Shown here one piece after another: positions 1 to 64,000 of a stretch of DNA of 64,000 nt (position 1 is its first letter; every line of letters begins with the position of its first letter). The position numbers were made by a program, and so were the translations under genes. The stretch comes from Fidelibacterota bacterium (GTDB lineage Bacteria > Fidelibacterota > Marinisomatia > SCGC-AAA003-L08 > TS1B11), in NCBI GenBank assembly GCA_020354025.1, contig CP070638.1, positions 2,387,038 to 2,451,037 on the forward strand, in the 5' to 3' direction. The notes below the pieces were generated by a model. That model was not told the origin of the DNA and made no database searches. It saw nothing but the letters and a program-made list of their open reading frames with translations.

Positions 1-354
1 CACAAGTGTAACCCACAATACCGCCAAGGCCAGGGCCAGACCAGCCAGGTGGAAGGCATAGCCACCATGAATGGTCCGTTCCACACCATAGGTCATGAAA
101 GCGGAAACTGTCAACACACCACCGAGGCCCGCCACGACTTTACTGAGAGTCTTGCCCAGGGTGGTTCCTGTCCCGTTTTCCCCCTGGGGCGTGCCCAGAC
201 CGGCGGCTAGGAGATAAAGGAGCCAGATAATCAAACCCCCGCTTACCGTTATAAGTGTAATGAAGAAATCGCCCAGGGCCATGGCCAGCAAGCTGGCGAT
301 GAAAACAACGACGACAATCAACCGGCTGATGATGATAAGTGATTCCCGGGACAT
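1..354 (-). CDS. Hydrophobic membrane protein, N-terminal part (cut by window edge)
   Basis: An open frame starts at the ATG complementary to 352-354 and runs off the left edge of the window (118 codons visible). A good ribosome binding site (AAGGAG) lies a few bases upstream of this ATG, which supports the start. The visible part has about four hydrophobic stretches: residues about 5-25, 28-42, 68-82 and 97-118. A polar Gly/Thr-rich loop separates the second and third. This indicates an integral inner-membrane protein. I do not recognise the family. It is divergent from the lipid A block that begins at 579, so the two share the 355-578 intergenic region. Confidence 0.7.
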   Translation of the reverse strand, partial: MSRESLIIISRLIVVVVFIASLLAMALGDFFITLITVSGGLIIWLLYLLAAGLGTPQGENGTGTTLGKTLSKVVAGLGGVLTVSAFMTYGVERTIHGGYAFHLAGLALALAVLWVTLV

Positions 355-541
355 ATGCACTCCTTATTCAGGATAATGGTTCGCGCCAGTACTCCCCGCA
401 TAGACTGGGCGAACGTCATTGACGCAACGTGGAAAATTCCATGCCGCTTCGCTCAAATGCAAGTTATAATCTGCGTTGGTCCTTACCATTTCGAAACCAG
501 CAGAAACAGTGAATTATCGCTTACAGGGAGCGAAGTGAGAG

Positions 542-568
542 TGGACATTCAGCTTCGCCGGCTATAAT
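542..568 (+). promoter_or_regulatory. Possible promoter of the lipid A block
   Basis: A perfect TATAAT lies at 563-568 and a TGGACA at 542-547, separated by 15 bases. The -10 box ends only 10 bases before the ATG at 579, so a transcript starting there would have almost no leader. The spacer is short and the call is tentative. Confidence 0.25.
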
Positions 569-578
569 TTCATTGGCA

Positions 579-1571
579 ATGCCGGGCAGCAAAATTAAAA
601 CAGCCGTAATCGGTGTGGGATACCTGGGTCGCCATCACGTGGAACAACTTCTGCAGATACCGGAAGCGCACCTGATAGGGGTATACGATGTAGAAGCGGG
701 TGCCGCGGCGGAAATCCAGCAAAGATATAACATAAGCGCTTTTAAGACCTACGAGGAAGCCTTGTTGGCGGCGGAAGCCGTGTCGGTGGTGGTACCTACT
801 CAGCAACATTTCCAGGTCGTATCCCGGGCGCTTGAGTCCGACTGCCATGTATTTGTTGAAAAGCCTATCTGTCAGACCCTGGCCGAGGCTGACCGGCTCC
901 TGCGTCTGGCAGAGCACCGGGGGCGGCTTCTCCAGGTGGGACACATTGAACGGCTGAATCCCGCCGCCCGGGTACTGGAAAAGTACGCCCTGGCGCCGCG
1001 CTTCATCGAGGGGCACCGTCTGTCTCCCTTTTCCGAACGGGGAGCCGATGTGCCGGTCATACTCGATCTAATGATTCATGACATTGATGTAGTACTCCAC
1101 CTAGTGAAATCCCCCGTGCAGGAGGTTCGGGCCAACGGTGTTAATGTCATCACCGACTCAGTTGACATCGCAACCGCTCGCCTGGAATTCGAGAATGGCG
1201 CTGTAGCGAACCTGACAGCCAGCCGTATCTCCCAGAAACAAATGCGTAAGCTGCGTCTGTTTCAAAGCCACCTCTACATCGGAGTCGACTTCCTGCAACA
1301 GCTTACTGAAGTGTACCGACTGCTGGAATCGGATGAGGATTCGACTGGCGCTCTTCTCACCATGCCATTCGAGTTCAATGGTCGGCGACGGCTGATCACC
1401 TATGAGAAGCCGGAAGTGCATGAAGACAACGCTCTCCACCTGGAATTAGGCAATTTCATTCGGTCGGTGGCAGGTCTGGAAGAGCCGATCGTTGATGGCT
1501 ACTCAGCACGGGCAGCCCTTGATGTGGCTATCCGAATTCAGGAAGCCATCGCTCACGACCAAAGCGATTAA
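579..1571 (+). CDS. Gfo/Idh/MocA family NAD(P)-dependent oxidoreductase
   Basis: The protein has about 330 residues. It opens with a Rossmann nucleotide-binding motif (AVIGVGYLGRHH) and carries the family's EKP catalytic-lysine motif (VFVEKPIC, about residue 93). The C-terminal alpha/beta substrate domain has a DLMIHDIDVVLHL motif. This is the usual length of sugar-nucleotide dehydrogenases of this family. ATG 579 is chosen over an in-frame TTG at 573; neither has a convincing Shine-Dalgarno sequence. It sits just upstream of lpxB, a DUF374 gene and lpxK. In other bacteria GnnA-type members of this family oxidise UDP-GlcNAc at C3, allowing amide-linked lipid A. That role fits here but is inferred from context only. 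No GnnB transaminase or LpxA gene is visible. Confidence 0.85.
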   Translation: MPGSKIKTAVIGVGYLGRHHVEQLLQIPEAHLIGVYDVEAGAAAEIQQRYNISAFKTYEEALLAAEAVSVVVPTQQHFQVVSRALESDCHVFVEKPICQTLAEADRLLRLAEHRGRLLQVGHIERLNPAARVLEKYALAPRFIEGHRLSPFSERGADVPVILDLMIHDIDVVLHLVKSPVQEVRANGVNVITDSVDIATARLEFENGAVANLTASRISQKQMRKLRLFQSHLYIGVDFLQQLTEVYRLLESDEDSTGALLTMPFEFNGRRRLITYEKPEVHEDNALHLELGNFIRSVAGLEEPIVDGYSARAALDVAIRIQEAIAHDQSD

Positions 1572-1704
1572 AGCTCACAGATAACGGACGGGGAACCACA
1601 CTCATAAGAATGATGAAAACTGCGTCTGCATCAATAGTGATTCTTCCAGCTGATACGCCAGAGTCATCGGTACTACCGCTTGCCAGCTTCAAGGCGTTAG
1701 TACC

Positions 1705-2892
1705 TTGACAGCTTCAAATCGTCGCTTTTTCATTGTTGCCGGAGAGGTCTCAGGAGATCATCATGGCGCCGCCTTAATGGCGGCTATGCAGCGGCTGGAA
1801 CCGTCCAGCAGTTTTGCCGGTATCGGCGGCACCCGTTTGCAGGAACTGGGTATGAAGTGCCTTTTCAAGGCTGAGGAAATGGCGCTAGTGGGATTCTGGG
1901 AGGTATTCCGCCGGCTTCCCTTTCTCATACGGGCTATGCGGCGGACCAGCAAATATATCCTGAACTGGCAGCCCGAACGGGCGATACTCATCGACTATCC
2001 CGGATTCAATCTGCACCTGGCCCGACGGCTTCATCGAGCTGGTATTCCGGTTACCTACTATATCAGTCCCCAGCTATGGGCTTGGAAGGAAGGCCGCATC
2101 GCTACAATTCGTGAGTGTGTCGACCAGATGCTGGTGATTTTTCCCTTCGAAACGGAATGGTACCGCCAACGCGGAGTTGAAGCGCACTTCGTGGGGCATC
2201 CAATTTTAGAGGAGGCGCCTCCGGAAATATCCAGGCGAGATTACCTCCGGGACCTCGGTCTAGATGACACGCAGCCGGTATTGACCCTCTTCCCGGGCAG
2301 TCGCCAACAGGAGCTACATCGCCATTTGCAGCTTTTTTTTGACGCCGCCCGCCTTTTAAAGAAGGAGCTCCCGAATCTGCAGGTAGTGCTCGGGCTGGCC
2401 CGTGGCCTTCCGCCGGAGTTGGTACCAACGGATATGCGTCGTGAAATGGTGGTTGCCGATACACAGCCCCGCCTGGCTCTACGCTACGCCGATGCGGCTG
2501 TTGTAGCTTCCGGCACCGCAACCCTCGAGGGGGCCGTATGGGGCGTTCCAATGGTAGTGGTTTACCGGGTGGCTCCGCTGTCATGGTGGCTGGGCCGTAG
2601 GCTGGTGAACCTGTCATATACCGGCATGGCCAACATCCTTTCAGGGGAAGAGATTGTGCCCGAATTCCTTCAGGAGCGGGCGCAGCCGGGACCTATCGCC
2701 AGGGCTGTCCTACCCTACTTTCAGGATAGTTCCCACAGGGAAATCGTGCTTAAGAAACTTTCCAGGGTACGGCAATCCCTGGAGCCTTCCTCGGGTGATA
2801 ATACCGGACCGGACCCGGAACAGACGTTCACCTCTGGTGGGGATAAGGGAGCCTCCTTTCTGGCGGCTCGAGCTGTTTTATCCGTAGAATGA
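1705..2892 (+). CDS. lpxB: Lipid-A-disaccharide synthase
   Basis: This enzyme condenses UDP-2,3-diacylglucosamine with lipid X to make the tetraacyl lipid A disaccharide at the inner face of the inner membrane. Length (395 residues) and motifs fit LpxB (GT19): AGEVSGDHHG at the N-terminus, the membrane-associated hydrophobic region after residue 60, PFETEWY followed by FVGHP, and the nucleotide-binding PGSRQQE segment. The start is a TTG at 1705, with AAGGCG upstream, because the conserved N-terminus begins right after it. The C-terminal 35 residues are low in similarity to typical LpxB. The stop overlaps the next gene's start in an ATGA arrangement, implying translational coupling. Confidence 0.93.
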   Translation: MTASNRRFFIVAGEVSGDHHGAALMAAMQRLEPSSSFAGIGGTRLQELGMKCLFKAEEMALVGFWEVFRRLPFLIRAMRRTSKYILNWQPERAILIDYPGFNLHLARRLHRAGIPVTYYISPQLWAWKEGRIATIRECVDQMLVIFPFETEWYRQRGVEAHFVGHPILEEAPPEISRRDYLRDLGLDDTQPVLTLFPGSRQQELHRHLQLFFDAARLLKKELPNLQVVLGLARGLPPELVPTDMRREMVVADTQPRLALRYADAAVVASGTATLEGAVWGVPMVVVYRVAPLSWWLGRRLVNLSYTGMANILSGEEIVPEFLQERAQPGPIARAVLPYFQDSSHREIVLKKLSRVRQSLEPSSGDNTGPDPEQTFTSGGDKGASFLAARAVLSVE

Positions 2893-3560
2893 ATGCAACC
2901 TCCCAAAAGACCCCGAGATTCCGGCCAAGACTACTGGGGCAGCTGGGACGGGGACTGTTCGCCACCTTATTTCTTTTTAACCGCTTTATTGTGCGGGGAG
3001 AGGCGTATTTAGCCCAGGCTCTTGCCAGTAACCGACCGGTTTTTATAGGCGTCTGGCACGCCAGGATGATTTACCCGATATGGTATATGCGTCGACACAG
3101 GCCACTGGCATTGGTCAGCCAATCCAGTGACGGAGAGATTATGTACAATCTGCTCAAGTCACTGGGTTATGATACAATCCGCGGCAGTAGTACCGTGGGC
3201 AGCCGGGAAGCCTTACGGGCAATGATGCATACTCTAGATGAGCCTGATGTCATAATGATGAATGCCATGGACGGTCCCGTAGGGCCAGCTAAAGTGGCCA
3301 AGGTGGGTGGCCTGGCGCTGGCTGCCAGGAAAAAGGCGATCATAATTCCTGCCTCGGGGGCGGCCAGCCGTCGGTGGGTTTTTAAGCGCAGCTGGGACCG
3401 CTTTCAGATTCCCAAGCCGTTTGGCCGGGTCATTGTCCAATTCGGTTCGCCCGTCGAGATGGAACCCGACATGGACGATCAGGATCTGGCCCGGCTCATG
3501 GCTCAACAAATTAACCGGGCGGAAGAGAAGGCCGATGCCCTCGCTGCGCACTTGGACTAA
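2889..3560 (+). CDS. DUF374 lysophospholipid-acyltransferase-like protein
   Basis: The 223-residue protein belongs to the DUF374 family, distantly related to lipid A late acyltransferases and PlsC-type enzymes. Seen in the sequence: a WHARM motif at about residue 56, the SQSSDGE segment, the GSSTVGSREALRAM segment and a DGPVGP motif near residue 136. Together these form the family's conserved acyltransferase-like core. An N-terminal hydrophobic segment (about 15-30) could anchor it to the membrane. It lies between lpxB and lpxK, overlapping both, so a late acyl transfer onto a lipid A precursor is plausible but not shown by sequence alone. Confidence 0.85.
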   Translation: MNATSQKTPRFRPRLLGQLGRGLFATLFLFNRFIVRGEAYLAQALASNRPVFIGVWHARMIYPIWYMRRHRPLALVSQSSDGEIMYNLLKSLGYDTIRGSSTVGSREALRAMMHTLDEPDVIMMNAMDGPVGPAKVAKVGGLALAARKKAIIIPASGAASRRWVFKRSWDRFQIPKPFGRVIVQFGSPVEMEPDMDDQDLARLMAQQINRAEEKADALAAHLD

Positions 3561-4620
3561 GCTCCGGCCCTTGCTCTGGCCTGTCTCCCTGCTGTACTGG
3601 GTCGTTGCGTGGTGCCGGAACTTTTTCTACAACATTGGCTTCTTCATCACTCGGCGGGTATCGGTTCCTGTGGTTTCTATCGGCAATCTGTCGGTTGGGG
3701 GCACGGGAAAAACACCCGCAGTCATCTTCATCGCCCAGCATCTGCTTAACCTGGGCTATAAGGTCGGCGTTGTTAGCCGCGGGTACGGCCGACGGTCCTC
3801 AGGTACAATACTGGTCAGCGACGGGAAGCACATCCTGGCCGACTCCGATAATACCGGTGATGAACCTTACCTGATAGCCTCCCAACTGACCACCGTCCCG
3901 GTCCTGGTAGATGAAGACCGCTATCGAGGTGCGGCGACAATGATCACACGTTTCGAGCCCGACGTTATTATACTGGATGACGCTTTCCAGCACCGGGGCC
4001 TGACCCGTGACTGTGATATCGTTCTGTTGGATGCTAGCTCACCGCTGTCGGACTACCACATTTTTCCCAACGGCGTTTTACGTGAGCACTTTGGTGCCTT
4101 AAAGCGAGCGAACCTGGTAGTATGGACCAGGGTTGATTCCCGGTCACCTATCCCGGAATTGAAGCAACGAGTGGCCAAACTGGGTATTCCGCAAATCCAC
4201 AGTGAAATGGAAGTAAATCAGCAGCTCATAGAGTCCGCGACCGGCGACATGATACCCGCCGAACAACTTCAGGGGGAGCGCATTCTGGCCTTCTGCGGCA
4301 TCGCTCAGCCATTGTCATTCTACCATGCGCTTATCAAGCTGGGACTGGAGCCAGAGACCGTGCGTTACTATCCTGATCACTACCACTACTCCAATGATGA
4401 TATAATGTATCTGTCAGGATTGACCGAGGAGAACCGGCTGACGGTGGTGACTACGGAGAAGGATGCAGTCAAGCTGGATCGCGATTTCCTGATCGACTGC
4501 CGGGTTTATGCTTTGCGAATCAAGTTTTGTCTGACCGGTCAGAACCTGAAAACCTTCCAGGAAACGCTGCTTCAATATTTGCCACTCCCGAAGATAATCT
4601 CGGCAGCGGGAGAGGCGTAA
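3535..4620 (+). CDS. lpxK: Tetraacyldisaccharide 4'-kinase
   Basis: LpxK phosphorylates the 4' position of the lipid A disaccharide, the sixth step of the pathway, at the inner membrane. The N-terminal membrane-associated helix (about residues 12-35) is followed by the Walker A motif GGTGKTP (about 48-54). The SRGYGR motif and the DDAFQHRG segment typical of LpxK also follow. I chose ATG 3535 (361 residues) over the longer frame because a purine-rich GAAGAGAAG lies immediately upstream and the conserved LpxK N-terminus begins there. The gene overlaps the DUF374 gene by 26 bases, continuing the coupled operon. Confidence 0.93.
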   Translation: MPSLRTWTKLRPLLWPVSLLYWVVAWCRNFFYNIGFFITRRVSVPVVSIGNLSVGGTGKTPAVIFIAQHLLNLGYKVGVVSRGYGRRSSGTILVSDGKHILADSDNTGDEPYLIASQLTTVPVLVDEDRYRGAATMITRFEPDVIILDDAFQHRGLTRDCDIVLLDASSPLSDYHIFPNGVLREHFGALKRANLVVWTRVDSRSPIPELKQRVAKLGIPQIHSEMEVNQQLIESATGDMIPAEQLQGERILAFCGIAQPLSFYHALIKLGLEPETVRYYPDHYHYSNDDIMYLSGLTEENRLTVVTTEKDAVKLDRDFLIDCRVYALRIKFCLTGQNLKTFQETLLQYLPLPKIISAAGEA

Positions 4621-4622
4621 AA

Positions 4623-4670
4623 AAGCCTACGACTTTTCCTGAAGGATGCCCGCAGGAAAGTCGTGGGCTT
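4623..4670 (-). terminator. Rho-independent terminator of the gapA transcript
   Basis: A long hairpin has arms AAGCC-T-ACGACTTT and the matching AAAGTCGT-G-GGCTT around an 11-base loop. On the minus strand it is followed by a run of six T residues. It lies 74 bases beyond the gapA stop. On the plus strand it is followed only by AAAAGAG, so it would end lpxK transcripts less well. Confidence 0.85.
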
Positions 4671-4743
4671 AAAAGAGATACCGATATATCGTTCTAACAG
4701 CTTCGGCGGATTTGTAAGCTGATAGCTACTCCTGATCGGCCTC

Positions 4744-5748
4744 CTAGTCCCCCCAACCGTCGAAAATCCCCATCAGGTCCGCAACCCGCATGGAATAAGC
4801 CCATTCGTTATCATACCAGTTCAGCGTCTTCACGAAGTGGCCGCCGATCACCTTGGTGAAGGGGGCGTCGTAGATAGACGAGTGTGGGTCGCCGATGATG
4901 TCCCGGGAGACGATAGGCAGGTCGGAATAAGCCAGGATTCCTTTCATCCGCGTTGTTGCCGCGGCCTCACGAACAGCGGCATTGATGTCATCCACTGTTA
5001 CTTTTTTCTCCAGCTCACAGACCAGATCCACAACGGACCCGTCAGGGACGGGAACCCTTGAGGCCAAGCCGTCCAGTCGTCCCGCCAGCTCGGGCAGCAC
5101 CTTCCCGACGGCCCTGGCCGCGCCGGTAGTTGTTGGGATAATATTCTCCGCGGCAGCCCGGCTGCGACGCCAGTCCTTATGAGGCACATCGGCCAGGCGC
5201 TGATCGTTAGTGTAAGCGTGGACCGTGTTGATGATGCCCTCCACGATACCGAAGGCCTCGTGCAGCACCTTAGCCATCGGGGCCAGGCAGTTGGTGGTGC
5301 AGCTGGCATTGGAGACGATCCGGTGCTCCGGCTTAAGGCCGTCCTCGTTTACTCCGATGACCGCAGTAAAGTCGATCTCATCCTTGGCCGGGACGGCCAG
5401 GATCACCCGCTTGGCGCCAGCGTCCAGGTGAGGCTGAATCTGTTCCCGCTGTCGGAAAACACCGGTAGCTTCCACAACCACATCGATGTCCAGCTCACCC
5501 CAGGGAAGATCAGCTGGATTCCGTTCGGTCAGCATTTTCACCCGGTCCCGGGAAGTCTTCAGGTCTCCGTCTTCGATAGTTACCTTTCCTGGGAATACAC
5601 CCATGATCGTATCGTACTGAAGCTGGTATGCCAGTGCGTTATGATCAAACAGGTCGTTAATAGCCACGACGTTAATGTCATCGCGCTCGTGCAGGATGCG
5701 AAATACCGACCGGCCGATACGACCGAATCCATTGATTGCCACTCTCAT
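4744..5748 (-). CDS. gap: Glyceraldehyde-3-phosphate dehydrogenase (phosphorylating, type I)
   Basis: The protein has 334 residues, the standard GAPDH length. It converts glyceraldehyde 3-phosphate, phosphate and NAD+ to 1,3-bisphosphoglycerate in glycolysis and gluconeogenesis. Every key residue is present: the dinucleotide motif GFGRIGR, Asp32 in AINDL (favours NAD), the active-site segment SNASCTTNC with Cys150, His177 in TVHAYT, the TTTGAA phosphate-site loop and Arg231 in SRVPV. The start overlaps the stop of the upstream GAPDH-like gene (ATGA), so the two are translated from one message. A strong terminator follows. It is the active enzyme of the pair. Confidence 0.97.
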   Translation of the reverse strand: MRVAINGFGRIGRSVFRILHERDDINVVAINDLFDHNALAYQLQYDTIMGVFPGKVTIEDGDLKTSRDRVKMLTERNPADLPWGELDIDVVVEATGVFRQREQIQPHLDAGAKRVILAVPAKDEIDFTAVIGVNEDGLKPEHRIVSNASCTTNCLAPMAKVLHEAFGIVEGIINTVHAYTNDQRLADVPHKDWRRSRAAAENIIPTTTGAARAVGKVLPELAGRLDGLASRVPVPDGSVVDLVCELEKKVTVDDINAAVREAAATTRMKGILAYSDLPIVSRDIIGDPHSSIYDAPFTKVIGGHFVKTLNWYDNEWAYSMRVADLMGIFDGWGD

Positions 5749-6794
5749 GCCGCACCTTCCTTTTTATTGAATCTGGCGTAAGCCTGGATGATATCAATCA
5801 GACGGGCTGCGTGTCCCCACCCGTTGTCATACCAGCTAATGGTCTTTACAAGCTTCCCCTTGGTTTTCATAGTAGCCTTACTGTCGAAAACCAGGCTGTG
5901 ACGGTTGCCGATAACATCACTGGACACGATCGGGTCTTCCGTCACTTCGATGATGTCCGGCATTTCCCCGGCGGCTTCAAACATAGCCTCGTTGATTGCC
6001 TCAACCGTAGCTTCCGCATTTTTAAACTGGTATGTGATATCGACACACGAACCATCTGCAACGGGAACGTTAAGTGCAATGCCGTCAAATCCGCCCTTGA
6101 ACTGGGGCAGGACGGCTCCCAGCCACTTTACGGTGGGTGTTTCATTGGGAATGATATTTTCCGCTGCGGATCGGCTACGGCGAAAATCGCTTCCCGCCGT
6201 GTCCGCCAGCGGCTGATCGCTGGTATAGGCGTGGACAGTGGTCATCATAGCCCTGTCTACGCCAAACTTATCGTCCATGATCTTCAACATCAGTGCCACC
6301 GGGCCGGTGGTGGATGAGCCGGCGGATATCATCCGGTCCGAGGGAGAAATGGTATCTTCGTTCACACCCATCACAACCAGCCGATCAATCTTTTCATCGG
6401 GTAGATTGGTAACTATCACCCGCTTGGCACCCACTGTCAGATGGGCTTCCATGTGTGCCTTTTTAAGATACTTACCCGTGGCATCCACGACGATGTCTAC
6501 ATCGTAGCTTTCCCATGGAAAATCCCCTGGAGCCAGGCCGATGATCATTTCGGAACTCCGACCGTCATTCAGCAGGAGCTGATTATTTTTCAGACGTACT
6601 TCCTGCTGGAATGAACCGTGAACGGTATCCCGTTGCAGCAGATAATGCAGAATCTCGGGCTGTCCCACATCGCTAATGACGGGTATTTCTATTCTGGAGG
6701 TTTCGGAGGCTAGGCGATAAAAGTTTCGCCCGATACGGCCGAAACCCATCAGGCCTACCCGAATCCGCGAAGAGGTATTATTACTTCCTGACAT
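5745..6794 (-). CDS. GAPDH-like paralogue lacking the catalytic cysteine (probable pseudoenzyme)
   Basis: The 349-residue reading frame is intact and aligns with GAPDH throughout. GFGRIGR, the NEDT segment, TTVHAYTSDQ (His188), RRSRSAAENIIP and WYDNGWGHA are all recognisable. The active-site loop reads SAGSSTTGP instead of SNASCTTNC, so Ser161 replaces the nucleophilic cysteine. The phosphate-binding TTTGAA loop is replaced by NETPTVKW, and the Arg of SRVPV is Asn242 (LNVPV). Phosphorylating GAPDH activity is therefore unlikely. The gene has a good binding site (AAAGGATAACC before ATG) and is coupled to the canonical gap gene. It may form mixed tetramers, act as a regulator, or use another substrate; none of this can be read from the sequence. 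Confidence 0.9.
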   Translation of the reverse strand: MSGSNNTSSRIRVGLMGFGRIGRNFYRLASETSRIEIPVISDVGQPEILHYLLQRDTVHGSFQQEVRLKNNQLLLNDGRSSEMIIGLAPGDFPWESYDVDIVVDATGKYLKKAHMEAHLTVGAKRVIVTNLPDEKIDRLVVMGVNEDTISPSDRMISAGSSTTGPVALMLKIMDDKFGVDRAMMTTVHAYTSDQPLADTAGSDFRRSRSAAENIIPNETPTVKWLGAVLPQFKGGFDGIALNVPVADGSCVDITYQFKNAEATVEAINEAMFEAAGEMPDIIEVTEDPIVSSDVIGNRHSLVFDSKATMKTKGKLVKTISWYDNGWGHAARLIDIIQAYARFNKKEGAA

Positions 6795-6958
6795 GGTTAT
6801 CCTTTCTTACGCACGCTGGCCGGTCAGGTATTAAACTCGTGTTCCCGGCTCTATATTTCGGGGAGAAACTACCGCCTTATCATGACCGGAGACAAGTACC
6901 GTGTTCTGGAAGTTCAGATCCCAGGTTGGATAGGTTGGGCTATTTGTCTTCTAAGTAA

Positions 6959-9900
6959 CTAACTGAGGGCGAAACCCAGTACGAAGATCATGCCTGCAAA
7001 GGCTAGCAGTAGCGGCCACCCGGTAAATAGAAAGCGGCGCCGGCTGGGGTCCTCGAAAACGTGTACCTGGAACTCATGCATGGTTACCCCGCCATGGGCG
7101 TCGGTGATTTCGAAAGCGACGTCGTTGGGACCTTTCTGCACACTGCGCGGGCGCCACTTGAACAGTCCTGTACGGGGGTCAAAGTCTGAATAGCGGGGCA
7201 GCTTGGTGGCCTCGTAACGGATAGCGTCCCGATTCAGGTCTTCCGCCACCACTCGATAGTTGTACTCAAAATTGTTCAGTGCCACCGGCTTGGGCTGCGA
7301 GATAATCCGCGGCGGCATATTCACAAAGACGGTAGTAGCTTGCCGGTCAACTGTGTGGCCGTCGGAAACTTCTATCTCAAATTCCTGCCAGTTGAGCTGT
7401 TCCAGAGAAGGAATCCAGGTGACCACACCCCGGGAATCCACCTTCATTCCCCCGGGCTGTTTCGTCAGCTGGTAGGTCAGTTGAGCGTCTTCGTTCCTAT
7501 CGTCAACATTTACTCGGTAAACATAACGCTGTTCAGCTAACGCCATGGTATCCGCTTGTGAGATAATCACGGGCGGATAGTTGGCATAAATCCGGAAGGA
7601 TTGCTCGTCCCGGGAAAAACCGTCAGAAGCTGACAGGCGTACCTGGTGGTAGCCTGCCTGATTGAAAGTCGGGATCCAGGTAATCAAACCGTCATCGTCC
7701 ACTGTCATACCATCGGGGAATTCCCGTAGGCTATAGTGCACAAAGGGAACCCGCTTGGCGGTGTACTTTGGCATTATCCCCCGGCCACCCTGAAACAGTT
7801 CCCACAGAACGTCTTCAAGTTCGATCAATCCCTGTTCAGGGCTGTCGATCACCAGAATCAGCCGGTCGCCTTCCAGGAAAATATGTTTAACGTGCTGTTT
7901 GAGATCGATGCGTGCCGCCTCAGCTACTTCACCGGCTGGAGGCTTGCGAGGCTTGTTGATGAAAATGTTTTTCAGATCCCTGAATTGTGCCAGGTAGCGG
8001 GGCAGGTCCCGCTTGAACTTATCGTCCTGGAGACTCACTTCGAAGGCGACTGTGTTGGATATGTCAGTAACCACCGTCGGACGCCTGAACTTGAGCAAAC
8101 TGCTCTGGTTGTCATCTCGAGTCTCAACTTGGTAGCGGTATGTCTGACCTATGACAGCGGAATCGAGCGCCATAGAAATAATGCTGATGGGCGCATTGAC
8201 AAAGACAATGCCTCTGAACAGGGTCCTATCGATACCATCGGTGAGTTCCATTACGTACCGAGCCGCGTCAAGATCCTGGAAGGTGGTGGGCCAGGTGAGA
8301 TCGCCGGCAGAATCTATAGTCATGACTACCGGACCACTTACCAGATTCCACTGGAGGTAATCGTGCGGGTTAGAATCTCGGCCTTCGAACGACAGCCGCA
8401 ACGTATCCCCGGCCAGAATGGTCACAGCCAGCGGCGGCGCATCAACCAGTCGTGGTTGAGCGTTAACATAGACCCACCCATCCTGGATGTCCTCGGCAGT
8501 ACCATCGGTGACCTGCACCTGAAAGTACTGGGTATCAATCTGTGCCGGCGTGGGAGTCCAGCTGATGAGGCCACTGGGTCCAATGCTCATACCGTCCGGT
8601 GTCTGTAGCAGGGAAAAGACTTGGTCCTTCTTCGAGCCTGGCTGGAAAACGGTTACCTGGTAGCTATAGGGTTTTTGGACGTGAGCCACATGTGGTACGG
8701 TGGAAATGATGGTGAGCTTCGCGTTGACATTAAGCGTGAAAGTCTGAATGTCCTTATCAAATCCGTCGCTGGCCGAGATCACCACCTGGTAGTCATCGTG
8801 GTGGGTCTCATTAGTTCGCCAGCTGACGACGCCGTCCGGCTCAATAATCATGCCCTCCGGTCCTGACTCAAGGCGGTAGTCAATGCGGGCGTCAGTGTTG
8901 CGGTCCTCGACTTGGACACGGTAGGCAAACAGGTGCCCTGCCAGGAGTTGGAGGTTATCCGGCTGGCCGGTGATGCGTGGTTTGTCGTTGACGTAGATGA
9001 GAATCTGATCCCTGACTAACTCCTTTTCAGGAATAAGGACGGAATCGGTCACCATTTTCTCGGGCTTTACACCAATATCGTAGGTGATTTCATATTCAAC
9101 ATACCAGGTGCCCAGGTGCTCAGCCTTAGGCTGCCAGACAATGGCCTGGCGCTGGTAGTTAAATACCATGTCCGGCGCTTTCCGTAGGAAGCGGAAGCCA
9201 GCAAACTGCTCGAAGCGATCACCAAGTATCGCCCGGGTAAATTCGTCTCCCACATAGAGGAGCACATCGGGTGTACGATGCGGTGGAAATGCTCGGGGAC
9301 CGGATGGGAGCGACCTGTCGGGGAGGTAAACCTGGCTGACCTCCGCTTGCTCGGTAAATGGTTCAGGTTCCGCAGGCCTAACCGCCTCGTACGGTGGCAA
9401 AGGCAGCTGCCTGGAAAGTGGCTCTCCCATCGCCGTGAGCGTAATAAAGGGATTCGTGTCACTATGGACTGGTAACACGACAACCGGCGGATCCTTCTCG
9501 CTGGCAGGTAGGACCGTGAAGGATTGGCAGCGCAAGGGCGGTGTAATCCCATCCGGTAACCGGGATAGGATCTGCTCCCTGGTTACGGGCGTAACGAATC
9601 TGGTGTCGTTGGTCGTGACAGTGCCATCCGCCTGGAGGAAAACGATCTCCGACGTGCCATCCCCATCCAGGTCGATAGCAGCCAGGTCCAGGAGATTGGG
9701 GATCTCGGTGTCCAGGGCTACCCCCCTTAGCGCAGACCCGGTAAGACTTACCAAGGTGAGGGAACCATCCTTGTGGGGGAGTATGATTTCATCCTGACCA
9801 TCACCGTTAAGGTCACTGGTGGCCGATGTCGTTGGAAGAAGCGGTCCGCTAACGGTTGTGATAACGGACGTTGCATGGAAATCATCCAGCCCATTGATAT

Positions 9901-10627
9901 AGGCAAACACCTCTGGGATTTGGCCCTGTCCGATAACCAGGATGTCCGTTCGCAGGTCACCGTTTAAATCGGCTAGCGCAATATCGAACGGCCAGGGTCC
10001 CGAACCCATTTCGCGGATCTGAAGCTCTTTGTAAACCTGTAGGCCTGCCGGTCCCCATTCTGCGATTAATACCATCCGGTCCGGACTACCTATTGCAACC
10101 ACCAAATCGTCATTGCCATCATTATCCAGGTCAGCCACCGCCATCTGCCGAGGACGCAGGTAGGATATTCCTCGCCCCCGATAGTTCCACCGGGAGGTAG
10201 GCTCGATTGAAAACCTGCCGGCATCAGGGCTCCATTCAAACACTTGAAGCCAATAGGGGGCCGACTTATCCTCCAGGATCTGATAACGCAACAGGACCGT
10301 GATTTCAGACAGTTGATCTCCATCCAGGTCGGTCACGCCGGCGTCAACAATCTGGGCTGGTATCCCGGCTCCCAGCCGATGGCGCCATAAAATCACTAGA
10401 GTATCAGCACCAGCATCCTCGTAATACACCACCTCAGATAATGCCAGGGAGTCGATTGGTTGATGTAAAGCCAGCAGCTCGGGCTGGTCATTAGCGTTGT
10501 GATCCCATCCGCCGCCAAGGACATTGATGACCTGATCCCTGGAGATAAGCCGCTTGACCACTACTTCAGCCGACAGAAAGCTGGTGCAGAATAAAGCAGT
10601 AATCAGGATGTGCAGATATGAGCCCAA
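6959..10627 (-). CDS. Large exported protein: FG-GAP repeats, Ig-like repeats, C-terminal membrane anchor
   Basis: The 1222-residue protein has a signal peptide (about 1-20). An FG-GAP/VCBS-type propeller region follows, with five calcium-type DxDGDxxxE/D loops at about 97, 164, 219, 271 and 318. The second half (about 555-1190) is a series of Ig-like domains of the He_PIG/cadherin-like type. Each has a VxDRNxDAxxxY-like strand and a GxxxxxxGxxxWxP motif. One of them is split by a roughly 110-residue charged insert (about 870-980). A single hydrophobic helix ends the protein with almost no tail, so it is anchored in a membrane by its C-terminus and exposed outside the cytoplasm. The only possible start is a TTG without a clear binding site. 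Function unknown; adhesion or envelope scaffolding is plausible. Confidence 0.8.
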   Translation of the reverse strand: MGSYLHILITALFCTSFLSAEVVVKRLISRDQVINVLGGGWDHNANDQPELLALHQPIDSLALSEVVYYEDAGADTLVILWRHRLGAGIPAQIVDAGVTDLDGDQLSEITVLLRYQILEDKSAPYWLQVFEWSPDAGRFSIEPTSRWNYRGRGISYLRPRQMAVADLDNDGNDDLVVAIGSPDRMVLIAEWGPAGLQVYKELQIREMGSGPWPFDIALADLNGDLRTDILVIGQGQIPEVFAYINGLDDFHATSVITTVSGPLLPTTSATSDLNGDGQDEIILPHKDGSLTLVSLTGSALRGVALDTEIPNLLDLAAIDLDGDGTSEIVFLQADGTVTTNDTRFVTPVTREQILSRLPDGITPPLRCQSFTVLPASEKDPPVVVLPVHSDTNPFITLTAMGEPLSRQLPLPPYEAVRPAEPEPFTEQAEVSQVYLPDRSLPSGPRAFPPHRTPDVLLYVGDEFTRAILGDRFEQFAGFRFLRKAPDMVFNYQRQAIVWQPKAEHLGTWYVEYEITYDIGVKPEKMVTDSVLIPEKELVRDQILIYVNDKPRITGQPDNLQLLAGHLFAYRVQVEDRNTDARIDYRLESGPEGMIIEPDGVVSWRTNETHHDDYQVVISASDGFDKDIQTFTLNVNAKLTIISTVPHVAHVQKPYSYQVTVFQPGSKKDQVFSLLQTPDGMSIGPSGLISWTPTPAQIDTQYFQVQVTDGTAEDIQDGWVYVNAQPRLVDAPPLAVTILAGDTLRLSFEGRDSNPHDYLQWNLVSGPVVMTIDSAGDLTWPTTFQDLDAARYVMELTDGIDRTLFRGIVFVNAPISIISMALDSAVIGQTYRYQVETRDDNQSSLLKFRRPTVVTDISNTVAFEVSLQDDKFKRDLPRYLAQFRDLKNIFINKPRKPPAGEVAEAARIDLKQHVKHIFLEGDRLILVIDSPEQGLIELEDVLWELFQGGRGIMPKYTAKRVPFVHYSLREFPDGMTVDDDGLITWIPTFNQAGYHQVRLSASDGFSRDEQSFRIYANYPPVIISQADTMALAEQRYVYRVNVDDRNEDAQLTYQLTKQPGGMKVDSRGVVTWIPSLEQLNWQEFEIEVSDGHTVDRQATTVFVNMPPRIISQPKPVALNNFEYNYRVVAEDLNRDAIRYEATKLPRYSDFDPRTGLFKWRPRSVQKGPNDVAFEITDAHGGVTMHEFQVHVFEDPSRRRFLFTGWPLLLAFAGMIFVLGFALS

Positions 10628-10944
10628 ATTAGTTGAACCAGGACTTAACGTTTCATATTAAGTGAATAAGAGTTTTGGCAGGTAGGCCATGAATTTGTCA
10701 TACCATTACGGTTGGTAATCATTTTCAAAAAATTAGACGGAGTTGTTGGATTATGCAAGGGAAAAGGTTCTCAGGGGTATTTAGGAAGATTCTTTAGTAA
10801 AAATGAATTATTGAGTGCCAGGAAATCGCTTATATTGTAATTTCGGGCGAATATGTAAATACTCTAATAAACTACTTCTTCTGTCAGTAAGAGTCAAAGA
10901 TTTCTGTTTACACTCGGTAATAATGTTTGAAAGTGGAGCTGCAT
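10628..10944. other. Divergent intergenic region (317 bases), AT-rich
   Basis: The region separates the minus-strand 1222-residue protein gene from the plus-strand outer-membrane protein gene and is clearly richer in A and T than its neighbours. A possible plus-strand promoter is TTGAGT at 10811-10816 with TATTGT at 10833-10838 (16-base spacer), which would give a leader of about 100 bases. I see no RNA gene or repeat in it. Confidence 0.4.
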
Positions 10945-11724
10945 ATGCCTAAGCGTTTTCTTGTCATCGGGCTGGTATCGATATTCGTATCCGGCCTCTA
11001 CTCCCAACGTGACATCCCCTTTTCTACCGAAGAGTACTTTGGGGGAGGGATCGGGTATACACCTACTTTCCTGCAACTGAATATCGCAGAAGTATTCCCG
11101 TTTGATCCCCTCGGCAGCTCTGGTACTGATACCGGGCTCCTCGGCTCCCAAGGTTTGAATTTCGATCCTGAAGATATTACTTCATTGGGCAACATTTTAG
11201 TAATCCATGGCGCGGAAGGCTTTGGCAACATATCCGGAAACTGGCGGATAGGAGCCTATGTGGGGCTGGGCTCAAAAAGTATAACCAACGTCGATACTAC
11301 CTCTAACCTCCAGACCGATCTTAAGGTCACTCTTATGACCGGAAACGCCTCGCTTGAATATGTAATCCCCCTCTTCAGTAATCTGGAAATCGCTGCCGGT
11401 TCACTCTTTGGCTTGAGCCGGGCCATCATCCAGTTTGCAAAGAAGATCGACATTCCAAGCTGGGATGATCAATTTATCTTTAACAACATCAACCAGAATA
11501 ATTACTCCGTTTCGTTGTCGGGAACATTTTTCACCTTTCAACCTTATGTCGCAGTTAAGCTACAATTCCTGGATCGCGCTGGTCTGCGGATGAGTGCTGG
11601 TTATAACGTAGGGACTCTCCCGGCAAACCAGTGGACCCTGAATGATTTCGGTGAAATCCAGGCGTCAAGCGTGAGCAATTTTAATGCGCCCGCTGTGCGG
11701 GTTATGCTATACCTTGGCATATAA
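10945..11724 (+). CDS. Putative outer-membrane beta-barrel protein
   Basis: The 259-residue protein has a signal peptide (about 1-20, ending near LYSQ). It then shows alternating amphipathic strands rich in Gly, Ser, Asn and aromatic residues (for example WRIGAYVGLG, NASLEYVIPLF and RLSAG-like segments). It finishes with an AVRVMLYLGI strand, as expected for a small outer-membrane barrel of 8-12 strands. ATG 10945 is preferred to an upstream in-frame TTG because GTGGAG lies six bases before it. It is a single-gene unit about 100 bases before the CtpA-type protease gene on the same strand. I cannot assign a family or ligand. Confidence 0.65.
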   Translation: MPKRFLVIGLVSIFVSGLYSQRDIPFSTEEYFGGGIGYTPTFLQLNIAEVFPFDPLGSSGTDTGLLGSQGLNFDPEDITSLGNILVIHGAEGFGNISGNWRIGAYVGLGSKSITNVDTTSNLQTDLKVTLMTGNASLEYVIPLFSNLEIAAGSLFGLSRAIIQFAKKIDIPSWDDQFIFNNINQNNYSVSLSGTFFTFQPYVAVKLQFLDRAGLRMSAGYNVGTLPANQWTLNDFGEIQASSVSNFNAPAVRVMLYLGI

Positions 11725-11826
11725 TGAGACTCCCTGACGGTAATTGGCGACCTGCATAGCTCTTGCCAGACCAATACGTCTCTCCCTTCGAGTAGGTCTG
11801 CCAACCATTAAATGATAGATTGACTT

Positions 11827-13425
11827 ATGAAGAAAAAGAAACTAGTTCTTATCCTGACCGCTGTTCTCAGCGTGATTATCCTTAACCTGCCGGGAACCAA
11901 CCTCAGGTCACAGTCCGGGGGACGCACCAACGATCTCTATCGAAAACTCAATTCTCTCCAGGAAATTATTGGCCTGGTCAATGAAAACTATGTGGACCCG
12001 GTGGAATGGGAAGACCTTATGGACGGCGCGTTCTATGGGCTGTTGGAGCGCCTGGACCCGCACTCAAACTACATCCCCAGGGAACAGCTTGAGTCTATCA
12101 CCGAGCAGTTCGTAGGCAAATTCCAGGGAATCGGGATCGAGTTTGACGTTATCGACGACTGGATCACCGTTATTGCTCCCGTTGTAGGCAGCCCCTCTGA
12201 GCGGGTCGGGCTACGGCCGGGGGATAAGATTATTGAGATAGACGGAAAATCATCCTACAAATTTACCCAGGAACAGGTGATGAAAACCCTGCGGGGACCT
12301 AAAGGTACGTCGGTTAATCTTAAGGTCCAGCGCCCCGGGCAGGAGAAACCCCTCTCATTCACTATCGTCCGGGACGACATCCCCATCTACAGCGTCCTGG
12401 CTTCTTTTATGATCAACGAAAAAACCGGATATATTCTCATCAACCGCTTCTCCAGTAACACTGCAGATGAAGTGGAGATGGCCCTTCAGGAGCTTGAAGC
12501 CCAGGGTATGACCCAACTGCTTATCGACCTGCGGAATAACAGCGGTGGGTATCTGGAGCAGGCGGTCAAGGTGGTGGATAAGTTCGTAGCGGTTGAGGAC
12601 ACCCTCGTGTTCACCCTGGGCCGGCGATCTAACATGGATCAGGTTCATATGGCACACCGGATCGGTACTCATCCCCAACTCCCGATCATTATTCTTATCA
12701 ACCGGGGGTCGGCCAGTGCCAGTGAGATTGTGGCCGGCGCCCTCCAAGACCTGGACCGGGGTCTTGTCGCCGGAGAGACCAGCTTCGGTAAAGGGCTGGT
12801 ACAGAGACAGTGGCAGTTAGGCGACGGTTCGGCTTTGCGACTCACTGTAGGCCGGTACTACACGCCCAGCGGTCGTCTTATCCAACGACCCTATGTCGGT
12901 GGCAGCGAGAAATACTACCATGATTTATTCACGCGGTCCCTTGATCCCGAAGTCCAGGACTCTATTCTGGCTACCCTGCCCCAGTATCGGACAAGGGCGG
13001 GTCGGGTAGTTTATGGCGGTGGGGGCATCATGCCGGATGAGTCTATTCCATGGGACCTCAAGCTCACCGAACAAACCATCAAACTGATTAATAATCCTGA
13101 GCGGTTGTTTTATCAGTATGCCGAACTGAGAGCCGGAGAGCTAACGGGTCGTTACTCCGATGCAGGCTCGTTTTTGGCTGATTACCATCCCGGATTAAAG
13201 GAACGCCAGCGCCTGGCCGACTGGCTGCGCAAACGGGGAGAGGTGGTTGATGATGAATCCCTTGAAGCTGACTGGGAATACACCAGCACTGTAGTTGCCA
13301 GTGAAATTGCGGGTCTTCTATGGGATCGTGAAGCCTTGTACCGGGTGCGGCTGGCACAGGATAACCAGGTACAGGCGGCCTTGAAGCTGTTCGGCCAGGC
13401 CCGTAAACTCCTGGCCCTGCGATAA
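11827..13425 (+). CDS. S41-family C-terminal processing peptidase (CtpA/Prc type)
   Basis: This periplasmic serine protease (532 residues) is of the carboxyl-terminal processing type and degrades or matures envelope proteins from their C-terminus. It has an N-terminal membrane or signal segment (about 5-22) and the LQEIIGLVNENYVDP start of the family. A PDZ domain follows (about 95-175, with GIGIEF and LRPGDKIIEIDGK). The S41 catalytic domain has the nucleophile in GSASASEIVAGAL and the Lys base in TSFGKGLVQ, a Ser/Lys dyad. The C-terminal 130 residues are an extra helical region seen in many CtpA proteins of this group. The ATG start is followed by a Lys-rich n-region. Convergent with the ClC gene downstream. 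Confidence 0.92.
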   Translation: MKKKKLVLILTAVLSVIILNLPGTNLRSQSGGRTNDLYRKLNSLQEIIGLVNENYVDPVEWEDLMDGAFYGLLERLDPHSNYIPREQLESITEQFVGKFQGIGIEFDVIDDWITVIAPVVGSPSERVGLRPGDKIIEIDGKSSYKFTQEQVMKTLRGPKGTSVNLKVQRPGQEKPLSFTIVRDDIPIYSVLASFMINEKTGYILINRFSSNTADEVEMALQELEAQGMTQLLIDLRNNSGGYLEQAVKVVDKFVAVEDTLVFTLGRRSNMDQVHMAHRIGTHPQLPIIILINRGSASASEIVAGALQDLDRGLVAGETSFGKGLVQRQWQLGDGSALRLTVGRYYTPSGRLIQRPYVGGSEKYYHDLFTRSLDPEVQDSILATLPQYRTRAGRVVYGGGGIMPDESIPWDLKLTEQTIKLINNPERLFYQYAELRAGELTGRYSDAGSFLADYHPGLKERQRLADWLRKRGEVVDDESLEADWEYTSTVVASEIAGLLWDREALYRVRLAQDNQVQAALKLFGQARKLLALR

Positions 13426-13482
13426 GCCACTTTTTATACTAGGAATCCGACCCAGACTACCGGGCGCGCTCGTCAACAGGGG

Positions 13483-14892
13483 CTATTTGTCGCCCTCATC
13501 CTGAATCCTGGCCGGCAGCCGACTGCGGCGGACAATCTTGCGAATGCGGCGGATGGCGGCAGTGCTGCCCCTGACGATCAGGGCGGAAAGCTCGTCAGCC
13601 TTACCCGAATGGAAGTGGACCTTTTCATCGAGCTCTTGGAGCTCCTTGCCGGTCGTGGCTCGCAGCGCCGGAGATTTAATGAATGACAGCACCTGGCTGG
13701 GATATACACTGCGGTGGCCTGTCATCAGAAAGCTGACCACGGAGGCCAGCGCAGCGTAAGGTACTATAGCAGGGCCGAATAGCTCCACCGCCATGATACT
13801 GGCTGAGATAGGCGTATTAGTGGCACCAGCCAGAACAGCCACCATGCCGATAGCAGCAAAAAAGGTGGCGTCCATGTCGAACAGGGTCGCCAGTAGGTGC
13901 CCCCCGGTGGCACCCACATAAAAGACCGGGCTCAGGGTGCCGCCGCTGCCACCGAAGTTGAGAGTGATACTGGTGAAGACCATCTTGGCGAAGGGGGCTA
14001 TAAGGGGGGCCTCTCCTCCGTTGATAACGGCCACGGTTTGTTCCAGCCCCAAGCCTAGGTACTCCCGCCCCAGGATGAGAGCCAGGATCACCAGGGCAGC
14101 ACCACCAATAGCTGCTGTCCAGATAGGGGACTGCTTCACCCGCTGGGCAGCCTTGCGGGATAACTTCATGGCCTCGATCAACAAGAGGGCCAGGAGTCCA
14201 AAGAACACCCCGGCCAAGATAACCTCCACCATCAGAGCGGGCTCCAATGCCACGGCAAAATGCTGGAATTGGTGGGGATAGGCCAATCCCAACCAATGGG
14301 CTGTGCCAAAAGCCACGATACCAGCCACGAAGGATGGAAACAGCACGTCATAGACGATAGCGCCCACAAACAGTGCTTCTACGCCGAAAATGGCCCCGGC
14401 GATGGGTGTGCCGAAGACCACGGCAAATCCGGCACTGAGGCCACATACAACGATTTTCTTGCGGTCATCGGCCCGGAATTTCAGCAGGTCAGCCAGCCTT
14501 GAGGCCAGGCCGGCGCCGATCTGGGCTGAAGGACCTTCCTTGCCGGCGGCACCCCCTACAGCGATAGTCACAATGGTAGCCAATGCCTTAACCGGTACTA
14601 CGGTCAATCGGATGCGTCCAGACCGGCGGTGATAAGCTTCGATGACCTTCTCGGTACCGTGACCCTCGGCGTCGGGCGCAAAACGTCTCACTAGAAAAGC
14701 GCTGAGTGAGAATGCTGCCGGCAACAGCAGGAACGACCAGGGCCACCGCCCCGCCAGGGCTATGGAGCCGTCCAGAGCCTTGAGGAAATACGTCGTGGCC
14801 ACGCCTACCAGTATCCCCACCAGCACGGCGATTAAGAACCATCGGATGATGTGGATGAACAGGACAGAACTCTCCAGTAGGCGGCGGAGCAT
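13483..14892 (-). CDS. ClC-family chloride channel or H+/Cl- antiporter
   Basis: The 469-residue inner-membrane protein has 10-12 hydrophobic helices. The ClC signature GKEGPSAQIGAG is present at about 115-126 and includes the gating glutamate, and a GGSGGTLSPVFYVGA segment corresponds to the third anion-site loop. The first-site motif, usually GSGIP, is degenerate here (GHGTEKV), so anion selectivity may differ. The C-terminal 60 residues are soluble and basic, without a recognisable CBS pair. Proteins of this type exchange chloride (or fluoride or nitrate) for protons. It is a single gene with no partner in its operon. Confidence 0.88.
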   Translation of the reverse strand: MLRRLLESSVLFIHIIRWFLIAVLVGILVGVATTYFLKALDGSIALAGRWPWSFLLLPAAFSLSAFLVRRFAPDAEGHGTEKVIEAYHRRSGRIRLTVVPVKALATIVTIAVGGAAGKEGPSAQIGAGLASRLADLLKFRADDRKKIVVCGLSAGFAVVFGTPIAGAIFGVEALFVGAIVYDVLFPSFVAGIVAFGTAHWLGLAYPHQFQHFAVALEPALMVEVILAGVFFGLLALLLIEAMKLSRKAAQRVKQSPIWTAAIGGAALVILALILGREYLGLGLEQTVAVINGGEAPLIAPFAKMVFTSITLNFGGSGGTLSPVFYVGATGGHLLATLFDMDATFFAAIGMVAVLAGATNTPISASIMAVELFGPAIVPYAALASVVSFLMTGHRSVYPSQVLSFIKSPALRATTGKELQELDEKVHFHSGKADELSALIVRGSTAAIRRIRKIVRRSRLPARIQDEGDK

Positions 14893-14915
14893 GGCAGGAT
14901 GGTCCCGGAGAAATC

Positions 14916-14950
14916 TAGAGGGTGAATTGACCTATCATAGAGGGTGAATT
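14916..14950 (+). repeat. Short direct repeat upstream of the ClC gene
   Basis: TAGAGGGTGAATT occurs twice, at 14916-14928 and 14938-14950 (22-base period). The two copies flank CCTATCATAG. It lies in the ClC promoter region and could be a regulator site, but it is too short to be sure. Confidence 0.4.
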
Positions 14951-15007
14951 TAAGTATCCCCCTATGAAAGAGCTATAAGAAGATGTATATATAGATGGTC
15001 GTGTTTG

Positions 15008-15027
15008 CCGGTCTTGAGAATGACCGG
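15008..15027 (-). terminator. Hairpin just after sdhB (no clear T tract)
   Basis: Arms CCGGTC and GACCGG enclose an 8-base loop, 7 bases past the sdhB stop. The minus-strand sequence after it (CAAACACG) lacks a T run. It may protect the 3' end of the transcript or terminate weakly. Confidence 0.4.
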
Positions 15028-15034
15028 GTTTGAC

Positions 15035-15733
15035 TCACCGGTGTATCACCGTATAGCGCTTCAGGTCGCCGATGGCCTTGGTAATGTCGATCTCCCGGGG
15101 GCAAGCATCGGTGCAGTTGTAGATCGAGTGACAACGCCACAAGCCATTCTTATCGTCAAGTACGCCCAGACGCTCTTCGTTCCCACCGTCACGTGAGTCG
15201 AAAATGAAACGGTGGGCTTTAACAAAGGCCGCGGGGCCTACAAACTCCCGGTTGAACCAGCGGAATGAGGGGCAGCTGGTGGTACAGGAGCCGCACATGA
15301 TACATTTAGTGGTTTCATCAAAGACGGCGCGATCCTTCACAGACTGGTGGTACTCCGCAGCCGGGGCGGGTTCACCGGGAATAAAGTAAGGCTTGACCTT
15401 CTCCAGCCCCGCGAAGAACGCCTCCATGTCCACGATAAGGTCACGAAGTACCTTCATCCCCTTGATGGGCCTGATGTGGATACGCTTGCTCTTCAGGTCC
15501 TGGATAAGGACCTGGCAGGCCAGGCGGTTGAGGCCGTTGATCTCCATGGCGCAGGATCCGCACACGCCGTGGGCGCATGATTTGCGGAAAGCGATTGTGC
15601 CATCATCCTCATCCTTGATAGCCATCATGACATCGAGAACCCGGTCCTTGGGGTCTACTTCTTTTATAAAAGTGTCGAAGCGAGACTCGTCCGTATCCGG
15701 ATCGTAACGGAAAACTTCAACGGTTACCTGCAT
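15035..15733 (-). CDS. sdhB: Succinate dehydrogenase iron-sulfur subunit
   Basis: SdhB (232 residues) carries electrons from the flavin in SdhA to the quinone site of the membrane anchor. All three cluster motifs are visible. The [2Fe-2S] cysteines are in CAHGVCGSC with a later Cys in the NRLAC segment. The [4Fe-4S] cysteines are in CIMCGSCTTSCP. The [3Fe-4S] ligands are in CHSIYNCTDACP. Length is normal. It is the last gene of the sdhCDAB operon; only one base separates it from sdhA. Confidence 0.96.
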   Translation of the reverse strand: MQVTVEVFRYDPDTDESRFDTFIKEVDPKDRVLDVMMAIKDEDDGTIAFRKSCAHGVCGSCAMEINGLNRLACQVLIQDLKSKRIHIRPIKGMKVLRDLIVDMEAFFAGLEKVKPYFIPGEPAPAAEYHQSVKDRAVFDETTKCIMCGSCTTSCPSFRWFNREFVGPAAFVKAHRFIFDSRDGGNEERLGVLDDKNGLWRCHSIYNCTDACPREIDITKAIGDLKRYTVIHR

Positions 15734-15734
15734 T

Positions 15735-17504
15735 TTAATATACCCTCGGCTTCGGTTGGAATTTCGTGATAGTTACTGGCTTATAATCGAACTTCACCTT
15801 GCCATCCTCTACGTAGTGGATGAAAGTATGCTTCAGCCAATTCTCATCATCCCGCTCGGGGAAGTCTTCCCGTGAGTGAGCGCCCCTGCTCTCGTTGCGG
15901 ATGAGAGCGCTCTCGGCGATGGTCCAGGCCGAATCCAGGAGGAAGCCCAGCTCGATCGCCTCCATCAGCTCGGTGTTGAAACAGGCGCGCTTATCAGCTA
16001 CGCTGACCTGCTGGTAGCGCTGGCGCAGCTCCATGATAGCATCCCGGGCCTTGGTAAGGCTTTCCTTGGTGCGGTAAACTCCGCATTCGACCATCATCAC
16101 CTTCTGCATGTTGGTTCGGATGTCTACTACCTGCTCCTTGCCGCCGCCGTTCTGCAAGCGGTCAATTTCGCCCCGGATAAAAGCGTCCGGTTCCCCGGTC
16201 ATGCGGCTGAATTCCGTCTCCTGCAGATAGCGCACCATGTCCTTGCCGCCCCGGCGGCCGAAGACAATGATATCCACTAGGGAATTGGTCCCCAGGCGGT
16301 TGGCGCCATGCACCGATACACAGGCCACCTCGCCGGCGGCGTAGAGACCCGGCACCGGTTTGTTTTTTGCATCCCACAACACCCGGCCTTCGACATCAGT
16401 CGGGATACCGCCCATCGCATAGTGGGTGGTGGGCTGCACCGGGATTGGCTCCTTAATCGGCTCCACGGCCAGGTAGGTTCGGGCGAAATGGGAGATGTCG
16501 GGTAGCTGTGTATTTATAGTATCAGCACCCAGGTGCACCAGGTCCAGGTAGAGATAGTCGGAGCCGGGATCGCCCGTACCGGCAATACCCCGGCCCTCCT
16601 TGATCTCGTTGTACATGGCCCTGGAGACGACATCCCTCGGGGCCAGGTCTTTGATCGTCGGGGCTATGGCAGCCATGAAACCGTCCTTGCCCGTGCCGAT
16701 GTTGTCCAGGTCTTCCCGGTTGCGCAGGATACCACCCTCACCCCGGGCCGCCTCGGACACGAGGATACCGAGCTTCCGCATGCCGGTAGGATGGAACTGG
16801 ACGAACTCCATATCCTCCATCGGGATACCCCGTCGGAAGCAGATGGCCATACCATCCCCAGTATAGGTATGGGCGTTAGAGGTTATCGAGAAAGCGCGAC
16901 CGTGGCCGCCTGTGGCCAGCATAGTGGCCTTGGCCTGGAAAACATTAACCTCACCGGTGGCTAGATCATATGCAATCACCCCCTGGCAGGTCTCACCTTC
17001 AACAATCAGATCCAGGACATAGAACTCATTGAAAAAGCGCACCTGATTCTTGACGCACTGTTCATAGAGGGTGTGGAGAATCATGTGGCCGGTACGGTCG
17101 GCGGCATAGCAAGCCCTTTTGACCGGGGCTTCGCCGAAATTGCTGGTATGGCCACCGAAAGGCCGCTGGGCGATCTTGCCATCGGGTGTCCGGCTGAAGG
17201 GCAGACCGAAATGCTCTAGCTCCAGGACAGTCTCAATGGCATCCTCGCACATGATCTCTATGGCGTCCTGGTCACCAAGGTAATCGGAGCCTTTAACCGT
17301 GTCGAAGAAGTGCCACTCCGGGCTGTCCGGTTCCTCGTTACCCAAGGCCGCACCGACACCGCCCTGAGCTGCTCCGGTATGGCTGCGGACCGGGTAGAGC
17401 TTGGACAACACCGCCACGTTGAAATTATGCTGACTGAGTTCCAGGGCGCACCGCAGGCCAGCACCGCCGGCACCCACAACAATTGCGTCAAACTTGTGTA
17501 CCAT
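15735..17504 (-). CDS. sdhA: Succinate dehydrogenase flavoprotein subunit
   Basis: SdhA (589 residues) oxidises succinate to fumarate in the citric acid cycle. It shows the FAD-binding GAGGAGLR motif and the SHTGAAQGG segment, whose His carries the covalent flavin. It also has the HPTG substrate loop, the GGIPTD motif and HGANRLGTNSL with the catalytic region. The C-terminal helical domain is complete. Its length and sequence are closer to SdhA of aerobic SQR enzymes (types with two anchor subunits) than to the longer Bacteroidota fumarate reductases. Spacing to the anchor gene upstream is 9 bases. Confidence 0.96.
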   Translation of the reverse strand: MVHKFDAIVVGAGGAGLRCALELSQHNFNVAVLSKLYPVRSHTGAAQGGVGAALGNEEPDSPEWHFFDTVKGSDYLGDQDAIEIMCEDAIETVLELEHFGLPFSRTPDGKIAQRPFGGHTSNFGEAPVKRACYAADRTGHMILHTLYEQCVKNQVRFFNEFYVLDLIVEGETCQGVIAYDLATGEVNVFQAKATMLATGGHGRAFSITSNAHTYTGDGMAICFRRGIPMEDMEFVQFHPTGMRKLGILVSEAARGEGGILRNREDLDNIGTGKDGFMAAIAPTIKDLAPRDVVSRAMYNEIKEGRGIAGTGDPGSDYLYLDLVHLGADTINTQLPDISHFARTYLAVEPIKEPIPVQPTTHYAMGGIPTDVEGRVLWDAKNKPVPGLYAAGEVACVSVHGANRLGTNSLVDIIVFGRRGGKDMVRYLQETEFSRMTGEPDAFIRGEIDRLQNGGGKEQVVDIRTNMQKVMMVECGVYRTKESLTKARDAIMELRQRYQQVSVADKRACFNTELMEAIELGFLLDSAWTIAESALIRNESRGAHSREDFPERDDENWLKHTFIHYVEDGKVKFDYKPVTITKFQPKPRVY

Positions 17505-17513
17505 GGTCGCCCC

Positions 17514-17930
17514 CTAATACAACTTGGGAGTGAAACTGATTACCGCTACCACCCCGATCACCCAGATAATAAAGCCGATCAGGTAGGTGACCCAGTTACC
17601 GATGGCCCGCCAGCCGTTGTGAGTGACCCAGTCATCAATAATGGCCTTGATGCCGTAAAATCCGTGGTAGGTCCCCACGGTTATCAGCGTGACATCAAAC
17701 ACCTTCCACATAGGGTTGGCAAACACCTTGGCCAGTGAATAGTACTTCATCAGGTTGGGATCGGCTTTGATCTTCGCTAGGTCAGCGGCGCCGAAGCCTA
17801 AAATGTCATAGCCCCAATTTGCCGGCCCCATTAAATAATGGTACAGGAAAACATGTGTGCCCAGAAGTAAGAAAATTAGTACAGCAGTAACACGCTGGAA
17901 CAACCAGGCTTGAGATCCGCGACTACTCAT
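17514..17930 (-). CDS. sdhD: Succinate dehydrogenase membrane anchor subunit
   Basis: The 138-residue protein has three transmembrane helices (about 12-33, 60-85 and 105-130). His residues in the first helix (THVFLYHYL) and the second (YHGFYG) are placed like heme b or quinone-site ligands of SdhD. I set the start at the ATG complementary to 17928-17930, which overlaps the sdhC stop (ATGA) and has GGAGG upstream; a longer frame beginning at 17954 lies inside sdhC. Assignment as SdhD rather than SdhC rests on gene order. Confidence 0.88.
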   Translation of the reverse strand: MSSRGSQAWLFQRVTAVLIFLLLGTHVFLYHYLMGPANWGYDILGFGAADLAKIKADPNLMKYYSLAKVFANPMWKVFDVTLITVGTYHGFYGIKAIIDDWVTHNGWRAIGNWVTYLIGFIIWVIGVVAVISFTPKLY

Positions 17931-18274
17931 CCTTCCGCCCTCCACATGAACCATCCACCAATGATAAACAACACCACCGCCAGAACGTAGGTGAGATAAA
18001 TGAGCAGCTTGTGCCTTTTCGAGGCCCAGGCGGTGAACTCTGCCAGGATCAGTCGGAAACCATTCAATCCGTGGAAGAGAATAGCCCCCAGAAGCAGGAC
18101 CTCACCAGCCCGGAACAGGGTGGTCTTGTAGGTCTCGATAACGGCGTTGAAGGCTTCCGGCCCCTTGGACATCTTGGCCATGCTCCAGATATGTATGATC
18201 AGGTACGCGACGATGGCTACCCCTGTGATCTTGTGCAGGAGCCACGAGAGCATGCCTTCCTTAATCTTGTACAT
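17927..18274 (-). CDS. sdhC: Succinate dehydrogenase cytochrome b subunit
   Basis: First gene of the sdhCDAB operon, preceded by a strong AGGAGG binding site. The 115-residue protein has three transmembrane helices. It carries the SdhC-type HKITGV segment, with His in the first helix, and an FHGLNGFRLIL motif in the second, the family's heme and quinone-site region. Together with sdhD it anchors the catalytic subunits to the inner membrane and reduces quinone. Confidence 0.9.
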   Translation of the reverse strand: MYKIKEGMLSWLLHKITGVAIVAYLIIHIWSMAKMSKGPEAFNAVIETYKTTLFRAGEVLLLGAILFHGLNGFRLILAEFTAWASKRHKLLIYLTYVLAVVLFIIGGWFMWRAEG

Positions 18275-18451
18275 CTATCCCTCCTATAAAACTTAGTGCG
18301 GGAGAAGCGTCATGTTCACGATTTGATAAAACTGGCATATTCTTAGATATGAGGTACCCATAATTTCGGACAAGTAGGTCGCAATTTCAAGCATACGGTA
18401 TGGGAATAGGTCAAAAAAAGGTCTCCCGGTGCATAATTCCATAGTATCTGA

Positions 18452-19915
18452 CTAGGCTGCAACCAAGTAGAAGGCGACTGCCACACCCGCCCCGATCAGG
18501 GCGTAGGGTATCTGCGTCTGGACGTGGTCCATGTGGTCGGAGGCGGAGGCCATTGAGGATATGATGGTGGTGTCGGAGATAGGGGAGCAGTGGTCGCCGA
18601 ATACGCCCCCGCCCAAGACGGCCGCCAGATACAGAGGCAGATGCCCATCCATCGCCGCCGCCAGCGGCACGGCAATTGGGACCATCAGGGCGAAGGTTCC
18701 CCAGGAGGTGCCGGTGGCGAAGGCCATGATGCATGCCAGCAGGAACAGGCCCACCACCGCCAGCTTGCCGCTGGCCACACCGCTGATAATCCGCGCTACA
18801 TAGACACCGGTGCCCAACTCGCGTACCGTGGCCCCCAGAGCGAAGGCCAGAATGAGAAGTGTGACCACCGGGATCATCCCGCCCATGCCCTTGAAGGTCA
18901 GGTCCATGAAGGCCTGCCCCGACATGCCCTCCCGCTCCGGATTACGACGGAAGTACGGCCGCACGTTCAGAATCGCCAGGACCACCAGGCTGGTTATGAC
19001 CGCCCACAGTACCGCCGTAGAACCGGAGCTGGACTGGATGATCTCCCACAGCCCGGCTCCCTCCGGCGCGGCAGCCTTGCCGGTAAAATAAATCCCCGCT
19101 ACGATACTCAGGATCATGGTCAGAACAGGCAGGGCCAGATTGATCGCGCGCGGCTTGAGTCCTTCCAGCCGATCAACGCCCAGAACATCCTCCCCCACCA
19201 GGGGATGGGCGTCGTCAGCCATGAGCTTGCCCTCGTCCCTGGCTCGCCGCTCCGCACGCTTCATCGGACCCACATCCCTCCTTGCCAGGATAGTGAATAG
19301 CACCACCAGGATGGCTACCATGGGGTAGAAATTCCACACCAGGCTGGACAGCAGCACGGCCACCGGACTCTGCACTTCCTGCACCGCCAGCAGGCCGATG
19401 ACCATAGCCCCCCAACCATTGAAAGGGACTAGTATACAGATGGGTGCTGACGTGGAGTCACAGATATAGGCTAGCTTCTCCCTGCTCACCCGGTAGCGGT
19501 CTGTAAGGGGACGTCCTACCGTGCCCGCCACCAGGGAGGTGATGGAGCTCTCCACTGTAATTAGAATACCCATGAAGAAGGGCACCAGCTGAGCTTGTCG
19601 GCGGTTAGTGACCCAGTGCCGGTCCCCAACCCACTTGACGAATCCCTCTACGCCGCCTGTGGCGCTCATGAGTGTGAGGACGCTGCCCACCAGCAGGCTG
19701 TATAGGATAATGCGGGTGTTGCCGCTGTCTACGAAGACGGTTACGATGGAGGTAATGGTAGAGCCTGTAGCGGCCAGGGGATTCCAACCTTCCAACACCC
19801 ACCAGCCGATCCAGACGCCCAGAAGCAGGGCGGGATAAATCTGCTTTTTCCAAAGGGCCAGGCCCAGGGCCACCGCCGGCGGCAGCAGGGATAGGATGCC
19901 GTATGATTCAGTCAA
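18452..19915 (-). CDS. Na+/H+ antiporter, NhaC family
   Basis: The 487-residue protein has about 11-12 hydrophobic helices and belongs to the NhaC/ArsB-NhaD-like superfamily of Na+/H+ antiporters. Typical segments are the FMGILITVESSITSLVAGTVGRPL region, the CDSTSAPICILVPFNGWGA loop and GTSWGTFALMVPIAVPLA near the C-terminus, followed by GDHCSPISDTTI. These are the family's discontinuous-helix motifs. The protein exchanges sodium for protons at the inner membrane and fits a marine or saline habitat. It lies downstream of the SpoVG-like gene on the same strand with a 61-base gap. Confidence 0.88.
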   Translation of the reverse strand: MTESYGILSLLPPAVALGLALWKKQIYPALLLGVWIGWWVLEGWNPLAATGSTITSIVTVFVDSGNTRIILYSLLVGSVLTLMSATGGVEGFVKWVGDRHWVTNRRQAQLVPFFMGILITVESSITSLVAGTVGRPLTDRYRVSREKLAYICDSTSAPICILVPFNGWGAMVIGLLAVQEVQSPVAVLLSSLVWNFYPMVAILVVLFTILARRDVGPMKRAERRARDEGKLMADDAHPLVGEDVLGVDRLEGLKPRAINLALPVLTMILSIVAGIYFTGKAAAPEGAGLWEIIQSSSGSTAVLWAVITSLVVLAILNVRPYFRRNPEREGMSGQAFMDLTFKGMGGMIPVVTLLILAFALGATVRELGTGVYVARIISGVASGKLAVVGLFLLACIMAFATGTSWGTFALMVPIAVPLAAAMDGHLPLYLAAVLGGGVFGDHCSPISDTTIISSMASASDHMDHVQTQIPYALIGAGVAVAFYLVAA

Positions 19916-19976
19916 GGCTGTCGCCCTTCGTCAATCCCTTGGCGATACCTGGGACATGGCTCTGGGCGATCCTTTA

Positions 19977-20282
19977 TTAAAAGGGGATGTCGTCGTCACC
20001 GGGGGGTGGTGGTTCCCCTCCGGCTGGCGGCCCGGACTGCATTATGTCGCCGCCGTAGGCCTCCATAGCTACACGGGTGATTTCCTCCTTTACTTCGGCC
20101 TCGGCAAAAACGGTATCGTAGTACTGGCCGTCGTTGCCCTTCTGGCTGGGCATGCCTACGAAGGGGCCGTTGGACCCCTCGATAACCTTGAAGCCCTTCA
20201 CTACCAGTCCCTCTTCAGTGCGGAGGTCAAAGAAAGCCCGGATCTTACCCCACTGGCCTTTATTGATACGTTCGATCTGCAT
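19977..20282 (-). CDS. SpoVG-like protein with an SSB-type C-terminal tip
   Basis: The 101-residue protein shows the SpoVG fold signature: a central KGFKVIEGSNGPFVGMPSQK segment (about 29-48) and a DTVFAEAEVKEEI segment. SpoVG proteins are small site-specific nucleic-acid-binding regulators. The last 20 residues are Gly/Pro-rich and end in GDDDIPF followed by TAA. The final six residues, DDDIPF, are identical to the tip of single-stranded DNA-binding protein, which recruits repair and replication enzymes. A SpoVG core does not normally carry this tail. It might be a nucleic-acid-binding protein that uses the SSB interaction network; the binding itself is inference. Confidence 0.82.
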   Translation of the reverse strand: MQIERINKGQWGKIRAFFDLRTEEGLVVKGFKVIEGSNGPFVGMPSQKGNDGQYYDTVFAEAEVKEEITRVAMEAYGGDIMQSGPPAGGEPPPPGDDDIPF

Positions 20283-20367
20283 GGATTACTCCTGAAAATT
20301 GTAGGGGTGAAGGTAGGGGTGATCAAAGGCGGCGGGCAAGGGGGGAGGCGAGTTATTTGAGCATAAA

Positions 20368-21315
20368 TTAAAACGGCAGCCTCTCCAGGTCCACATTGCC
20401 CCCGGACAGAATGATTCCTACCCGCTTACCGGCTACGTCCAGCTCATCCCCCAATATCGCCGACACGGCTACCGCCGAGGAAGGCTCGATGATGATCTTC
20501 ATCCGTTCCCACACGTGGCGCATGGCGTTGACGATGGCCTCCTCGCTCACGGTGACTATCCGTTCCACGCGCTCCCTGATGACACCGAAGGTGAGCTGGC
20601 TTAAGCCCATCAGCAGGCCATCGGCGATAGTCTGGGGATTTACAGACGGCACGATGCTGCCTTCCTGCAATGAGCGGTAGGCGTCATCGGCATTAACCGG
20701 CTCGGCACCGATAACCCCGGTAGTCGGCGAAAGCTCGGAAACGGCTATAGCCGTCCCGCTCAACAGGCCGCCACCGCCCACCGGGGCAATAACCAGGTCC
20801 AGGTCCGGTACCTCCTCAATCAGCTCCGCCGCTGCTGTCCCCTGGCCCGCGACGATGCGCGGGTCGTCATAAGAGGGGATATAGGTAGCTCCCGTCTGCT
20901 CCAGTACCGATTCCAGCGTAGACCGCCTTGATTCCTGGGTGGGATCGCTGAAGGTGATGATCCCGCCATATCCCGCAACGGCCGCTTTTTTTGCCTCGGG
21001 CGCCGTATGCGGCATAACGATATGGGCCGGGATGCCCCGCAGTCGGGCCGCCAGCGCCAGGGCGGCGGCGTGATTACCCGAAGAATGGGTAGCCACACCT
21101 TTTGCCGCTTCTCTTTCAGAGATGGAAAGAATAGTATTGCAGGCACCCCGGAATTTGAAGGCCCCGGCTTTCTGAAAATTCTCGCACTTGAAAAAGAGTT
21201 TGCCACCACTCATGGTGTCCAGGCCAGCGCAGGTGAGGATCGGGGTTGGATGTGCATAGGGACGGATGCGCCCAGCTGCGGCTTTGATATGCTTAAGAGT
21301 AACAGGAAGGGTCAT
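20368..21315 (-). CDS. Threonine/serine dehydratase (PLP fold type II)
   Basis: The enzyme deaminates threonine or serine to the 2-oxo acid, or may racemise serine. It has 315 residues from ATG 21315, which is chosen over an upstream TTG because GGGAG lies just before it. Seen: the PLP lysine segment KAGAFKFRGA, the SSGNHAAALA substrate loop and the PLP phosphate loop GGGGLLSG. It lacks the C-terminal ACT-like regulatory domain of biosynthetic IlvA, so it is the short catabolic or serine-racemase-like type. Substrate cannot be decided from sequence. Confidence 0.9.
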   Translation of the reverse strand: MTLPVTLKHIKAAAGRIRPYAHPTPILTCAGLDTMSGGKLFFKCENFQKAGAFKFRGACNTILSISEREAAKGVATHSSGNHAAALALAARLRGIPAHIVMPHTAPEAKKAAVAGYGGIITFSDPTQESRRSTLESVLEQTGATYIPSYDDPRIVAGQGTAAAELIEEVPDLDLVIAPVGGGGLLSGTAIAVSELSPTTGVIGAEPVNADDAYRSLQEGSIVPSVNPQTIADGLLMGLSQLTFGVIRERVERIVTVSEEAIVNAMRHVWERMKIIIEPSSAVAVSAILGDELDVAGKRVGIILSGGNVDLERLPF

Positions 21316-21430
21316 AGGTACTCCCGATTTTATCAACAACAGGTAAAAAGAAACTTACAGCCCATGAAAGTTCTTGTCTATACTGCGGATAAACTCTAGC
21401 TAACGAAAAATTCGTCTTTTGGCTTGCTTT

Positions 21431-21461
21431 TTGCACTAACTCATATGTGCAAGCATACTAT
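21431..21461 (+). promoter_or_regulatory. Possible promoter with overlapping inverted repeat
   Basis: TTGCAC (21431-21436) and TACTAT (21456-21461) are spaced by 19 bases. TTGCAC is also one arm of a perfect inverted repeat with GTGCAA at 21447-21452 (10-base spacer), so a dimeric regulator could bind over the -35. It precedes the orphan gene at 21488, which has a good AGGGGAG binding site. Confidence 0.35.
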
Positions 21462-21487
21462 GAGGTTTTTTACAGGGGAGAACTTTA

Positions 21488-22081
21488 ATGAGCGTTGCAT
21501 CTTCTATTCAAGAAAAGAGCCAGAATCTACCGGCTGCTATTCCAACCGCCGGGATTGATGACCTGGCTTCATCAAGGAGATACGCTCCGGGAGCCGGAGC
21601 AGACAACCACTGGCCATGGGGCAACAGGATTTCCAGTCTGCCCGATATCCGGACCTGGGTGGAAGACCAACTGATATTCTTGCAGGAAACAATTACCACC
21701 CTTCTGCGCCGCCTCCCCGCCAAAGCTGAGGGAGAACTAACGCTGTTAGTGGGACCTGATGGAAATATAACCGCCGTGGGCGATCATCCATACAGACATG
21801 CCCTGCTGGATTACTTCAATAGCTGCCCGGAGCTGCTTGATGATTTCGCCAGCCTGGCGGCCACCGCCAGCTTCCTCCATGAAGCCGACAATTCTCTGGA
21901 GTTCAAGCGAGCTCACCGTAAAAATCCTGAGGCAGCCATCAACCAATACCAACATTTGCTTCGAAGGTATACCTTTGGACTGCGCATTCTGGGTGGATTT
22001 GTCACTCCAACCTATTTTGAACCAGCGGCGATCCAGGCAATACTGGTCACATCTGGAACAGATCATCCGGCTTTGCCCTGA
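21488..22081 (+). CDS. Protein of unknown function (197 residues)
   Basis: I do not recognise this protein. It is soluble, with no signal peptide or membrane helix. The first 45 residues are likely disordered (Ser/Ala/Gly/Pro-rich). A predicted helical and acidic body follows, with a WPWGNRISSLPDIRTWVEDQ segment, an LTLLVGPDGNITAVGDHPYR strand-turn segment (about 84-104) and a helical remainder. The ATG has a strong AGGGGAG site 8 bases upstream, and a plausible promoter with an inverted repeat precedes it, so it looks like a real single-gene unit. Codon use resembles its neighbours. Confidence 0.65.
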   Translation: MSVASSIQEKSQNLPAAIPTAGIDDLASSRRYAPGAGADNHWPWGNRISSLPDIRTWVEDQLIFLQETITTLLRRLPAKAEGELTLLVGPDGNITAVGDHPYRHALLDYFNSCPELLDDFASLAATASFLHEADNSLEFKRAHRKNPEAAINQYQHLLRRYTFGLRILGGFVTPTYFEPAAIQAILVTSGTDHPALP

Positions 22082-22192
22082 GCCTCCAGTCCTAATCACC
22101 TGTTATAGATTGAACCATAAGGGGAGAATCGCCCCGGGAGAATCCCTGGCGTGTTAGATTACGGGTAGCCGGTGTCAGGGCGGCGTGGTTGC

Positions 22193-23338
22193 CTATTGAA
22201 CGGAGACTCCCACTCCCATTTGTTCTATATCCTTCAATAATCGTTCCGGTTCCATAATATGGGCCATGAAGTGCAGGCCAGGCCGGGCGGCGGTTCCGTC
22301 CAGGTACTGTCTGATGCAAGCCACGGTAGGGGCGGCCGTGAGGAAGTAGCCATCTTCGTGGGTGATCCGCACCTTCAGGTCTTTCGCCTGCCCCTTATCC
22401 TGACCGCTGGCCTCCAGCTGCAGTGCGATGCCATAGGGCGGGCTGGAAAACCGCTCCATTCCCCGGAAAAGGAGACGTCCCACCGGCCGCAGCGCTGCTT
22501 TCGGCCACAAACGGGCGGCTAGCAGACCCGGGGGAAAGAGCACCCAGTCCACGAACCAGTTGAAGCCGGTGATGTAAAATCCGGTCTCCCGCAGGGAGGG
22601 GATCATCTCCGGTAGGGCACGCATCTCATCCAGCAGCATAGGCATGGCGTAGGGACAGCCAAAGGGCTCGCCGTAGTCCATCTTAAGGAAATCTTTCCTG
22701 CGCAACATGCTGGCTTTACGCCACTGCCCATCTCGATATAGCAGCGACTGGTAGTCCAACATTTCGGACATAAATTCTTCGGCGGTATCGTCACCGACGG
22801 CAAAGGCTTTCCAATCGACCCTGAGGGCACAGCCCACAAAGGCACGCTCCAAGTGGTCGATTTTATCACCGGCGTAGCGCACCAGGGCCGCCGGTACGCC
22901 TGGATGAAAGCCCCCATCAGTGATAAAGCAGCGGCCTGCTCCTTTGATCTTGTCCGCCAGCGTTTGCAGGGCCTTCACTTTGGACGTAGAGTACTGAACA
23001 TCCATATAGTCCACCCCCGCCGCCAGGGTAGTCGAGGCAACCTCCCGGGCGTACCTGGCTGTGCTGGAAGCCATTACCAGCAGGTCCACGCCCACCAGGG
23101 CTCGTTTCAGATCGTCCTCCTTAGAAGCGTCGGCCTGAACACTGAGAACCCGGAAACCCTCTTCGGTCGGATCCGTTTGGACATATTGCCCGTTGAGCTC
23201 CGCGGCGGCTTCTACGGCTTTGGATTGATTCCGTCCAGCTAAAACCAGCCGAGCGTCAGTGTATTCGAGGCAGAGCCTGGCGATGGCCATGCCGGCGTTA
23301 CCGTAACCGCCTAAAATCAGGATTGTCTTATTCGTCAT
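22193..23338 (-). CDS. Saccharopine dehydrogenase-like NAD(P)-binding protein
   Basis: The 381-residue protein begins with the Rossmann motif ILGGYGNAGMAIA. It continues with a sugar-phosphate-type acidic region (LVLAGRNQSKA) and a DLLVMASSTARYAREVAS segment. It resembles the saccharopine dehydrogenase NADP-binding family, which includes trans-acting enoyl reductases and lysine-ketoglutarate reductase-like proteins. The C-terminal half contains a hydrophobic stretch (about 250-275) consistent with membrane association in this subgroup. Substrate is unknown. It follows the epimerase gene on the same strand with a 94-base gap and may be a third gene of that unit. Confidence 0.72.
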   Translation of the reverse strand: MTNKTILILGGYGNAGMAIARLCLEYTDARLVLAGRNQSKAVEAAAELNGQYVQTDPTEEGFRVLSVQADASKEDDLKRALVGVDLLVMASSTARYAREVASTTLAAGVDYMDVQYSTSKVKALQTLADKIKGAGRCFITDGGFHPGVPAALVRYAGDKIDHLERAFVGCALRVDWKAFAVGDDTAEEFMSEMLDYQSLLYRDGQWRKASMLRRKDFLKMDYGEPFGCPYAMPMLLDEMRALPEMIPSLRETGFYITGFNWFVDWVLFPPGLLAARLWPKAALRPVGRLLFRGMERFSSPPYGIALQLEASGQDKGQAKDLKVRITHEDGYFLTAAPTVACIRQYLDGTAARPGLHFMAHIMEPERLLKDIEQMGVGVSVQ

Positions 23339-23432
23339 GACGGAACCCCTCGAGATATGGTTATCGCAATTCAGGTATTCGCTCTAATGCCTGTAGAAAA
23401 TGCCGCGTCAGAGATTGCTGGAAAACAACAAG

Positions 23433-24467
23433 TTATAATCGCGGCACCACGCCAATGCCAGGACTGTCATTTAACATCCATTTCCCCTCGTGTACGGTTA
23501 CTCCGGTAAATGGATCATTGGTGATGAGCAGGTTGCCGTCAAGATCGGCGTAGTCTGCCAGGGGTGAAATGCTCGCCGCTGCGGAAATAGCGACCGAAGT
23601 TTCGATCATGCAGCCAAACATTACCTTCATTCCCAACGTCTTGGCTAACCAGACCATGCGCAGGGCTTCCTGTAAACCGCCAGCCTTCATCAGCTTTATA
23701 TTGATGCCGTCAAACGCTGTCGCCAGCGACGGAATGTCCGCGGCTGTCTTCACACTTTCGTCGGCGAGGATGGGAATATCGGTTCGCTCACGCAACCAAC
23801 GGGTCTCCTCAAGCATACTGGCGGGTAGAGGCTGTTCAATAACTTCCACGCCCTGAGATGCCAGCCATTCGATCTTTTCCAGGGCCTCTTCCTTGTTTTT
23901 CCAGCCCTCATTGGCATCGACCATCAGGGGCTTGTCAGTCACGGCGCGAATCGCCGAGATGATCTCTTCATCATTTTCCATCCCCAGCTTTACCTTGAGC
24001 AGGGGATAACGCCCGGCTTCCTGTACCTTTTTACTGATTACTTTTGGCTCATCAATGCCGATGGTAAAACTCGTGATCGGGACATCAATCTTGTTCAAGC
24101 CGAAGTATCTATAAAGGGGTACTCCCAGGGATTTGGCAATCCAATCCATTAGTGCGATATCCAGGGCGGCTTTGGCGGCGGTCTGAGCGGGATCCAACTC
24201 CCTGATGGCAAATCCAAGCTCGACGAAGTTCCATAGATCCTCCCTCTCAAACAACGGAATGGCCTCCTCGATTACAGCTATCGTCGATTCAGGGCTTTCA
24301 CCATAGCGCACGTTTGGCGCTGCTTCACCATAGCCGATCACCCCATCCTTCTCCAGCCTCACAATGACGTTCTGCTTCAAGTCGCTGGAACCACGCGCAA
24401 TCGTCCAGGTATGTTTCAATTCCAACTTCTTGATCTCATACGATAGTAGCGTACTTTCGCCCATCAT
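23433..24467 (-). CDS. L-Ala-D/L-Glu (dipeptide) epimerase, enolase superfamily
   Basis: The enzyme epimerises L-Ala-D-Glu to L-Ala-L-Glu so that murein peptides can be reused. It has 344 residues from the ATG at 24467, preceded by GGGAG. Upstream TTG starts in the frame are less likely. Seen: the KVKLG catalytic lysine motif, metal ligands in MVDANEGW, IEQPLP and LADESV, the second lysine in INIKLMKAGG, and a DLDG motif near the C-terminus. That DxD is a specificity mark of dipeptide epimerases in the muconate-lactonising subgroup. The upstream gene encodes an NlpC/P60 peptidase that would supply the dipeptide, a context that strengthens the call. Confidence 0.9.
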   Translation of the reverse strand: MMGESTLLSYEIKKLELKHTWTIARGSSDLKQNVIVRLEKDGVIGYGEAAPNVRYGESPESTIAVIEEAIPLFEREDLWNFVELGFAIRELDPAQTAAKAALDIALMDWIAKSLGVPLYRYFGLNKIDVPITSFTIGIDEPKVISKKVQEAGRYPLLKVKLGMENDEEIISAIRAVTDKPLMVDANEGWKNKEEALEKIEWLASQGVEVIEQPLPASMLEETRWLRERTDIPILADESVKTAADIPSLATAFDGINIKLMKAGGLQEALRMVWLAKTLGMKVMFGCMIETSVAISAAASISPLADYADLDGNLLITNDPFTGVTVHEGKWMLNDSPGIGVVPRL

Positions 24468-24582
24468 CTTATCTCCCATCGTATAGCTCACGTCCAACAA
24501 GGAACCAGGAATGACACCCAAATCCGGTGTCGGCTGGCCAGCCTGTTCGAGGAATCCCCCTTGCTATAGTACCTACCTCATG

Positions 24583-25755
24583 CTAGCCGGGTAGGACTCG
24601 TTTTATTGCCTGTAACGTATTGAGCCGGTATTCACTGTAGAACGAGTCCCTTGGATTTAGACTGTTGATGCGAACCAATCCGGCCGCATGGATATAATGC
24701 TGATTGCCCAAATAAAGAGCAACATGGGTGATCCTTGCAGGCGTTGAGCCGAAAAACAGCAGGTCACCCTCCCGGACCTTCTCGAAGTTTTTGCCAGGTT
24801 CCACCCGTTCACCTTCATGCACCTGCTGGCTGGCGTCACGGGGTAGGTGAATATTGTTCATCCTGAAAACGGTCTGCACAAACCCCGAACAGTCAAATCC
24901 CTTGGTCGAGGTTCCACCCCAAAGATACGGTATCCCCAGGTAGCTTTTTGCCAGCGATACTAGCTTGCCACGATCAACCTTGTCACTGCGGAGCTGTGCT
25001 TCGTCAATGACTAGCTCCTTTTCCACGTAGCCGACCTGACCGTCCGGTGTCTGGACCTTTGTCCAGCTTCCATTTTGCCCGGTTTTTTTCAATACGACGC
25101 CGGGCACCAGATCGGTGATTGGATTCCCCGAGGCACCTGCCCGATCCCGAACCAGCCCATAGTTAGCCGTGCAGACCACCCGGGATCCTCGCCGCCACTC
25201 GGCCACAGCCAGGGAATCCACCACGGTCAGCGATGATTCGTCAACCCATCCGAGGTACCGGTCCCGGTTACGGGTGTAATAAAAGCCATCCTCCTCTTTG
25301 TACAGGTCCAGGACGGTGCCCAGAAGCGTCTGGTTGACCAGTTCCGCTCGCAAGGACGGTTCCCGGCGCATATTGGCCACACTCACGCAAACGATGCCGT
25401 ACACGTTGGGGCGAAGCTCTTCTGTCGGTAATACAGCAATGGAATCAAGGAAGGTAATATCGCCGGCGGCGCTGCGGAGAGAATCGAGCAGGTGTTGCCG
25501 CAGCCGGGGATCGGTTACTTCTCCGAATACAATAATTTGATTCCCCTTTCGCTGCAATTCGATCTGGAACAATTCCGCGCGATAATCAGGTGCGTGGATT
25601 GATTTCACATCTTCGACCACTTTTACCAGATATTCGGGCACTTCTGCAGCGCTCCCCTGGCAAGAGCTGAGAAATATGGCTGCTGGTAACATCAGAACCT
25701 CCACGGAAAGCAAAATGGCATTTTTCAAACTCCGGCTAGCGCACTTGCGCTTCAT
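24583..25755 (-). CDS. NlpC/P60 cell-wall peptidase, lipoprotein with SH3 domains
   Basis: The 390-residue protein has a lipoprotein signal with LSSC lipobox (Cys32). A small alpha/beta region (about 40-110) comes next, then two SH3-like domains (about 115-250) and a C-terminal NlpC/P60 domain (about 262-390). The catalytic residues are visible: Cys289 in FDCSGF, His344 in ITHVALYLG and His356 in YIHAAG. Such enzymes cut the gamma-D-Glu to diamino acid bond of murein stem peptides. This yields L-Ala-D-Glu, the substrate of the epimerase encoded next. It probably sits in a membrane facing the periplasm. Confidence 0.92.
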   Translation of the reverse strand: MKRKCASRSLKNAILLSVEVLMLPAAIFLSSCQGSAAEVPEYLVKVVEDVKSIHAPDYRAELFQIELQRKGNQIIVFGEVTDPRLRQHLLDSLRSAAGDITFLDSIAVLPTEELRPNVYGIVCVSVANMRREPSLRAELVNQTLLGTVLDLYKEEDGFYYTRNRDRYLGWVDESSLTVVDSLAVAEWRRGSRVVCTANYGLVRDRAGASGNPITDLVPGVVLKKTGQNGSWTKVQTPDGQVGYVEKELVIDEAQLRSDKVDRGKLVSLAKSYLGIPYLWGGTSTKGFDCSGFVQTVFRMNNIHLPRDASQQVHEGERVEPGKNFEKVREGDLLFFGSTPARITHVALYLGNQHYIHAAGLVRINSLNPRDSFYSEYRLNTLQAIKRVLPG

Positions 25756-26008
25756 GAATTAAACCTCCTTTATACCTATAATTTGAATAGCTTACGCCAA
25801 TCGAGCTAACTATCCTCTGGTGGTTTAGATTCCCCGCCCCACCGCCAACGGGACACGATACTTCTCTGGTCTTAGATACCTCATTCGGAAAAGTAACAGA
25901 GGCGGATAATAACCGCCAGGAATTTATAAAATAATTTTATATGCTGCGTTGCTGACTCCTCAATTGCTCGCTAAGTTTGCGGGTATTTTTTAAAGGGAGT
26001 CAAAGAGA

Positions 26009-28729
26009 ATGAGCAAAAGCAAATACGTATACTTCTTCGGTGATGGCAAGGCCGAGGGTTCTGCCGAGATGAGAGAGCTGCTTGGAGGCAAGGGGGCCAA
26101 CCTGGCCGAGATGGCCAGCATCGGCTTGCCAGTGCCTGCCGGATTTACGATTTCTACCGAAGTGTGCACCTATTTCAACGCACACGAGCGAACTTATCCT
26201 TCCACGCTTCAGGCTGAGGTGGACACCGCCATTAAACACACTGAGGAGCTAATGGGTCGGAGCTTCGGCGACCCGGAAGACCCTCTGCTGTTTTCTGGTA
26301 GGTCCGGCGCTCGCGCATCCATGCCAGGCATGATGGAAACCGTTCTTAATATTGGGCTTACTTCAAAAACGCTGCCAGGACTGGTCGCCCGCACCAATAA
26401 CGAACGCTTTGCCTGGGACTGCTACCGGCGGCTTATCACCATGTACAGCGATGTGGTTATGGAAAAGGCCGCCGGGATTAGCCCGCCTGAAGGCCAAGGT
26501 ATCCGCCAACAACTGGACCATCTGCTCGAAGAGTTGAAAAAGAATAAGGGCTACGATTTCGACTACCAACTCACAGCCGCCGATCTACAGCAGCTTACCA
26601 GCGATTATAAAACTAGGATCAAGGAAGTCCTGGGCAAAGCCTTCCCCGATGATCCCATGGAGCAGCTCTGGGGCAGTATTGGCGCCGTGTTCGCCTCGTG
26701 GGACGGTAAGCGCGCCGTTTCCTATCGCCGGATTGAGGGCATCCCTGATGACTGGGGTACGGCGGTAAACGTTCAGGCTATGGTGTTCGGCAACCTGGGC
26801 GAGGACTCCGCCACCGGAGTGGGTTTCACACGCAACCCGGCCACCGGCGAGGATGCCTTCTACGGCGAATGGCTCCCCAACGCCCAGGGCGAGGATGTTG
26901 TGGCCGGAATCCGCACACCCAATCCCCTTAACGAAGCCAGCCGCAACGAGGGCAATACCCTGCCATCCCTTGAGAAGCTGACACCGCAGTTATACGAGGA
27001 ACTGGCTGGCTACCGGGACACGCTGGAAAATCATTACACTGATATGCAGGACCTCGAGTTCACCATAGAAGATGGAACGCTCTACATGCTCCAGACACGG
27101 ACCGGCAAACGAAATGGGATGGCGGCCTTGCGCATGGCGGTAGAGATGTGCCAAGGCGGACTTATCGATAAAACCACGGCCCTGCGGCGCGTAAGACCCT
27201 CCCAGCTGGATGAGCTCCTGCACCCAATGGTGGATCCATTGGAGGAGCGCTCGCACAGGCCACTGGCCAAAGGCCTGCCTGCGGGGCCGGGCGGAGCCAC
27301 CGGCAAGATTGTTCTCACTCCCGACCGGGCTGAAGAATTGGCTGGAACCGGAGAAAAGGTCATTCTGGTCCGCACCGAGACCAGTCCTGAGGACGTACAT
27401 GGCATGCACGCCGCTGAGGCCATCCTTACCTCCAGGGGCGGTATGACCAGCCACGCTGCACTGGTGGCTCGCGGCTGGGGCAAGTGTTGCATCGTCGGCT
27501 GCTCCGCCCTAGAGATCAACATAGACCAGGCTGAAGTCCGGGTAGACGGCAACGTCTTCCATGAAGGCGACGTTGTTACCCTCAACGGAACTAAGGGGCT
27601 GGTATACCAGGGAGAGCTGCCCCTGATTGCCATCGATCCGGCAAAGAACGAACACCTCAAGATCTTCCTGGAGTGGTGTGATGAGACCCGCACCCTTGGT
27701 GTGAGGGCCAACGCCGACAGCCCGGAGGATGCGAATCAAGCCCGGAGTCTTGGTGCTGCTGGGATCGGTCTGGCCCGCACCGAGCACATGTTCTTCGAGC
27801 CCGAACGCATCAAGTTCGTGCGCCAGATGATCCTGGCGGATAATCCCGAACAGCGGCGCCAGGCTATTATGCAGCTGCTACCGTTCCAGAAGGGCGACTT
27901 TCGCGGCATTCTGTTGGCCATGGAAGGCCTGCCGGTGACCATCCGCTTGCTGGATCCCCCCCTGCACGAGTTCGTCCCCCACGAGGAGACCCAGCAAGTC
28001 GCCCTGGCCAAGGAAATGGGGCGCACGCCGGAAGAAATAAAGGCACGGGTGGAAGCCCTGGACGAGTTCAATCCCATGCTCGGGCACCGTGGTTGCCGGT
28101 TGGGTATTAGTTATCCGGAGATCACCGAAATGCAGGCCCGGGCTATCCTGGAGGCGGCGGCGGAGCTGGTCAAGGAAGGCAAAGACGCCCGCCCGGAGAT
28201 CATGGTACCGCTGGTGGGGCATTTCAAGGAACTGGTCGACCAGCGGGAGATTATCGAGAAGGTTTATGAAGAGGTACGGAAAACCATCGGTGAGATCCCC
28301 CACCTCGCTATCGGCACCATGATCGAGGTTCCCCGAGGCGCTATTACGGCCGATGAGATCGCCGGTGTGGCCGACTTCTTCAGCTTCGGCACCAACGACC
28401 TAACTCAGATGGGTTGTGGTTTCTCCCGGGACGATTCCGGTTCGTTCCTGCCCCACTACGTGGACACCGGCATTTACCCCGAGGATCCTTTCCAGAGCCT
28501 GGATCAGACCGGCGTCGGCGAGCTGGTACGGATAGCTGTCGAAAAGGGCCGCGGAGTGAAGCCGGATCTCAAGCTGGGCGTCTGCGGGGAACACGGCGGT
28601 GATCCCGACTCGGTGCATTTCTTCCATAAGGTGGGCCTGGACTACGTGAGCTGCTCGCCGTTCCGGGTGCCTGTAGCCCGTCTGGCAGCGGCCCAGGCGG
28701 CGCTGGAGTTCCGGCCGGAAGGAGACTGA
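26009..28729 (+). CDS. ppdK: Pyruvate, phosphate dikinase
   Basis: The enzyme (906 residues) interconverts pyruvate, ATP and phosphate with phosphoenolpyruvate, AMP and pyrophosphate. It has the complete three-domain form: an N-terminal ATP-grasp domain (GGKGANLAEM at about 27-36), the swivelling phosphohistidine domain with LTSRGGMTSHAAL carrying the catalytic His, and the PEP/pyruvate TIM barrel. The barrel has LGHRGCRLG, FSFGTNDLTQM and GVCGEHGGD. The start has a good AAAGGGAG site. In anaerobic or energy-limited bacteria it can replace pyruvate kinase. It is transcribed alone. Confidence 0.97.
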   Translation: MSKSKYVYFFGDGKAEGSAEMRELLGGKGANLAEMASIGLPVPAGFTISTEVCTYFNAHERTYPSTLQAEVDTAIKHTEELMGRSFGDPEDPLLFSGRSGARASMPGMMETVLNIGLTSKTLPGLVARTNNERFAWDCYRRLITMYSDVVMEKAAGISPPEGQGIRQQLDHLLEELKKNKGYDFDYQLTAADLQQLTSDYKTRIKEVLGKAFPDDPMEQLWGSIGAVFASWDGKRAVSYRRIEGIPDDWGTAVNVQAMVFGNLGEDSATGVGFTRNPATGEDAFYGEWLPNAQGEDVVAGIRTPNPLNEASRNEGNTLPSLEKLTPQLYEELAGYRDTLENHYTDMQDLEFTIEDGTLYMLQTRTGKRNGMAALRMAVEMCQGGLIDKTTALRRVRPSQLDELLHPMVDPLEERSHRPLAKGLPAGPGGATGKIVLTPDRAEELAGTGEKVILVRTETSPEDVHGMHAAEAILTSRGGMTSHAALVARGWGKCCIVGCSALEINIDQAEVRVDGNVFHEGDVVTLNGTKGLVYQGELPLIAIDPAKNEHLKIFLEWCDETRTLGVRANADSPEDANQARSLGAAGIGLARTEHMFFEPERIKFVRQMILADNPEQRRQAIMQLLPFQKGDFRGILLAMEGLPVTIRLLDPPLHEFVPHEETQQVALAKEMGRTPEEIKARVEALDEFNPMLGHRGCRLGISYPEITEMQARAILEAAAELVKEGKDARPEIMVPLVGHFKELVDQREIIEKVYEEVRKTIGEIPHLAIGTMIEVPRGAITADEIAGVADFFSFGTNDLTQMGCGFSRDDSGSFLPHYVDTGIYPEDPFQSLDQTGVGELVRIAVEKGRGVKPDLKLGVCGEHGGDPDSVHFFHKVGLDYVSCSPFRVPVARLAAAQAALEFRPEGD

Positions 28730-28760
28730 GGGCGGGCGAAACGCCGAATTCAAAGGGGAG

Positions 28761-28790
28761 AAAACCGCTAAGACGCAAAGGGCGCAGACG
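28761..28790 (+). repeat. Short CTAAGACGCAAAGGGCGC-type interspersed motif
   Basis: An A/G-rich segment just after ppdK contains CGCTAAGACGCAAAGGGCGC. Motifs of this style recur in intergenic regions of many environmental bacterial genomes. Only one copy is present in this window, so I record it as a possible repeat. Confidence 0.3.
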
Positions 28791-28996
28791 GGATCTAGCG
28801 CGAACAAGCAGGGGAACGGCGAATCGTGCTCTGGTCCCAATATGTCCCTTTATTAGACTACTATCCGCCTAGGAGCCCAACGAAGGGACGCCAGAACTAC
28901 AAAGGGCAGGATAAGAATATAGCTTCGGCTCAGGCTGGGGAAGTCTTATACATTCTATAATAGCTGGGTTTCGAAGGGATCGTGGTCATCTCATCC

Positions 28997-29785
28997 CTAT
29001 CCTGATAGCTTAAGGCCTGCAACGATCGCAAACACGGCAGCATCAGCCAGGACGTGAGCAACTACTGGTGCCAGCATGCCCCGCGCCCGCTGACGAATCA
29101 GCCCGAGCATAACCCCATAGATAAACGTCATCCCGACACCCCATACACCACTTGGCAGCGCGCCGGGATGATAATGCATCACACCAAACAGCGCTGCCTG
29201 GATCAACACTACGGGCATTCCAGCGCCTAGAGCGCTCTCAAGCGACTGCATGAGGATGCCGCGAAACACAGACTCCTCCATTACGGCGTTCAGGATGGCA
29301 AAGCATAGGCCCGCAACCGGAAGTAATACAATCGGCACTTCCGGCAGAAGTTCGAAGAATGGTGTCAGGTCGGGCTCGGTAAAGAAGTACCATAGTAGCA
29401 GACCTGCGCCGGAGAGCAGGACGGTTGCGAGTACCAGTAACCGGATATCCACCCCCTTGCGGCCCTGGCCTATCCATAGCAAAGAATTCCGTAGGCTCGG
29501 CACAGTCCATACAAAACCGGCATATACGACTAGCGGCAAAAGCATATGGAAAGGCCACTCGAGACCGGGTATTATCGCGTAGGTGAGTATCCACAGCAGC
29601 GAAAGAAGGGACATGTGGACCGCCTGCATCTGTCGGAACCACGCAGCTGCTGATACCAGAAGCGCAGCTGTGAACAACAGCGAACCATTTAATTCATAGG
29701 AGAATAGCAGAAAGACCAGCAGTAGCGCGGCAGTAGCCAGGATAATTGCCGATCCGGCGATAGTTGACCGGGGTGGTGTAATCAC
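28997..29785 (-). CDS. CPBP-family intramembrane metalloprotease (CAAX/Abi type)
   Basis: The 262-residue protein has about eight hydrophobic helices. The CPBP motifs are present: EESVFRG (EExxxR) at about 171-177, an FGVMHYHPG segment with His about 40 residues later, and a final HVLAD His. These are the glutamate and histidine residues of the Rce1-like intramembrane protease active site. Bacterial members cut or modify membrane proteins, or give immunity to secreted peptides; the target here is unknown. It lies downstream of the motor operon terminator on the same strand and is probably a separate unit. Confidence 0.85.
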   Translation of the reverse strand: MITPPRSTIAGSAIILATAALLLVFLLFSYELNGSLLFTAALLVSAAAWFRQMQAVHMSLLSLLWILTYAIIPGLEWPFHMLLPLVVYAGFVWTVPSLRNSLLWIGQGRKGVDIRLLVLATVLLSGAGLLLWYFFTEPDLTPFFELLPEVPIVLLPVAGLCFAILNAVMEESVFRGILMQSLESALGAGMPVVLIQAALFGVMHYHPGALPSGVWGVGMTFIYGVMLGLIRQRARGMLAPVVAHVLADAAVFAIVAGLKLSG

Positions 29786-29865
29786 ATTTTGCTTAATACT
29801 GGAAATACATCCCCCATTTTGCCTGCAGGCAATTTACAGGTACTCCAGATCCAGAACGAAAAAAT

Positions 29866-29885
29866 GGCCGGGAAAATACCCGGCC
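29866..29885 (-). terminator. Rho-independent terminator of the motor operon
   Basis: Perfect arms GGCCGGG and CCCGGCC enclose a 6-base loop. On the minus strand the hairpin is followed by ATTTTTTC. It lies 34 bases past the fliG stop and marks the end of the seven-gene operon; on the plus strand it is followed by TTTATAAAA. Confidence 0.88.
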
Positions 29886-29918
29886 TTTATAAAAACTATT
29901 TCGACAAACTTCTAGGTT

Positions 29919-30836
29919 CTATTCCACCATCTCCCCGCTCAGGATGTCGGCTATGTTGATTTCTCCCGAGTCCTGCAACTTGCGGACCTCCTCCATGACC
30001 GTCCGCCGGGCTTCACCGACCTCCCGCTTGGAAAGGGCTCCCTCTACCGGTTCGAACATGGCCTGTTTCTTGGATGGCAGTACCTTAAGAGCCTGTTCCA
30101 CCGTCTCCTCATCAAATCCCTTAACGGCACGAGCGAGGACATCCAGGTCCACCGCGTTAAGGACATCCCTGAGAACCGTATCCGGCAGCTGGAAAACATC
30201 ATCGAAGGTGAGGTAGAAACGCTTGACCTCCTTGTACAGCTCCGGATTGTCCTGGCTGAGCTTGTCCATTAACAGGTCGGCCTGCTCCAGGGTCATCTGT
30301 CCCAGCATACCGGCTAGCTTCTCACCACCGCCGCGCTCAAACTCCGATGCCTTCGGCAGGTAGCGTGCTTTCTCCTGCAGATCAGCGGCTACGGTCGCTA
30401 CAGCTTCCAGGTTCAGGGCATCAGTGTCGCCCAGCTCTATGAGGGCTTCAATACGCTGATCATGATCAAGACGCTCGTAGACCTTCATCTGCCGCTCACC
30501 TTCCAACTGGGCTAGAACGATACCCATGATCGTGGGGGATTCTGCCAGGATCAGGTAAGCGACCTGCTCATCCGACAGTTTTTCTAGGAAAGCGAACGGT
30601 TTTCGCGAATCACCCGTGGATTCCTTGAACTTCTCTGTCAGGAAACTGAAGTAATACTCTTCCAGTACGGCTTTTTTTACCTTAAACGGTACGCTCGTCA
30701 GCTCCCGCGCCCGAACCCTGATTTTACGCAGATCGGTGTCACTGAGCTCCTTGAAAACGGTTACAGCCAGGCCGTCACCCAGGACCTGGAACAGGATGGC
30801 GGACTTATCGAGACCTGATAAAGCGGTATATTCCAT
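29919..30836 (-). CDS. fliG: FliG-like rotor (switch) protein
   Basis: FliG forms the torque-bearing ring under the flagellar MS ring. This 305-residue protein, slightly shorter than the usual 330, matches along its length. It has the LSGLDKSAILFQVLGD N-terminal domain that binds FliF, a middle domain with a variant EHPQT-type motif (ESPTIMGIVLAQL) and a C-terminal domain with VLPSKKQAMF. The charged torque helix region is SKREVGEARRTVMEEVRKL, followed by GEINIADIL. It is last in the operon, 3 bases after the FliF-like gene, and no fliH or fliI follows. It should transmit force from MotAB to the FliF-like protein. Confidence 0.9.
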   Translation of the reverse strand: MEYTALSGLDKSAILFQVLGDGLAVTVFKELSDTDLRKIRVRARELTSVPFKVKKAVLEEYYFSFLTEKFKESTGDSRKPFAFLEKLSDEQVAYLILAESPTIMGIVLAQLEGERQMKVYERLDHDQRIEALIELGDTDALNLEAVATVAADLQEKARYLPKASEFERGGGEKLAGMLGQMTLEQADLLMDKLSQDNPELYKEVKRFYLTFDDVFQLPDTVLRDVLNAVDLDVLARAVKGFDEETVEQALKVLPSKKQAMFEPVEGALSKREVGEARRTVMEEVRKLQDSGEINIADILSGEMVE

Positions 30837-30839
30837 ATA

Positions 30840-32570
30840 CTAGGACTCCTTTTCCTCTCCCTCTTGCAAGGCCGCGGTGGCGCCTGAAGCCCCCTCTTCT
30901 TCAGAAGTACCCGCCTCCTCCGGTGCTGCGCTCTCCTGCTGGAGCCAGTTACTAATGATGCGCGTGGCTGATTCCGGCCGGCCGACACTCATGGAAACCA
31001 CCGACTGTCGGATGGATTTAACTTCCGAACGTAGAACGTCGGGATCATCTTCTACCTGGCTGGGAACGGGTTCTGCAGCCGGGGCAGGACTTACTACTTC
31101 GGCTTCAGCAGCTGCGGTAGCCTCCCCCTCTTTGGGTGCCGCTTCTTTCTCCTTGGGAGCTGCTTTTGCCTTTTCGGGCTTGGCTTCCTCAGCAGCTTCT
31201 TCCGGCTTGATTTTCTTCTTGGCCTTCTTATGCGGTGCCGCGGCGGGACGAGGCGCTGGTCTGCGGCGTGGATAGGGCGGTGGGCCGGGATAGACCATCC
31301 TTACCGGGGCCGCCTGAGTACGGCTGCGCCCGACAACTAAAACGACTGCGATGATAACCAGAAGCACCAGCAGGACCAATCCCACTATCAGAAGTGCATT
31401 CCCTCCCAGTGCACTTAGGCCTTGCGCTTGAGGCTGTTCCTGTTCCCTCGTGAGGGCCGCCTCGATCTGAGCCTGGAGCCGCTCCTTCTCGGCCTCAAAG
31501 GCCAGGCGCATGGCGCTCAGCGAATCCTCCAGGGAAGCGGCCTGTAGTGAAAGGATGTCCTGCTCATCGGGAGGGAGCCGGCCTGATGTGAGGTCCTTAC
31601 GCATCTCGTCAATCTGGGTGAGGAGTGCCTCCTGAAGTCTGGTGTTACCTTCTTCACGTGATTGCTGCAGGAAAATGAGGTCCTTGGCGCGTTCATTTTG
31701 CACCTGGGCCAGGTCGGCCAGGGCCTGCTTGCGCTCTTCCTCGGACCGCTGCAAGTACTCCAGCTCCCGCTCGCGCAGCTCCTTCATGAGCTCTTCGTTG
31801 CGGGCCTGGGCTTCCTGGAGTTTCTCCTGCAGTGCTTCGGTCTGTTGGATCTGGACTTGAGTAACTGGGATACCGGTGTCGGCCAGATGCGGTGTAGGGC
31901 GGCGATCCTTGAAAGAGGCCGTAGTAATGGAGAGCATGTCACCGCGGTCACGGTCAAAGCGTGACGCTACGAGCGCCACTTGGCGCACATTTTCAATGAT
32001 CTGGGGGGAGACACCATCTTCCAGGATAATGCTGATAGCCATGGACTTGATACTGGGCAGGCCGCCAGCGGTTTCGGTTGTCTCGGTGATCTCTGCCGCG
32101 CCGGCAGCCGGCTCTTCTTCAATTGCCGCTGCTTCCTCCGGTAGTGCGGATTCAGTCTCATCCAGCGGACGCAACGGCTCGCCTTCCTCAACCTCTACGT
32201 CCGGGAAGCCCGGTATCGGGAATGGATTAGTTACGGTCTCCCGGGCACGCTCAGCATCAGCGCCTAACCCGGCGCCTTCCAGCTCGCCGCCAATAGCCGC
32301 CGGATCATCACCCCTGACCAAACGCCCGTCAGCAGTGCGATAAACCTTTTCCACCTGACGGGCCGGAGTAAAGGCCAGCTCAACTTTGACATCTACAACA
32401 AACCGGGATTCATCCAGAATCTTGGATATCGCGCTAGTGACTCTCTGCTGGATCGTGTTTTCCAGCAGGAGCTTCTGGGACAGATAGCCCGATTCCTGGC
32501 TCCTGACTAGGGGAGCGAGTCCCATCAGGACTAGAAGTATGATAGGGAACGTTGCTGTGCGTAGACGCAT
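30840..32570 (-). CDS. FliF-like MS-ring protein of reduced, altered architecture
   Basis: The 576-residue protein has an N-terminal hydrophobic signal or anchor (6-22). Two segments then resemble the FliF C-terminal ring-building region: 34-68 (QQRVTSAISKILDESRFVV, VELAF) and 172-222 (MAISIILEDGVSPQIIENV, RGDMLSITTASF), separated by a variable acidic stretch. A long coiled coil (about 235-375) and one transmembrane helix (388-414) come next. A Pro/Lys/Ala-rich cytoplasmic linker follows, and then a C-terminal segment (about 530-546, GRPESATRIISNWLQQE) like the FliG-binding helix of FliF. The usual N-terminal ring domains (RBM1, RBM2) are missing. It lies between motB and fliG, so an MS-ring role that binds FliG is the natural reading. 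Confidence 0.75.
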   Translation of the reverse strand: MRLRTATFPIILLVLMGLAPLVRSQESGYLSQKLLLENTIQQRVTSAISKILDESRFVVDVKVELAFTPARQVEKVYRTADGRLVRGDDPAAIGGELEGAGLGADAERARETVTNPFPIPGFPDVEVEEGEPLRPLDETESALPEEAAAIEEEPAAGAAEITETTETAGGLPSIKSMAISIILEDGVSPQIIENVRQVALVASRFDRDRGDMLSITTASFKDRRPTPHLADTGIPVTQVQIQQTEALQEKLQEAQARNEELMKELRERELEYLQRSEEERKQALADLAQVQNERAKDLIFLQQSREEGNTRLQEALLTQIDEMRKDLTSGRLPPDEQDILSLQAASLEDSLSAMRLAFEAEKERLQAQIEAALTREQEQPQAQGLSALGGNALLIVGLVLLVLLVIIAVVLVVGRSRTQAAPVRMVYPGPPPYPRRRPAPRPAAAPHKKAKKKIKPEEAAEEAKPEKAKAAPKEKEAAPKEGEATAAAEAEVVSPAPAAEPVPSQVEDDPDVLRSEVKSIRQSVVSMSVGRPESATRIISNWLQQESAAPEEAGTSEEEGASGATAALQEGEEKES

Positions 32571-32588
32571 CAGGGACTCCTGTAATGG

Positions 32589-33296
32589 TTAGCCAATAGA
32601 AAGGAAAGTGATTTCCACCCGACGGTTTTGCGATTGTAGTTCAGGGGAACTGTTTCCGGCCTGCACATCCTCTTCGGTCACACCAATCCTGGTATCGGCC
32701 CAGTTGGTGCCAGCGGGGACCCATTCGGCAAAGCCCACCGCCCGGAGCTTGCCTCCCGGCACGCCTCTTTCAATACAGTACCTGACCACACTGGCTGCCC
32801 GCGCAGCCGACAGCTCCCAATTGGAGGGATATCTATCAGTCCAGGCCTCGGGAATAGGCAGATTATCCGTATGACCTTCTACGGCGATGGGAAACCTAGT
32901 GCCCCGGTCCATCATGATGGGGATGATGCTGTTGAGAAAGGGGTATATCACCGACTTGAGGTCGGCACTGCCGGACTCAAAGGCGAAGCGGCTGTCAATG
33001 GTGATGCTGGTCCCTTTCGGGCTGTGGGTGACCTCGGCAACATCCTGCATCTGCGTCTGCTCGATGGCCTCTAGGACCTCATCCCGGATCTGACTCTGGG
33101 TCTTGATTTGCCGCCTTTCTGCTCGCGCTCCCGTCGCATTTTCCTGCATGGCGGCCGCCATGTCGGCGATTTTTACAGGGTCCAGCGAGGACATGGAGAA
33201 AAGCAGAACGAAAAAGGTCATCAAGAGGGTCATCATGTCAGCGAAGGTCGCAAAGTACTCTGGTAAGCCTTCATCTTCTCGTTTCTTGATAGCCAT
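32589..33296 (-). CDS. motB: MotB-like stator protein with OmpA peptidoglycan-binding domain
   Basis: The 235-residue protein has one N-terminal transmembrane helix (about 15-36). The helix begins with TFADMMTLLMTFFVLLF, and Asp20 is at the position of the ion-carrying aspartate essential in MotB/PomB. A linker follows (about 45-85), then an OmpA-like domain with VEGHTDNLPIP, NWELSAARA and a final SQNRRVEIT, which grips peptidoglycan. With MotA it forms an ion channel that drives rotation. The linker is short. Start and spacing (9 bases after motA) support coupled expression. Confidence 0.93.
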   Translation of the reverse strand: MAIKKREDEGLPEYFATFADMMTLLMTFFVLLFSMSSLDPVKIADMAAAMQENATGARAERRQIKTQSQIRDEVLEAIEQTQMQDVAEVTHSPKGTSITIDSRFAFESGSADLKSVIYPFLNSIIPIMMDRGTRFPIAVEGHTDNLPIPEAWTDRYPSNWELSAARAASVVRYCIERGVPGGKLRAVGFAEWVPAGTNWADTRIGVTEEDVQAGNSSPELQSQNRRVEITFLSIG

Positions 33297-33305
33297 AATA
33301 GACTC

Positions 33306-34115
33306 CTATGCTCCTGCTCCAGGTTCCGCCCTCTTCCACTCTCGGGGTGGAATAAAGGAATTGATCTTCTCGCGCACGATCAGCGGATGTTTCTTCATCT
33401 GTAGTAGGCAGACCCCTTCAGTGATCATGTTCTGCTGGGTGCTCTTGGTTATGATCTGGCTAAGGAGCTTTTCAGCCATAGGCAGGAAGATCAGGTTGGC
33501 AAACAACGCCCCGTAGAAAGTAGTGATCAGGGCCGTGGCCATACCGCTGCCTATAGCGCCGGCCATGTCCGCACCGCCACCCTCAGCACCCATGCCCTTG
33601 AGCATGAATACCAGGCCGATTAGTGTGCCAATTATGCCGAAGGCCGGTGAGAATTTACCCATAGCTTTGAGCAGGTTGGCTTCCGTCGTTTCCCTCTCCT
33701 CACGGTATTCAACCCGGGTCCCCAGGATGTCGCGAATCTCTTCAACCGAATAACCATCCACTACCATTTGAAGACCGTCTTTCAGAAAATAATTTCTAAC
33801 ATTATCAAGGGCGTCTTCCAGATCCTTGGGCCCTTTGCGGGCTACCGTGCCCATATCAACGATCTCGTCAACTAGGGGTCCCAGCTCTTCTCTCCCACCT
33901 TTGAAAACCGCACCCATGATCGTCATTATCCGTAGAACCTCCTTTAGCGGGAATGCGATAGCCGTTGCCGCCAGAGTCCCTCCGATGACGATCATGAATG
34001 ACATCAATTCTACGAATACGACGGGATTAGTTTGCGTATCGCCTGCCTGCATGAAGATGGCACCCCCTACCAGACCGACCCCAACAACAAAACCAAGAAT
34101 AGTTGCAAAATCCAT
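33306..34115 (-). CDS. motA: MotA-like stator protein
   Basis: The 269-residue protein has four transmembrane helices (about 5-23, 33-55, 152-175 and 185-208). The cytoplasmic loop between helices 2 and 3 holds the charged segment that pushes on FliG (around EELGPLVDEIVDM and RVEYREERE). The conserved SPAFGIIGTLIGLV segment carries the proline important for torque, and TFYGALFANL follows. Length and motifs match the MotA/PomA group rather than the ExbB or TolQ proteins, which have three helices. It is the fourth gene of the operon. Confidence 0.93.
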   Translation of the reverse strand: MDFATILGFVVGVGLVGGAIFMQAGDTQTNPVVFVELMSFMIVIGGTLAATAIAFPLKEVLRIMTIMGAVFKGGREELGPLVDEIVDMGTVARKGPKDLEDALDNVRNYFLKDGLQMVVDGYSVEEIRDILGTRVEYREERETTEANLLKAMGKFSPAFGIIGTLIGLVFMLKGMGAEGGGADMAGAIGSGMATALITTFYGALFANLIFLPMAEKLLSQIITKSTQQNMITEGVCLLQMKKHPLIVREKINSFIPPREWKRAEPGAGA

Positions 34116-34124
34116 ATGACCCCG

Positions 34125-35462
34125 CTACTGTATTTTAAGCGATGTTGTTTTTATGCGACCCTCTTTTAATCCCCGGAGTATGTTGCGGACATCATCATAT
34201 TCCGGATCGAGCTTCAATGCCAGGTTCCAATTAATCGTGGCACGCTGCACATCACCCAACTTGAAATATATTGAACCCCGGCGGGCATATGCAATGGCTA
34301 GATCAGGGTTGAGCTGGATAGCCATCTCCACCTCTTGAAGCGCATCCCGGTAGTTCCCCTCGTAGTAGTGCTGGAGAGATGATGAAAGGTGTCGCATGGT
34401 GTAATTGATGTTTGATTTCATCATCTGAATACGCAGTTGCATGTTGCGTACTGAATCAGCCAGGAACACACCCATCTGTTCGAGCATGGCCACCTGGCTG
34501 GAAAGGTTGTCGATCTCGAAGGTGGCTATACGTAGCGAGTCGCGCAGGGATGCCAGCCGAAAGTCCGCTGCCTGTAGCGTGGAATCCAGTTGGCGTGTCA
34601 GAAGTGCCTCCTGCTCATCGGGTTCAATCCTTGGCCCCATAGCCGCAACTTCACCCTCCGCCTCACTGACTGACGGCTTCCTCCCAAGGCGCGGCACGGA
34701 TAGATCCAATCCTACAACCATCGCCGGCGCAATAATACTATCCACTGCACTACCGAACTGTGGCAGGTTCTCAACGTGCACAAAACCTACCTGGAGACGA
34801 TAGTCGGAAGTAATGGGGATGCGGATGCCGACGTTGATCCCGCTACCGTCAAACTCACCAATTACATCCAGGCCGCCCCGGCTGGCAAACAGAGGCGTCT
34901 TTAACAGGAAACCGGCATAAACTCCAAGCTTCAAGGAGGTGTCAACACCCGCCGCAGCTCCTGCCAAGGCACCGGTGCCAAAGCCCATGTAGGAATTCAG
35001 CAAATAGCTCCCCACCTTCTGCTCGCTGGAAATCACGCCGAGAAAAGATAGCAGGTCAGAGTCCATCTCCAGTTTGCCGTCGGACTGGCTCAGGACAATG
35101 TCCTGCAAGCCGAAGGAGAAGCTGATGTTCCCATAGGACCATAATCGCTGCTGCAGGTGGAAACCGATCTCTGTAGTAGTGTCAATAGCTGATACTGCCG
35201 ACATACCCAGACGCAGGTTCCGGGACATTTCCGAGTCAAAATAGACGCCGTTGGCACTGCTGTAGGGTGAAACGTTTACTACTTCAGTGACAAAGCCCGC
35301 GCTGAACAGATAGGGCGAGCGGACAACTGAGCTCAAGGGAATCCGCATCATGGCTCCCGGCCGGCTGTAGGACAACCGTGAAACACCCTCAGCTGACTCC
35401 CATGCCAGGGCGACTAAAACGGTGAATAAAACGACCAATCGGTATCTACAGGATTTGTACAT
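34125..35462 (-). CDS. Outer-membrane barrel protein with coiled coil and TPR tail
   Basis: The 445-residue protein has a signal peptide (about 1-26). A barrel-like N-terminal half follows (about 27-265), with alternating strands and glycine-rich turns (for example LGVYAGFLLKTP and GSGINVGIRIPITSDYRLQVGF). It resembles the PorV/UPF0164 type. A coiled coil comes next (about 285-355), then two TPR-like repeats (about 365-430; YYEGNYRDALQEVEMAIQLN and later ATINWNLALKLDP). This combination would place a periplasmic protein-binding arm on the outer membrane. It lies directly before motA with 9 bases between, so it is likely an outer-membrane partner of the motor. Confidence 0.78.
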   Translation of the reverse strand: MYKSCRYRLVVLFTVLVALAWESAEGVSRLSYSRPGAMMRIPLSSVVRSPYLFSAGFVTEVVNVSPYSSANGVYFDSEMSRNLRLGMSAVSAIDTTTEIGFHLQQRLWSYGNISFSFGLQDIVLSQSDGKLEMDSDLLSFLGVISSEQKVGSYLLNSYMGFGTGALAGAAAGVDTSLKLGVYAGFLLKTPLFASRGGLDVIGEFDGSGINVGIRIPITSDYRLQVGFVHVENLPQFGSAVDSIIAPAMVVGLDLSVPRLGRKPSVSEAEGEVAAMGPRIEPDEQEALLTRQLDSTLQAADFRLASLRDSLRIATFEIDNLSSQVAMLEQMGVFLADSVRNMQLRIQMMKSNINYTMRHLSSSLQHYYEGNYRDALQEVEMAIQLNPDLAIAYARRGSIYFKLGDVQRATINWNLALKLDPEYDDVRNILRGLKEGRIKTTSLKIQ

Positions 35463-35469
35463 ATTTTAT

Positions 35470-36336
35470 CTAAAGGTGCTTCAACTCCTTGATGGTCAGC
35501 TCCGCCAGGCGTTGGTATTCGCTGGCTGGATACTGACTGAGAATGGTTTGAAACCTGGAACGTGCTTGCTGGGCTTTTCCCTGCCTTAGATAAATCAATC
35601 CCTGCAGAACGACGATATCATCCCGCAGCTCATGATCTGTCGCTGGCACCTCTTCCAAAGCCTGCAGGGCCTCATCGAATCGGCCTCGGTGAAAATAGGC
35701 GTCCGCACGCCAATAGGCCACATGGACACGCTCTTTAGTGCTTAAAATCGATTCGTCAATGACCTGGGATAGCTCAATCAGGTCGTCAAGACGCCCAGCC
35801 CGATAAGCCTGAAGGATGTGGCGGAAACCGGGATTATCCGGCAGTGGCGACTGGGCCGTCTCACCAGGAAAAGGTTCCACCCAATCCGGAGCGCTTTCCA
35901 ATGCCTGGGAAACTTCACTCTCCTTGCGCTCAGACTGGATCTTCCTGATCAAGGTCCGCAGTCGCTCGTTCTCCAGCCGTACACCTTCCATGTCCTGGTC
36001 TAAAGAATGCTCTAGCGAATTAATCTTGCCGCTGAGGTCATCCAAGGCTGTCCGCAGCTCCCTCGTGGATTCAATGTAGGCCGCACCAGGGGGCTCTTTC
36101 CCCACCATCAGGCCAACATCATCCATCGCAGGGAGGGAGTCTGCCCCGGCGGCAGAATCCACGTGGCCGGGTTCTATGATAATACCCAGATCCATGAGGT
36201 AGACATCTTCATCTTGGGTATCCTGGGCAACAAGAGCACTCCCGGCTCCAACAAATATCCAACCTACCAGCAGCATCATAAGCCAGCTGGTGGGTGACGA
36301 GGCGACCGCTACTTTTCTCCAGCGCTTTTGATCCAT
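35470..36336 (-). CDS. Periplasmic coiled-coil and TPR protein (CpoB/YbgF-like)
   Basis: The 288-residue protein has an N-terminal hydrophobic segment (about 17-36) that may be a signal peptide or anchor, then an acidic linker. A coiled coil spans about 85-135, and C-terminal TPR repeats span about 165-285 (AYRAGRLDDLIELSQ, ADAYFHRGRFDEALQALEEV, GKAQQARSRFQTILSQYP). The layout is that of CpoB/YbgF, which in other bacteria links the Tol-Pal energy system to cell-wall synthesis. Here it lies with MotA and MotB genes, so a scaffold role between stator and envelope is inferred. No TolB or Pal gene is near. Confidence 0.78.
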   Translation of the reverse strand: MDQKRWRKVAVASSPTSWLMMLLVGWIFVGAGSALVAQDTQDEDVYLMDLGIIIEPGHVDSAAGADSLPAMDDVGLMVGKEPPGAAYIESTRELRTALDDLSGKINSLEHSLDQDMEGVRLENERLRTLIRKIQSERKESEVSQALESAPDWVEPFPGETAQSPLPDNPGFRHILQAYRAGRLDDLIELSQVIDESILSTKERVHVAYWRADAYFHRGRFDEALQALEEVPATDHELRDDIVVLQGLIYLRQGKAQQARSRFQTILSQYPASEYQRLAELTIKELKHL

Positions 36337-36341
36337 ACTGC

Positions 36342-37310
36342 CTACTGATAGTCTTCCCAGTCTATGGTGTAGGAATAGCCGATAAAACTGCCAAAGGATT
36401 TGGCTACTGGCAACTCGAAGGTTGCCGTGGCACCTGGAAGCAGGGATGCATCCGAAGTGATGCCCGATTCAAATGTATGGAAGGAACCCTTGACGAACGT
36501 AGTCAGCGTCTTAGTGTTACCGCTCCAGTCCCTACGGAAAATAAAATTCACCTTCACGAAATCGGCGCGCCGACCGCCGATATTCTTCACATCTCCCCGC
36601 AGTTTCAGGTTCCCCGAACGATCCTTGGCCTCAGCGATAGTACCCACTAGGACCACATTGGGGGCATATGACGACCTGGCGGCCGTGGTTGCCGGTTCCG
36701 TGGGCCTCGTTGTCACAATCGAGGGCTCTACCACACGGTTGGCCGGTGAGGGAGGAGACACGGACAGGCTTTCCGTCTCTCCCATCGCGACGGACTCCGC
36801 CAGCGGCTCTTCGGGGATATTTTCCACGATACGGACTACGGTCGGACGCTCCACAATAAGATAACCGATAAGGGTTTCGACCTTGAGTATCTTCTCGTCC
36901 TGGTAAACGATTTTACCGAAGATGGTGCTGCCGTTATCCAGTATGATCTCTTTACTGTAAATGGTCAGGGGGTTGGCCCACATGGTACTCTTGGCCTGAA
37001 GGTCCCGCAGCTCCGTCGCCAGGTGTTTCACGTCAGCACCCAGCTTCTTAACCTCAAAGTTGATCTCGTTAAGGACATACTCCTCGGTGGCGTCGGGGAC
37101 GGCTGGTGGAGCAATCCCGGCTGGAGCTGTGGAGGGGACGGCTCCACCCTCTTCGGGAGCAGCCTGTTCAGGTTCACCTTCCTCCACCTGTTCGGTCTCT
37201 TCAGCAGCCTGTGCTTCCGCAGCCTCCTTTCTGGCACGGCGCCCTGCACAACCATCCAGTACAGCCAGCACCATAACCAGCATCAGCAGCTTTATGTAGA
37301 TGTTCTTCAT
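36342..37310 (-). CDS. Lipoprotein with coiled coil and FxLYD-like domain, first gene of the motor operon
   Basis: The 322-residue protein has a lipoprotein signal ending in LDGC (Cys21). A Glu/Ala-rich acidic linker (about 28-80) follows, then a short coiled coil (LNEINFEVKKLGADVKHLA, about 83-105). The KEIILDNGSTIFGKIVY segment is a small beta-domain of the kind seen near stress-response lipoproteins. A C-terminal FxLYD-like Ig-type domain (about 225-320) has GNLKLRGDVKNIG followed by an FVKVNFIF strand. It begins the operon, with 5 bases to the next gene. I see no membrane-retention signal (Asp+2) after Cys21, so the outer membrane is its likely site. Confidence 0.72.
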   Translation of the reverse strand: MKNIYIKLLMLVMVLAVLDGCAGRRARKEAAEAQAAEETEQVEEGEPEQAAPEEGGAVPSTAPAGIAPPAVPDATEEYVLNEINFEVKKLGADVKHLATELRDLQAKSTMWANPLTIYSKEIILDNGSTIFGKIVYQDEKILKVETLIGYLIVERPTVVRIVENIPEEPLAESVAMGETESLSVSPPSPANRVVEPSIVTTRPTEPATTAARSSYAPNVVLVGTIAEAKDRSGNLKLRGDVKNIGGRRADFVKVNFIFRRDWSGNTKTLTTFVKGSFHTFESGITSDASLLPGATATFELPVAKSFGSFIGYSYTIDWEDYQ

Positions 37311-37774
37311 ATTATGCGCCTAATATATTACCTAGGATTATACTGCAAGCAAAGCAACTTTCCCAGCTCTTTGAAAAAATGTAGTTGTCGACTCACCGAA
37401 TGTCAAGGTTTTTCAGCAGAATTTCCACTTTTCTTGAAGTATTACTTTCAGCGTGTTTTACCCGCCCGAACCGGGAATATTTCGCCTAATAGGACACCAA
37501 GACGTACTATAAAAAGTAACCCGCAATTGTCCGCTGCCCATCACTCTTTGCTCCTGCTGTGATCTGTCGCACAAATCGTGCCAGGTGAAGGGCGAGGTTC
37601 TTTCATCTCCCTCGTTCCGGCATGAAGCGTTGTATTCCAAATGGAATCTCCCGTTCGCTGAAGGAATTAACTCTCAGCGACGATTGAATTTAGACGGGGA
37701 ACATGATTCGGCACAAGCAAATTGGTGTCGAGTAAGAGGAAAAGACCCCAAGATATAGAGCAATTGTAATATAA
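37311..37774. other. Intergenic region before the motor operon (464 bases)
   Basis: No convincing gene is present; the short frames here are weak and lack binding sites. On the minus strand a perfect TATAAT (complement of 37337-37342) lies 26 bases before the lipoprotein ATG and could be the operon's -10 box, with no good -35 at the usual spacing. The region is more AT-rich than its neighbours. I see no RNA gene. Confidence 0.35.
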
Positions 37775-38974
37775 CTATTGCATATATTGTATTATGTGCT
37801 CTAGGACCTTTCTTGCAATGGTCGATTTCGTATCAGGAGGAAGCTCCACTTCTTCACCCGACGGAGATAAGATCCAAACATGGTTCATCTCTGCATCGAA
37901 ACCTGCGTCAGGTTCGTCATAGCGGTTAACAACGAGAAAGTCCGCCCCTTTCTCCTCCAGTTTCTTACGAGCCGGTTTCAAGTCGCTTCCTGCCTGGAGA
38001 CTGAAGCCTACCAGGGTGCCTGCATACTTGCCCCGGATAGTCTTGAGAATGTCAGGTGTCGGTTCTAACGGGACGACTGTTGGCTTGCTGGTCCTGGGGA
38101 TTTTGTCTTCAGCTGGAGAAGAGGGACGGAAATCAGCCACGGCCGCCGCCATGATGAGGATATCCCGCCCTCGACTCTCTTCTTCCACTGCGTGAAGCAT
38201 CTCATCGGTAGTAACAACGTCCACCAGCCGGCAGCCGGGGATCGGGTCTAGCGCCACTGGGCCGCTGATAAGTGTGACCTCGGCGCCCATGTCCCTGGCC
38301 GCAGCCGCCAGTGCATATCCCATCTTGCCACTGCTCCGGTTGGAAAGGTATCGTACTGGATCCAGTGACTCCCGAGTAGGTCCGGCCGTAACCAGCACTC
38401 GCTTCCCCTGGTAAAGCTGTGGCACATCCAGCATCGCCCGTAACTCCGTTATGATACGGCTGGTTTCGGGAAAGCGTCCCACGCCCACATGGAGGGTGGC
38501 CAGTGGGCCTTCATCGGGTTCGAGCACCAGGCGGCCCCAGCTGCGCAGACGCATTACTGCATCCTGGGTGGCGGGGTTATGCCACATACGAGAATTCATG
38601 GCAGGTACGAACATGACCGGGCAGTCTACGATGTTGAGCAGCGTGGACAGCAGATCGTCGGCGACAGCATGGGCCGCTTTTCCAAGGATATTAGCCGTGG
38701 CTGGAGCTACCAGGACGGCATCCAGGCTCTCGGCCTCACCAACGTGCCGCACGCCTGCCTCCGGATCATCCGGAAACTGGTGGACCATTACGGGACGATT
38801 CGTAAGCGCCGCGAAAGTGGTTGGCCCCACGAATTTGGTCGCCGATTCGGTCATGGCTACAGTGACTTCCACCTCCGCCTTCCGCAACTCCCGGACCAGC
38901 TCGCAGGCCTTGTAAGCGGCAATCGAGCCGCAAACCCCCAACAGTATTCGCTTATCTTTCAGACGGTTGCTCAT
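37775..38974 (-). CDS. coaBC: Bifunctional phosphopantothenoylcysteine decarboxylase/phosphopantothenate-cysteine ligase
   Basis: CoaBC performs two consecutive steps of coenzyme A synthesis, joining phosphopantothenate with cysteine and then decarboxylating the product. Length is 399 residues. The N-terminal flavoprotein domain shows GVCGSIAAYKACELVREL and the PAMNSRMWHNPATQ motif. The C-terminal ligase shows the TRESLDPVRYLSNRSSG segment and GKMGYALA. The start overlaps the preceding gene's stop (ATGA). This is the final gene of a unit with nadC. Confidence 0.96.
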   Translation of the reverse strand: MSNRLKDKRILLGVCGSIAAYKACELVRELRKAEVEVTVAMTESATKFVGPTTFAALTNRPVMVHQFPDDPEAGVRHVGEAESLDAVLVAPATANILGKAAHAVADDLLSTLLNIVDCPVMFVPAMNSRMWHNPATQDAVMRLRSWGRLVLEPDEGPLATLHVGVGRFPETSRIITELRAMLDVPQLYQGKRVLVTAGPTRESLDPVRYLSNRSSGKMGYALAAAARDMGAEVTLISGPVALDPIPGCRLVDVVTTDEMLHAVEEESRGRDILIMAAAVADFRPSSPAEDKIPRTSKPTVVPLEPTPDILKTIRGKYAGTLVGFSLQAGSDLKPARKKLEEKGADFLVVNRYDEPDAGFDAEMNHVWILSPSGEEVELPPDTKSTIARKVLEHIIQYMQ

Positions 38975-39654
38975 TCTTCTGAATGCCCCAGCACCAGCTC
39001 GTAGTCGCCTCGGCAGGGATGCCCATCCAGGTTCCAGACCCTGGAGCGTGACGGCTCAGGGCCGTGAACCAGCAGCTTGTGGCTGCTACGCGTTCCGAAT
39101 CCAAAACCATGCTTGCATACTTCAGGATGCTTTAAGAGGCGCTTTTCGTTCTCGGCAATCCATGTTTCGTTGGCCATAGAATCAATCGGCTGCGTGCTCC
39201 CATCAAACGGACGATTAGCTACCTCGCACACGCTGGAGGTCACTTCGTGCTGCACCAGGTCACGCCCTAGCCAGGTAAAAAGGTACGCCCGGACCGGATC
39301 AGCCACCAATAGATTAAAGTTATTATACTGCTGGATTGAAATCATCTGTTGCATCTGAGCGGGGACCTGTTCAGCCTTGGCAAGACCGAGTACCTCCGTT
39401 ACCAGGAGGCCGCGCGAGCGGAAGGCGTGGTCCCGTCGCCAGGATGAAATATTGGTACACGCCGCCCCCACTCCGTTTTCATTGAGGCCAATCCAGGTTC
39501 CGCCGGCCTCGAGATCCACGGGTGAGAAGTAACGCCGGTCTCGGCCGCGCCACGCCCAACCTCCCGAAGGACGCCGGTACCTTTCATCGCGGTTGGCCAG
39601 AATGGCGATAGGATAGTTATCGTCGGGCCGATGGCGGAACAGCAGTGTGCACAT
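38971..39654 (-). CDS. NRDE-family protein (TANGO2-like)
   Basis: The 227-residue protein belongs to the NRDE/TANGO2 family. It starts MCTLLFRH, with Cys2 exposed after Met removal as in Ntn-type amidohydrolases. It carries the eponymous ANRDERYRRPS motif, GGTWIGLNENGVGAACTN and, at the end, the ARGTRSSH-like segment seen in this family (here FGTRSSHKLLV). Human TANGO2 relates to Golgi and lipid metabolism; bacterial function is unknown. The stop overlaps coaBC. The neighbouring cofactor genes (NadC, CoaBC) do not give a clear role. Confidence 0.88.
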   Translation of the reverse strand: MCTLLFRHRPDDNYPIAILANRDERYRRPSGGWAWRGRDRRYFSPVDLEAGGTWIGLNENGVGAACTNISSWRRDHAFRSRGLLVTEVLGLAKAEQVPAQMQQMISIQQYNNFNLLVADPVRAYLFTWLGRDLVQHEVTSSVCEVANRPFDGSTQPIDSMANETWIAENEKRLLKHPEVCKHGFGFGTRSSHKLLVHGPEPSRSRVWNLDGHPCRGDYELVLGHSEE

Positions 39655-39711
39655 ACTTGCCTCTAGCCTGCTAGAAGCTCTGGGAGCTTACCTGGACCGA
39701 ATTGGCTGCCC

Positions 39712-40584
39712 TCACGGTACCAGTTCCAGGCGGATATCCACGGAACGGGCGCTGTGGGTTAAGGCCCCGATAGAAATACCGTCCACCCCGGTCAGGGCAT
39801 ACTCGTCAACATTGCTTAGCTCAATGCCCCCGGAGGCCTCTACAAAGATTTCCTCTCCTCCGGGGTGTGCCCGAATTAGGGCTACACAGTCGCGCGCCTG
39901 TTCAACAGACATATTATCCAGCAGAAAGCCGTCTACCCCTGCCGCTAGGCCGACTTTCACCTGGGCTGCATCCTCCACTTCCACCTCAACATGCATCTGA
40001 GGCCGGTGGCGGCGAAGGCCTTCTACCGCCGCAGTGATATCACCGGCAGCCTTGATGTGGTTATCCTTCACCAGGATTCCGGAGGAAAGGTCCATCCGGT
40101 GGTTGGTGCCACCTCCAGCCGCAACCGCATACTTCTCCAAACGGCGGAGACCGGGTGTCGTCTTGCGGGTATCGAGAATCTTGATACGATAAGGGGCCAC
40201 TTTGTCGACAAAGGTTCGGGTAAGGGTAGCGATACCCGAAAGTCGCTGGACCAGGTTCAGCGTTACCCGCTCCCGGGTCAGGATCTGCCGGGCGGGGCCG
40301 GATACGCTGCCGATAACCTCACCCGCTGCCACCCGCTGGCCATCAGCGACGTTCAGGTTGACCTCACAAGGTTTATCGAAACAGCTGGGAACCACCAAGG
40401 CGCCGGCGAATACGAGCTCCTCTCCGGCCTCAATTTGGCCAGTGGCGGTCAAGTTTTCGGGTACAACCGCATCGGTGGTGGCATCGCCTTCAGGGGCGTC
40501 CTCGGCCAGAAACCGGGCTACCTCTCGGCGTACCCAGCCGGGATCAATGGGTGTCTCCTGGAAAAGTAACCGGCGGACCATCAT
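39712..40584 (-). CDS. nadC: Nicotinate-nucleotide diphosphorylase (carboxylating)
   Basis: NadC forms nicotinate mononucleotide from quinolinate and PRPP, committing to NAD synthesis. The 290-residue protein has the normal length. Visible motifs are the LNLVQRLSGIATLT segment, KILDTRKTTPGLRRLEKYA with the residues that bind PRPP, the GGGTNHRMDLS loop and EASGGIELSNVDEYA. Two consecutive ATG codons open the frame; the binding site is weak. It lies 20 bases after the GAF-protein gene and 57 before the NRDE gene, so all four genes probably form one unit. Confidence 0.95.
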   Translation of the reverse strand: MMVRRLLFQETPIDPGWVRREVARFLAEDAPEGDATTDAVVPENLTATGQIEAGEELVFAGALVVPSCFDKPCEVNLNVADGQRVAAGEVIGSVSGPARQILTRERVTLNLVQRLSGIATLTRTFVDKVAPYRIKILDTRKTTPGLRRLEKYAVAAGGGTNHRMDLSSGILVKDNHIKAAGDITAAVEGLRRHRPQMHVEVEVEDAAQVKVGLAAGVDGFLLDNMSVEQARDCVALIRAHPGGEEIFVEASGGIELSNVDEYALTGVDGISIGALTHSARSVDIRLELVP

Positions 40585-40604
40585 GGAATGCTCATACGAA
40601 CCGG

Positions 40605-41054
40605 TTATTCCCCACTCAGGGCTTGCCAGGCACGGGCCAGGGCATCAGCCACCCGCTCCAGCTCCTGCCGGTCTGCCTCACCAAAAGCCGCTGGGGTATC
40701 GCTGTCCAGGTCCAACACACCGACCAACCGCTCCCCGGCAATGATTGGCACCACGATCTCCGACCGAACCGACAGGCTGCAAGCGATGTAGCGGCCGTCT
40801 TCATGCACGTCATCTATCACCAGCGTCTCACCATCCGTGGCCGAGGCCCCGCAAATCCCGCTGTTTAAGGGGATGCGTGTATGCACGGTAGGCTGACCCA
40901 GATAGTGGTCATCTTGCAAGGTCAACACGTCTTCCTCCAGCAGGTAAATCCCCACCCAGTCGTAGGTGGGCTTCATGCCCTTCACCCCGGTCACTGCGGT
41001 GCGGATGGCAGCGTCGAAGGTGGGCTGGGACAATATGTCATCTGTTAGAGACAT
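40605..41054 (-). CDS. GAF-domain protein, free methionine-R-sulfoxide reductase-like
   Basis: The 149-residue protein is one GAF domain like fRMsr, which reduces free methionine-(R)-sulfoxide. The signature region is present: SGICGASATDGETLVIDDV and YIACSLSVRSEIVVPI. Two of the three conserved cysteines are seen, one in GICG and one in YIAC, matching the nucleophile. The first of the typical trio is missing. The enzyme may still work with a two-cysteine relay. It is the first gene of the nadC unit. A plain GAF sensor role cannot be excluded. Confidence 0.8.
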   Translation of the reverse strand: MSLTDDILSQPTFDAAIRTAVTGVKGMKPTYDWVGIYLLEEDVLTLQDDHYLGQPTVHTRIPLNSGICGASATDGETLVIDDVHEDGRYIACSLSVRSEIVVPIIAGERLVGVLDLDSDTPAAFGEADRQELERVADALARAWQALSGE

Positions 41055-41170
41055 GGCCGGGGAATTTAGGCAGGATAGAGGGAGTGGGAAAGGGGGGGCG
41101 GTATTTTCTGATCTCTAGTTATCTATGAGCTGATCAACCGCTCAGACCGCTCCCTCGGTGATGAAAACTC

Positions 41171-42172
41171 TCACCCCAGCGCCTTCGCCGCCATTTCCAG
41201 GCTAACCTTATAGCGGTAGTTGATACCGAAGTGGCCGTCGGAGAACTCCTCGTAGTGGTAGGGGATGTCCAGGGCCTTAAGGCGCTCGATGAATATCCGC
41301 GCGCCCAGGTGCAGGGCAAACTCATCACGGTCGCCGACATCCAGGTAGAGCAGATTGAGGCTGCGCAGGGCCTCAGCAAACGGCTTTTGCTCCACCATGC
41401 GTACCGGGTCATGGGCCAGCCACCGCTTCCACACCTCGGTGATTAGCTCCCCATCCGGCACGGTAAAGGGGAGCAGGGGCTGGTTCCCGTCCGGTGAGTA
41501 GGCGGCTGCCATGGCTATGATATTGAGGGCGGGTATGAGGGAGCCTTTCTTCGTGGCGCCAGCAAATTCCTTCAGGAAACTTTCCACACCGCCGTATTGG
41601 TTCAGGGCGTCAACCGCCTTGGGGAACTCCCGCAGGTAGGTGTACTCGAAGTACAGGTCCCCACTGTGGCAGGCGGCCGCGGCGAAGAGTCCGGGATGCT
41701 TCATGGCCAGGGTGAGCACCCCGTAGCCGCCGCTGGACTTGCCGATGATACCCCGATGCTCCCGGTCGGCGAGGGTGCGCAGCTCGCCGTCCACGAAAGT
41801 GATGACCTCACCGGTTAGGTAGTCCTCGTAGGGACCGGTGGCGGTGGAATTGACGTACTGGCTGCCGCCCAGGCTGGTGAAGCAGTCGGGCATGACCACG
41901 ATCACCGGCGGGCAGCCACTATTCACGATCAGGTCGTCTACCTGCTCAGGGAGATTCTCCTCCCATACCGAGAATCCGGCCATGTTCAGACCCGTACCGG
42001 TGAAGCCCGCCAGGGCGTAGATCACCGGGTAGCACTGGTCGCTGTCAGCGTATCCCGGCGGTAGGTAGACCGGGAAGGTACGGGTGTGGGGATCACCCAG
42101 GGGATTGCCCTTTAGCAGGGCACTGCCCAGTGTCAGGTGCTTAATGGAACCGGATAACTGGCGATTGTACAT
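41171..42172 (-). CDS. Esterase of the putative esterase/S-formylglutathione hydrolase type
   Basis: The 333-residue alpha/beta hydrolase has the nucleophile elbow GKSSGGYG (Ser at about 144). An oxyanion-region segment ALAGFTGTG lies earlier, and the acid (DVGDRDEF, about 275) and His (FSDGHFG, about 315) come later. It lacks a signal peptide, so it acts in the cytoplasm. The family hydrolyses esters and includes S-formylglutathione hydrolase and enterobactin esterases; substrate cannot be inferred here. It stands between two unrelated genes on the same strand. Confidence 0.85.
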   Translation of the reverse strand: MYNRQLSGSIKHLTLGSALLKGNPLGDPHTRTFPVYLPPGYADSDQCYPVIYALAGFTGTGLNMAGFSVWEENLPEQVDDLIVNSGCPPVIVVMPDCFTSLGGSQYVNSTATGPYEDYLTGEVITFVDGELRTLADREHRGIIGKSSGGYGVLTLAMKHPGLFAAAACHSGDLYFEYTYLREFPKAVDALNQYGGVESFLKEFAGATKKGSLIPALNIIAMAAAYSPDGNQPLLPFTVPDGELITEVWKRWLAHDPVRMVEQKPFAEALRSLNLLYLDVGDRDEFALHLGARIFIERLKALDIPYHYEEFSDGHFGINYRYKVSLEMAAKALG

Positions 42173-42287
42173 GGGAGCCTTAGGAATGATTAATGGTAAT
42201 TGAGGACGGCTGAATGCTGACCGCTTGAGACTTGGAATATTCTCCTAAACACCAAGGCTGGCTGTGCCATACTCGGGGTAGGCGAGC

Positions 42288-42566
42288 TTAGGGGGGCGCT
42301 ATGGGCTTGTCGGTGAAGAGATAATCGCGCAGCTCGTGGTCCCAGCCGGGCATGTTGCGTCGCAGCCATTCCAACAGCATGGCAGCGTGCTCCAGCTCCT
42401 CGTCCCGGTTGTGGGCCAGGATAGCCTTGAGCTCTTCATCCTCGGTGGTTGCGACTCGCTGGTTGTACCAGTCCACGGCATCAATCTCCTCGACGAGGCT
42501 CTTCATGGCCCGGTGGTTGGCGCGGACATCTTCGGGCAAGTGTTCGTATGGTTCCTGGTAAGACAT
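42288..42566 (-). CDS. Encapsulated-ferritin-like protein (EncFtn type)
   Basis: The 92-residue helical protein matches the encapsulated ferritin family across its whole core. It includes EEIDAVDWYNQRV, AILAHNRDEELEHAAM and a final LRDYLFT. By position, Glu27, Tyr34, Glu57 and His60 correspond to the iron-binding and ferroxidase-centre residues of EncFtn. It should form an annular iron oxidase. It lacks the C-terminal extension that targets EncFtn into an encapsulin shell, ending in DKPIAPP. No shell-protein gene lies next to it, although the two usually form an operon. It may act alone or with a shell encoded elsewhere. Confidence 0.9.
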   Translation of the reverse strand: MSYQEPYEHLPEDVRANHRAMKSLVEEIDAVDWYNQRVATTEDEELKAILAHNRDEELEHAAMLLEWLRRNMPGWDHELRDYLFTDKPIAPP

Positions 42567-42653
42567 GATTGTGGGTGCTCCTGTTTTAGATTAGCTGAAT
42601 GAGATAAAGCTCAGGTTAGGTGAATAAGGTGTTCATTTCCGTCGTGGTTTGTC

Positions 42654-43733
42654 CTAGGCCCACACTCCCGGAATTTTCGTCCCGCATTCAGAGCATTTAT
42701 CATCTGGTGTAATATGGTTGTCCAGGATATAGTAGCCCACGCGGCGGATTAGGGTGGCGTCGCATGCCGGACAGTAGGTGTTTTCCATTTCCGGTACTTC
42801 ACCGGGCAGGTTACCGCCGTAGACGTAGTTCAATCCCGCCTGGCGGCCCAGCTCCCAGGCCCGCAACAGCTGCCGGACGGAGGTGTTCTTCCCGCTGAGA
42901 AGCTTGTAGTCCCGGTGGAAGGCCGTTACGTGCCAGGGAATGTCCGGCGAGACACCAGCGATAAAGGCCGCGATTGACTGCAGCTCCTCGTCCGTGTCGT
43001 TCAGGCCTGGGACTACCAGTGTGACGACTTCCACCCAGAAGCCCAGGTCCCAGGCCTGCTGGATCGTATCCAGTACGTTGTGCCGTACACCGCCCAGCCG
43101 GCGGTATGTGCGGTCGTTCATGGACTTGAGGTCTACCTTGAAGCCATCGGTGTGGGGGCGGAGATAGTCCAGGACCTCCGGGGTGGCGTTGCCGTTTGAG
43201 ACGCAGGCGGTTCTAAGACCGGCTTCTCGGGCTTGTTTGAAGATCTCAACTGCCCACTCGGCGGTGATCAGGGGCTCGTTGTAGGAGCTCACCACGGTTT
43301 TGGATCGCGTCCGCTGGGCCGTCTCCATCACTTGCTCGACTGTGATCTCATCGGGAGCGATGCCCGCTCGCTCGTCCCGCAGGGCCTGAGAAGAAATCCA
43401 GTTCTGGCAGAAGGGGCAGTGAAAGCAGCACCCCAGCATTCCGAAGGTGAGGCCGTTGGTGCCCGGGAGGAAGTGGTAGAAGGGCTTCTTCTCGATTGGA
43501 TCTTTATGCAGTCCGGCCACATAACCGTAGGGTGCCTGGAGAACGCCACCATCGTTGTAGCGCACCCGGCAGATCCCCCTACGGCCGTCGGGAATGCGGC
43601 AACGGTGCCCGCAGGCCAGGCAACAGACCCGGCTCTCCTTCAGCGATTCCACCAGCTGCGCCGGGCGGGTTAGCCGATCCAAGGTGGCCTGCAGGGTTGA
43701 GTGGGCGGGGCTTGAGTTCGTTGATGCCGGCAT
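42654..43733 (-). CDS. AmmeMemoRadiSam system radical SAM enzyme
   Basis: The 359-residue protein belongs to the radical SAM family usually found beside MEMO1 and AMMECR1 domain proteins, once annotated as PFL-activating-like. The cluster motif is CCFHCPFC (CX3CX2C) near residue 105. An N-terminal zinc-type cluster (CCLACGHRC with GICRVR) and a C-terminal pair (CPACDATL and CSECG) are also present. Its substrate is unknown in general. Neither the MEMO nor the AMMECR1 partner is visible in this window, so the system is split or incomplete here. Confidence 0.9.
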   Translation of the reverse strand: MPASTNSSPAHSTLQATLDRLTRPAQLVESLKESRVCCLACGHRCRIPDGRRGICRVRYNDGGVLQAPYGYVAGLHKDPIEKKPFYHFLPGTNGLTFGMLGCCFHCPFCQNWISSQALRDERAGIAPDEITVEQVMETAQRTRSKTVVSSYNEPLITAEWAVEIFKQAREAGLRTACVSNGNATPEVLDYLRPHTDGFKVDLKSMNDRTYRRLGGVRHNVLDTIQQAWDLGFWVEVVTLVVPGLNDTDEELQSIAAFIAGVSPDIPWHVTAFHRDYKLLSGKNTSVRQLLRAWELGRQAGLNYVYGGNLPGEVPEMENTYCPACDATLIRRVGYYILDNHITPDDKCSECGTKIPGVWA

Positions 43734-43857
43734 GGCTTTAGATTCCCGTTGCGTGTAATAGAATAGCAGCTGGTAACGAGAATGTCAAGGATGATGCTCC
43801 TGTCAGCTCCCGGAAGTAACGCGGATAACTCGGAACGTTTTATGGAAGCTCAACTTC

Positions 43858-44376
43858 TCAGACCTCCGTCAGACTTTTCAGCTTGGATAGCATTTCCTTG
43901 ACAGTCGCCGCCGAAACCCGCCGGGCAAACAGGCCCATAAAACTGCCAATGATCCCGTAGGGCAGCTTGATCTCCTCCCGGAAGGTGAAGCGGCTGCCGA
44001 AGGGCGTGGCATCCACCGTCCAGCTCTGTTCGTACTCCTTCACAAACTCTCCCGAAATCATCCTGAAAGTAATCCTCTCATGCTCCACCCACTCCGTAAC
44101 CGAGAAGTTCAGGTGCATGAGCCGGCCGGCGGCTTCCTCTTCAATGTAGAGCGGCGTGCCCACGCCGCTGCGCTGCTCATCGGGGTACTCGAACTTCTCG
44201 AATGTAATACACCACTGGAGGATCTTCTCGGGCTCGGTCATGAAGGGCCAGATTTTCTCGGGCGGTGCGGCGATCTCGATGGAATCCTGGATCAACATTT
44301 TCCCTCCCCCCATACAACCGATAATAAGCAAAGCGGCAGTGAGCAATAATCCAAAAAGAATTTGTTTGGTTTTCAT
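43858..44376 (-). CDS. SRPBCC-domain lipoprotein
   Basis: The 172-residue protein has a lipoprotein signal (LIIGC, Cys at about 21). It then shows an SRPBCC (START-like) fold, with SIEIAAPPEKIWPFMTEP at the start and a final long helix (AATVKEMLSKLKSL). This hydrophobic-pocket fold binds lipids or other small molecules. A lipid-anchored SRPBCC protein would sit on the periplasmic or outer face of a membrane. The ligand is unknown. It is a single gene between the radical SAM gene and the secreted protein gene. Confidence 0.82.
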   Translation of the reverse strand: MKTKQILFGLLLTAALLIIGCMGGGKMLIQDSIEIAAPPEKIWPFMTEPEKILQWCITFEKFEYPDEQRSGVGTPLYIEEEAAGRLMHLNFSVTEWVEHERITFRMISGEFVKEYEQSWTVDATPFGSRFTFREEIKLPYGIIGSFMGLFARRVSAATVKEMLSKLKSLTEV

Positions 44377-44522
44377 TGCTTGGTCCCCTTCCTTGCTGTT
44401 GACAATATCTGATCAACCCGCAATATGTTAGAGCCCTGCCGAAGTATTTACACCGGTCGCACTCCCTGGGTCGCTGCCTTCTGGTAACGGCGCAGGTTCA
44501 GCTCCTGGGTGTCGTTCTTCGA

Positions 44523-44583
44523 TAAGTTCCACATTACTTTGGAACTAGGCAAGCGTTTCGTAAGGTGCTAGCAGGTGATCGCC
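44523..44583 (+). repeat. Downstream copy 1 of a duplicated gene flank
   Basis: This segment, 3' of the 44668-47685 gene on the minus strand, is similar to 47860-47920, which lies at the same place after the 48010-51288 gene. Shared pieces include TAAGTTC-ACATTACTT, CAAGCGTTT and GCAGGTGAT. The duplication that made the two genes therefore also copied their 3' flank. Confidence 0.6.
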
Positions 44584-44592
44584 TTCAAACAA

Positions 44593-44634
44593 AAGCCCCA
44601 CCTGACCCCGAAAAATCGGGACCAGATGGGGCTT
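44593..44634 (-). terminator. Rho-independent terminator of the 44668-47685 gene
   Basis: The hairpin has arms AAGCCCC and GGGGCTT with further pairing toward a CCCGA/TCGGG centre. On the minus strand it is followed by TTGTTTG. It lies 34 bases after the stop. Confidence 0.78.
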
Positions 44635-44667
44635 CGGTAATGACCAAACCGGCCGGGAAGCTGGTGT

Positions 44668-47600
44668 CTACTTCATGAGTACCATCTTCCGGGTTTCGGC
44701 ATAGCCTTTGCCCGCTACGATCCGGTAGAAGTACACACCGGTAGCCATCGGAGCGCCCTTATGGTCCTTGCCATTCCAGAGCACCTGGTGATAGCCGGCG
44801 GGCTGATACTCGCCTACCAGCGTATTCACCACCTTACCGGTCAGGTCATAGACCTGCAGGTTGACGTGCCCGGCTTCGGGCAGCTGGTAGGTGATAGTGG
44901 TACTGGGATTGAAAGGATTGGGATAGTTAGCACCCAGGGCATACGCATCCGGGATACTCTGACCATCAGCAACGGCTATCGTTGATATACTTACTTCCGC
45001 GCTGAGATCACTCTCGTTCCCGTTGGCATCAACCGCCTTCACAGCGTAATGATAGTCTATGCCTTCGGCGAGACTCTCATCAGTAAAGGTATTAGCCTCG
45101 ACCGCTGCGTAAAGTGCATCGCCATAAGCCCCGGAGGCTTCTGCCCGGTAGACGGTGAAATACTGGAAGTCCACATCAGCACTGGGATCCCAGTCAAGTT
45201 GGACACCGCTTTCAACGTTCCTGAGCGCCACCCCATCTGGTACACCAGGAGCGATGTTATCCACCGAGTAGCCGGACCCGACATTCGAGTCAAACCACTC
45301 GAATCCTTCATCACCGGAATAACCTGTTACCAAATAGTATGACAGGTATTGTGCCGGGAAAGGATAGGCCGCGCCTGAATCGGCCCTGGTTGGCAATAGA
45401 ACCGTGTAATTCGATTCTCCTTGGAAGAGTAAGAATCCTACATTCACCATTTCAGTAGGATTGAAACTCGATCCGGTAACGCGCCAGATGTTCCAGCCAA
45501 TGAAAGGCCCTTCCTGGGTACCGCCGCCGTCGAAGGTCAGATAGACCCAACCTCCCTGGTCGGGCTCATCATCCGGGTGAGCGGAGAAGCGCCCCCGGTC
45601 GATTATACTGGTGATGACGGGTGCGACGAACGTGAACTTGTCCAGGCACATACTGGCATCAACATTGCCATCTGCTGGAGCGGTTACCTGTACCCACTGT
45701 CCGTGATAACCGGGCATATCCGCCCAGACGTCATAGTCACTAGCGGGTACGTCTAAGTAGAAATTCCCGGCGGAGTCAGTCTCGGTCCAATCACCATAGT
45801 CAAGGCTGGGACTGTAGATTCCTACACCCGCTCCCGCCAGCGCAAATCCAACCTCGCAGTCTGTTATGGTTCCGCTGATGCTGGCATTAAAGACGATGGG
45901 TGCTAGTGCGATATTATGAGTTACAACCGATCCGGATACTGTTATCGGCCCGGAGTGATAACGGGCATATTCATAAGCATCGGCGCTGACCTCATAGGTA
46001 CCATCAGGTATATAAATGAGATACTCGCCCGTTTCCCAATCAACTCCGGTATGGTATTCAGCATCGGTAGTTGTCTCCAGCACCATAATGTGGACATCCC
46101 AGAGCGTATCGCCACTGGTCGCGTCCGTCACAACACCGGCAATGCCCCCAGCCGCAGTCATAAAGTGGATATTAACCCCGCTGGCTCCGGGTGGGATCTC
46201 CCATAGCTTGTCCATAAAGTAGGTTGAATCGGGCTGGTCTTCCGGCCATACGTTATAGCCCCATTCATCAACCCTGGACGAAACTTGAAGGATGTAGTTG
46301 CCATCCACATTGGTCATCGAACGGCTATACCCGACTGGGTCGCCCCAGGCGCCAATCTCAAGACCCGGCAGCGCGATGTCATCCAGTGTGACGGTACCAG
46401 AGATGGTGGCATTGGTCTCATAGAGGGTGAAGTTCATGATCTCGGTAGCATGCTCTGCAACGAATACCTCTTCACCGGGTGGTATCATGTAGTCCGGGAG
46501 CACACTCTTATCAACGCCAATCCGATGCCACCCCGGCAAGGCGCCGATGCTGTAAAAGCCGGCATCGTTGGTCTCAGCCCCCATTCCGGGGCCGCCTTCA
46601 CCTTCCACGTACACCATCACACCCGGAACCGGGAAATCATCCTGATCATAGACGAAACCCTCGATGAAACTCGTGGGTGCTGCAAAAGTGAAGTCGTAGG
46701 AAGTCAGATGTGCAGTCGTCGCGGTAAGGTCTACTTCGTGGTATGACGTATCTGGGAGCAGTCCCTTCTGGGCACCCAGGAAGTCGAAGGAGAAGATCTC
46801 ATAAAATCCGGCCTCCGGCACATACAGCTGGTAAGTACCGTCGGGGTTGGTTACCGTCATCCGTGGTTGTCCCTCAGGACCTTCATCGCTGGACATTTCT
46901 CCCCAGGGAAACGCTCCTATCAGAACGTTGGCGACGTTCGGCGTTACCGTCCCCGAAACCGACCAGTCAGTGACTTCGGGCTCAATGAAAGCGGCCGCCG
47001 TATCGGCGCCAAGGGAGTCAGTAACCACTGCCAGTACGCGAAGACCGGCAACTCCGCCAGGGCCATCGTCAGCAGGCATTGTAATTTGATAAACACCCAC
47101 TGTCGGGTCTTCATCCTCGAAATCACCGTCGATAATGGTCCCGCCTCCCCCGCCTTCCTCAATATCGGCAAGGTTGAGATCAACCGTATCGTCAAGAGCC
47201 TTATCGGCGTCCATATCGATCCACATATCCGCGTAGGCTTCAATTTGGCCTGCGGAGAAAGTAACCTGAATGACGAGGTCGTCACCTTGTGGTATAGTGG
47301 CGTCCTTCACCCCGTTGATCAGGACACTGATGGTTGATTCAACCGCAAGGGATTTGGCCAGAACGGAATTCCTTGGGGATGCATAACTACCCGAGAATGA
47401 ATCCCTACCGAAAGTGGATAGATTCAATCCTTTCGATAGCCGGTGCTGACGAATAGGCCGAGCCTGCCTTAGGCGGGACTCCTGGCTTTGCATCATCTTA
47501 ATCTTGCCTATCTTGGAGCGGACTAGCCGTTGAGCTTGAATAGCTTCAATATCAATATTCTGTTCAGCCAGAGGCGCCAGTTCCTGAACAGCTGTTGGTG

Positions 47601-47685
47601 TTTTCGCCCCGCTACCCGTTTTCATCGCCAGCAAGGCCGTGAAGACGAGTAGCGGAACAAAAAGTAGAAAGCCTATCTTTTTCAT
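44668..47685 (-). CDS. Secreted multidomain protein with C-terminal sorting domain (paralogue 1)
   Basis: The 1005-residue protein has a signal peptide (about 1-26) and repeated carboxypeptidase-regulatory-like beta-sandwich domains (ISGTV or IxGxV openings near 245, 350, 435, 525 and 615). A fibronectin III-like domain follows (about 825-915). The C-terminal sorting domain (about 920-1005) has NYPNPFNPSTTITYQLPEAG, VYDLTGK, LVGEYQPAGYHQVLWNGKD and a final RKMVLMK. This is the kind of domain recognised by the type IX secretion system of the Bacteroidota group. It is expected on the outer surface or in the medium. No enzymatic domain is seen. Strong AAGGAGG site before the ATG. Confidence 0.85.
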   Translation of the reverse strand: MKKIGFLLFVPLLVFTALLAMKTGSGAKTPTAVQELAPLAEQNIDIEAIQAQRLVRSKIGKIKMMQSQESRLRQARPIRQHRLSKGLNLSTFGRDSFSGSYASPRNSVLAKSLAVESTISVLINGVKDATIPQGDDLVIQVTFSAGQIEAYADMWIDMDADKALDDTVDLNLADIEEGGGGGTIIDGDFEDEDPTVGVYQITMPADDGPGGVAGLRVLAVVTDSLGADTAAAFIEPEVTDWSVSGTVTPNVANVLIGAFPWGEMSSDEGPEGQPRMTVTNPDGTYQLYVPEAGFYEIFSFDFLGAQKGLLPDTSYHEVDLTATTAHLTSYDFTFAAPTSFIEGFVYDQDDFPVPGVMVYVEGEGGPGMGAETNDAGFYSIGALPGWHRIGVDKSVLPDYMIPPGEEVFVAEHATEIMNFTLYETNATISGTVTLDDIALPGLEIGAWGDPVGYSRSMTNVDGNYILQVSSRVDEWGYNVWPEDQPDSTYFMDKLWEIPPGASGVNIHFMTAAGGIAGVVTDATSGDTLWDVHIMVLETTTDAEYHTGVDWETGEYLIYIPDGTYEVSADAYEYARYHSGPITVSGSVVTHNIALAPIVFNASISGTITDCEVGFALAGAGVGIYSPSLDYGDWTETDSAGNFYLDVPASDYDVWADMPGYHGQWVQVTAPADGNVDASMCLDKFTFVAPVITSIIDRGRFSAHPDDEPDQGGWVYLTFDGGGTQEGPFIGWNIWRVTGSSFNPTEMVNVGFLLFQGESNYTVLLPTRADSGAAYPFPAQYLSYYLVTGYSGDEGFEWFDSNVGSGYSVDNIAPGVPDGVALRNVESGVQLDWDPSADVDFQYFTVYRAEASGAYGDALYAAVEANTFTDESLAEGIDYHYAVKAVDANGNESDLSAEVSISTIAVADGQSIPDAYALGANYPNPFNPSTTITYQLPEAGHVNLQVYDLTGKVVNTLVGEYQPAGYHQVLWNGKDHKGAPMATGVYFYRIVAGKGYAETRKMVLMK

Positions 47686-47740
47686 TCCATTATCCTCCTT
47701 TTGGATATTGTGTTAATAAATACCCGAAAAACGAAGCAGT

Positions 47741-47858
47741 GATATTCAGATATCAAGTTTGCTCGGTGTGCAGGTAGTATACGAACTTACTAATACAAAA
47801 TTCAGTGAGCTGCGACACACAAATGCGATTTTTTCCCAGAATGGCGACTTGCTCTCAG
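47741..47858 (-). repeat. Duplicated promoter block, copy 1
   Basis: This block upstream of the 44668-47685 gene is alignable over about 120 bases with 51343-51466 upstream of the tandem paralogue. Identical islands include TCAAGTTTGC, AGTATACGA, TCAGTGAGCTGCGACACA and GGCGACTTGC. Confidence 0.7.
47776..47819 (-). promoter_or_regulatory. Promoter with CRP/FNR-like box
   Basis: The box AGTGA-N6-ACACA (47804-47819) resembles the CRP/FNR-family palindrome TGTGA-N6-TCACA at 8 of 10 positions. On the minus strand a -10 TATACT (complement of 47776-47781) lies 33 bases from the box centre to its own centre. This places the box about 42 bases before the predicted start, the position of class II activators. 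The same arrangement with the same distance is seen at 51378-51421. Confidence 0.5.
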
Positions 47859-47930
47859 GTAAGTTCTACATTACTTCGGTACAACGCAAGCGTTTAGTGA
47901 TACTGTAGCAGGTGATAGCGGTGCCGGCAA

Positions 47931-47980
47931 GCAGAAACCCCGTCCGACCCGTCGGTCGACGGATCAGGCGGGGCTTCTGC
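47931..47980 (-). terminator. Terminator hairpin of the 48010-51288 gene
   Basis: A long imperfect hairpin has outer arms GCAGAA and TTCTGC, CCCCG/CGGGG pairing inside and a CGTCGGTCGACG centre, 29 bases past the stop. The T tract after it on the minus strand is poor, so termination efficiency is uncertain. Confidence 0.6.
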
Positions 47981-48009
47981 GATCTCCAAACTGGTTGGGA
48001 ATCTGGTGT

Positions 48010-51000
48010 TTACTTGAGCAGTACCAGCTTGACGGATCTGGTAAACTCGGGTGTTACCATTCGCGCGATATACAATCCAGTGGGCAATTCACGCCCACGG
48101 TCGTCCCGGCCATCCCAGACGATCCGGTGGTACCCCGCATCACGACGACCATCAACCAATTGCACCAACTGCCGTCCAAGCAAGTCGTAAATCACCAGGT
48201 AAACCTCGGACGCCTCCGGCAGATCAAACCGCAGGGTAGTGGTCGGGTTGAATGGATTGGGATAGTTCTGGTGCAGGGCGAACTGGCCTGGCAGTAGGTC
48301 CTGGTCACGTATACCCACTGTGCTGGCGTCAATCGTCAGGGTGTAAGGCCCGTTGATTGACGCCCACGTCTTGCCATCATCGCCTGAGGCATGGACCTCC
48401 CATTGGCCGGTAATGGCCGAGGTCTTCCCGTGTGCCACTAGGCTGTCCACAATCTCCTGGTAGGGCAGCTTCACCAGAGTATCGGTCAACTGGCTGAAAG
48501 CGGGCAGGATGGCCAGGTCTCCAATAAACAACAGGTCATAGTGCACAGTACCTTCAACAACCGCGGCTTGCCAAGAGATCGTGAGGCTGTCGGACCGGTT
48601 ATCATCCGTGATAATCAGAACGGTGCTGTCAGCCGGCAGGCTCAGTGTGAAGAATTCCGGGGGATACTGCACGGTGAGGCTGTAATCCTTGACCAGATTA
48701 ATGCCGGAGGCCACTTCGAAGGTATCGGTCAAGGCAGGGCCATCATGGACATACGGGAGATAGATTTCCAATACCCATTTATACCCGCCGATCAGTGGCA
48801 TTTCATAAAATCCTTCGAACTCGGTGTTCCTCCAATCATGGAATCCCATCGTGTCTTCGATGCTGAAGACATGGATCCCCGCATCGGGAACCGGATTGCC
48901 GTACTGGTCAGAGATGTAGCCGCTCAGGAACGCGTCCGCAGGGTACATGATGAAGTCAATCCCGCTAGCCCCTGAGTATACCTCACAAGAACCACCACCT
49001 GGCCGGGCCGACCGGGAAAAGGCATCCATGTACCACGTGTTGACGCAGTAGCCATGGGTCTTCCAGGTCCCATGCTCGTCAGTGATCTCTATACTGTCAA
49101 GCTTGGAGCTGACCGGCAGGGAATAGGTCCCGTCAGTTCCGGTTTGAGTCCGGCTATAGTAGCCCGCCGGGGTATCACCCTGAATCTCAGCGTATTCGAC
49201 TCCCGAAGCATCATCGTCCCATGTTACGGTGCCGGTGATTGTGGCGTCGGTCGTATATGTGACAAAATCGACCGTAATGGAATCCCCCGTGGTTACCTCA
49301 AAACCCTCCTTGCCGTGGGGAATCATGTAACCTTGGTCGATTAGGTCCTCTTCGGAAAGACCGACATGCCACCAGCCGGCAAAAACCTGGAATCCGTATT
49401 TGCCCTCGGCATCGGTGGTGTCGTCCATCCCGAACATACCCTCCGCTCCCGCGAATACGCGGACACCGGCTATAGGACTTGCCTCATCGTCCGTTAGGGT
49501 TCCACTGATCTTGGCGTCAAAGACCAGTGTTGTTAGCTCGATATTGTGAGTTACTACCGCTCCGGATACTGTGATCGATGCATAGTAATATGGCAGGTAT
49601 TCATGGGAGAAGGCCATGATCTCATAGATGCCGTCAGGCAGGTAGATTAGATACTCGCCCGTCTCCCATTCAATCCAGGTCTGGAACTCTGCGCCGGTCA
49701 GGTCCCTTACCATAATACCGACATCACCATAAAGCGTATCGCCGGTTGCCGCATCCGTAACGACACCGGTGATGCCGCCGGTTACCGTCACTAAGTTGAT
49801 ATCCACATCCGTTTCGCCCGGCTGGATCCCCCACAGCTTGTCGGCGAAATAGGCTTGTTCGGGCATGTCTTCCGGCCAGACGTCATAGCCCCGCGAATCA
49901 ACCTTCTTCGAAACATCCAGCGTGTAGGAACCATCCGTCCCGGACTTGGTGAAAGTCATTCCGACAGGATCGCCCCAGGCGCCAACCTCGAAGTCGGACT
50001 GAGGGATGTCATCCAGATAGACCTTTCCGGAGATGGTGGTGTCAGCCTTATATGCCACGAAATCCACCTCAACGGTATCACCTTCGGAGATATCGAAATC
50101 ATCCCTGCCATGGGGAACCATATAGCCCAGATTAATGAGATCATATTCACCGGGACGGACATGCCACTCGCCTGCAATAGCTGGTATAGCGTATTCGCCG
50201 TCAACATCGGTGGTGTCCTCCGCCTGAAACGGCCCATCCATGCCAGCAAAGATGCGAACCCCGGCTATGGGGCTGGCGAGCTCATCAGTAAGGGTCCCGC
50301 TGATGAGGGCGGTGGGTTCCTCGAGTACAAAGTTATTGTCGATCAGGCTGTCGCCACTTGCAACTGTTAGCATAACCATCTGTGGGTCAGGATACAGGCC
50401 GCTATACTGCCCTAAAAAATCCATGGCGAAGAGGGCAAATTCAGTACCGGCAATGTCATCGTCAATGAAGAGCGTATAATCGCCGGCTGCATCTGTCAGG
50501 GTCAAGAACAGGTTTTCCGGTGTGTCTTCCTCCCCCTCCATCATCTGCTCGGGGAAGGCGATTATCAGCACATTGGGGGCCGGGGTCTCATCATACTTGG
50601 ACACGTTACCTGACAGGCTGGTTTCAGAAACCGGGGGCAGCACATCCAGTGTGTCCAGGCCCGTGTCACTCCCATCACTGTTTGACAGGCTGAAAAAGAC
50701 CTTCACTCCTTGGAGGCTGAAGATTATGTCCCCTTCATCTACCCTACCGGTATCAAAAGTGATCTTCCAGACACCGGTGGCGGGATCTTCATCATCCTCG
50801 TCACCATCAACAACCACGATCTCTTCTTCCTCCTCTTCCGGATCACTGGGGGCAAAGTAGAAGTCAGTCTCCGAATCGAAGCTGCCGTCCCCATTATCGA
50901 CATAGGGTCTTACCCAGACCGAGTCGGAATAGGTGATAATAATGGCGATAGTATCACCTACCTCATACTCGCTGACAGGTGCGCCGCTGGCATCAGTGAT

Positions 51001-51288
51001 CTCAACCGGAATCGTCGCCGCCGGGCTTAGAATCTGGAATGGACTGACAACGTTTTGCGGTTCGACCCTGCGCAATCCCAGGAACGAGTCGCGTGTAGTC
51101 CTCTCCCGGGAAAATGGTCGTTGTCGAATCTGATGACTGCCAGCTGCGTCAATGCTGGATGCATCGGCTGCCAGGGCAGCCAATTCTTGATTGATCGCTG
51201 TTGCTTCCCTCCAGCCGTCCGCATTCATAGCCGGCATGATCGTGAATGCAAGTAGTGAAACCGTAAATAGTAAACCTATCTTTTTCAT
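48010..51288 (-). CDS. Secreted multidomain protein with C-terminal sorting domain (paralogue 2)
   Basis: The 1092-residue paralogue of the neighbouring gene has a signal peptide (MKKIGLLFTVSLLAFTIM). An N-terminal domain has an acidic EEEEEE-like loop, and at least seven carboxypeptidase-regulatory-like domains follow (ISGTL/ITGTV openings). One of these is duplicated within the protein, since FAGMDGPF and FAGAEGMF modules repeat with MVPHGRD and MIPHGKE. A C-terminal sorting domain has NYPNPFNPTTTLRFDLPEAS and RSVKLVLLK. I set the start at ATG 51288, where the signal peptide begins and GGGAGG lies upstream, not at the longer frame from 51336. It is probably a surface or secreted structural protein. 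Confidence 0.85.
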   Translation of the reverse strand: MKKIGLLFTVSLLAFTIMPAMNADGWREATAINQELAALAADASSIDAAGSHQIRQRPFSRERTTRDSFLGLRRVEPQNVVSPFQILSPAATIPVEITDASGAPVSEYEVGDTIAIIITYSDSVWVRPYVDNGDGSFDSETDFYFAPSDPEEEEEEIVVVDGDEDDEDPATGVWKITFDTGRVDEGDIIFSLQGVKVFFSLSNSDGSDTGLDTLDVLPPVSETSLSGNVSKYDETPAPNVLIIAFPEQMMEGEEDTPENLFLTLTDAAGDYTLFIDDDIAGTEFALFAMDFLGQYSGLYPDPQMVMLTVASGDSLIDNNFVLEEPTALISGTLTDELASPIAGVRIFAGMDGPFQAEDTTDVDGEYAIPAIAGEWHVRPGEYDLINLGYMVPHGRDDFDISEGDTVEVDFVAYKADTTISGKVYLDDIPQSDFEVGAWGDPVGMTFTKSGTDGSYTLDVSKKVDSRGYDVWPEDMPEQAYFADKLWGIQPGETDVDINLVTVTGGITGVVTDAATGDTLYGDVGIMVRDLTGAEFQTWIEWETGEYLIYLPDGIYEIMAFSHEYLPYYYASITVSGAVVTHNIELTTLVFDAKISGTLTDDEASPIAGVRVFAGAEGMFGMDDTTDAEGKYGFQVFAGWWHVGLSEEDLIDQGYMIPHGKEGFEVTTGDSITVDFVTYTTDATITGTVTWDDDASGVEYAEIQGDTPAGYYSRTQTGTDGTYSLPVSSKLDSIEITDEHGTWKTHGYCVNTWYMDAFSRSARPGGGSCEVYSGASGIDFIMYPADAFLSGYISDQYGNPVPDAGIHVFSIEDTMGFHDWRNTEFEGFYEMPLIGGYKWVLEIYLPYVHDGPALTDTFEVASGINLVKDYSLTVQYPPEFFTLSLPADSTVLIITDDNRSDSLTISWQAAVVEGTVHYDLLFIGDLAILPAFSQLTDTLVKLPYQEIVDSLVAHGKTSAITGQWEVHASGDDGKTWASINGPYTLTIDASTVGIRDQDLLPGQFALHQNYPNPFNPTTTLRFDLPEASEVYLVIYDLLGRQLVQLVDGRRDAGYHRIVWDGRDDRGRELPTGLYIARMVTPEFTRSVKLVLLK

Positions 51289-51342
51289 CACCTTTGTCCT
51301 CCCATGGATGTTGTGTTCTAACTGCCTGAATATCAAAGCGGC

Positions 51343-51466
51343 GACATCCAGACCTCAAGTTTGCACGGTATGTAAACAGTATACGAGCTGTTCAGAGTAA
51401 AAATCAGTGAGCTGCGACACATAGATGTCATTTACTTATGCCAATAAGGCGACTTGCGATGCGCAG
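51343..51466 (-). repeat. Duplicated promoter block, copy 2
   Basis: This is the counterpart of 47741-47858, upstream of the second paralogue. Sequence between the islands has diverged while the islands are conserved, which suggests they are functional. Confidence 0.7.
51378..51421 (-). promoter_or_regulatory. Promoter with CRP/FNR-like box, second copy
   Basis: AGTGA-N6-ACACA (51406-51421) and a minus-strand TATACT (complement of 51378-51383) have the same 33-base centre-to-centre spacing as the first copy. Confidence 0.5.
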
Positions 51467-51915
51467 AGTCTATGGTAATCTCCAGAAATTAAAAATTGGA
51501 GTATAAACTGTGAGGCTGGGGATGATACGGCAAGGGCAGGTACCAACTTTACCACCAGCACTAGATCCTTTCATAATATGGCGCTCGAGACCCCCTCTAC
51601 AGATTAGCTCACCGAGAATACTCGATGAATAAAATTCGATCTGTAGGTTTGTCCGGTTTCGATCAAGACTTACGGTCAACTGTATTAATTTACAATCGCT
51701 TGCCTTGGAAATACCACGTTCTTAAATAAGATTAGCAGTCCTCAGGCATTATCTCCACGCTGCCCTTGGTCACAACTCACACCTTTGACTTCTTGAAGTC
51801 GGCTCACTGTAGGCTACACCGAGGCCTCTCCTTCTGGGGAAAGGTGGTATAAGGGTAAGTCCCTCCCCGCCCTCACACCAGAGCTGCTCCGGATCCGTCA
51901 TCGACAGATCGGTCG
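51422..51915. other. Intergenic region without recognised gene
   Basis: After the promoter block of paralogue 2, about 450 bases hold no frame with a good start or a recognisable product. I see no tRNA, repeat or clear terminator here. The sequence changes from AT-rich (to about 51740) to mixed composition. Confidence 0.4.
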
Positions 51916-52053
51916 CTATTTCTTCTCGCTGGCCTTCTGCCCGGTCTTTTTTCTGGTCGCTTGTTCGGTCTTTTTCTGCTTGCGCCTGCGGGTTCTGCCA
52001 TAGGTCCCCCGGTAGATTTTACCCCGGCGCGTTCGCTGGTCGCCTTTGCCCAT
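51916..52053 (-). CDS. 30S ribosomal protein THX (bTHX)
   Basis: This 45-residue, very basic protein starts MGKGDQRTRRGKIYRGTYG and continues with RTRRRKQKK. The opening matches the THX family (MGKGDxxTRRGKI-x-RGTxG), a small peptide that sits in the head of the 30S subunit in Thermus and stabilises rRNA. The frame runs from the ATG complementary to 52051-52053 to the TAG at 51916. The C-terminal half is a Lys/Gln/Thr-rich extension beyond the compact core. No strong binding site is seen. It is transcribed alone between unrelated genes, as is usual for this gene. Confidence 0.88.
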   Translation of the reverse strand: MGKGDQRTRRGKIYRGTYGRTRRRKQKKTEQATRKKTGQKASEKK

Positions 52054-52287
52054 AATGCCGCTCTGTTTGGATTTATACGCTATCTCACCTCAGAACATTT
52101 GATATTCTTGGCTGGTTCTCCTGGTAAGCCTCACTTGTAATTGAATTTAACATATTCTCCGGCAAGCGGGGCTTTATCTGCTCGATTGTCACCCATTCGT
52201 CAGCCCTGTCCTTATACGGCCCCGGAGCAATACCTATCAAGACTGGTGCTGCAGAAGGTTGTGCAAACTACCATCGGCGGCATTAAC

Positions 52288-53178
52288 CTATGGTTGGTGA
52301 AAGGATGTCCCTATGAATTTTAAGCCATCAGCCAATCCGCTCCGCCAATAAGACCACTGATGCCCCCCATCTCGAACTCGGTACTCGTGAGACACGTTCA
52401 AATCTCTTAAAATAATGTGAAAAGTGGAATTACCTTTATATAGGAAATCATCGTCTCCGCAGTCAATATACATCCATGTGCTTTTTATTTGCTCTATATC
52501 GGTGTTTTGAACTAGGTGAATCGGACTATTGGATAACAGATGCTCGGTGATTCTAGCTTTACCCTCGAGTTCCGGGCCAAATAACCTGCCTATTATAGGC
52601 CATATCTCTTCATCCATGTTTATTATCTCTTCTTCGGTAAAGACTGCGGCACTGAAGGCCGCACAGGCAGCAAACATATCGGGATGTTTCAAGGCGTAGA
52701 TTAGCGAGCCGAATCCTCCCATGGAAAGACCGGCAACGCCTCGATAACGCTTTTCTGATCTAATCCTGTACTTTTTCTCAATATAGGGAACGAACTCCTT
52801 AATAAAGAAATCTTCATATCTGGTAGAGTTGTCATAATTGTTGATGTAAAAAGAAACACCACCGTCGGGCATGACCAGTATCATAGGGGGAATTTCCCTG
52901 TGCCCTATAGCTTCATCTGCTATCATATGGGCCTCTCCAAATTGCATCCACCCCATATCATTGTCTGTATATCCGTGAAGGAGGTATACGACTGGATAGT
53001 AACGGCTAGAGGTCCCATAATCATAGGGCAGATAGATAGTATAGCGCACGTCTTCCTTCAATATCTTGCTTTTAACAGTCAATCCTTCATTTACTACCCC
53101 CCGCGAAACCTGGGAAAACACGCTGGAGCATACTGAAAATATTACAGTTGCAAATAAAAATGTTCTGGTTAAACTCAT
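52288..53178 (-). CDS. Secreted alpha/beta-hydrolase esterase (feruloyl esterase-like)
   Basis: The 296-residue protein has a signal peptide (MSLTRTFLFATVIFSVCSSVF...SQ). ATG 53178 is preferred to a longer frame because GGAGG lies upstream. Hydrolase signatures are YLLHGYTDN, the nucleophile elbow GLSMGGFGS (Ser at about 147), an Asp in YIDCGDDDF and the His of DGGHQWSYW. It fits the esterase family of feruloyl/acetyl-xylan esterases and enterochelin esterases that act on polysaccharide or ester debris. The gene is visibly more AT-rich than its neighbours and may have been acquired. It is a lone gene among the sorting-domain protein genes. Confidence 0.88.
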   Translation of the reverse strand: MSLTRTFLFATVIFSVCSSVFSQVSRGVVNEGLTVKSKILKEDVRYTIYLPYDYGTSSRYYPVVYLLHGYTDNDMGWMQFGEAHMIADEAIGHREIPPMILVMPDGGVSFYINNYDNSTRYEDFFIKEFVPYIEKKYRIRSEKRYRGVAGLSMGGFGSLIYALKHPDMFAACAAFSAAVFTEEEIINMDEEIWPIIGRLFGPELEGKARITEHLLSNSPIHLVQNTDIEQIKSTWMYIDCGDDDFLYKGNSTFHIILRDLNVSHEYRVRDGGHQWSYWRSGLADGLKFIGTSFHQP

Positions 53179-53330
53179 CACATTAGCCTCCGAACAGTAT
53201 TTATAAAGACACATAACTTATAATGCACGGCATAGCAATAGCATATTAATCCTGGGGCTGGAAGGCTCCGCACCGTCCCGGTCCCAAGCAGTAAGTATCC
53301 GCACCGCGCCCGGGCTGAGGAAACGAAAAA

Positions 53331-53352
53331 GGCCCCAGCGATCGCTGGGGCC
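53331..53352 (-). terminator. Terminator of the 53378-54853 gene
   Basis: Perfect palindromic arms GGCCCCAGCG and CGCTGGGGCC form a hairpin 25 bases beyond the stop. On the minus strand it is followed by TTTTTCG. Confidence 0.85.
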
Positions 53353-53377
53353 TTTATTCAGTCCTTCGAGTAGCTTA

Positions 53378-54853
53378 CTACTTCAATAGCAGCATCTTGA
53401 TGGAATTGGAGTAATCCACTGTTACCAGGCGCGCGATATAAACGCCCGAAGGGACTCTGCGCCCGCTGGCATCCCGGCCGTTCCAGACTACTCGTTGTAG
53501 ACCCGCGCCGTTATATCCCTCCACCAGCCTTACCACCTCGTTGCCCAGTAGGTCATAAACAACCAGCGATACATCGGTTGCCCTTGGCAAGGCGAACCGG
53601 ATGGACGTCGTGGGATTGAACGGATTTGGTATGTTGGGATGCAGGGCATAGCCTGCGGGTAGCATGATACTCACAGGATCGGTATCCAGTGGTTCAGCAC
53701 TGCCCACTTCTCCGGCGATGGCCAGGGAACTGAAATGGGCGACGCTCGAGAAAATACGGTTCAGCGATAGGTCAACGGTCGTATAGCCGATCCCGGTGGT
53801 ATCAAAAATCACGGTGTCATCTTCCACAGTTGCGAAGTATAATCCCAGGGTGCTGGGATCGATGCCCATATTTTTAAGCAGACCTCGTTTATAGACCAAC
53901 CCGACGATCAACGGAGTCTCGAAATTATACGGTTCCGCTAGGGTGTCATTCACGAGTACCTGAAATTCGATCCCGCCGATTACGCCTTTGTGGGTGAAAC
54001 CTACGCTATCACCGTCCAAACGCGTGAAGCCGGGCAGTCGGATATGGATGCGGATGTCTTCTGTCAGGCTGCCGACCGGGAAGTAGACCTTGCCACCGTT
54101 CAGAACATTCAGGGGATGGGGCAGCCCGCCGAGTGTCCACAACTCGCCTTCTGTCAGGACACCCATGGTGGTATACCCGTGTGGGCTGGGAGAATCCCGC
54201 GTGATAGTAATAGTATCCAACCCGGTCGTATCGGACGCGGGGTCCGTGACGACGACGAAGCTTGATCCTTCCCACTCTCCTATCTGGGCTCGGATTACTC
54301 CGTATCCCTGCGCTGTGGTTGTCAGGAGGCCCTCCCCGCTCAGGTCTCCTACCGGCATGCCGGCCAGGCTCCACGTAAGCGCACTATCAACTGGCGCACC
54401 GGGAAGAGACACCGAGTCGGATGGATAATAGGCCTGGAATTGAACCTGGCCGCCGAGGACCACGGTCGTATCACGCGGCAGGATGACCAGATGTTGGTAC
54501 TCATAACCGGTGGTATCTTCCCCATCTGCCTTCTCTATGGTCACCAGCGTCCAGTCCATCAGGGTATCCAGGGTTCCAGTGACTATGCATTCACCGGGAC
54601 TCCCAGCCACAAACAGGCCGGTGGTGTCGATGGTGCCCAGGGAATCGGGCGATACCGACCAGCTCACGGTAGTATCCGATTCCACCTCGGCAGTATCGGT
54701 GTAAACGGCTTCAAACTGGCGGGAGTCGCCAACTTCTAGCGTGACTTTACCCGGGTAGATTTTTAACGCCGGTGTAGTATGACCCTGAGCCAGGAGCATA
54801 GAGCTGATAAAAAATGCGAAAGTAAAATTGATAATTGTAGTTGAACTCTTCAT
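53378..54853 (-). CDS. Secreted protein with Ig-like domains and C-terminal sorting domain (third member)
   Basis: The 491-residue protein has a signal peptide (about 1-22, ending LLAQG). Two bacterial Ig-like (BIG2-type) domains follow: LKIYPGKVTLEVGDSRQFEA with SWSVSPDSLGTID, and LVILPRDTTVVLGGQVQFQA with its LTTTAQGYGVIRAQ partner. A beta-rich middle (about 215-390) comes next. The C-terminal sorting domain has NIPNPFNPTTSIRFALPRAT and a final NSIKMLLLK. It is related to the two large proteins upstream only through that tail. It lacks an evident catalytic motif. Confidence 0.83.
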   Translation of the reverse strand: MKSSTTIINFTFAFFISSMLLAQGHTTPALKIYPGKVTLEVGDSRQFEAVYTDTAEVESDTTVSWSVSPDSLGTIDTTGLFVAGSPGECIVTGTLDTLMDWTLVTIEKADGEDTTGYEYQHLVILPRDTTVVLGGQVQFQAYYPSDSVSLPGAPVDSALTWSLAGMPVGDLSGEGLLTTTAQGYGVIRAQIGEWEGSSFVVVTDPASDTTGLDTITITRDSPSPHGYTTMGVLTEGELWTLGGLPHPLNVLNGGKVYFPVGSLTEDIRIHIRLPGFTRLDGDSVGFTHKGVIGGIEFQVLVNDTLAEPYNFETPLIVGLVYKRGLLKNMGIDPSTLGLYFATVEDDTVIFDTTGIGYTTVDLSLNRIFSSVAHFSSLAIAGEVGSAEPLDTDPVSIMLPAGYALHPNIPNPFNPTTSIRFALPRATDVSLVVYDLLGNEVVRLVEGYNGAGLQRVVWNGRDASGRRVPSGVYIARLVTVDYSNSIKMLLLK

Positions 54854-54918
54854 TGCGTTAATCCCCTTTAATTTTAAATACAGATGTGGTTGAACTTATC
54901 CATGGAAAATAAATAAAA

Positions 54919-54934
54919 GGTGACATAGCTCACA
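54919..54934 (-). promoter_or_regulatory. CRP/FNR-like box upstream of the third sorting-domain gene
   Basis: Read on the minus strand this is TGTGA-N6-TCACC, matching the CRP consensus TGTGA-N6-TCACA at 9 of 10 positions. It lies 66 bases before the ATG. A clear -10 at the spacing of the other two copies is not seen, so it might act by another mode or be chance. Confidence 0.45.
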
Positions 54935-54995
54935 GACAGGCAGATCCGTCTCATTAAATAGTCTTTCGCCCGTTCAATAACCATCCGCTCCTGCC

Positions 54996-55679
54996 TCATG
55001 CCGTCCCGGACTCGGAGGGTATTGGCTCCTCGGATGGCGGGACGGCCTGTAGTCGGTACAGCGTTAAGAAGAAGTATAGCGTAGCCAGGAAAGCCAGCGT
55101 CTCCACGGGCAGCAGACCCCACTGGACTCCCCGGGGCAGATCAGAAACCCAGCGCAGGTCACCGCTGACGAGGTAACTCAGTAACAGGACCGTCCGCATC
55201 AAGGCCGAGAGCGCGGCACCCGCAGTCGCGATACCGGTGGCCCGGTATAGTCGCGCCGGTCCGGCAGGGCGTAACTCCCGGTACAAGACAATGAAAAACA
55301 CCAGCATCAGAACTGAGCTGGCCCACGTCAGGCCGGGGCCGATCGTTTCAAGGAATGTAGACCGGAATAGACCCGGAAGGATCAGCAGCTGAAAAGCTAT
55401 TACCGGGCCTTTCAGGAACAGGAACGCCACGGCAGCCGAGCCGATCAGCACCCAGAGTGTTGCTCTATGCAATCCCACCTGCTCTTCCCGAACGAAATCC
55501 CTTCGAAATACGGTAAAAAACGCCACCGGGGTTAAGCTGGCCAGGAGAGATACCAGCGAATTGGCCTTGAAAAAGGCCAGGGAAGAGTTGATCTCAGGCA
55601 CGATGGTAGCGATGAACCGGACGACGAAAAGATAAGCCGCACCGATAATTACGTAAAGGGTTGTGTTTCTTATACTCAT
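54996..55679 (-). CDS. Integral membrane protein of unknown function
   Basis: The 227-residue protein has six predicted transmembrane helices (about 7-25, 35-55, 72-90, 95-115, 118-138 and 180-205) with short loops. I do not recognise its family. Charged residues are few and there is no motif typical of transporters or histidine kinases. The C-terminal tail is short and Pro/Glu-rich. It follows the BrnT/BrnA pair on the same strand with a 39-base gap and may be transcribed from its own promoter or by read-through. Confidence 0.72.
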   Translation of the reverse strand: MSIRNTTLYVIIGAAYLFVVRFIATIVPEINSSLAFFKANSLVSLLASLTPVAFFTVFRRDFVREEQVGLHRATLWVLIGSAAVAFLFLKGPVIAFQLLILPGLFRSTFLETIGPGLTWASSVLMLVFFIVLYRELRPAGPARLYRATGIATAGAALSALMRTVLLLSYLVSGDLRWVSDLPRGVQWGLLPVETLAFLATLYFFLTLYRLQAVPPSEEPIPSESGTA

Positions 55680-55718
55680 TGTTAAGTCTCCCTGATGACT
55701 CGGTTGCAGATGGGGAAT

Positions 55719-55946
55719 TCAGGAAAGCGTTTTTTCCAGCCGCTCCGCCAGCCACAATTTGATGATGGATTGGCGCGGAACACCCAGACGTTTGGCTTCT
55801 TTGTCGAGGGAGTGGATCATCCACAGGGGAAAGTCCACGTTCACCCGCTTCTGCTCCTTCTTGGACCTGCGGGCCTTTGAAAGGTCAAGCTGCCCGGTTA
55901 TCTCTTCCCCGGCATCGAATTTCTTCTCCAGTTCTTCAGCTTTCAT
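55719..55946 (-). CDS. brnA: BrnA-type antitoxin (CopG-like)
   Basis: The 75-residue protein has a charged N-terminal half (DAGEEITGQLDLSKARR), where BrnA wraps its toxin. Its C-terminal half is of ribbon-helix-helix type (KRVNVDFPLWMIHSLDKEA, then RLGVPRQSIIKLWLAERLE). It binds the toxin and the pair's own operator. It is translated downstream of the toxin and overlaps it by 11 bases. It has a strong GGAAGTGGAG site before the ATG, whereas the toxin has none, which would favour antitoxin excess. Confidence 0.88.
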   Translation of the reverse strand: MKAEELEKKFDAGEEITGQLDLSKARRSKKEQKRVNVDFPLWMIHSLDKEAKRLGVPRQSIIKLWLAERLEKTLS

Positions 55947-56196
55947 AGATCTCCACTTCCTCTAATAGTGATCGCCGCATGGAGATAATCCTGATGTTTC
56001 CGTCGCGATAGGCGATTATCCCCGACCAGTGGGTACTGCCGATTTTCCCGATAACAAGGAATCGCGGCTCGTCAATCGTGCGCACCGGAATTTCAACGAG
56101 GTCAGGATCACTCCACAACGCCTGGGCTTCGATAAAATCAATCCCGCGTTTTAACTTGTTGCTTATGTTTCTCTCAAGATCGAACTCAAAGTCCAT
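55936..56196 (-). CDS. brnT: BrnT-type toxin
   Basis: The 86-residue protein matches BrnT, an RNase-like toxin of the RelE fold. It has the DLERNISNKLKRGIDFIEAQ segment (equivalent to DPNKNxxNxxKHGI-x-F), GIIAYRDGNIRIIS and the final MRRSLLEEVEIYE helix (related to the RxxxxxErxxY end). Canonical toxins use Lys or Arg and a terminal Tyr; the ending here keeps Arg, Glu and Tyr. The ATG lies only about 5 bases after the predicted transcription start, so the toxin may be translated from a nearly leaderless message. Confidence 0.87.
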   Translation of the reverse strand: MDFEFDLERNISNKLKRGIDFIEAQALWSDPDLVEIPVRTIDEPRFLVIGKIGSTHWSGIIAYRDGNIRIISMRRSLLEEVEIYES

Positions 56197-56235
56197 ATGG
56201 TATATATATTATACCATTGAGGTATCTCTTGTCAA
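56197..56235 (-). promoter_or_regulatory. brnTA promoter with palindromic operator
   Basis: On the minus strand TTGACA (complement of 56230-56235) and TATAAT (complement of 56208-56213) are both perfect and separated by 16 bases. A perfect inverted repeat, ATGGTATA (56197-56204) and TATACCAT (56210-56217) with a 5-base spacer, covers the -10 box and reaches the toxin ATG. Antitoxin or complex binding there would shut the promoter, as in other BrnTA pairs. Confidence 0.75.
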
Positions 56236-56737
56236 TAAAAAGCGGCGTCTATCACTCTTCTGCCGTCAGTCGGCGCAAACTTGACCTCCTCGGTTACCTT
56301 GGTATCTTGACGGTTTTCCATTTTTTCGCGCACTAGGCGCACCAGGCGCACCAGGCGAACGACAAACCGCTCTGGTACCCGTATATTCAACCACCATGAC
56401 TATGTCGGTAGCATATTACTCCCATCACTCCCGGCGCTCTGGAACGGGATTCCGCGAAAAGGGCAAAATTCCACACTATATTAGCCCTGTCGACGGAGAC
56501 TTTTTTGAAAATGCAGAATTTTGGTGGGGTTTTGCGGAATTTTGTAGGGGTTTTGTTGAATTTTGGAGCACTAGTCCAGCAGCCTGCGGTTGAATGGGAT
56601 CCCGCCAACGGCGGGGCTGGACGCGCCAGCTGGCAGCTGACTTGTCCGGCGTTGCGAGGTGTAGGTGGATGGCTGGCCGCGGACTGCTTGTGGCCGAATC
56701 GCCGGCCCTGGCCTCAGCGAGGGGCAAGGCCGGTAGG
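56236..56737. other. Intergenic region with short repeats (about 500 bases)
   Basis: No convincing gene. It holds a small tandem repeat of AGGCGCACC-like units around 56333-56360 and the 21-base repeat at 56516-56566. Short frames seen here lack good starts and read through the repeats. Confidence 0.4.
56516..56566 (+). repeat. 21-base tandem repeat, about 2.4 copies
   Basis: The units are 56516-56536 and 56537-56557, followed by a partial third copy. Each begins GAATTTTG and contains GGGGTTTTG. On the minus strand it would read as repeated KTP.KF-type codons, but no supported gene contains it. Confidence 0.6.
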
Positions 56738-58204
56738 CTACCCCGTCTTCCCCCTCAAGTACTCCTTCACCTTCTCTATGCTCACCCGCTCTTGCTCCAT
56801 GCTGTCCCTGTCCCGTATCGTGACCGTCTGGTCCTCCAACGTCTGACCGTCAACCGTGATACCGAAGGGAGTACCGGCCTCGTCCTGGCGGCGGTAGCGG
56901 CGGCCGATGGAGCCACCGGCGTCGAAGGAAGCGGCAAAGTCCCCACGCAGGTCGTCCACGATCTTCCGGGCAAGCTCGGGCATGCCGTCCCGGTTCACCA
57001 GCGGGAACACGGCCACGGTAATCGGGGCCAGGTCCGGCGACAGGCGCAACACCACCCGCTGCTCCACACCTTCACCGCCGGCCTTGGGTGCCTCCTCCTC
57101 ATGGTACGCGTCGGTAAGGATAGTCAGCACGGTGCGGTCCACACCAGCTGATGCCTCCACCACGGCCGGGACAATGTGCTCATTGGTATCCGGATCGAAC
57201 CAAGTGAGCTTCTTGCCACTGTAATCGGCGTGCTGATCCAGATCGTACGTGCCCCTATCAGCGATGCCTTCCAGCTCACCCCAGCCGAAGGGGAACTCGT
57301 ACTCCACGTCGTTGGTCGCCTTGGAGTAATGGGAAAGCTCCTCCTGACTGTGCGGTCGAACACGGAGCTTCTGTCGGCGAATGCCCAAGGCAACGTACCA
57401 TTCCAGGCGGGCCTGGGACCAGTACTCCAGCCACTCGGCCGTCTCTGCGGGCCGTACGAAGAACTCCATTTCCATCTGCTCGAACTCCCGCGTTCGGAAG
57501 AGGAAGTTGCCGGTGGTTATTTCGTTGCGGAAGGCCTTGCCCAGCTGAGCTATGCCGAAGGGCAGCTTGGCGCGGGCCGTAGCCTGGGCGTTGAGGAAGT
57601 TGACGAAGATGCCTTGGGGCGTCTCCGGACGGAGGTAGGCTTCCACGCCAGACTCTTCCGACGAGCCGATAAAGGTCTTGAACATGAGATTGAATTGCCG
57701 CGGGATGGTCCAGTCGGCCTCTTTACCATCAGCGAGGATGCCGTAGTCATTCAGGTTTACTCGGTCTGCTTGGTCCATGATGGCTTCTACGATCCCGGTG
57801 ATGGTATGGACATCAACATTACCCTCGACAGGCCGATCCACCAGGTCCTTTGATAGGTGTTCAATAACCTCTCGATCTTGGGCCTCCAGTAGATGGTCCA
57901 AGCGGTAGCGCTTTTTGGTATTTCTGTCGTCCACCAACGGATCGTGGAACTGCTCCACGTGCCCCGAGGCCTCCCAAACCCTGGGGTGCATCAGGATAGC
58001 TGCATCCATGCCTACCACGTCCTCGCGGGCGGTCACCACGTCGCGCCACCAGCGGCTTTTCACGTTGCGCTTCAGCTCCACACCCAAGGGGCCGTAGTCC
58101 CAGGTGGAGCCCAGGCCACCGTAAATCTCGCTGCTCTGGAAGATGAATCCCCTGCGCTTGGCCAATGAGGTGAGTTTGTCCATCAGGTCTGATTGATTAG
58201 CCAT
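56738..58204 (-). CDS. glyS: Glycyl-tRNA synthetase (dimeric type)
   Basis: The enzyme charges tRNA-Gly. The 488-residue protein is the eukaryote/archaea-like homodimeric type found in many bacteria, with no separate alpha and beta subunits. Class II motifs are visible: SSEIYGGLGSTWDYGPLG in motif 1, the RPETPQGIFVNF and FRNEITTGNFLFRTREFEQMEMEFF motif 2 region, and a C-terminal anticodon-binding domain (APITVAVFPLVNRDG...). A 4-base gap after the topA stop indicates a topA-glyS operon. Confidence 0.95.
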   Translation of the reverse strand: MANQSDLMDKLTSLAKRRGFIFQSSEIYGGLGSTWDYGPLGVELKRNVKSRWWRDVVTAREDVVGMDAAILMHPRVWEASGHVEQFHDPLVDDRNTKKRYRLDHLLEAQDREVIEHLSKDLVDRPVEGNVDVHTITGIVEAIMDQADRVNLNDYGILADGKEADWTIPRQFNLMFKTFIGSSEESGVEAYLRPETPQGIFVNFLNAQATARAKLPFGIAQLGKAFRNEITTGNFLFRTREFEQMEMEFFVRPAETAEWLEYWSQARLEWYVALGIRRQKLRVRPHSQEELSHYSKATNDVEYEFPFGWGELEGIADRGTYDLDQHADYSGKKLTWFDPDTNEHIVPAVVEASAGVDRTVLTILTDAYHEEEAPKAGGEGVEQRVVLRLSPDLAPITVAVFPLVNRDGMPELARKIVDDLRGDFAASFDAGGSIGRRYRRQDEAGTPFGITVDGQTLEDQTVTIRDRDSMEQERVSIEKVKEYLRGKTG

Positions 58205-58208
58205 CGGA

Positions 58209-60746
58209 TCAAGTCTTTTTCCGTCGTCTGTATTTACGCTTCGCAGGCCCTTGAGCTGCCTTGGCCGCCAGACGCTTTACGGCTTCCTCCAGCTCAATGG
58301 ATTCCGGGCTTTCTCCCTTTTTCAGCGAGACATTGGTTTTCCTATCGGTAATGTACGGTCCGTAGCGGCCTTCCTTGATCTGAATCTCAGCCTCCGTCTC
58401 TGGATGAACTCCCAAACTTCGCAGAACGGTGGAGCCAGCGCGCCCCCCCTTCTTAAGGATTTCCAGAGCCCTGTCCAACTCCAGGGTCAATAGGTCCTCG
58501 CCCTTAGGGAGACGGCGATTGACCTGACCAGATCTCAAGTAGGGACCGTAGCGTCCCAGATCAGCCAGCACCGGCTCGCCAGTATCAGGATGTGCGCCCA
58601 GCTCCCGGGGCAAACCCAATATGGCCAGGGCCACATCCAGGTTCACATCCTCAGGCTGCATATCGGGAAGCAGGGACTTCTGCTTCTCTTTCTGGGTATC
58701 ATTACCCAACTGCAGGAAAAATCCGAACCGGCCTTTCTTCAACAAAACCGGCAGGTCCGTATGTGGATCAATGCCCAACTCCTTGGGATATTCACTCCCC
58801 TTGCTGATAAGTTCCAGCGCCCGATCCAGGGAAAGCTCCGCCGGGGCAATCTCCAGGTCTAGGCTGGTACGCTCATCGCCGTGCTCCAGATAGGGCCCGT
58901 AGCGACCGACGCGAACAAACAATGGCACCTTCTCTTCGGTTTCACCAATACGGATTGTGCAGACGTCACGGGCGTCGATCGGATTCTGGAGCAACTCCTT
59001 CAAGCCCCCGCCGCCATTGTGGCCGTAATAGAACTGCTTGAGGTAGGGTAGAGATTCCCGCTCTCCCCGGCTGATCTCATCCAGCACATCTTCCATGCGG
59101 GCGGTAAACTGGTAGTCCACCAGATCGGAGAAGTACCTTTCCATCAACCGCACCACCACCACTGCTACGAAGGTTGGTACTAGGGCACCGTTCTGCTTTA
59201 CTACGTACTCCCGGCGCTGGATAGTATCCATGATTGATGCATAAGTACTGGGCCGGCCGATGCCCAAAGACTCCAGCTCCTTGATGAGGGTAGCCTCAGT
59301 ATAGCGGGCAGCCGGCTTGGTTTCATGGCGCCTGGGTTCCAAAGCGGTGCAGGTCACGGCCTCCCCTTTAGCCATAGGTGGGAGAGTTTTTTCGTTGTCC
59401 TTGTCCTCGTCGGGTGAGGCCTGGTAGGCAGCCAGATAGCCGGGGAACTCAACCACCTTACCGGTAGCCTGGAAGACGGCTTCGCCCCTGGGGTGATCGG
59501 TGATCCCGGCAGTTGTCTGTAGAATGCGTGCCGGTGTCATCTGGCAGGCCAGGGTACGCCGGTAGATGAGTTCGTACAGGCGTTGCATATCCTTATCCAG
59601 ACCGGCCAGTTCCTTGGGATCACGGAAACGTGGCCCGGCCTTGCCTGCGGTGGGACAAGCGGGACGGATAGCCTCGTGGGCTTCCTGGGCATTCTTTACC
59701 TTGGTTCTGAAGATCCTGGCTTTCTCCGGCAAGTACTCCGGCCCAAACTTTTCCCTGATCAGCTCCCTGGCGGCTGAAAGGGCTTCCTGGGAAAGACTGG
59801 TTGAGTCGGTGCGCATGTACGTGATGTAGCCCCCTTCATACAGCCGCTGAGCCGCCTGCATGGTGCGTTTTGCCGAAAAGCGCAGTTTGCGATAGGCCTC
59901 TTGCTGCAAGGTGCTGGTTATGAAAGGAGGCCAGGGATGGGATTTTGATGGCTTCTCCTCTAAGGAGCTGACCTGCCAGCTCCGGCCTTGTAGATCCTTG
60001 ACTAGGCGCTCGGCCTGAGGTTCATCAAGCAGTATGGCGTCTTTTACGGCCTTTATCTCGCCTGTAGAGCGGTCAAAATCCTTGCCGGTCACCAGGCGCT
60101 GATTCTCCAAGGAGACCAGGCTGGCGGTGAAGTCCTCACCCTTCTCGATAGCGAAATCAGCCGCGATGTCCCACCATTCGCTGGTTTTAAAGCGCCAACG
60201 GCCTCGTTCCCGCTCTACTACCAGACGGATGGCCGCGCTCTGTACCCGTCCGGCGGACAGGCGCGGGGCGATCTTACGCCACAGGATTGGCGATACCTCG
60301 TAACCCACCAGCCGATCAAGGATACGGCGGGTTTCCTGGGCCTTCACCAGGCGCATGTCGATTTCCCGTGGTGCCTCGAAAGCGTGGTGTATGGCCTCAC
60401 GGGTGACCTCATGGAAGACCAAGCGGTAGGTCGGGACCGTGATCCCCAGGGTCTCGATCAGGTGCCAGCTGATAGCCTCTCCCTCACGGTCCGGATCAGT
60501 CGCCAGATATACCACGTCCGCCTGCTTTACGGCTTTTTTCAATCCTGAGATTACTTTTTTCTTTTCGGGGTATACTTGGTAAGTGACCTTGAAGTCATGA
60601 GACGTATCTACTCCCATATCACGCTGAGGCAGATCGCGTATATGCCCAACGGATGCGACGATGTTGTATTCCTCCCCTAGAACCCTCTGCAGGGTCCGAG
60701 CCTTTGAGGGCGACTCCACGATCACCAGTGCCTGTTTTTCGGTCAT
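58209..60746 (-). CDS. topA: DNA topoisomerase I
   Basis: This type IA topoisomerase relaxes negative supercoils. The 845-residue protein has a Toprim domain (ALVIVESPSKA at 6-16 and ATDPDREGEAISWH, acidic metal site). The cleavage domain has the active-site tyrosine in YITYMRTDS, and the RLSAGRVQSAAIRLV segment follows the family. Instead of zinc fingers the C-terminus has several repeats of the topo I C-terminal type, each with RYGPYL or RFGFFLQ-like motifs and a following DLxxDxALxIL helix. Complete by length. Confidence 0.95.
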   Translation of the reverse strand: MTEKQALVIVESPSKARTLQRVLGEEYNIVASVGHIRDLPQRDMGVDTSHDFKVTYQVYPEKKKVISGLKKAVKQADVVYLATDPDREGEAISWHLIETLGITVPTYRLVFHEVTREAIHHAFEAPREIDMRLVKAQETRRILDRLVGYEVSPILWRKIAPRLSAGRVQSAAIRLVVERERGRWRFKTSEWWDIAADFAIEKGEDFTASLVSLENQRLVTGKDFDRSTGEIKAVKDAILLDEPQAERLVKDLQGRSWQVSSLEEKPSKSHPWPPFITSTLQQEAYRKLRFSAKRTMQAAQRLYEGGYITYMRTDSTSLSQEALSAARELIREKFGPEYLPEKARIFRTKVKNAQEAHEAIRPACPTAGKAGPRFRDPKELAGLDKDMQRLYELIYRRTLACQMTPARILQTTAGITDHPRGEAVFQATGKVVEFPGYLAAYQASPDEDKDNEKTLPPMAKGEAVTCTALEPRRHETKPAARYTEATLIKELESLGIGRPSTYASIMDTIQRREYVVKQNGALVPTFVAVVVVRLMERYFSDLVDYQFTARMEDVLDEISRGERESLPYLKQFYYGHNGGGGLKELLQNPIDARDVCTIRIGETEEKVPLFVRVGRYGPYLEHGDERTSLDLEIAPAELSLDRALELISKGSEYPKELGIDPHTDLPVLLKKGRFGFFLQLGNDTQKEKQKSLLPDMQPEDVNLDVALAILGLPRELGAHPDTGEPVLADLGRYGPYLRSGQVNRRLPKGEDLLTLELDRALEILKKGGRAGSTVLRSLGVHPETEAEIQIKEGRYGPYITDRKTNVSLKKGESPESIELEEAVKRLAAKAAQGPAKRKYRRRKKT

Positions 60747-60880
60747 TATTTGTTATCCTGCCAGGCGTGAATCTTGGCAGGTTGGAGCCTCAGAGACAAG
60801 GGAAAGTTTCACCTTCACATAAATCGAGGCAGCGATATCGAGTTGGTTGGTTAGATTGCTTGCCGGGACGTCGATTCTGG

Positions 60881-61927
60881 CTATAGCTCCCTGAAGTCCA
60901 GCAGGACTTTGCCGAAGTTCCGACGGTCCTGAATATACGCATGGGCTTGGGCAGCTTGATGATATGGAAATATGCGGTCAACGATGCGGTTGATTTTGCT
61001 TTCACCCAGCCAGGTGACCAACTGCAGCATCGCCCTTGATACCGGTTCGGGGTGGGTCCATAGACGCCCCAAGTGGAAGCCGTAGATACCCCAGTTGGTG
61101 TTCATCAGGCGCAGTGGCGAGAACCGTACAGCCAGCAGCTCCCATAAGAGCTTGAGGGGTGCTGACAGCAGCCTCGTCGTTCCGATATTATGCTGGACTC
61201 CGTACATTACCAAGGTGCCCAGAGGCGCCAGGGCCTTCAGGCTGCGCCTGAAATTAGCCGGACCCTGGGCATCCAGTATCAAGTCCACGCCCCGGCCAGC
61301 GGTAGCCTCCCGCACCAGGCGTACGAAATCTTCCTCACGGTAGTCAATACACAGATCCACGCCCATGCGACGCAGGCGCTCGTGCTTAGCCCGTGAAGAA
61401 GTGCCGAAAATACGCGCCCCGACCATATCAGCAAGCTGAACCGCTGCGGTACCCACTCCACCACCAGCATTATGGATCAGAACAGTCTGTCCCGGCCTGA
61501 GATTGCCTTGTTCAAACAACATCAGATACGCGGTAAGGTAGGTGACCGGCAAGGCCGCGGCCGCCTCCAGCGAAACGCCCTCAGGCACCATCCGAACCTG
61601 CTCCACTGGAGCCACCACGTGGCTGCTGTAGCCACCAAAGCGAGTAATAGCAAGAACCTGATCTCCGAGACGAAAATCGCTCACTCCCGGCCCGATATGC
61701 TCAACTTCCCCGGCGATCTCAAATCCAGGAACAGCTGGCTGCTTCGGGGCACCTTGATAAAGCCCTAAGCGAGTCATGATATCAGCGAAGTTGATGCCGG
61801 CAAAGTGGTTTCGGATGAGAACCTCTCCACTCTGCGGCTGCGGTTGGTGGCCTTTTACAACTCGGAGAACCCGGGGACCACCATGCCGTGTGATCTGAAC
61901 CTGGTTCACTAAGGTTGGTGATTTCAT
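60881..61927 (-). CDS. Quinone oxidoreductase-like medium-chain dehydrogenase (VAT-1/QOR type)
   Basis: The 348-residue protein is a zinc-independent medium-chain dehydrogenase/reductase. Key segments are GINFADIMTRLGLY near residue 45, GFEIAGEVEHIG, the NADPH-binding AGGGVGTAAVQLA and a hydrophobic C-terminal core. Residues for catalytic zinc are absent. It is closest in appearance to VAT-1/quinone oxidoreductase homologues, which reduce quinones or reactive enones with NADPH. It lies 30 bases downstream of the ArsR-rhodanese regulator in the same operon, so its expression is probably controlled by that repressor. Confidence 0.85.
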   Translation of the reverse strand: MKSPTLVNQVQITRHGGPRVLRVVKGHQPQPQSGEVLIRNHFAGINFADIMTRLGLYQGAPKQPAVPGFEIAGEVEHIGPGVSDFRLGDQVLAITRFGGYSSHVVAPVEQVRMVPEGVSLEAAAALPVTYLTAYLMLFEQGNLRPGQTVLIHNAGGGVGTAAVQLADMVGARIFGTSSRAKHERLRRMGVDLCIDYREEDFVRLVREATAGRGVDLILDAQGPANFRRSLKALAPLGTLVMYGVQHNIGTTRLLSAPLKLLWELLAVRFSPLRLMNTNWGIYGFHLGRLWTHPEPVSRAMLQLVTWLGESKINRIVDRIFPYHQAAQAHAYIQDRRNFGKVLLDFREL

Positions 61928-61957
61928 TTCATACCCAGATCTACATAGCAGGCAACG

Positions 61958-62644
61958 CTAGTCAACCAGATCATCAGTCCCGACTTTTACAGGCAGACCA
62001 GCCGCCTTCCACTGTAGAATATCATCTACCAAACACTTTGCCCGCTGGTTGCGACGATGGAAAATCTCCATAGCCATCAATGATGGCATACAGAAGGGTC
62101 CCCGGCCGCAAATGATAATCTGTCGATCCCAAGGCAGCGATGGCAGCATTTCCTCCAAATTTTCCAGCGGTACTGATAAAGCCCCGGGAATATGTCCCGC
62201 CTCGTATTCTTCAACGGGGCGTACGTCAATGAGAGCAACTTCATCACGTCGCATTTGGGCCATAAGGGTTACTCGCTCAATGGACTGGTCTGCGTCAACC
62301 TCAGCGAGATTGGCTATCCCCAGTGTTTGAAGGTCAACCAAGTGATTACGCGTCAGATCCAGAAGCCGCACCCAGAAGTTACCAATATCATCACTTGCAG
62401 GACGATATGTTACATAAAGGCCGTTTTTTTCCGCAGTTAGCAATCGTGCTGCCAGCAGAGTCCGCAGATGATGAGAGGTTGTCGCTACCGATTGGCCTGT
62501 AAGTTGGGCTATGTTCTCAACCGTACGTGGAGCCTGACATAAAAGGTGGAGTAATTCCAAACGAATAGGGTTTGCTAGAGCTTTTACTACCTGGGCTATT
62601 TCAAAATAGATATTGTTTTTTATGGTACTTGGATTAGACTTCAT
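61958..62644 (-). CDS. ArsR-family repressor fused to a rhodanese domain
   Basis: The 228-residue protein has an N-terminal winged-helix ArsR domain (about 10-95, with LANPIRLELLHLL, TVENIAQLTGQSVATTSHHL and the LLTAEKNGLYVTYR wing). A C-terminal rhodanese domain follows (about 125-228). It has DVRPVEEYEAGHIPGALSVP and an active-site loop IICGRGPFC whose two cysteines could accept sulfane sulfur. Such fusions sense persulfide or thiol-reactive stress. ATG 62644 is used; an in-frame TTG 12 bases upstream is possible. The 9-base inverted repeat covering the start region is a likely self-regulated operator. Confidence 0.9.
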   Translation of the reverse strand: MKSNPSTIKNNIYFEIAQVVKALANPIRLELLHLLCQAPRTVENIAQLTGQSVATTSHHLRTLLAARLLTAEKNGLYVTYRPASDDIGNFWVRLLDLTRNHLVDLQTLGIANLAEVDADQSIERVTLMAQMRRDEVALIDVRPVEEYEAGHIPGALSVPLENLEEMLPSLPWDRQIIICGRGPFCMPSLMAMEIFHRRNQRAKCLVDDILQWKAAGLPVKVGTDDLVD

Positions 62645-62650
62645 AAAACA

Positions 62651-62678
62651 ATTCAAGTATTATTACGATTACTTGAAT
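62651..62678 (-). promoter_or_regulatory. Probable ArsR-type operator
   Basis: A perfect inverted repeat has arms ATTCAAGTA (62651-62659) and TACTTGAAT (62670-62678) with a 10-base spacer. It lies directly before the ArsR-rhodanese start, a typical size and place for a dimeric ArsR operator. Confidence 0.65.
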
Positions 62679-62750
62679 ATAAAATGCCCAAGTAGAAATC
62701 GCAATCCCTAAACTCAGGCTGCTGATATTCCTTAGAAGCGGTCTATTTTT

Positions 62751-63620
62751 TCAGTCAATGGCAGGTGAATTGCCTGACAGTAGACTGCCCAGATCCTCCA
62801 GCATTCTGATCTGGCGATCTAGATGTCCGTGCTCTGTCTCTACCAAGATATAGATGCCACCGGTATTGTGCACGTAATTGCCCAGCGTACCCCTGTCTGG
62901 TGGATCAACAGCCATCAGGGCAGCATTGTAGCGCAGGGTCCTGAGGGCGCGGAATACACTCGGTGAGTTGGTGAAGAAGAAGTCGTCAGGGTCTTCAGCG
63001 GGGTTGATAAATACTTCGCGGGCATCGTCGCCGTACCACTCACCGGGCTGGAAGTCTTTGATGGTGAGTTTACCGGGAGTATTGTTATGGACGGAGATGA
63101 TAGCTTTGCCCTCCTCGGAATTCACCATGCCCGCCAGCTTCTGAGCGAAATCAGTGGTAATCGCAATATTTTCATTGCTTAAGTTGTGGAAATACTCCAA
63201 TGTCTGTCGCAGTCCATTCTCGGTGAATATGCGGTTGGGATCGAAGCGGTCGAGGATACCGTGGCGCCGGATCACCACCTCGCGTCCACGTCCGTGGACC
63301 AGCTCCACCAGGCGGCCACCGTGCCTGCGAACATACACCTTGGCAGCCTCGGCGCTGGTGTTCTCGTTGTCATGCAGATTAACAAAGGTGAGGCCGGGTC
63401 TTCGACCCTCGTAAATATTCACCCAGACCTTTTCTTCCTCGAGGAGAAAGGTGTGAGTCATGTGGGAGAGGCTGCTACTGCCTGAGGGGCCGTCCTTCTC
63501 GTCAAGGGCACTTGTGATTGATAAACCTAAGCTGCAGCAGAGAAATATGCCGGGGAGGGCACGCGTCCGTGCATAACGGACGACTTGACTCTGGAGGCTA
63601 TGTCGTTTCCGGGGGAGCAT
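62751..63620 (-). CDS. Exported protein, possible M14/AstE-like metallopeptidase fold
   Basis: The 289-residue protein has an N-terminal hydrophobic export segment (about 20-40) and a conserved mature region. I do not recognise the family with certainty. Three features resemble the zinc carboxypeptidase/succinylglutamate desuccinylase fold: an HDNE (HxxE) motif in VNLHDNENTS (about residue 83), a second His in IISVHNNTPG (about 178) and a Glu in VETEHGH near the C-terminus. Their order (HxxE, His, Glu) fits the metal site and general base of that fold. Substrate and activity are unknown. It follows the prolyl-tRNA synthetase gene by 27 bases on the same strand. Confidence 0.65.
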   Translation of the reverse strand: MLPRKRHSLQSQVVRYARTRALPGIFLCCSLGLSITSALDEKDGPSGSSSLSHMTHTFLLEEEKVWVNIYEGRRPGLTFVNLHDNENTSAEAAKVYVRRHGGRLVELVHGRGREVVIRRHGILDRFDPNRIFTENGLRQTLEYFHNLSNENIAITTDFAQKLAGMVNSEEGKAIISVHNNTPGKLTIKDFQPGEWYGDDAREVFINPAEDPDDFFFTNSPSVFRALRTLRYNAALMAVDPPDRGTLGNYVHNTGGIYILVETEHGHLDRQIRMLEDLGSLLSGNSPAID

Positions 63621-63647
63621 GGGACATCGATGCTATTTCGGGAGCCA

Positions 63648-64000
63648 TTAATAAGCCCGGGCCAGCACCACCTTAAATCGGGCGGGCTTGCCAGAGTAGA
63701 TGCAGGTCAGGCCACCGGGATCTTCATCCTGGAGAATACCGCGAATGGTGGCTTTGGTCTCCTCTTTAATGGCGGTCTCGGTAGCCGGATCGCCATCCCA
63801 GCCACAGACAGCGAAGCCACCCTTTACCATGAAGTCCTTGAACTCCTGCCAGTCTTCAATCTGCCGCATGTTCTGCTCTCTGAACTCCTCGGCCTGGCGG
63901 TAAAGGCTGGCCTGGATCTCCTCGAGCAGGTCCGGCAATGCTGCCGGCAGGGTTTCCAGCGGGAGGGTCTGTTTCTGGTCAATATCCCGGCGAACGACTA
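63648..64000 (-). CDS. proS: Prolyl-tRNA synthetase, C-terminal part (cut by window edge)
   Basis: The frame is open from the right edge to the stop at 63648, about 116 residues. It starts VVRRDIDQKQ and continues with LLEEIQASLYRQA, then CGWDGDPATE, IKEETKATIRGI and a final KVVLARAY. This matches the C-terminal zinc-binding-type domain of the archaeal/eukaryote-like (type 3) ProS; the anticodon-binding region is upstream and outside the window. One usual cysteine of the metal site is replaced (the IRGI position is IRCI in other members). The first in-frame Met-like codon in the window is not the true start. Confidence 0.9.
   Translation of the reverse strand, partial: VVRRDIDQKQTLPLETLPAALPDLLEEIQASLYRQAEEFREQNMRQIEDWQEFKDFMVKGGFAVCGWDGDPATETAIKEETKATIRGILQDEDPGGLTCIYSGKPARFKVVLARAY

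Follow-up and report, generated by a model that had tools for sequence, protein, structure and literature searches.

A phylum-wide seven-gene operon of Neomarinimicrobiota with homologs of flagellar motor parts: a probable rotary machine of the cell envelope, apparently not described before

Introduction

What does a FliG rotor protein, known as a component of the flagellum, do in an operon that places it with MotA and MotB stator subunits, a FliF-like protein, and a set of outer-membrane and periplasmic proteins? The operon lies in a 64,000-nucleotide stretch of DNA (the window) from a genome of the Neomarinimicrobiota (Fidelibacterota, SAR406), a mostly marine bacterial phylum. In 11% of non-motile species, a 2025 survey found rotor proteins but no filament proteins, for which it could suggest only "an alternative function" (PMC12199754). 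In the literature searched, with subscription journals and bioRxiv outside its scope, FliG in Neomarinimicrobiota appears only as a passing co-mention, and no non-flagellar FliG/FliF machine was found. Here, we report an operon that seems to encode a rotary machine spanning the envelope and not described before; what is new is the whole assembly, since its individual parts have flagellar homologs.

Results

Architecture of the locus

The operon, spanning positions 29919-37310 on the minus strand, comprises seven open reading frames separated by gaps of 5, 7, 9, 9, 18, and 3 bases and encodes, in order, a lipoprotein, a coiled-coil/TPR protein, an outer-membrane barrel with TPR, MotA, MotB, a FliF-like protein, and FliG (Table 1). 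ORF, Pfam/NCBIfam, and terminator calls bear out the original prediction of seven collinear genes, spaced 3-18 bases apart and closed by a single terminator. No rod, hook, or filament genes were recognised in the operon or its flanks, which hold housekeeping genes (pantothenate/CoA genes and pyruvate phosphate dikinase) whose recurrence is a sign of common descent and gives no functional clue. There is no sign of recent horizontal import, with a GC content of 0.552 in the operon versus 0.550 in the window. At 29 loci, a gene for a TPR lipoprotein, absent from this locus and possibly accessory, sits immediately upstream of the operon.

Table 1. Features of the seven-gene operon (window coordinates; the cytoplasmic tail is given in residues)
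Feature	Position	Strand	Description
Promoter-like site	37378..37406	-	TTGACA-17-TACATT, 10/12, upstream of gene 1; consensus match only
Gene 1	36342..37310	-	322-aa predicted outer-membrane lipoprotein; lipobox LDGC, Cys21; no Pfam family
Gene 2	35470..36336	-	288-aa secreted coiled-coil protein with C-terminal TPR
Gene 3	34125..35462	-	445-aa outer-membrane beta-barrel (~51-257), periplasmic helix (293-368), TPR domain (371-433)
Gene 4	33306..34115	-	MotA-type stator subunit; R90, E98 (E. coli numbering), and TM3/TM4 Thr residues conserved
Gene 5	32589..33296	-	MotB-type stator subunit; channel Asp20; OmpA-like peptidoglycan-binding domain with family-specific insert
Gene 6	30840..32570	-	FliF-like protein; signal peptide, RBM3/S-ring (~30-220), helical stalk (237-377), TM helix (391-415)
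Gene 6 cytoplasmic tail	510-546		FliG-binding helix of the FliF-like protein
Gene 7	29919..30836	-	FliG paralogue; N, M, and C domains
Intrinsic terminator	29866..29885	-	Strong; 7 G-C pairs, then T run; the only one, at the operon end

Stator and rotor proteins

All three FliG domains (FliG_N, FliG_M, and FliG_C) score above the Pfam/NCBIfam cut-offs, and the MotB plug and OmpA domains, MotA, and the TPR proteins are likewise confirmed. The best matches of the operon MotA and MotB are the flagellar MotP/PomA, MotD, and MotS models rather than TolQ/ExbB, the TolQ model reaching 20.9 bits, far under its cut-off. Residues of the stator are strongly conserved: the MotB channel Asp, originally noted as intact and here Asp20, is present in 83/83 sequences, while MotA R90 and E98 are kept in 78/80 and 76/80. 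The operon shares with the bacterial flagellum a MotAB stator with its channel Asp and a FliG rotor protein.

The FliG charged region, also originally described as intact, proves so only in part. Positions K264 and R281, numbered on the E. coli FliG sequence with the residue numbers checked, hold K or R in 94/94 sequences, whereas the D288/D289 pair is absent in ~90/94. The interface between MotA and FliG must therefore differ from the flagellar one. The FliM-binding EHPQ motif of the operon FliG is degraded or lost.

The FliF-like protein and RBM3-FliG fusions

Gene 6 scores below threshold against the FliF Pfam model (19.8 bits; cut-off 23.8). Its identity as a FliF-like protein nevertheless has two supports: every one of the 18 best Foldseek matches is a FliF MS- or S-ring structure, and a profile search links it to FliF chains (5.4e-6). 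A further, weak profile match aligns its tail with the FliG-binding end of Vibrio FliF. Where a full-length FliF has two TM helices and RBM1-RBM2-RBM3, gene 6 consists of RBM3, one TM helix, and a tail, lacking RBM1, RBM2, and the first TM helix. In distant members (G052, G132, G011, and G123), RBM3, a TM segment, and FliG occur as one fusion protein, the N-terminal part of which matches the FliF-like protein (97.1%, 5.9e-11) and the C-terminal part FliG (3.5e-37).

Conservation across the phylum and independence from the flagellum

A survey of 150 genomes of the phylum, each at least 85% complete, detected the operon-type FliG in 108 and the export protein FlhA in 33. FlhA is absent from 82 of the 108 carriers, and FliM/FliN (PF01052) gave no match in the flagellum-free, operon-bearing order members tested. 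All 100 loci read, which include some genomes read twice, are collinear, with all seven genes present in 56 and the others mostly cut by contig ends; this recurrence of gene order, anticipated as a check on the original prediction, is far beyond chance. Operon FliG sequences group in a single clade (100/100), ancient and phylum-wide, which stands apart from that of flagellar FliG (99/98). A recent duplication of the genome's own flagellar genes is rejected on this ground.

The original prediction had staked itself on there being no complete flagellar gene set elsewhere in the genome. An ordinary full cluster is present at ~2.925-2.945 Mb, and the family of the source genome is also flagellated, which would suit auxiliary stator and rotor parts of an ordinary flagellum or its decaying relics. 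The cluster is not decisive, since the operon persists in relatives without flagella, and the existence of such carriers leads us to reject both readings as scarcely credible. With dN/dS values of 0.04-0.13, the operon genes are under purifying selection, and their order is kept in relatives without FlhA or FliM/N, in agreement with the proposal that the operon is functional and not a relic.

Outer-membrane and periplasmic proteins

Throughout the phylum, the lipoprotein gene keeps its place at the head of the operon. The coiled-coil/TPR protein is the fastest-evolving member, and its profile sometimes fails to detect it. The gene 3 barrel finds strong matches across the phylum, and its AlphaFold model (pLDDT 82) yields barrel and TPR matches in Foldseek; as to a named family (PorP/SprF, PorV, or other), it has no meaningful Pfam match and the Foldseek hits are generic barrels.

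The lipoprotein, the TPR/coiled-coil protein (weakly YbgF-like), and the MotA/ExbB-family parts would also fit a Tol-Pal- or ExbBD-TonB-like machine for outer-membrane maintenance, uptake, or cell-wall work, in which FliG and the FliF-like protein relay force; the Tol, Ton, and Gld machines exemplify the general principle. The operon, however, has no TonB- or Pal-like gene, its stator proteins lie nearer the flagellar models, and a separate protein of ExbB/TolQ size is encoded in the source genome and most relatives checked, making this assignment improbable. Of the originally proposed envelope machine derived from a flagellar motor core, the force-transmitting, functional, and non-flagellar character stands as the best reading, whereas "cell-wall work" finds no specific support.

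The link to type IX secretion

In Bacteroidota, GldLM drives type IX secretion (T9SS) or the movement of T9SS-exported surface proteins. SprA is found in 149 of the 150 Neomarinimicrobiota genomes, whether or not the operon is present, while the GldM HMM matches a single genome, which lacks the operon. That genome (G032), with GldKLMN on a contig, has a contamination estimate of 5% and a composition that is not decisive; it may be contaminated. Among T9SS core parts, GldL and GldM alone have the features of an ion-driven motor (PMC8986121).

In one variant motor operon (L167), a large FG-GAP surface protein bears a T9SS signal domain (CHU_C, 35.4 bits; cut-off 27), and another product, a barrel with TPR, is a weak match to the PorV/PorQ family. 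The window holds three T9SS type-A sorting-domain proteins. Counting against a T9SS output, the genes that recur beside the seven-gene operon include none recognised as T9SS. By analogy with GldLM, our leading guess, held tentatively, is that the operon drives T9SS or the movement of T9SS-exported surface proteins.

Against this guess, SprA occurs with neither the operon FliG nor the operon barrel in 34/150 genomes, 33 of which also lack GldM; 11 of the 34 are streamlined (0.8-1.0 Mb), and at least two carry a fusion-type FliG instead. Loss of the operon from these smallest genomes with retention of SprA is expected if secretion is independent of it, as it would be for a surface-motility motor, gliding or adhesin-moving, whose barrel/TPR protein moves adhesins exported by an otherwise energised T9SS. 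The GldL E59A substitution in F. johnsoniae, which uncouples adhesin motion from secretion (PMC8986121), and the FG-GAP protein of the variant operon are consistent with such a motor. Against it, the seven-gene operon contains no conserved adhesin gene and the literature search found no report of gliding in the phylum, and we regard it as rather unlikely.

Discussion

The operon very probably encodes an ion-driven stator and rotor, not part of a flagellum, whose torque is passed across the periplasm to the outer membrane. The best explanation overall, which we consider probable, is an envelope-spanning rotary machine of this kind with a T9SS-type output as the best guess. MotA5-MotB2 stators, fixed to peptidoglycan via the MotB OmpA domain, would push a ring of the FliG paralogue, which the FliF-like protein would hold through its C-terminal helix. 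We infer that the single membrane helix and long periplasmic helical stalk of the FliF-like protein carry the motion up to the S-ring-like RBM3 head. This head, or the coiled-coil/TPR protein, would meet the hanging TPR domain of the barrel and the lipoprotein, thereby delivering torque from the inner membrane to the outer membrane or cell surface. Such a machine would need no export gate, rod, hook, filament, or FliM/FliN switch.

Shared with the flagellar motor are homologous MotA, MotB, and FliG, an RBM3/S-ring domain and FliG-binding tail in the FliF-like protein, and conserved stator torque residues and FliG K264/R281. The operon differs in that most carriers lack FlhA and those tested lack FliM/N, a long helix separates the S-ring domain from the membrane, FliG has lost EHPQ and D288/D289, and an outer-membrane barrel, a lipoprotein, and a TPR protein are added. 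Like GldLM/PorLM with GldK/GldN and PorP of Bacteroidota, the operon joins a two-protein ion-driven motor to a lipoprotein, an outer-membrane barrel, and a long periplasmic shaft, and the phylum that carries it has SprA. Unlike them, with which no sequence relation was detected, it adds a separate FliG rotor and an S-ring protein, and its shaft belongs to the rotor rather than the stator core; GldM itself is absent from 149/150 genomes.

Tol-Pal, ExbBD-TonB, AglRQS, and ZorAB, the MotAB-related 5:2 motors, likewise use a MotA/ExbB-family ion-driven motor acting on the envelope, but the operon MotA and MotB match the flagellar type better and, to our knowledge, none of these systems has a FliG or FliF-derived rotor. 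The non-flagellar type III secretion system, the known example of a flagellum-derived machine, retained the export apparatus but not MotAB/FliG; the operon shows the reverse, MotAB/FliG without the export apparatus.

More tentatively still, the operon may represent an unrecognised flagellum-free rotary class of bacterial envelope machine, composed of MotAB, FliG, and a FliF derivative with its S-ring on a stalk, that rotates or pushes a complex in the outer membrane, is phylum-wide, includes fused RBM3-FliG variants, and replaces GldLM as the motor for T9SS or surface proteins. If the T9SS link is true, it would explain how secretion is energised in a phylum with SprA and almost without GldM, and the flagellar motor would have been re-used as a shaft drive across the periplasm.

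Operon organization and predicted architecture

The seven genes lie on the minus strand at exactly the positions and in the order of the original prediction, with coiled-coil/TPR protein, outer-membrane barrel with TPR, MotA, MotB and FliF-like protein between the terminal lipoprotein and FliG. Intergenic gaps are 3 to 18 bases, and housekeeping genes flank the operon. Pfam and NCBIfam confirm FliG, MotA, MotB and the TPRs; the FliF-like protein scores 19.8 bits against the FliF C-terminal family, under the 23.8 cut-off. Elsewhere in the window, three proteins exceed the cut-off for a type IX secretion (T9SS) type-A sorting domain (44668-47685, 48010-51336 and 53378-54853).

Boundary features of the operon
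Feature	Position	Strand	Basis
Promoter-like site, 5' of lipoprotein	37406-37378	-	
Lipoprotein, first gene	37310-36342	-	ORF
FliG, last gene	30836-29919	-	ORF
Terminator, G-C rich, 3' of FliG	29885-29866	-	

As modeled by AlphaFold (pLDDT 69.5 overall, >90 across most of the RBM3 core and stalk), the FliF-like protein comprises a signal peptide, one alpha/beta domain, a ~140-residue helix, a single TM helix and a pair of helices in the cytoplasm. Every one of its best 18 Foldseek matches is an MS- or S-ring structure of FliF, a profile search matched FliF chains at 5.4e-6, and the conserved tail, VSMSVGQPETATQIVKDWL, shows a weak profile alignment to the FliG-binding end of Vibrio FliF. The predicted model and these matches argue that the protein is a FliF missing RBM1, RBM2 and its first TM helix, presenting the S-ring domain on a stalk. 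At ~21 nm, the 140-residue helix would be long enough to span much of the periplasm, which the C-terminal side of the barrel protein, modeled as a coiled coil with TPRs, presumably faces.

Single-chain fusions of signal peptide, RBM3-like domain, TM helix and FliG occur in four genomes (G052, G132, G011 and G123). Alignment of three of the four matches the N-terminal part to the FliF-like family (97.1%, 5.9e-11) and the C-terminal part to FliG (3.5e-37), and the fusions are independent evidence that FliF-like protein and FliG function as one unit. At two loci (L180, 7580-11146; L181, 2926-6132), genes for a TPR lipoprotein and a secreted coiled-coil TPR protein come after the fusion, and MotAB is absent beside them; these genomes also contain the seven-gene operon, and the loci make up a second FliG system of a smaller kind. 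Locus L184 (6148-8355) carries two different MotB-like genes in tandem after MotA, and L171 (5631-7149) and L185 (5922-7406) carry extra MotA-MotB pairs with no same-strand FliG or flagellar neighbors.

Predicted stator-rotor interface

The MotB channel Asp, predicted to be intact, is conserved in 83/83 sequences, as are the TM3/TM4 threonines in 80/80; MotA R90 and E98 are conserved in 78/80 and 76/80. The FliG charged region, also expected to be intact, is so only in part: with numbering from an E. coli reference whose residue numbers were checked, K264 and R281 are K/R in 94/94, and D288/D289 are lost in about 90/94. The flagellar motor pairs MotA R90 with FliG D289 and E98 with R281 (PMC7564593); by these pairings, the sequences imply that one of the two MotA-FliG contacts must have been replaced. 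The FliM-binding EHPQ motif has lost H and Q, which fits the absence of FliM/N.

The machine would work like the flagellar stator-rotor and be arranged across the envelope as a GldLM-type motor is. GldLM, TolQR and ExbBD as identities were rejected by sequence. According to a 2025 study, known flagellar stators form a single clade, with the remaining homologues regarded as non-flagellar generic transporters (PMC12505986), and the relevant portions of a review of 5:2 motors describe FliG in the flagellar motor only (PMC9389320). In the journals it covered, a literature search found no paper describing such a system.

Candidate functions

The operon resembles the Bacteroidota por/gld motor in its barrel, lipoprotein, two-part ion motor and long shaft. 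In a variant operon of G052 (L167, 8310-16009), the genes for an RBM3-TM-FliG fusion, MotA and MotB adjoin one for a 1120-aa FG-GAP protein bearing a T9SS signal domain, and the TPR-containing barrel encoded there weakly matches the PorV/PorQ family. The T9SS translocon protein SprA occurs in 149/150 surveyed genomes (146 over cut-off), and co-occurrence is uninformative because SprA is near-universal. SprA also occurs in 34 genomes with neither operon FliG nor operon barrel, 33 of which lack the T9SS motor protein GldM too. Given these genomes and the ubiquity of SprA, a T9SS role is the leading guess yet somewhat less likely than not, and its rivals are a motor for surface motility and a machine of the Tol/Ton type.

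GldM was found in 1/150 genomes, G032, in a complete gldK-gldL-gldM-gldN operon adjoining surface-polysaccharide genes (L164, 10557-15536); the FliG operon is absent there, and the genome may be contaminated. The streamlined 0.8-1.0 Mb genomes of family f12 (G063-G073) keep SprA and lack both operon FliG and GldM; four of five checked encode a single ExbB-like protein and one encodes none.

Relation to the flagellum and distribution

The original prediction named a complete flagellar set elsewhere in the genome as a refutation, and this genome has one. On the same single 3.40 Mb contig (window at 2,387,038-2,451,037), a second, canonical FliG is surrounded by a complete flagellar cluster, which by our reading of translated ORFs comprises FliF, FliG, FliH, FliI, FliJ, hook genes, MotA, MotB, FliL, FliM, FliO, FliP, FliR, FlhB and a partial FlhA. 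This FlhA is broken by an N run (L005, G000:C1 2925000-2944999, at 535-1548) followed by seemingly unrelated sequence, either a scaffold join or a masked stretch; a full FlhA lies away from the cluster at 1,020,852. Operon and flagellar FliG share 21% identity and the MotA and MotB pairs about 38%; the operon proteins are distant paralogues. Tests of carriers for an export gate, a switch complex and a full-length FliF came out against the operon being a flagellum.

The relatives that bear a name belong to Candidatus Neomarinimicrobiota (SAR406/Marinimicrobia, now Fidelibacterota), and of 40 relatives searched, 33 have a FliG match. Most members of family f3, with small genomes of 1.1-1.9 Mb, carry operon FliG, and searches there for FlhA and FliM/FliN found none. 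The gene order recurs: all 100 loci read (20 from relatives, 80 from genome scanning, some genomes counted twice) are collinear, with all seven genes in 56 and the remainder mostly truncated by contig ends. Across 150 genomes whose completeness is 85% or more, with FlhA and FliM/N as proxies for the flagellum, operon FliG (E < 1e-50) occurs in 108, FlhA in 33 and both in 26 (cross-tabulated by hand); counted by operon FliG or operon barrel, the system is present in 116. In the one pattern-based genome scan that reached beyond the phylum, the best 80 of 134 matches were this phylum by name, unnamed or probably mis-binned. One contig labeled SAR86 (Gammaproteobacteria; L112) bears operon FliG and FliF-like genes and is probably mis-binned.

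Operon FliG forms one clade (100/100) separate from flagellar FliG (99/98), and six operon genes give dN/dS values of 0.04-0.13 in comparisons with relatives of the same genus, the coiled-coil/TPR gene being saturated. The claim that the operon is functional rather than a relic thus stands, on its kept order, low dN/dS and the 82/150 genomes with operon FliG and no FlhA. Distribution, order, tree and dN/dS therefore identify the operon as an old, maintained system of these bacteria, independent of the flagellum.
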